Below, piece after piece: positions 1 to 5,386 of a stretch of 5,386 nt of DNA. The translations under genes and the position numbers were made by a program. Under the pieces are notes generated by a model. That model did not search any database and had not been told where the DNA came from. It worked only from the letters and a program-made list of their open reading frames with translations. The DNA comes from Nitrospinae bacterium RIFCSPLOWO2_12_FULL_45_22. Lineage in GTDB: Bacteria > 2-12-FULL-45-22. Within the stretch, counting starts at the first letter, position 1. Every line of letters begins with the position of its first letter. The DNA is taken from assembly GCA_001803565.1 (NCBI GenBank), contig MHDQ01000171.1, positions 1-5,386 on the forward strand. Reading direction: 5' to 3'.

Positions 1-153
1 TGAGGCATAACACTGACTGGTTAACTCGATATCGACCTGATATGGCCGGCATTCTCTCGCCGCTTGTTGTTTCCCGGGGCTGATATATTTATAGAATATA
101 TCCAGACTTTCCTGCTCTTTCTTTTCGTTGGAACGACCTGTGTCATAACCCAT
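1..153 (-). CDS. Radical SAM protein, 5' part only (runs off the left edge)
   Basis: Only the first 51 codons are present. The product starts MGYDTGRSNEKK and ends with VDIELTSQCYAS at the window edge. The pattern of a hydrophobic beta strand followed by 'ELTSQC' is the usual lead-in to the CxxxCxxC motif that binds the [4Fe-4S] cluster and S-adenosylmethionine in radical SAM enzymes. Cys48 would be the first ligand, and a second Cys is predicted immediately outside the window. The preceding 40 residues are polar, with no signal peptide or membrane segment. Two in-frame ATGs compete, at 159 and 153. The Shine-Dalgarno GGAGG lies only 3 nt from the first but 9 nt from the second, so 153 is preferred. 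The gene is co-directional with the dehydratase genes, 113 bp downstream of the second subunit, and has its own promoter candidate. The open frame is well supported. The family call rests on one Cys and its context, and the substrate is unknown. Confidence 0.68.
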   Translation of the reverse strand, partial: MGYDTGRSNEKKEQESLDIFYKYISPGKQQAARECRPYQVDIELTSQCYAS

Positions 154-160
154 AAGCATT

Positions 161-168
161 CTCCTCCC
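161..168 (-). promoter_or_regulatory. Shine-Dalgarno of the radical SAM gene
   Basis: The minus strand reads GGGAGGAG here. The core GGAGG (167-163) sits 9 nt before ATG 153 and 3 nt before ATG 159, which favours 153 as the start. It is one of the two strongest ribosome binding sites in the window. Confidence 0.75.
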
Positions 169-242
169 AAGAATTATCCAAATATTTCATGCCTCTTATG
201 CAATGCCTTTCTCCCGTTGTTCCTACCCCTTCTATCTGCAGG

Positions 243-270
243 ATTATACGTTCTGGATATTATATATCAA
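243..270 (-). promoter_or_regulatory. Candidate sigma70-type promoter before the radical SAM gene
   Basis: On the minus strand a -35-like TTGATA (270-265) is followed after 16 bp by a perfect -10 TATAAT (248-243). The -35 box overlaps the TGA stop of the upstream dehydratase subunit. Transcription would start near 235, giving a leader of roughly 80 nt before ATG 153. This would let the radical SAM gene be expressed apart from the dehydratase genes. The surrounding sequence is AT-rich (several TATA-like words), so chance matches are a real risk. Confidence 0.45.
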
Positions 271-1433
271 ATACGAGCACTAGAGATATTTTCAAAAAAG
301 GCCTGGATCCGGGTTTTCAACTGGCCGGTAGCACTAAAGAGATATTCCCTTTCCAACTTAAGGACCGGTACACCTACTTCTTGGAGGCCTTTTTTTATTA
401 AAGGATAGGTATTGGCATGGAGGTCACAGAATTTGATCACTTCATAGATCACGCCATCTACTGCAAAATCTTGAGCCATCTGGACAATGTATTGGACACG
501 GCTTTCCAGGGGATGCATCCGCGGGCAGGGGAACCGACTTAAGTAGCGACGGGCTAAGGCATTCAGGGGCTCTTCTTCTGGATCAACCATGCCCCAGAAA
601 TAGCGAGCACCATTACACAGGTCATCAGCTACGACTAAGCCGCCCGATTGCTCGATCAATTCCAGGAATTCAGGATGCTCCAGCTCACTCCCGCACACCA
701 TTAATCGCAGCTTCCCATCCTGGCTTATTCCTGAGCCCTTTGTTTCTATCTCTTGCAGGAGCTCTTCCAGAAGTACATTGTATTGGTCTTTAGGCATTAC
801 CATACCCGCCAGTATGGTATGCAAGGTTTGGGTCCCGGTCAGGGGTGGGTTAAGAGATTTTTTCTTTTCATATAGTTTCCCCAGGAGGATTCGAGTCCGG
901 TTATAGGTTCCAATAGCGGACCTCAAGGAGTCGATAGTTATTCTATTTCCGGTGAATTCTTCCAGGCTATGCCTAAAGCGACTCAATTCCTGGGTAAAGA
1001 ATCGGATAGTATTTTCTGTCACCTTAGTCGGGACACTCAGGATGATCTTAAATGGCATAGGTATATGATATGTCCATACATCGAAAAAGCGTCGGATATG
1101 ATCACAGGTATTGACACTGACCAGGCCATCTAACGAGTCATATCTCTTGTCTAATCCCATCTCCAGACAATTTCGGATAAAGGAGCAGGCATTGGAATAT
1201 AGGGTGGCATCAGCTAAAGGAGTTTCCTGGGCCCCACCCAATACCCTGATGGGTAGAGCCCCGGCAGCATAGATTATCTCTTCAGGCACATAGGTACACA
1301 CCCAGCCCATTAAAGCCCTCCCTTCCTGCTTCCATTTCCGGGCAAGCATATCACGCTGGGTAAAGGTATCTTCAAATTTTTTGATGGTGGTCATGCTGAC
1401 ATCAGCCCCTTTAATAGTATTGGTAGTAGTCAT
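267..1433 (-). CDS. 2-hydroxyacyl-CoA dehydratase / benzoyl-CoA reductase family, smaller subunit
   Basis: This 388-residue protein belongs to the HGD-D family (2-hydroxyglutaryl-CoA dehydratase D-component; also the BcrB/BcrC/BzdN type). The family transfers a very low-potential electron from a [4Fe-4S] cluster to an acyl-CoA. Three Cys sit where the family places its cluster ligands: Cys46 in GWVCTYVPEE, Cys110 in SVNTCDHIRR and Cys336 in IKFCDLHANTYPLIKK. A further conserved-looking Cys83 lies in NACSFIRNCLE. The C-terminus, VPVLKLEREY then TRIQAFFE, is the usual family ending, and the length fits HgdB/BcrC-type subunits (roughly 375-390). The protein is cytoplasmic, without a signal peptide. 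It starts 3 nt after the stop of its paralogous partner, so translation is probably coupled; an AGGAG lies about 10 nt upstream. An internal ATG at codon 14, itself preceded by GGGG, is a possible second start. Family and pairing are secure. Dehydratase versus ring reductase, and the substrate, are not determined. Confidence 0.93.
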   Translation of the reverse strand: MTTTNTIKGADVSMTTIKKFEDTFTQRDMLARKWKQEGRALMGWVCTYVPEEIIYAAGALPIRVLGGAQETPLADATLYSNACSFIRNCLEMGLDKRYDSLDGLVSVNTCDHIRRFFDVWTYHIPMPFKIILSVPTKVTENTIRFFTQELSRFRHSLEEFTGNRITIDSLRSAIGTYNRTRILLGKLYEKKKSLNPPLTGTQTLHTILAGMVMPKDQYNVLLEELLQEIETKGSGISQDGKLRLMVCGSELEHPEFLELIEQSGGLVVADDLCNGARYFWGMVDPEEEPLNALARRYLSRFPCPRMHPLESRVQYIVQMAQDFAVDGVIYEVIKFCDLHANTYPLIKKGLQEVGVPVLKLEREYLFSATGQLKTRIQAFFENISSARI

Positions 1434-1436
1434 GGT

Positions 1437-2723
1437 TTAACTTCTCCTAACCTTGCTCGCCTTTGCTTCTAAGGTTTTGAAATATTCATCCAGCAGGGAT
1501 TTGATTTGATGAGTTGAGGTTATCCTGGGGTCCAATGGGTCTCCCGTTATCATCAGGATAGGAAGGCCCAGTTCTTTACTGAGGTCTTTCCTTAAGAGCA
1601 TGAAGAAGTTAGAGGTCTGCTTACAGCCGAAGTTGGCAAAAAAGATGAACCCGTCTAAGTTCATTTCCCGGCAGGTGTTGATCATGTCTTCTTTGAAGCC
1701 TTCATAGGGCAAACAGCACCTGAGGCCCATAAAATTTAGTCTATTCCAGGCCAAAGTCTCCCAGGGGTCAGAAAAGCTAAGCTGGTTTTCCTCAAAAGGG
1801 AGTAAGTTCATCATATCTGCTGCCACACTAGCTTTATATGTATCCTCCATCCAATCAATCAGCTTCATATCGAAAAAGGGATAGAGCCCGAACCAGGCGA
1901 CCCGCAACCTCTCTTCAGGCAATCCGCCCTGCTGGCGCTCTACTTTATCTCTGGTCTCTTCATACTGGGCCTTAAAGAATTCCAGGGTTTCTGGAAGCCC
2001 TTCACAATAAAATCTCAGGGCAAAGGCGGAGAAGGCTTCCCGGGCCCGCAGGGGTGAAGGGATAGACCTTCGCAATTGATGGGTCAGGTGAAAGTAATGA
2101 TCGGTTTGGCGGGATATCTTCAGTATCTCTTCCAATTTACCCTGGTTTAATCGCCGGCCAGTGCGGTCTTTTAAGTATTGGGCTAATTCCTGAAGCTCCC
2201 GGGCTAGGTACTTAACGGCTTCCTCATCATAGGAATAGGGGAGATCCAGGAAATAGCCAGGACAATTACATAGATCGCCCAATAGCTCAAACATGGTGGT
2301 AGATGAATCGCAGGTGAGGGGTGCGGTAGATAAGATAAGGTCAGGCAGGGGTAATAGCCCGGCCTTTGCCATGCCAATAGCGGCTTTATGGGGAGAGCAC
2401 GACTCACTGGAGAACCCCAGGCCCTCGCCTAGGTCAAGATAGTCAGTATTCAATTCCTGGGCCATAAACTGGATGACATATTGCTCCAGCACAAAAGGGA
2501 CTATTCCCATAGCATAGAGAAGCTCTACCGGGATGAAGAGGCTAGTCCAGGCCAGGGGCTTATCCTCTTCACCAGCATTTCTTACCTGCGCATAATAATT
2601 TCTTATGGCCTCAGCATAATACCTCCCACTTTTAGAAATAGCATGGATCTTCCGATATTCTAACCGACTTTCTGCCCCTGCCAGCATCTTTTCCAATACC
2701 ATATTTCTATCTATACCTTTCAT
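1437..2723 (-). CDS. 2-hydroxyacyl-CoA dehydratase / benzoyl-CoA reductase family, larger subunit
   Basis: This is the second HGD-D family protein, 428 residues from the chosen start, and the probable heterodimer partner of the gene 3 nt downstream. The fold pattern matches its partner: TSLFIPVELLYAMGIVPF (60-77) aligns with the partner's CTYVPEE segment, PLTCDSS holds Cys138, and FANFGCKQTSNFF holds Cys367. Where the partner has its first Cys (Cys46) this protein has Ser61. Cys109 in SESCSPHKAA, Cys138 and Cys367 are therefore the likely cluster ligands. As I recall, the alpha subunit of 2-hydroxyisocaproyl-CoA dehydratase has this Ser-plus-three-Cys arrangement, which suggests this is the alpha-like, substrate-binding chain. 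Length fits HadB/BcrB-type subunits. The ATG at 2732 would add three residues but lies 1 nt from the AGGGGG motif; ATG 2723 is 10 nt away and is preferred. No activator ATPase is adjacent. The family is secure; the substrate is unknown. Confidence 0.92.
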   Translation of the reverse strand: MKGIDRNMVLEKMLAGAESRLEYRKIHAISKSGRYYAEAIRNYYAQVRNAGEEDKPLAWTSLFIPVELLYAMGIVPFVLEQYVIQFMAQELNTDYLDLGEGLGFSSESCSPHKAAIGMAKAGLLPLPDLILSTAPLTCDSSTTMFELLGDLCNCPGYFLDLPYSYDEEAVKYLARELQELAQYLKDRTGRRLNQGKLEEILKISRQTDHYFHLTHQLRRSIPSPLRAREAFSAFALRFYCEGLPETLEFFKAQYEETRDKVERQQGGLPEERLRVAWFGLYPFFDMKLIDWMEDTYKASVAADMMNLLPFEENQLSFSDPWETLAWNRLNFMGLRCCLPYEGFKEDMINTCREMNLDGFIFFANFGCKQTSNFFMLLRKDLSKELGLPILMITGDPLDPRITSTHQIKSLLDEYFKTLEAKASKVRRS

Positions 2724-2732
2724 CACATCCAT

Positions 2733-2901
2733 TCCCCCTGAGGTAGCATGAGATTTACCGTGGCTAAGAACCCCAACATGGCTAAACCGTTATGCCTAAT
2801 TGATCTTTCCAAAACGCTCCGTCATCTTATTACTCTTACCTCAGAAATGCGTGAGACCATCCCCTTCTCTCCAGGGAGGGAGTCGTCTCGATACTCCCAT
2901 A
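2733..2901 (-). other. Intergenic gap between the SDR and dehydratase genes, with a weak stem-loop
   Basis: I see no gene of useful length in this 169 bp gap on either strand. Starting 12 nt after the SDR stop there is an imperfect stem-loop on the minus strand (2889-2853): GAGAC pairs with GTCTC, and inside it CTCCCTCCC pairs incompletely with GAGAAGGGG around a TGGA loop. No run of T follows, so it is not a convincing intrinsic terminator. It could be an attenuator, an mRNA processing or stability element, or chance. I found no clear -35/-10 pair for the dehydratase genes, so they may depend on read-through from the SDR. Confidence 0.3.
2734..2739 (-). promoter_or_regulatory. Shine-Dalgarno deciding the start of the larger dehydratase subunit
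   Basis: The minus strand reads AGGGGG. It is 1 nt before ATG 2732, too close to serve it, and 10 nt before ATG 2723, which fits. It is the only purine-rich stretch just upstream, and a moderate rather than perfect match. Confidence 0.5.
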
Positions 2902-3705
2902 TCAGAACATGCTAAGGCCGCCGCTTACACTAATGGTCTGACCCGTCATATAACTTGCATCGTCAGAGGCCATAAAACAGGTTACAGCCCCTATTTCATC
3001 GGGTTCCCCTAATCGCTTAAATGGTACCCAGCCTACCATTCCCTGGATAATCTTGGAGCTGAACTCCCCAGCAGCCTCTAGTTGCTCCTTTACCAGAGGA
3101 GTAGCATGGGGTCCCGGAGAGACTACATTAACATTGATTTTATAACGGGCATACTCTCTAGCCAAGGTCTTGACCAAGCCTATCCCAGCCGCCTTCATGG
3201 CTCCATCAACCGCCTGGCCGGTGCTGCCCTGCCGGGCTGCATCGGTAGCAATAAATACTATCTTGCCATAATTGCGCCCCATCATTCCAGGTAGAACGGC
3301 CTTAAGGGCATAGATAAAGCCCCTCAATGTCACGGCATATTCCCTATCCCACTCTTCATCGCCAGTCTCATGAAAGGGTCGTAAGGCCCCCCTCTTCTCG
3401 CCAATAGCAATGGGGATAGCTGCATAGACTAGAATATCGATCTTGCCTAATTCGTTATTCGCTTGTTCAACAATCTCTCTCGTCATTTTCCCATCAGCGG
3501 CATCGGCTGCAAAGGCGAGAGCTTTCCGGCCATAGCTCCGGCATTCCTCGGCAGCTTTATCCGCATACTCTTTGACAATATCGGTCACTGCCATATTAGC
3601 TCCCTCGGCTGCCATCCGAACCGCAGCCTCTTTGGTGCTCCCTCTTCCTACACCCATTATCAGCGCTACTTTGCCATCAAATCTCCCAGGATAAAATCGT
3701 TGCAT
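2902..3705 (-). CDS. SDR-fold protein lacking the catalytic Tyr (atypical short-chain dehydrogenase/reductase)
   Basis: This 267-residue protein has the full length and order of a classical SDR: a glycine-rich turn GVGRG (18-22), Asp42 at the end of beta2 (typical of NAD(H) use), Asp68 near the adenine pocket, NVVSPGPHATPL (191-204), and the ending YMTGQTISVSGG (252-263). The usual active site is altered. By ungapped alignment to the classical S-x12-Y-x3-K pattern, Thr154 stands for Ser, Asp167 for Tyr, and only Lys171 is kept. The helix-4 Asn is Thr126, NNAG is replaced by YAAI (94-97), and the third Gly of GxxxGxG is Thr24. Ordinary Tyr-dependent hydride transfer is therefore doubtful. It could be a binding or scaffold protein or act by another mechanism. 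The ATG at 3705 has GGAGG 8 nt upstream; an upstream in-frame TTG at 3726 has none suited to it. It lies two nt after the stop of the radical SAM remnant and upstream of the dehydratase pair. Confidence 0.9.
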   Translation of the reverse strand: MQRFYPGRFDGKVALIMGVGRGSTKEAAVRMAAEGANMAVTDIVKEYADKAAEECRSYGRKALAFAADAADGKMTREIVEQANNELGKIDILVYAAIPIAIGEKRGALRPFHETGDEEWDREYAVTLRGFIYALKAVLPGMMGRNYGKIVFIATDAARQGSTGQAVDGAMKAAGIGLVKTLAREYARYKINVNVVSPGPHATPLVKEQLEAAGEFSSKIIQGMVGWVPFKRLGEPDEIGAVTCFMASDDASYMTGQTISVSGGLSMF

Positions 3706-3707
3706 AA

Positions 3708-3977
3708 TTAATCCCTCCCAACGCAAAAAACGGTTAACAAAGGCAAAAGCGATTCCATGATGACATCGTTATGCTCACACTCACCACATTTCCCCTTGCT
3801 CCGGCAATTAAATAGGATGAGGTCTCCATGTTGGCCAAATATTTCCTGGATGCTCTGCTCAAAGACATTCCCCACTACCAGGTCAGGTATCTGTCCGCAG
3901 GGAAAGACCCGGCCATCACAGACAATGTTGAAAGTGGTCTTGCAAGAGAATTTACTACATTCTATAGGCCCTATCCA
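3708..3977 (-). pseudogene. C-terminal remnant of a radical SAM/SPASM protein
   Basis: Between an in-frame TAA (3980-3978) and TAA 3710-3708 the minus strand codes for 89 residues with no ATG, GTG or TTG before the conserved part. The segment shows a SPASM domain, the C-terminal auxiliary Fe-S domain of many radical SAM enzymes. Cys12, Gly22 and Cys27 give CX9GX4C in CKTTFNIVCDGRVFPCG, then GNVFEQSIQEIF, then Cys64-x2-Cys67 in KCGECEHNDV. In the full motif CX2CX5CX3C, Cys would be expected at 73 and 77; here they are Ile and Leu, and the rest (IMESLLPLLTVFCVGRD) does not look like SPASM. The N-terminal radical SAM domain is absent. A second reading frame just upstream is open (LGKGLMDRAYRM, about 4000-3959, stopping at TAG) and could be more of the same gene across a frameshift. 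The stop lies 2 nt before the SDR ATG, as if the original gene headed this operon. Confidence 0.62.
3714..3718 (-). promoter_or_regulatory. Shine-Dalgarno of the SDR-fold gene
   Basis: The minus strand reads GGAGG within TTGGGAGGGATT, 8 nt before ATG 3705. This placement rules out the in-frame TTG at 3726 as the main start. The site lies inside the last codons of the radical SAM remnant, as in a translationally coupled operon. Confidence 0.8.
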
Positions 3978-4012
3978 TTAGACCCTTCCCGAGAATATAA
4001 TGACAAACAAAA

Positions 4013-5278
4013 TTAAAAACGATAAGCCAGACCTAAATGTATCATATTGTTCCACAATACCTGGTCTACTCCATGGATATTTTGATTTCCCCATGAAGCA
4101 TTGTAGGAGCCCTCGAGACGCCATCTCCCTAAGTCATAAGAGATACCGAAGGCTGCTTCTTTACGATCAACCGTCGCTACCGTAGTAAAACCCAGGAATT
4201 CGCCGGGCATCCCGCGCTCATCATAGTAAAACCCCGTACGCAGGGCCATCTTAGGAGAGACTCGGTATTCTACCCCGAAGCGATACCGGGCACTAATTTT
4301 CCAATGTAAGTTTATATTGGTATTTCGTAAATTGTCCCCGGGGTTGTCATAAGATACATGATATTTCTGTACCCGCCAATCTGTCCATTGCCAATCGGCC
4401 GTCAGGGTTAATGGTGGTATGGGTCTATAAGCTATGCCTATACCCCAGGTAGGAGGTTGAGGGAATTTCCGTAGATAATCGCTCCCTTCAGCGACGATAA
4501 CCTCTTTCCCGATCCTCTGATATATATGAGCGCCGCCCCTCATTCTGATTATACTTCCACTGCGATAGACCGCACCTACACTTATATCAGGATTAATCTT
4601 ATACAAGAGACCTGCTACTCCTTCCCAACCGATTCCTTTACCATTCTCTTCTATATCCATGTAGTAGTCAGATGAGGAAAGGGTTGGGTCGGTATTCTGG
4701 TATCGTTTATATACATCCAGCTCAAATTGACTGTATATGAGATTAATACCAACCCCCAGGGATAGCTTAGGGGTAACCTTTCTGGCCAGGGAGAGATTAG
4801 ATACGGCCATAAAAAATCTGGTATAAAAGGAGGCTAATATCTGTGCCTGGGTGACGGGGTCTAGGACAATATCCCGCCAATCCAGGAAGTTTCCCAGGGG
4901 ATTATAAGTAGCCAGACTCACGGTATACCCCTTCCAGTGGAAGTATCCGCCGATGCTGGGTTGATAGAAGCGATGCAGGACCTCTCTTTTGCTGAACCGA
5001 CTAGGCTCTGATGGGTAAAGCCGGGGGAATATATCTCCCCGGCGAATACTGAGCTTCCTATCCATCAGTTCCTGAGGATCCCGGTTGGCTATAGAGTCTC
5101 TATCCGCACCATTCCAATTAATGTTGAACAAGGTTATTCCGATAGAGTTTCCCTCCAACTGGGCTAGCCCAGCCGGGTTATAATAGCTCGCCGTCCAGTC
5201 ATCCGCCAGGCCGATAAATGCACCCCCCAAGGACATAGCCTTGGCACCAAAACCAGGCACTTCATAAGCGCCCCCCAT
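4013..5278 (-). CDS. FadL/TodX (OMPP1) family outer-membrane transport barrel, N-terminal signal missing
   Basis: The 421-residue product matches FadL-family channels, which move long-chain fatty acids, aromatics and other hydrophobic compounds across the outer membrane. Visible landmarks are GAKAMSLGGAFIGLADD (11-27), YYNPAGL (32-38, the family's NPAG hatch motif), FPQPPTWGIGIAYRP (272-286), LTADWQWTDW (292-301), and repeated amphipathic beta strands to a terminal Phe in MIHLGLAYRF, the usual signal for barrel insertion. The body length is normal. What is missing is the signal peptide: the protein opens directly with MGGAYEVPGFG, which resembles a mature N-terminus. The 13 codons between the preceding in-frame TGA and this ATG contain no start and no hydrophobic run, and no Shine-Dalgarno is visible. 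Either the 5' end has been lost, or there is a frameshift or assembly error. It is separated from the SDR by the radical SAM remnant, so its link to the acyl-CoA genes is uncertain. Confidence 0.85.
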   Translation of the reverse strand: MGGAYEVPGFGAKAMSLGGAFIGLADDWTASYYNPAGLAQLEGNSIGITLFNINWNGADRDSIANRDPQELMDRKLSIRRGDIFPRLYPSEPSRFSKREVLHRFYQPSIGGYFHWKGYTVSLATYNPLGNFLDWRDIVLDPVTQAQILASFYTRFFMAVSNLSLARKVTPKLSLGVGINLIYSQFELDVYKRYQNTDPTLSSSDYYMDIEENGKGIGWEGVAGLLYKINPDISVGAVYRSGSIIRMRGGAHIYQRIGKEVIVAEGSDYLRKFPQPPTWGIGIAYRPIPPLTLTADWQWTDWRVQKYHVSYDNPGDNLRNTNINLHWKISARYRFGVEYRVSPKMALRTGFYYDERGMPGEFLGFTTVATVDRKEAAFGISYDLGRWRLEGSYNASWGNQNIHGVDQVLWNNMIHLGLAYRF

Positions 5279-5320
5279 CGCTGTATCTATATAACAGAAA
5301 CTGCCTATCTGCTTCGCTCA

Positions 5321-5335
5321 TGTTAAGTGTTAACA
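5321..5335. repeat. Perfect 15-bp inverted repeat upstream of the barrel gene (possible operator)
   Basis: TGTTAA-GTG-TTAACA is a perfect 6+6 bp palindrome with a 3-nt centre, about 43 bp before the FadL-like ATG, in an AT-rich leader without a gene (5279-5386). The size and symmetry suit a dimeric repressor or activator, but no regulator gene is in the window. I found no convincing -35/-10 pair beside it, and only one copy is present. Confidence 0.35.
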
Positions 5336-5386
5336 GTTTATTTTTATTGGCTTTGCATGAGTTGCTAAAGATTGCTGAATCAGACG

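Follow-up and report, generated by a model that had tools for sequence, protein, structure and literature searches.

The window, meaning the whole stretch of DNA analysed here, is an entire 5386-bp contig of a 3.67-Mb draft genome, and carries an SDR gene, a pair of HGD-D genes and a gene encoding an outer membrane protein:

267..1433, reverse strand: HGD-D beta-type subunit, 388 aa, 3 nt after the alpha-type gene (domain matches)
1437..2732, reverse strand: HGD-D alpha-type subunit, 431 aa, 169 nt downstream of the SDR gene (domain matches)
2902..3705, reverse strand: SDR-fold protein, 267 aa, with Thr126, Thr154, Asp167 and Lys171 (ORF, Pfam, AF2 model)
3713..3719, reverse strand: ribosome binding site GGGAGGG, 7 nt before the SDR ATG (sequence)
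4013..5278, reverse strand: FadL/TodX-like outer membrane protein, a neighbour with only a putative link to the SDR (Pfam)

The SDR frame is intact (reverse strand, ATG at 3705, TGA at 2904-2902), the ribosome binding site claimed in an earlier note on this DNA is present, and the two HGD-D genes downstream (267..2732, reverse strand) form the adjoining pair that the same note had described. The protein matches the Pfam families adh_short (9e-42) and adh_short_C2 (8e-51). The HGD-D alpha-type subunit retains Cys at what we presume, from knowledge of the family, to be the cluster positions. PADLOC gave no match. The positions of the SDR gene that are relevant to cofactor binding and catalysis, all located by alignment and on the reverse strand, are:

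3634..3660, reverse strand: altered glycine motif I-M-G-V-G-R-G-S-T, residues 16-24 (canonical TGxxxGIG)
3580..3582, reverse strand: Asp42 at the end of beta-2, retained in 3/3 copies
3415..3426, reverse strand: YAAI for NNAG, residues 94-97, followed by a longer loop
3328..3330, reverse strand: Thr126 for the helix-4 Asn (codon ACA)
3244..3246, reverse strand: Thr154 for the catalytic Ser (codon ACC)
3205..3207, reverse strand: Asp167 for the catalytic Tyr (codon GAT)
3193..3195, reverse strand: catalytic Lys171, retained (codon AAG)
3100..3117, reverse strand: PGPHAT, residues 197-202, with the Pro-Gly and Thr202 of the nicotinamide contact retained

Among 24 aligned SDRs outside the clade described below, S154, Y167, N94, N95, G24 and K171 are each present in 24/24, T17 in 23/24 and N126 in 20/24. 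Since the window protein departs at these nearly or fully invariant positions, the alignment to the SDR active-site block on which the earlier note relied was correct; residues and alignment agree on Thr, Asp and Thr in place of Ser, Tyr and Asn with Lys171 kept, and the reported loss of NNAG and alteration of the glycine motif are borne out by YAAI and MGVGRGST. Lys is the only member of the classical Asn-Ser-Tyr-Lys tetrad retained, and both classical motifs, TGxxxGxG and NNAG, are missing. P197 and G198 (23/24 each) and T202 (21/24) are all kept, and His200 stands where relatives have a conserved Thr. Asp42 is presumably the usual acidic residue of NAD(H)-type SDRs. NAD may be bound less tightly as a result of T17M, G24T and the missing NNAG.

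The Pfam matches and a FabG-like model place the protein in the SDR superfamily. The AF2 model, built from a 26-row alignment, has a pLDDT of 92 and a pTM of 0.91, with weaker stretches at residues 101-110 (mean 62) and 201-220 (mean 74), and it matches FabG in fold, with a Z of about 36 and an rmsd of 1.2 across 245 residues. The suggestion that the rest of the fold and the length are intact therefore stands for the fold and not for the length, since the loop after beta-4 exceeds that of BadH-like relatives by 7 residues.

Homologues with the same Thr/Asp/Lys (T/D/K) pattern, proposed in the earlier note as something to look for, do exist: a paralog in the same genome, 90% identical (G000:C161:10333-11133), and a copy in a betaproteobacterial groundwater MAG, 76% identical (JACRAS010000205.1:1238-2032; gene L013:1232-2035). 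The T/D/K set thus has three known members, two of them from one genome, and T24, YAA, T126, T154, D167, K171 and H200 are common to 3/3 copies. In the tree they form one clade (support 100/100) on a long branch. The nearest outside relatives (38-42% identity; 39-42% for those from the 386 genomes across the domain) have the BadH-like signature and the full canonical tetrad, and the later matches are likewise BadH-like and canonical, one of them being BadH proper adjoining badI; as these relatives are canonical BadH-like proteins, the window protein is, on its sequence, a BadH-like SDR that has diverged and has an extended loop after beta-4. Its top NCBIfam profile is BadH (TIGR03206), 2-hydroxycyclohexanecarboxyl-CoA dehydrogenase, with 207.9 bits, far below the equivalog cut-off of 431.2; a BadH control beside badI scored 443.7 bits. 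The signatures S/T-DAxR, VNVV-PGP and SVSGGL-M are shared with BadH and BadH-like SDRs, whereas the replacement of Asn, Ser, Tyr, NNAG and the third Gly and the longer beta-4 loop are not. Fixed in the clade relative to the BadH-like group are V19, S23, T24, Y94, A95, Y123, T126, T154, D167, H200, A201 and the insertion after beta-4, with Y94, Y123, T126, T154, D167 and H200 among the many of these differences that fall in the pocket. The betaproteobacterial gene stands at 49% G+C against about 62% for its contig, a difference that points to horizontal transfer; a mis-assembled contig is less likely.

The search for further members returned no second T/D/K copy in 369 genomes of the betaproteobacterium's class and 398 of its phylum, and no T/D/K copy in 386 genomes across the domain or in 95 of one further phylum; one and two genomes were searched for the phyla of G015 and G658. 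The contig-wide scan used short exact peptide patterns, which recover close relatives only, and members at 50-65% identity may escape it. Viral contigs were queried with both the single protein and the three-member alignment and gave no relatives, and all matches in plasmid records were below 60% identity (best 43.5%).

The expectation that the T/D/K pattern goes with HGD-D pairs failed, neither of the two other copies adjoining HGD-D genes: the neighbours of the C161 paralog are alcohol-dehydrogenase-like and aldolase-like genes, and the betaproteobacterial copy is flanked by apparently unrelated genes. The idea that a T/D/K SDR always lies beside HGD-D was dropped (0/2 other loci), and no operon conserved across the three T/D/K loci and naming a substrate was found. 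The draft genome has 67 matches to HGD-D (PF06050) in 3.67 Mb, so this reductase/dehydratase family is unusually expanded in it, and because of this number the HGD-D adjacency of the window SDR is weak evidence. The betaproteobacterial genome encodes a canonical BadH-like SDR clustered with an HGD-D operon (SDR, acyl-CoA dehydrogenase-like, two HGD-D subunit, activator-like and CoA-transferase-like genes). Since canonical BadH-like SDRs occur with HGD-D operons, cyclic or branched acyl-CoA chemistry would be the likeliest context.

As a separate observation on the HGD-D family, three alpha-type genes of the draft genome have an in-frame UGA where the others have the first conserved Cys:

G000:C231:5340-6494, forward strand: UGA-bearing HGD-D alpha gene
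G000:C53:6777-7883, forward strand: UGA-bearing HGD-D alpha gene
G000:C148:3053-4153, reverse strand: UGA-bearing HGD-D alpha gene

The contexts of the three UGA codons are RDL-U-SYLKN, GRDS-U-SLHRG and GRDS-U-ALHRG, and a tRNA-Sec is encoded in the same genome (C247:5690-5782, 75.3 bits). Selenocysteine is likely at the Fe-S ligand position of these three predicted proteins, a situation of which our literature search found no description.

Constraint on the pocket was compared with constraint on the rest of the protein over a set of 49 positions, chosen from general SDR knowledge rather than from a ligand complex and overlapping the structural core: identity between T/D/K pairs was 90% in the pocket vs 73% in the rest (p=0.015) and 90% vs 70% (p=0.004). 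The pocket odds ratio, about 3, equals that of canonical BadH-like pairs. Two further SDRs of the draft genome, the pair L007/L034, have lost both Tyr and Lys; they lie on a long branch separate from the T/D/K clade (deep support weak) and give no such excess in the pocket (62% vs 56%, p=0.5). Selection thus appears to act on the altered pocket as it would on that of a functioning enzyme, and the pocket's constraint, equal to that of canonical pairs, argues for ligand binding or catalysis over a mere scaffold. The two Tyr/Lys-less genes (L047:6688-7473 in G000:C43 and L116:2900-3673 in G000:C40) read TDAGRWPTPGE or TDGGRWPTPGE at the active-site block; the one in C43 has an enoyl-CoA hydratase-like gene on one side and an HGD-D pair on the other.

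The explanation that we favour, and to which we give roughly even chances, is a putative re-purposed BadH-like SDR that keeps NAD(H) and acyl-CoA-type binding and works without the tyrosine. Cofactor binding, pocket chemistry and substrate class are what we infer here: the kept Rossmann fold, Asp42, Pro-Gly-x-x-x-Thr contact and Lys171 make binding of NAD(H) and of an acyl-CoA-type substrate most likely, and Lys171 would pair with Asp167, possibly together with His200 and Thr154, to act on a substrate for which tyrosine is dispensable. The reaction might be a hydride transfer of the eugenol synthase kind, the proton being relayed via water or the substrate, or alternatively a lyase or isomerase step without redox change, so that a different or non-redox chemistry is possible.

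Somewhat unlikely, and still the rival that deserves most attention, is a non-catalytic pseudoenzyme subunit scaffolding an active SDR encoded elsewhere, in the manner of BbsC in the BbsC2D2 heterotetramer. The tetrad and the cofactor motifs are both altered, as is reportedly the case in BbsC; BbsD is among the best PDB sequence matches of the window protein (BbsC is not among the 60 listed); 13 other SDRs with Tyr and Lys in the genome are possible partners; and both T/D/K genomes also carry a canonical BadH-like SDR (L008; L127:9830-10729). The BadH-like SDR of the draft genome lies at G000:C145:6351-7151. BbsC (PDB 7pcs), the pseudoenzyme subunit of BbsCD, is by description alike in having the SDR fold without Tyr or the SDR catalytic motifs in anaerobic acyl-CoA metabolism (doi 10.1111/febs.16216). 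It is, however, encoded with the active BbsD, whereas no adjacent SDR partner gene is seen in the window, C161 or L013, within the view set by the contig ends; moreover, Lys171, Pro-Gly and Thr202 are kept, and the pocket is more constrained than the rest of the protein, unlike in L007/L034.

It is improbable that the protein is an ordinary NAD-dependent dehydrogenase in which Y94 or Y123 took over the proton relay. Both tyrosines are fixed in the clade and missing in BadH-like relatives, but neither stands four residues before Lys: the AF2 model puts Y94, which occupies the NNAG position, where beta-4 ends, and Y123 within helix 4. Ser and Asn are lost too. No close homologue with a normal Tyr was found among the relatives searched. 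Although loss of catalytic residues is typical of relaxed selection, decay or sequencing error is refuted by the intact frames, by dN/dS values of 0.06-0.10 (0.10 for window vs paralog; 0.06 and 0.09 vs the betaproteobacterial copy, rough values with dS saturated) and by the same residues in an independent assembly. An error in codons 154 and 167 in particular is excluded because two more copies carry identical residues, with Thr154 encoded as ACC, ACT and ACG in the three copies. The replacements are real, conserved and under selection, and the gene encodes a working, probably re-purposed protein; in agreement with the earlier note, it is not decaying.

Eugenol synthase and NEPS cyclases are precedents for a re-purposed SDR working without its tyrosine. 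Also comparable are the SDR-type 2,4-dienoyl-CoA reductases (DECR1, DECR2), which are described as acting on dienoyl-CoA with no Tyr four residues before Lys and as using other residues. Eugenol synthase, which also lost Tyr and kept Lys, is an active NADPH-dependent reductase relying on the equivalent Lys (PMC1991597), in a different SDR branch and on a phenylpropene substrate. NEPS iridoid cyclases have the classical SDR fold and an NAD site, some of them being redox-inactive and only cyclising (PMC9372074); these are plant enzymes, not close in sequence. Of the novelty claimed earlier, what holds is the conserved clade without Tyr, Ser and Asn; SDRs that are Tyr-less or non-redox have precedents in BbsC, eugenol synthase and NEPS. 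Tentatively, and with doubt, the clade may represent a new SDR subfamily using Asp167-Lys171, perhaps with His200, in place of Tyr-Lys, to transform an acyl-CoA that is cyclic or unsaturated, in an anaerobe whose genome encodes dozens of HGD-D reductases or dehydratases. Profile-based annotation would label the window protein an ordinary dehydrogenase. Tyr-Lys is the pair that characterises one of the largest enzyme families. Here a conserved clade under selection has replaced Tyr, Ser and Asn together, with fold, Lys and pocket still constrained, and nature thereby offers a clean test of what an SDR can still do once the tyrosine is lost.
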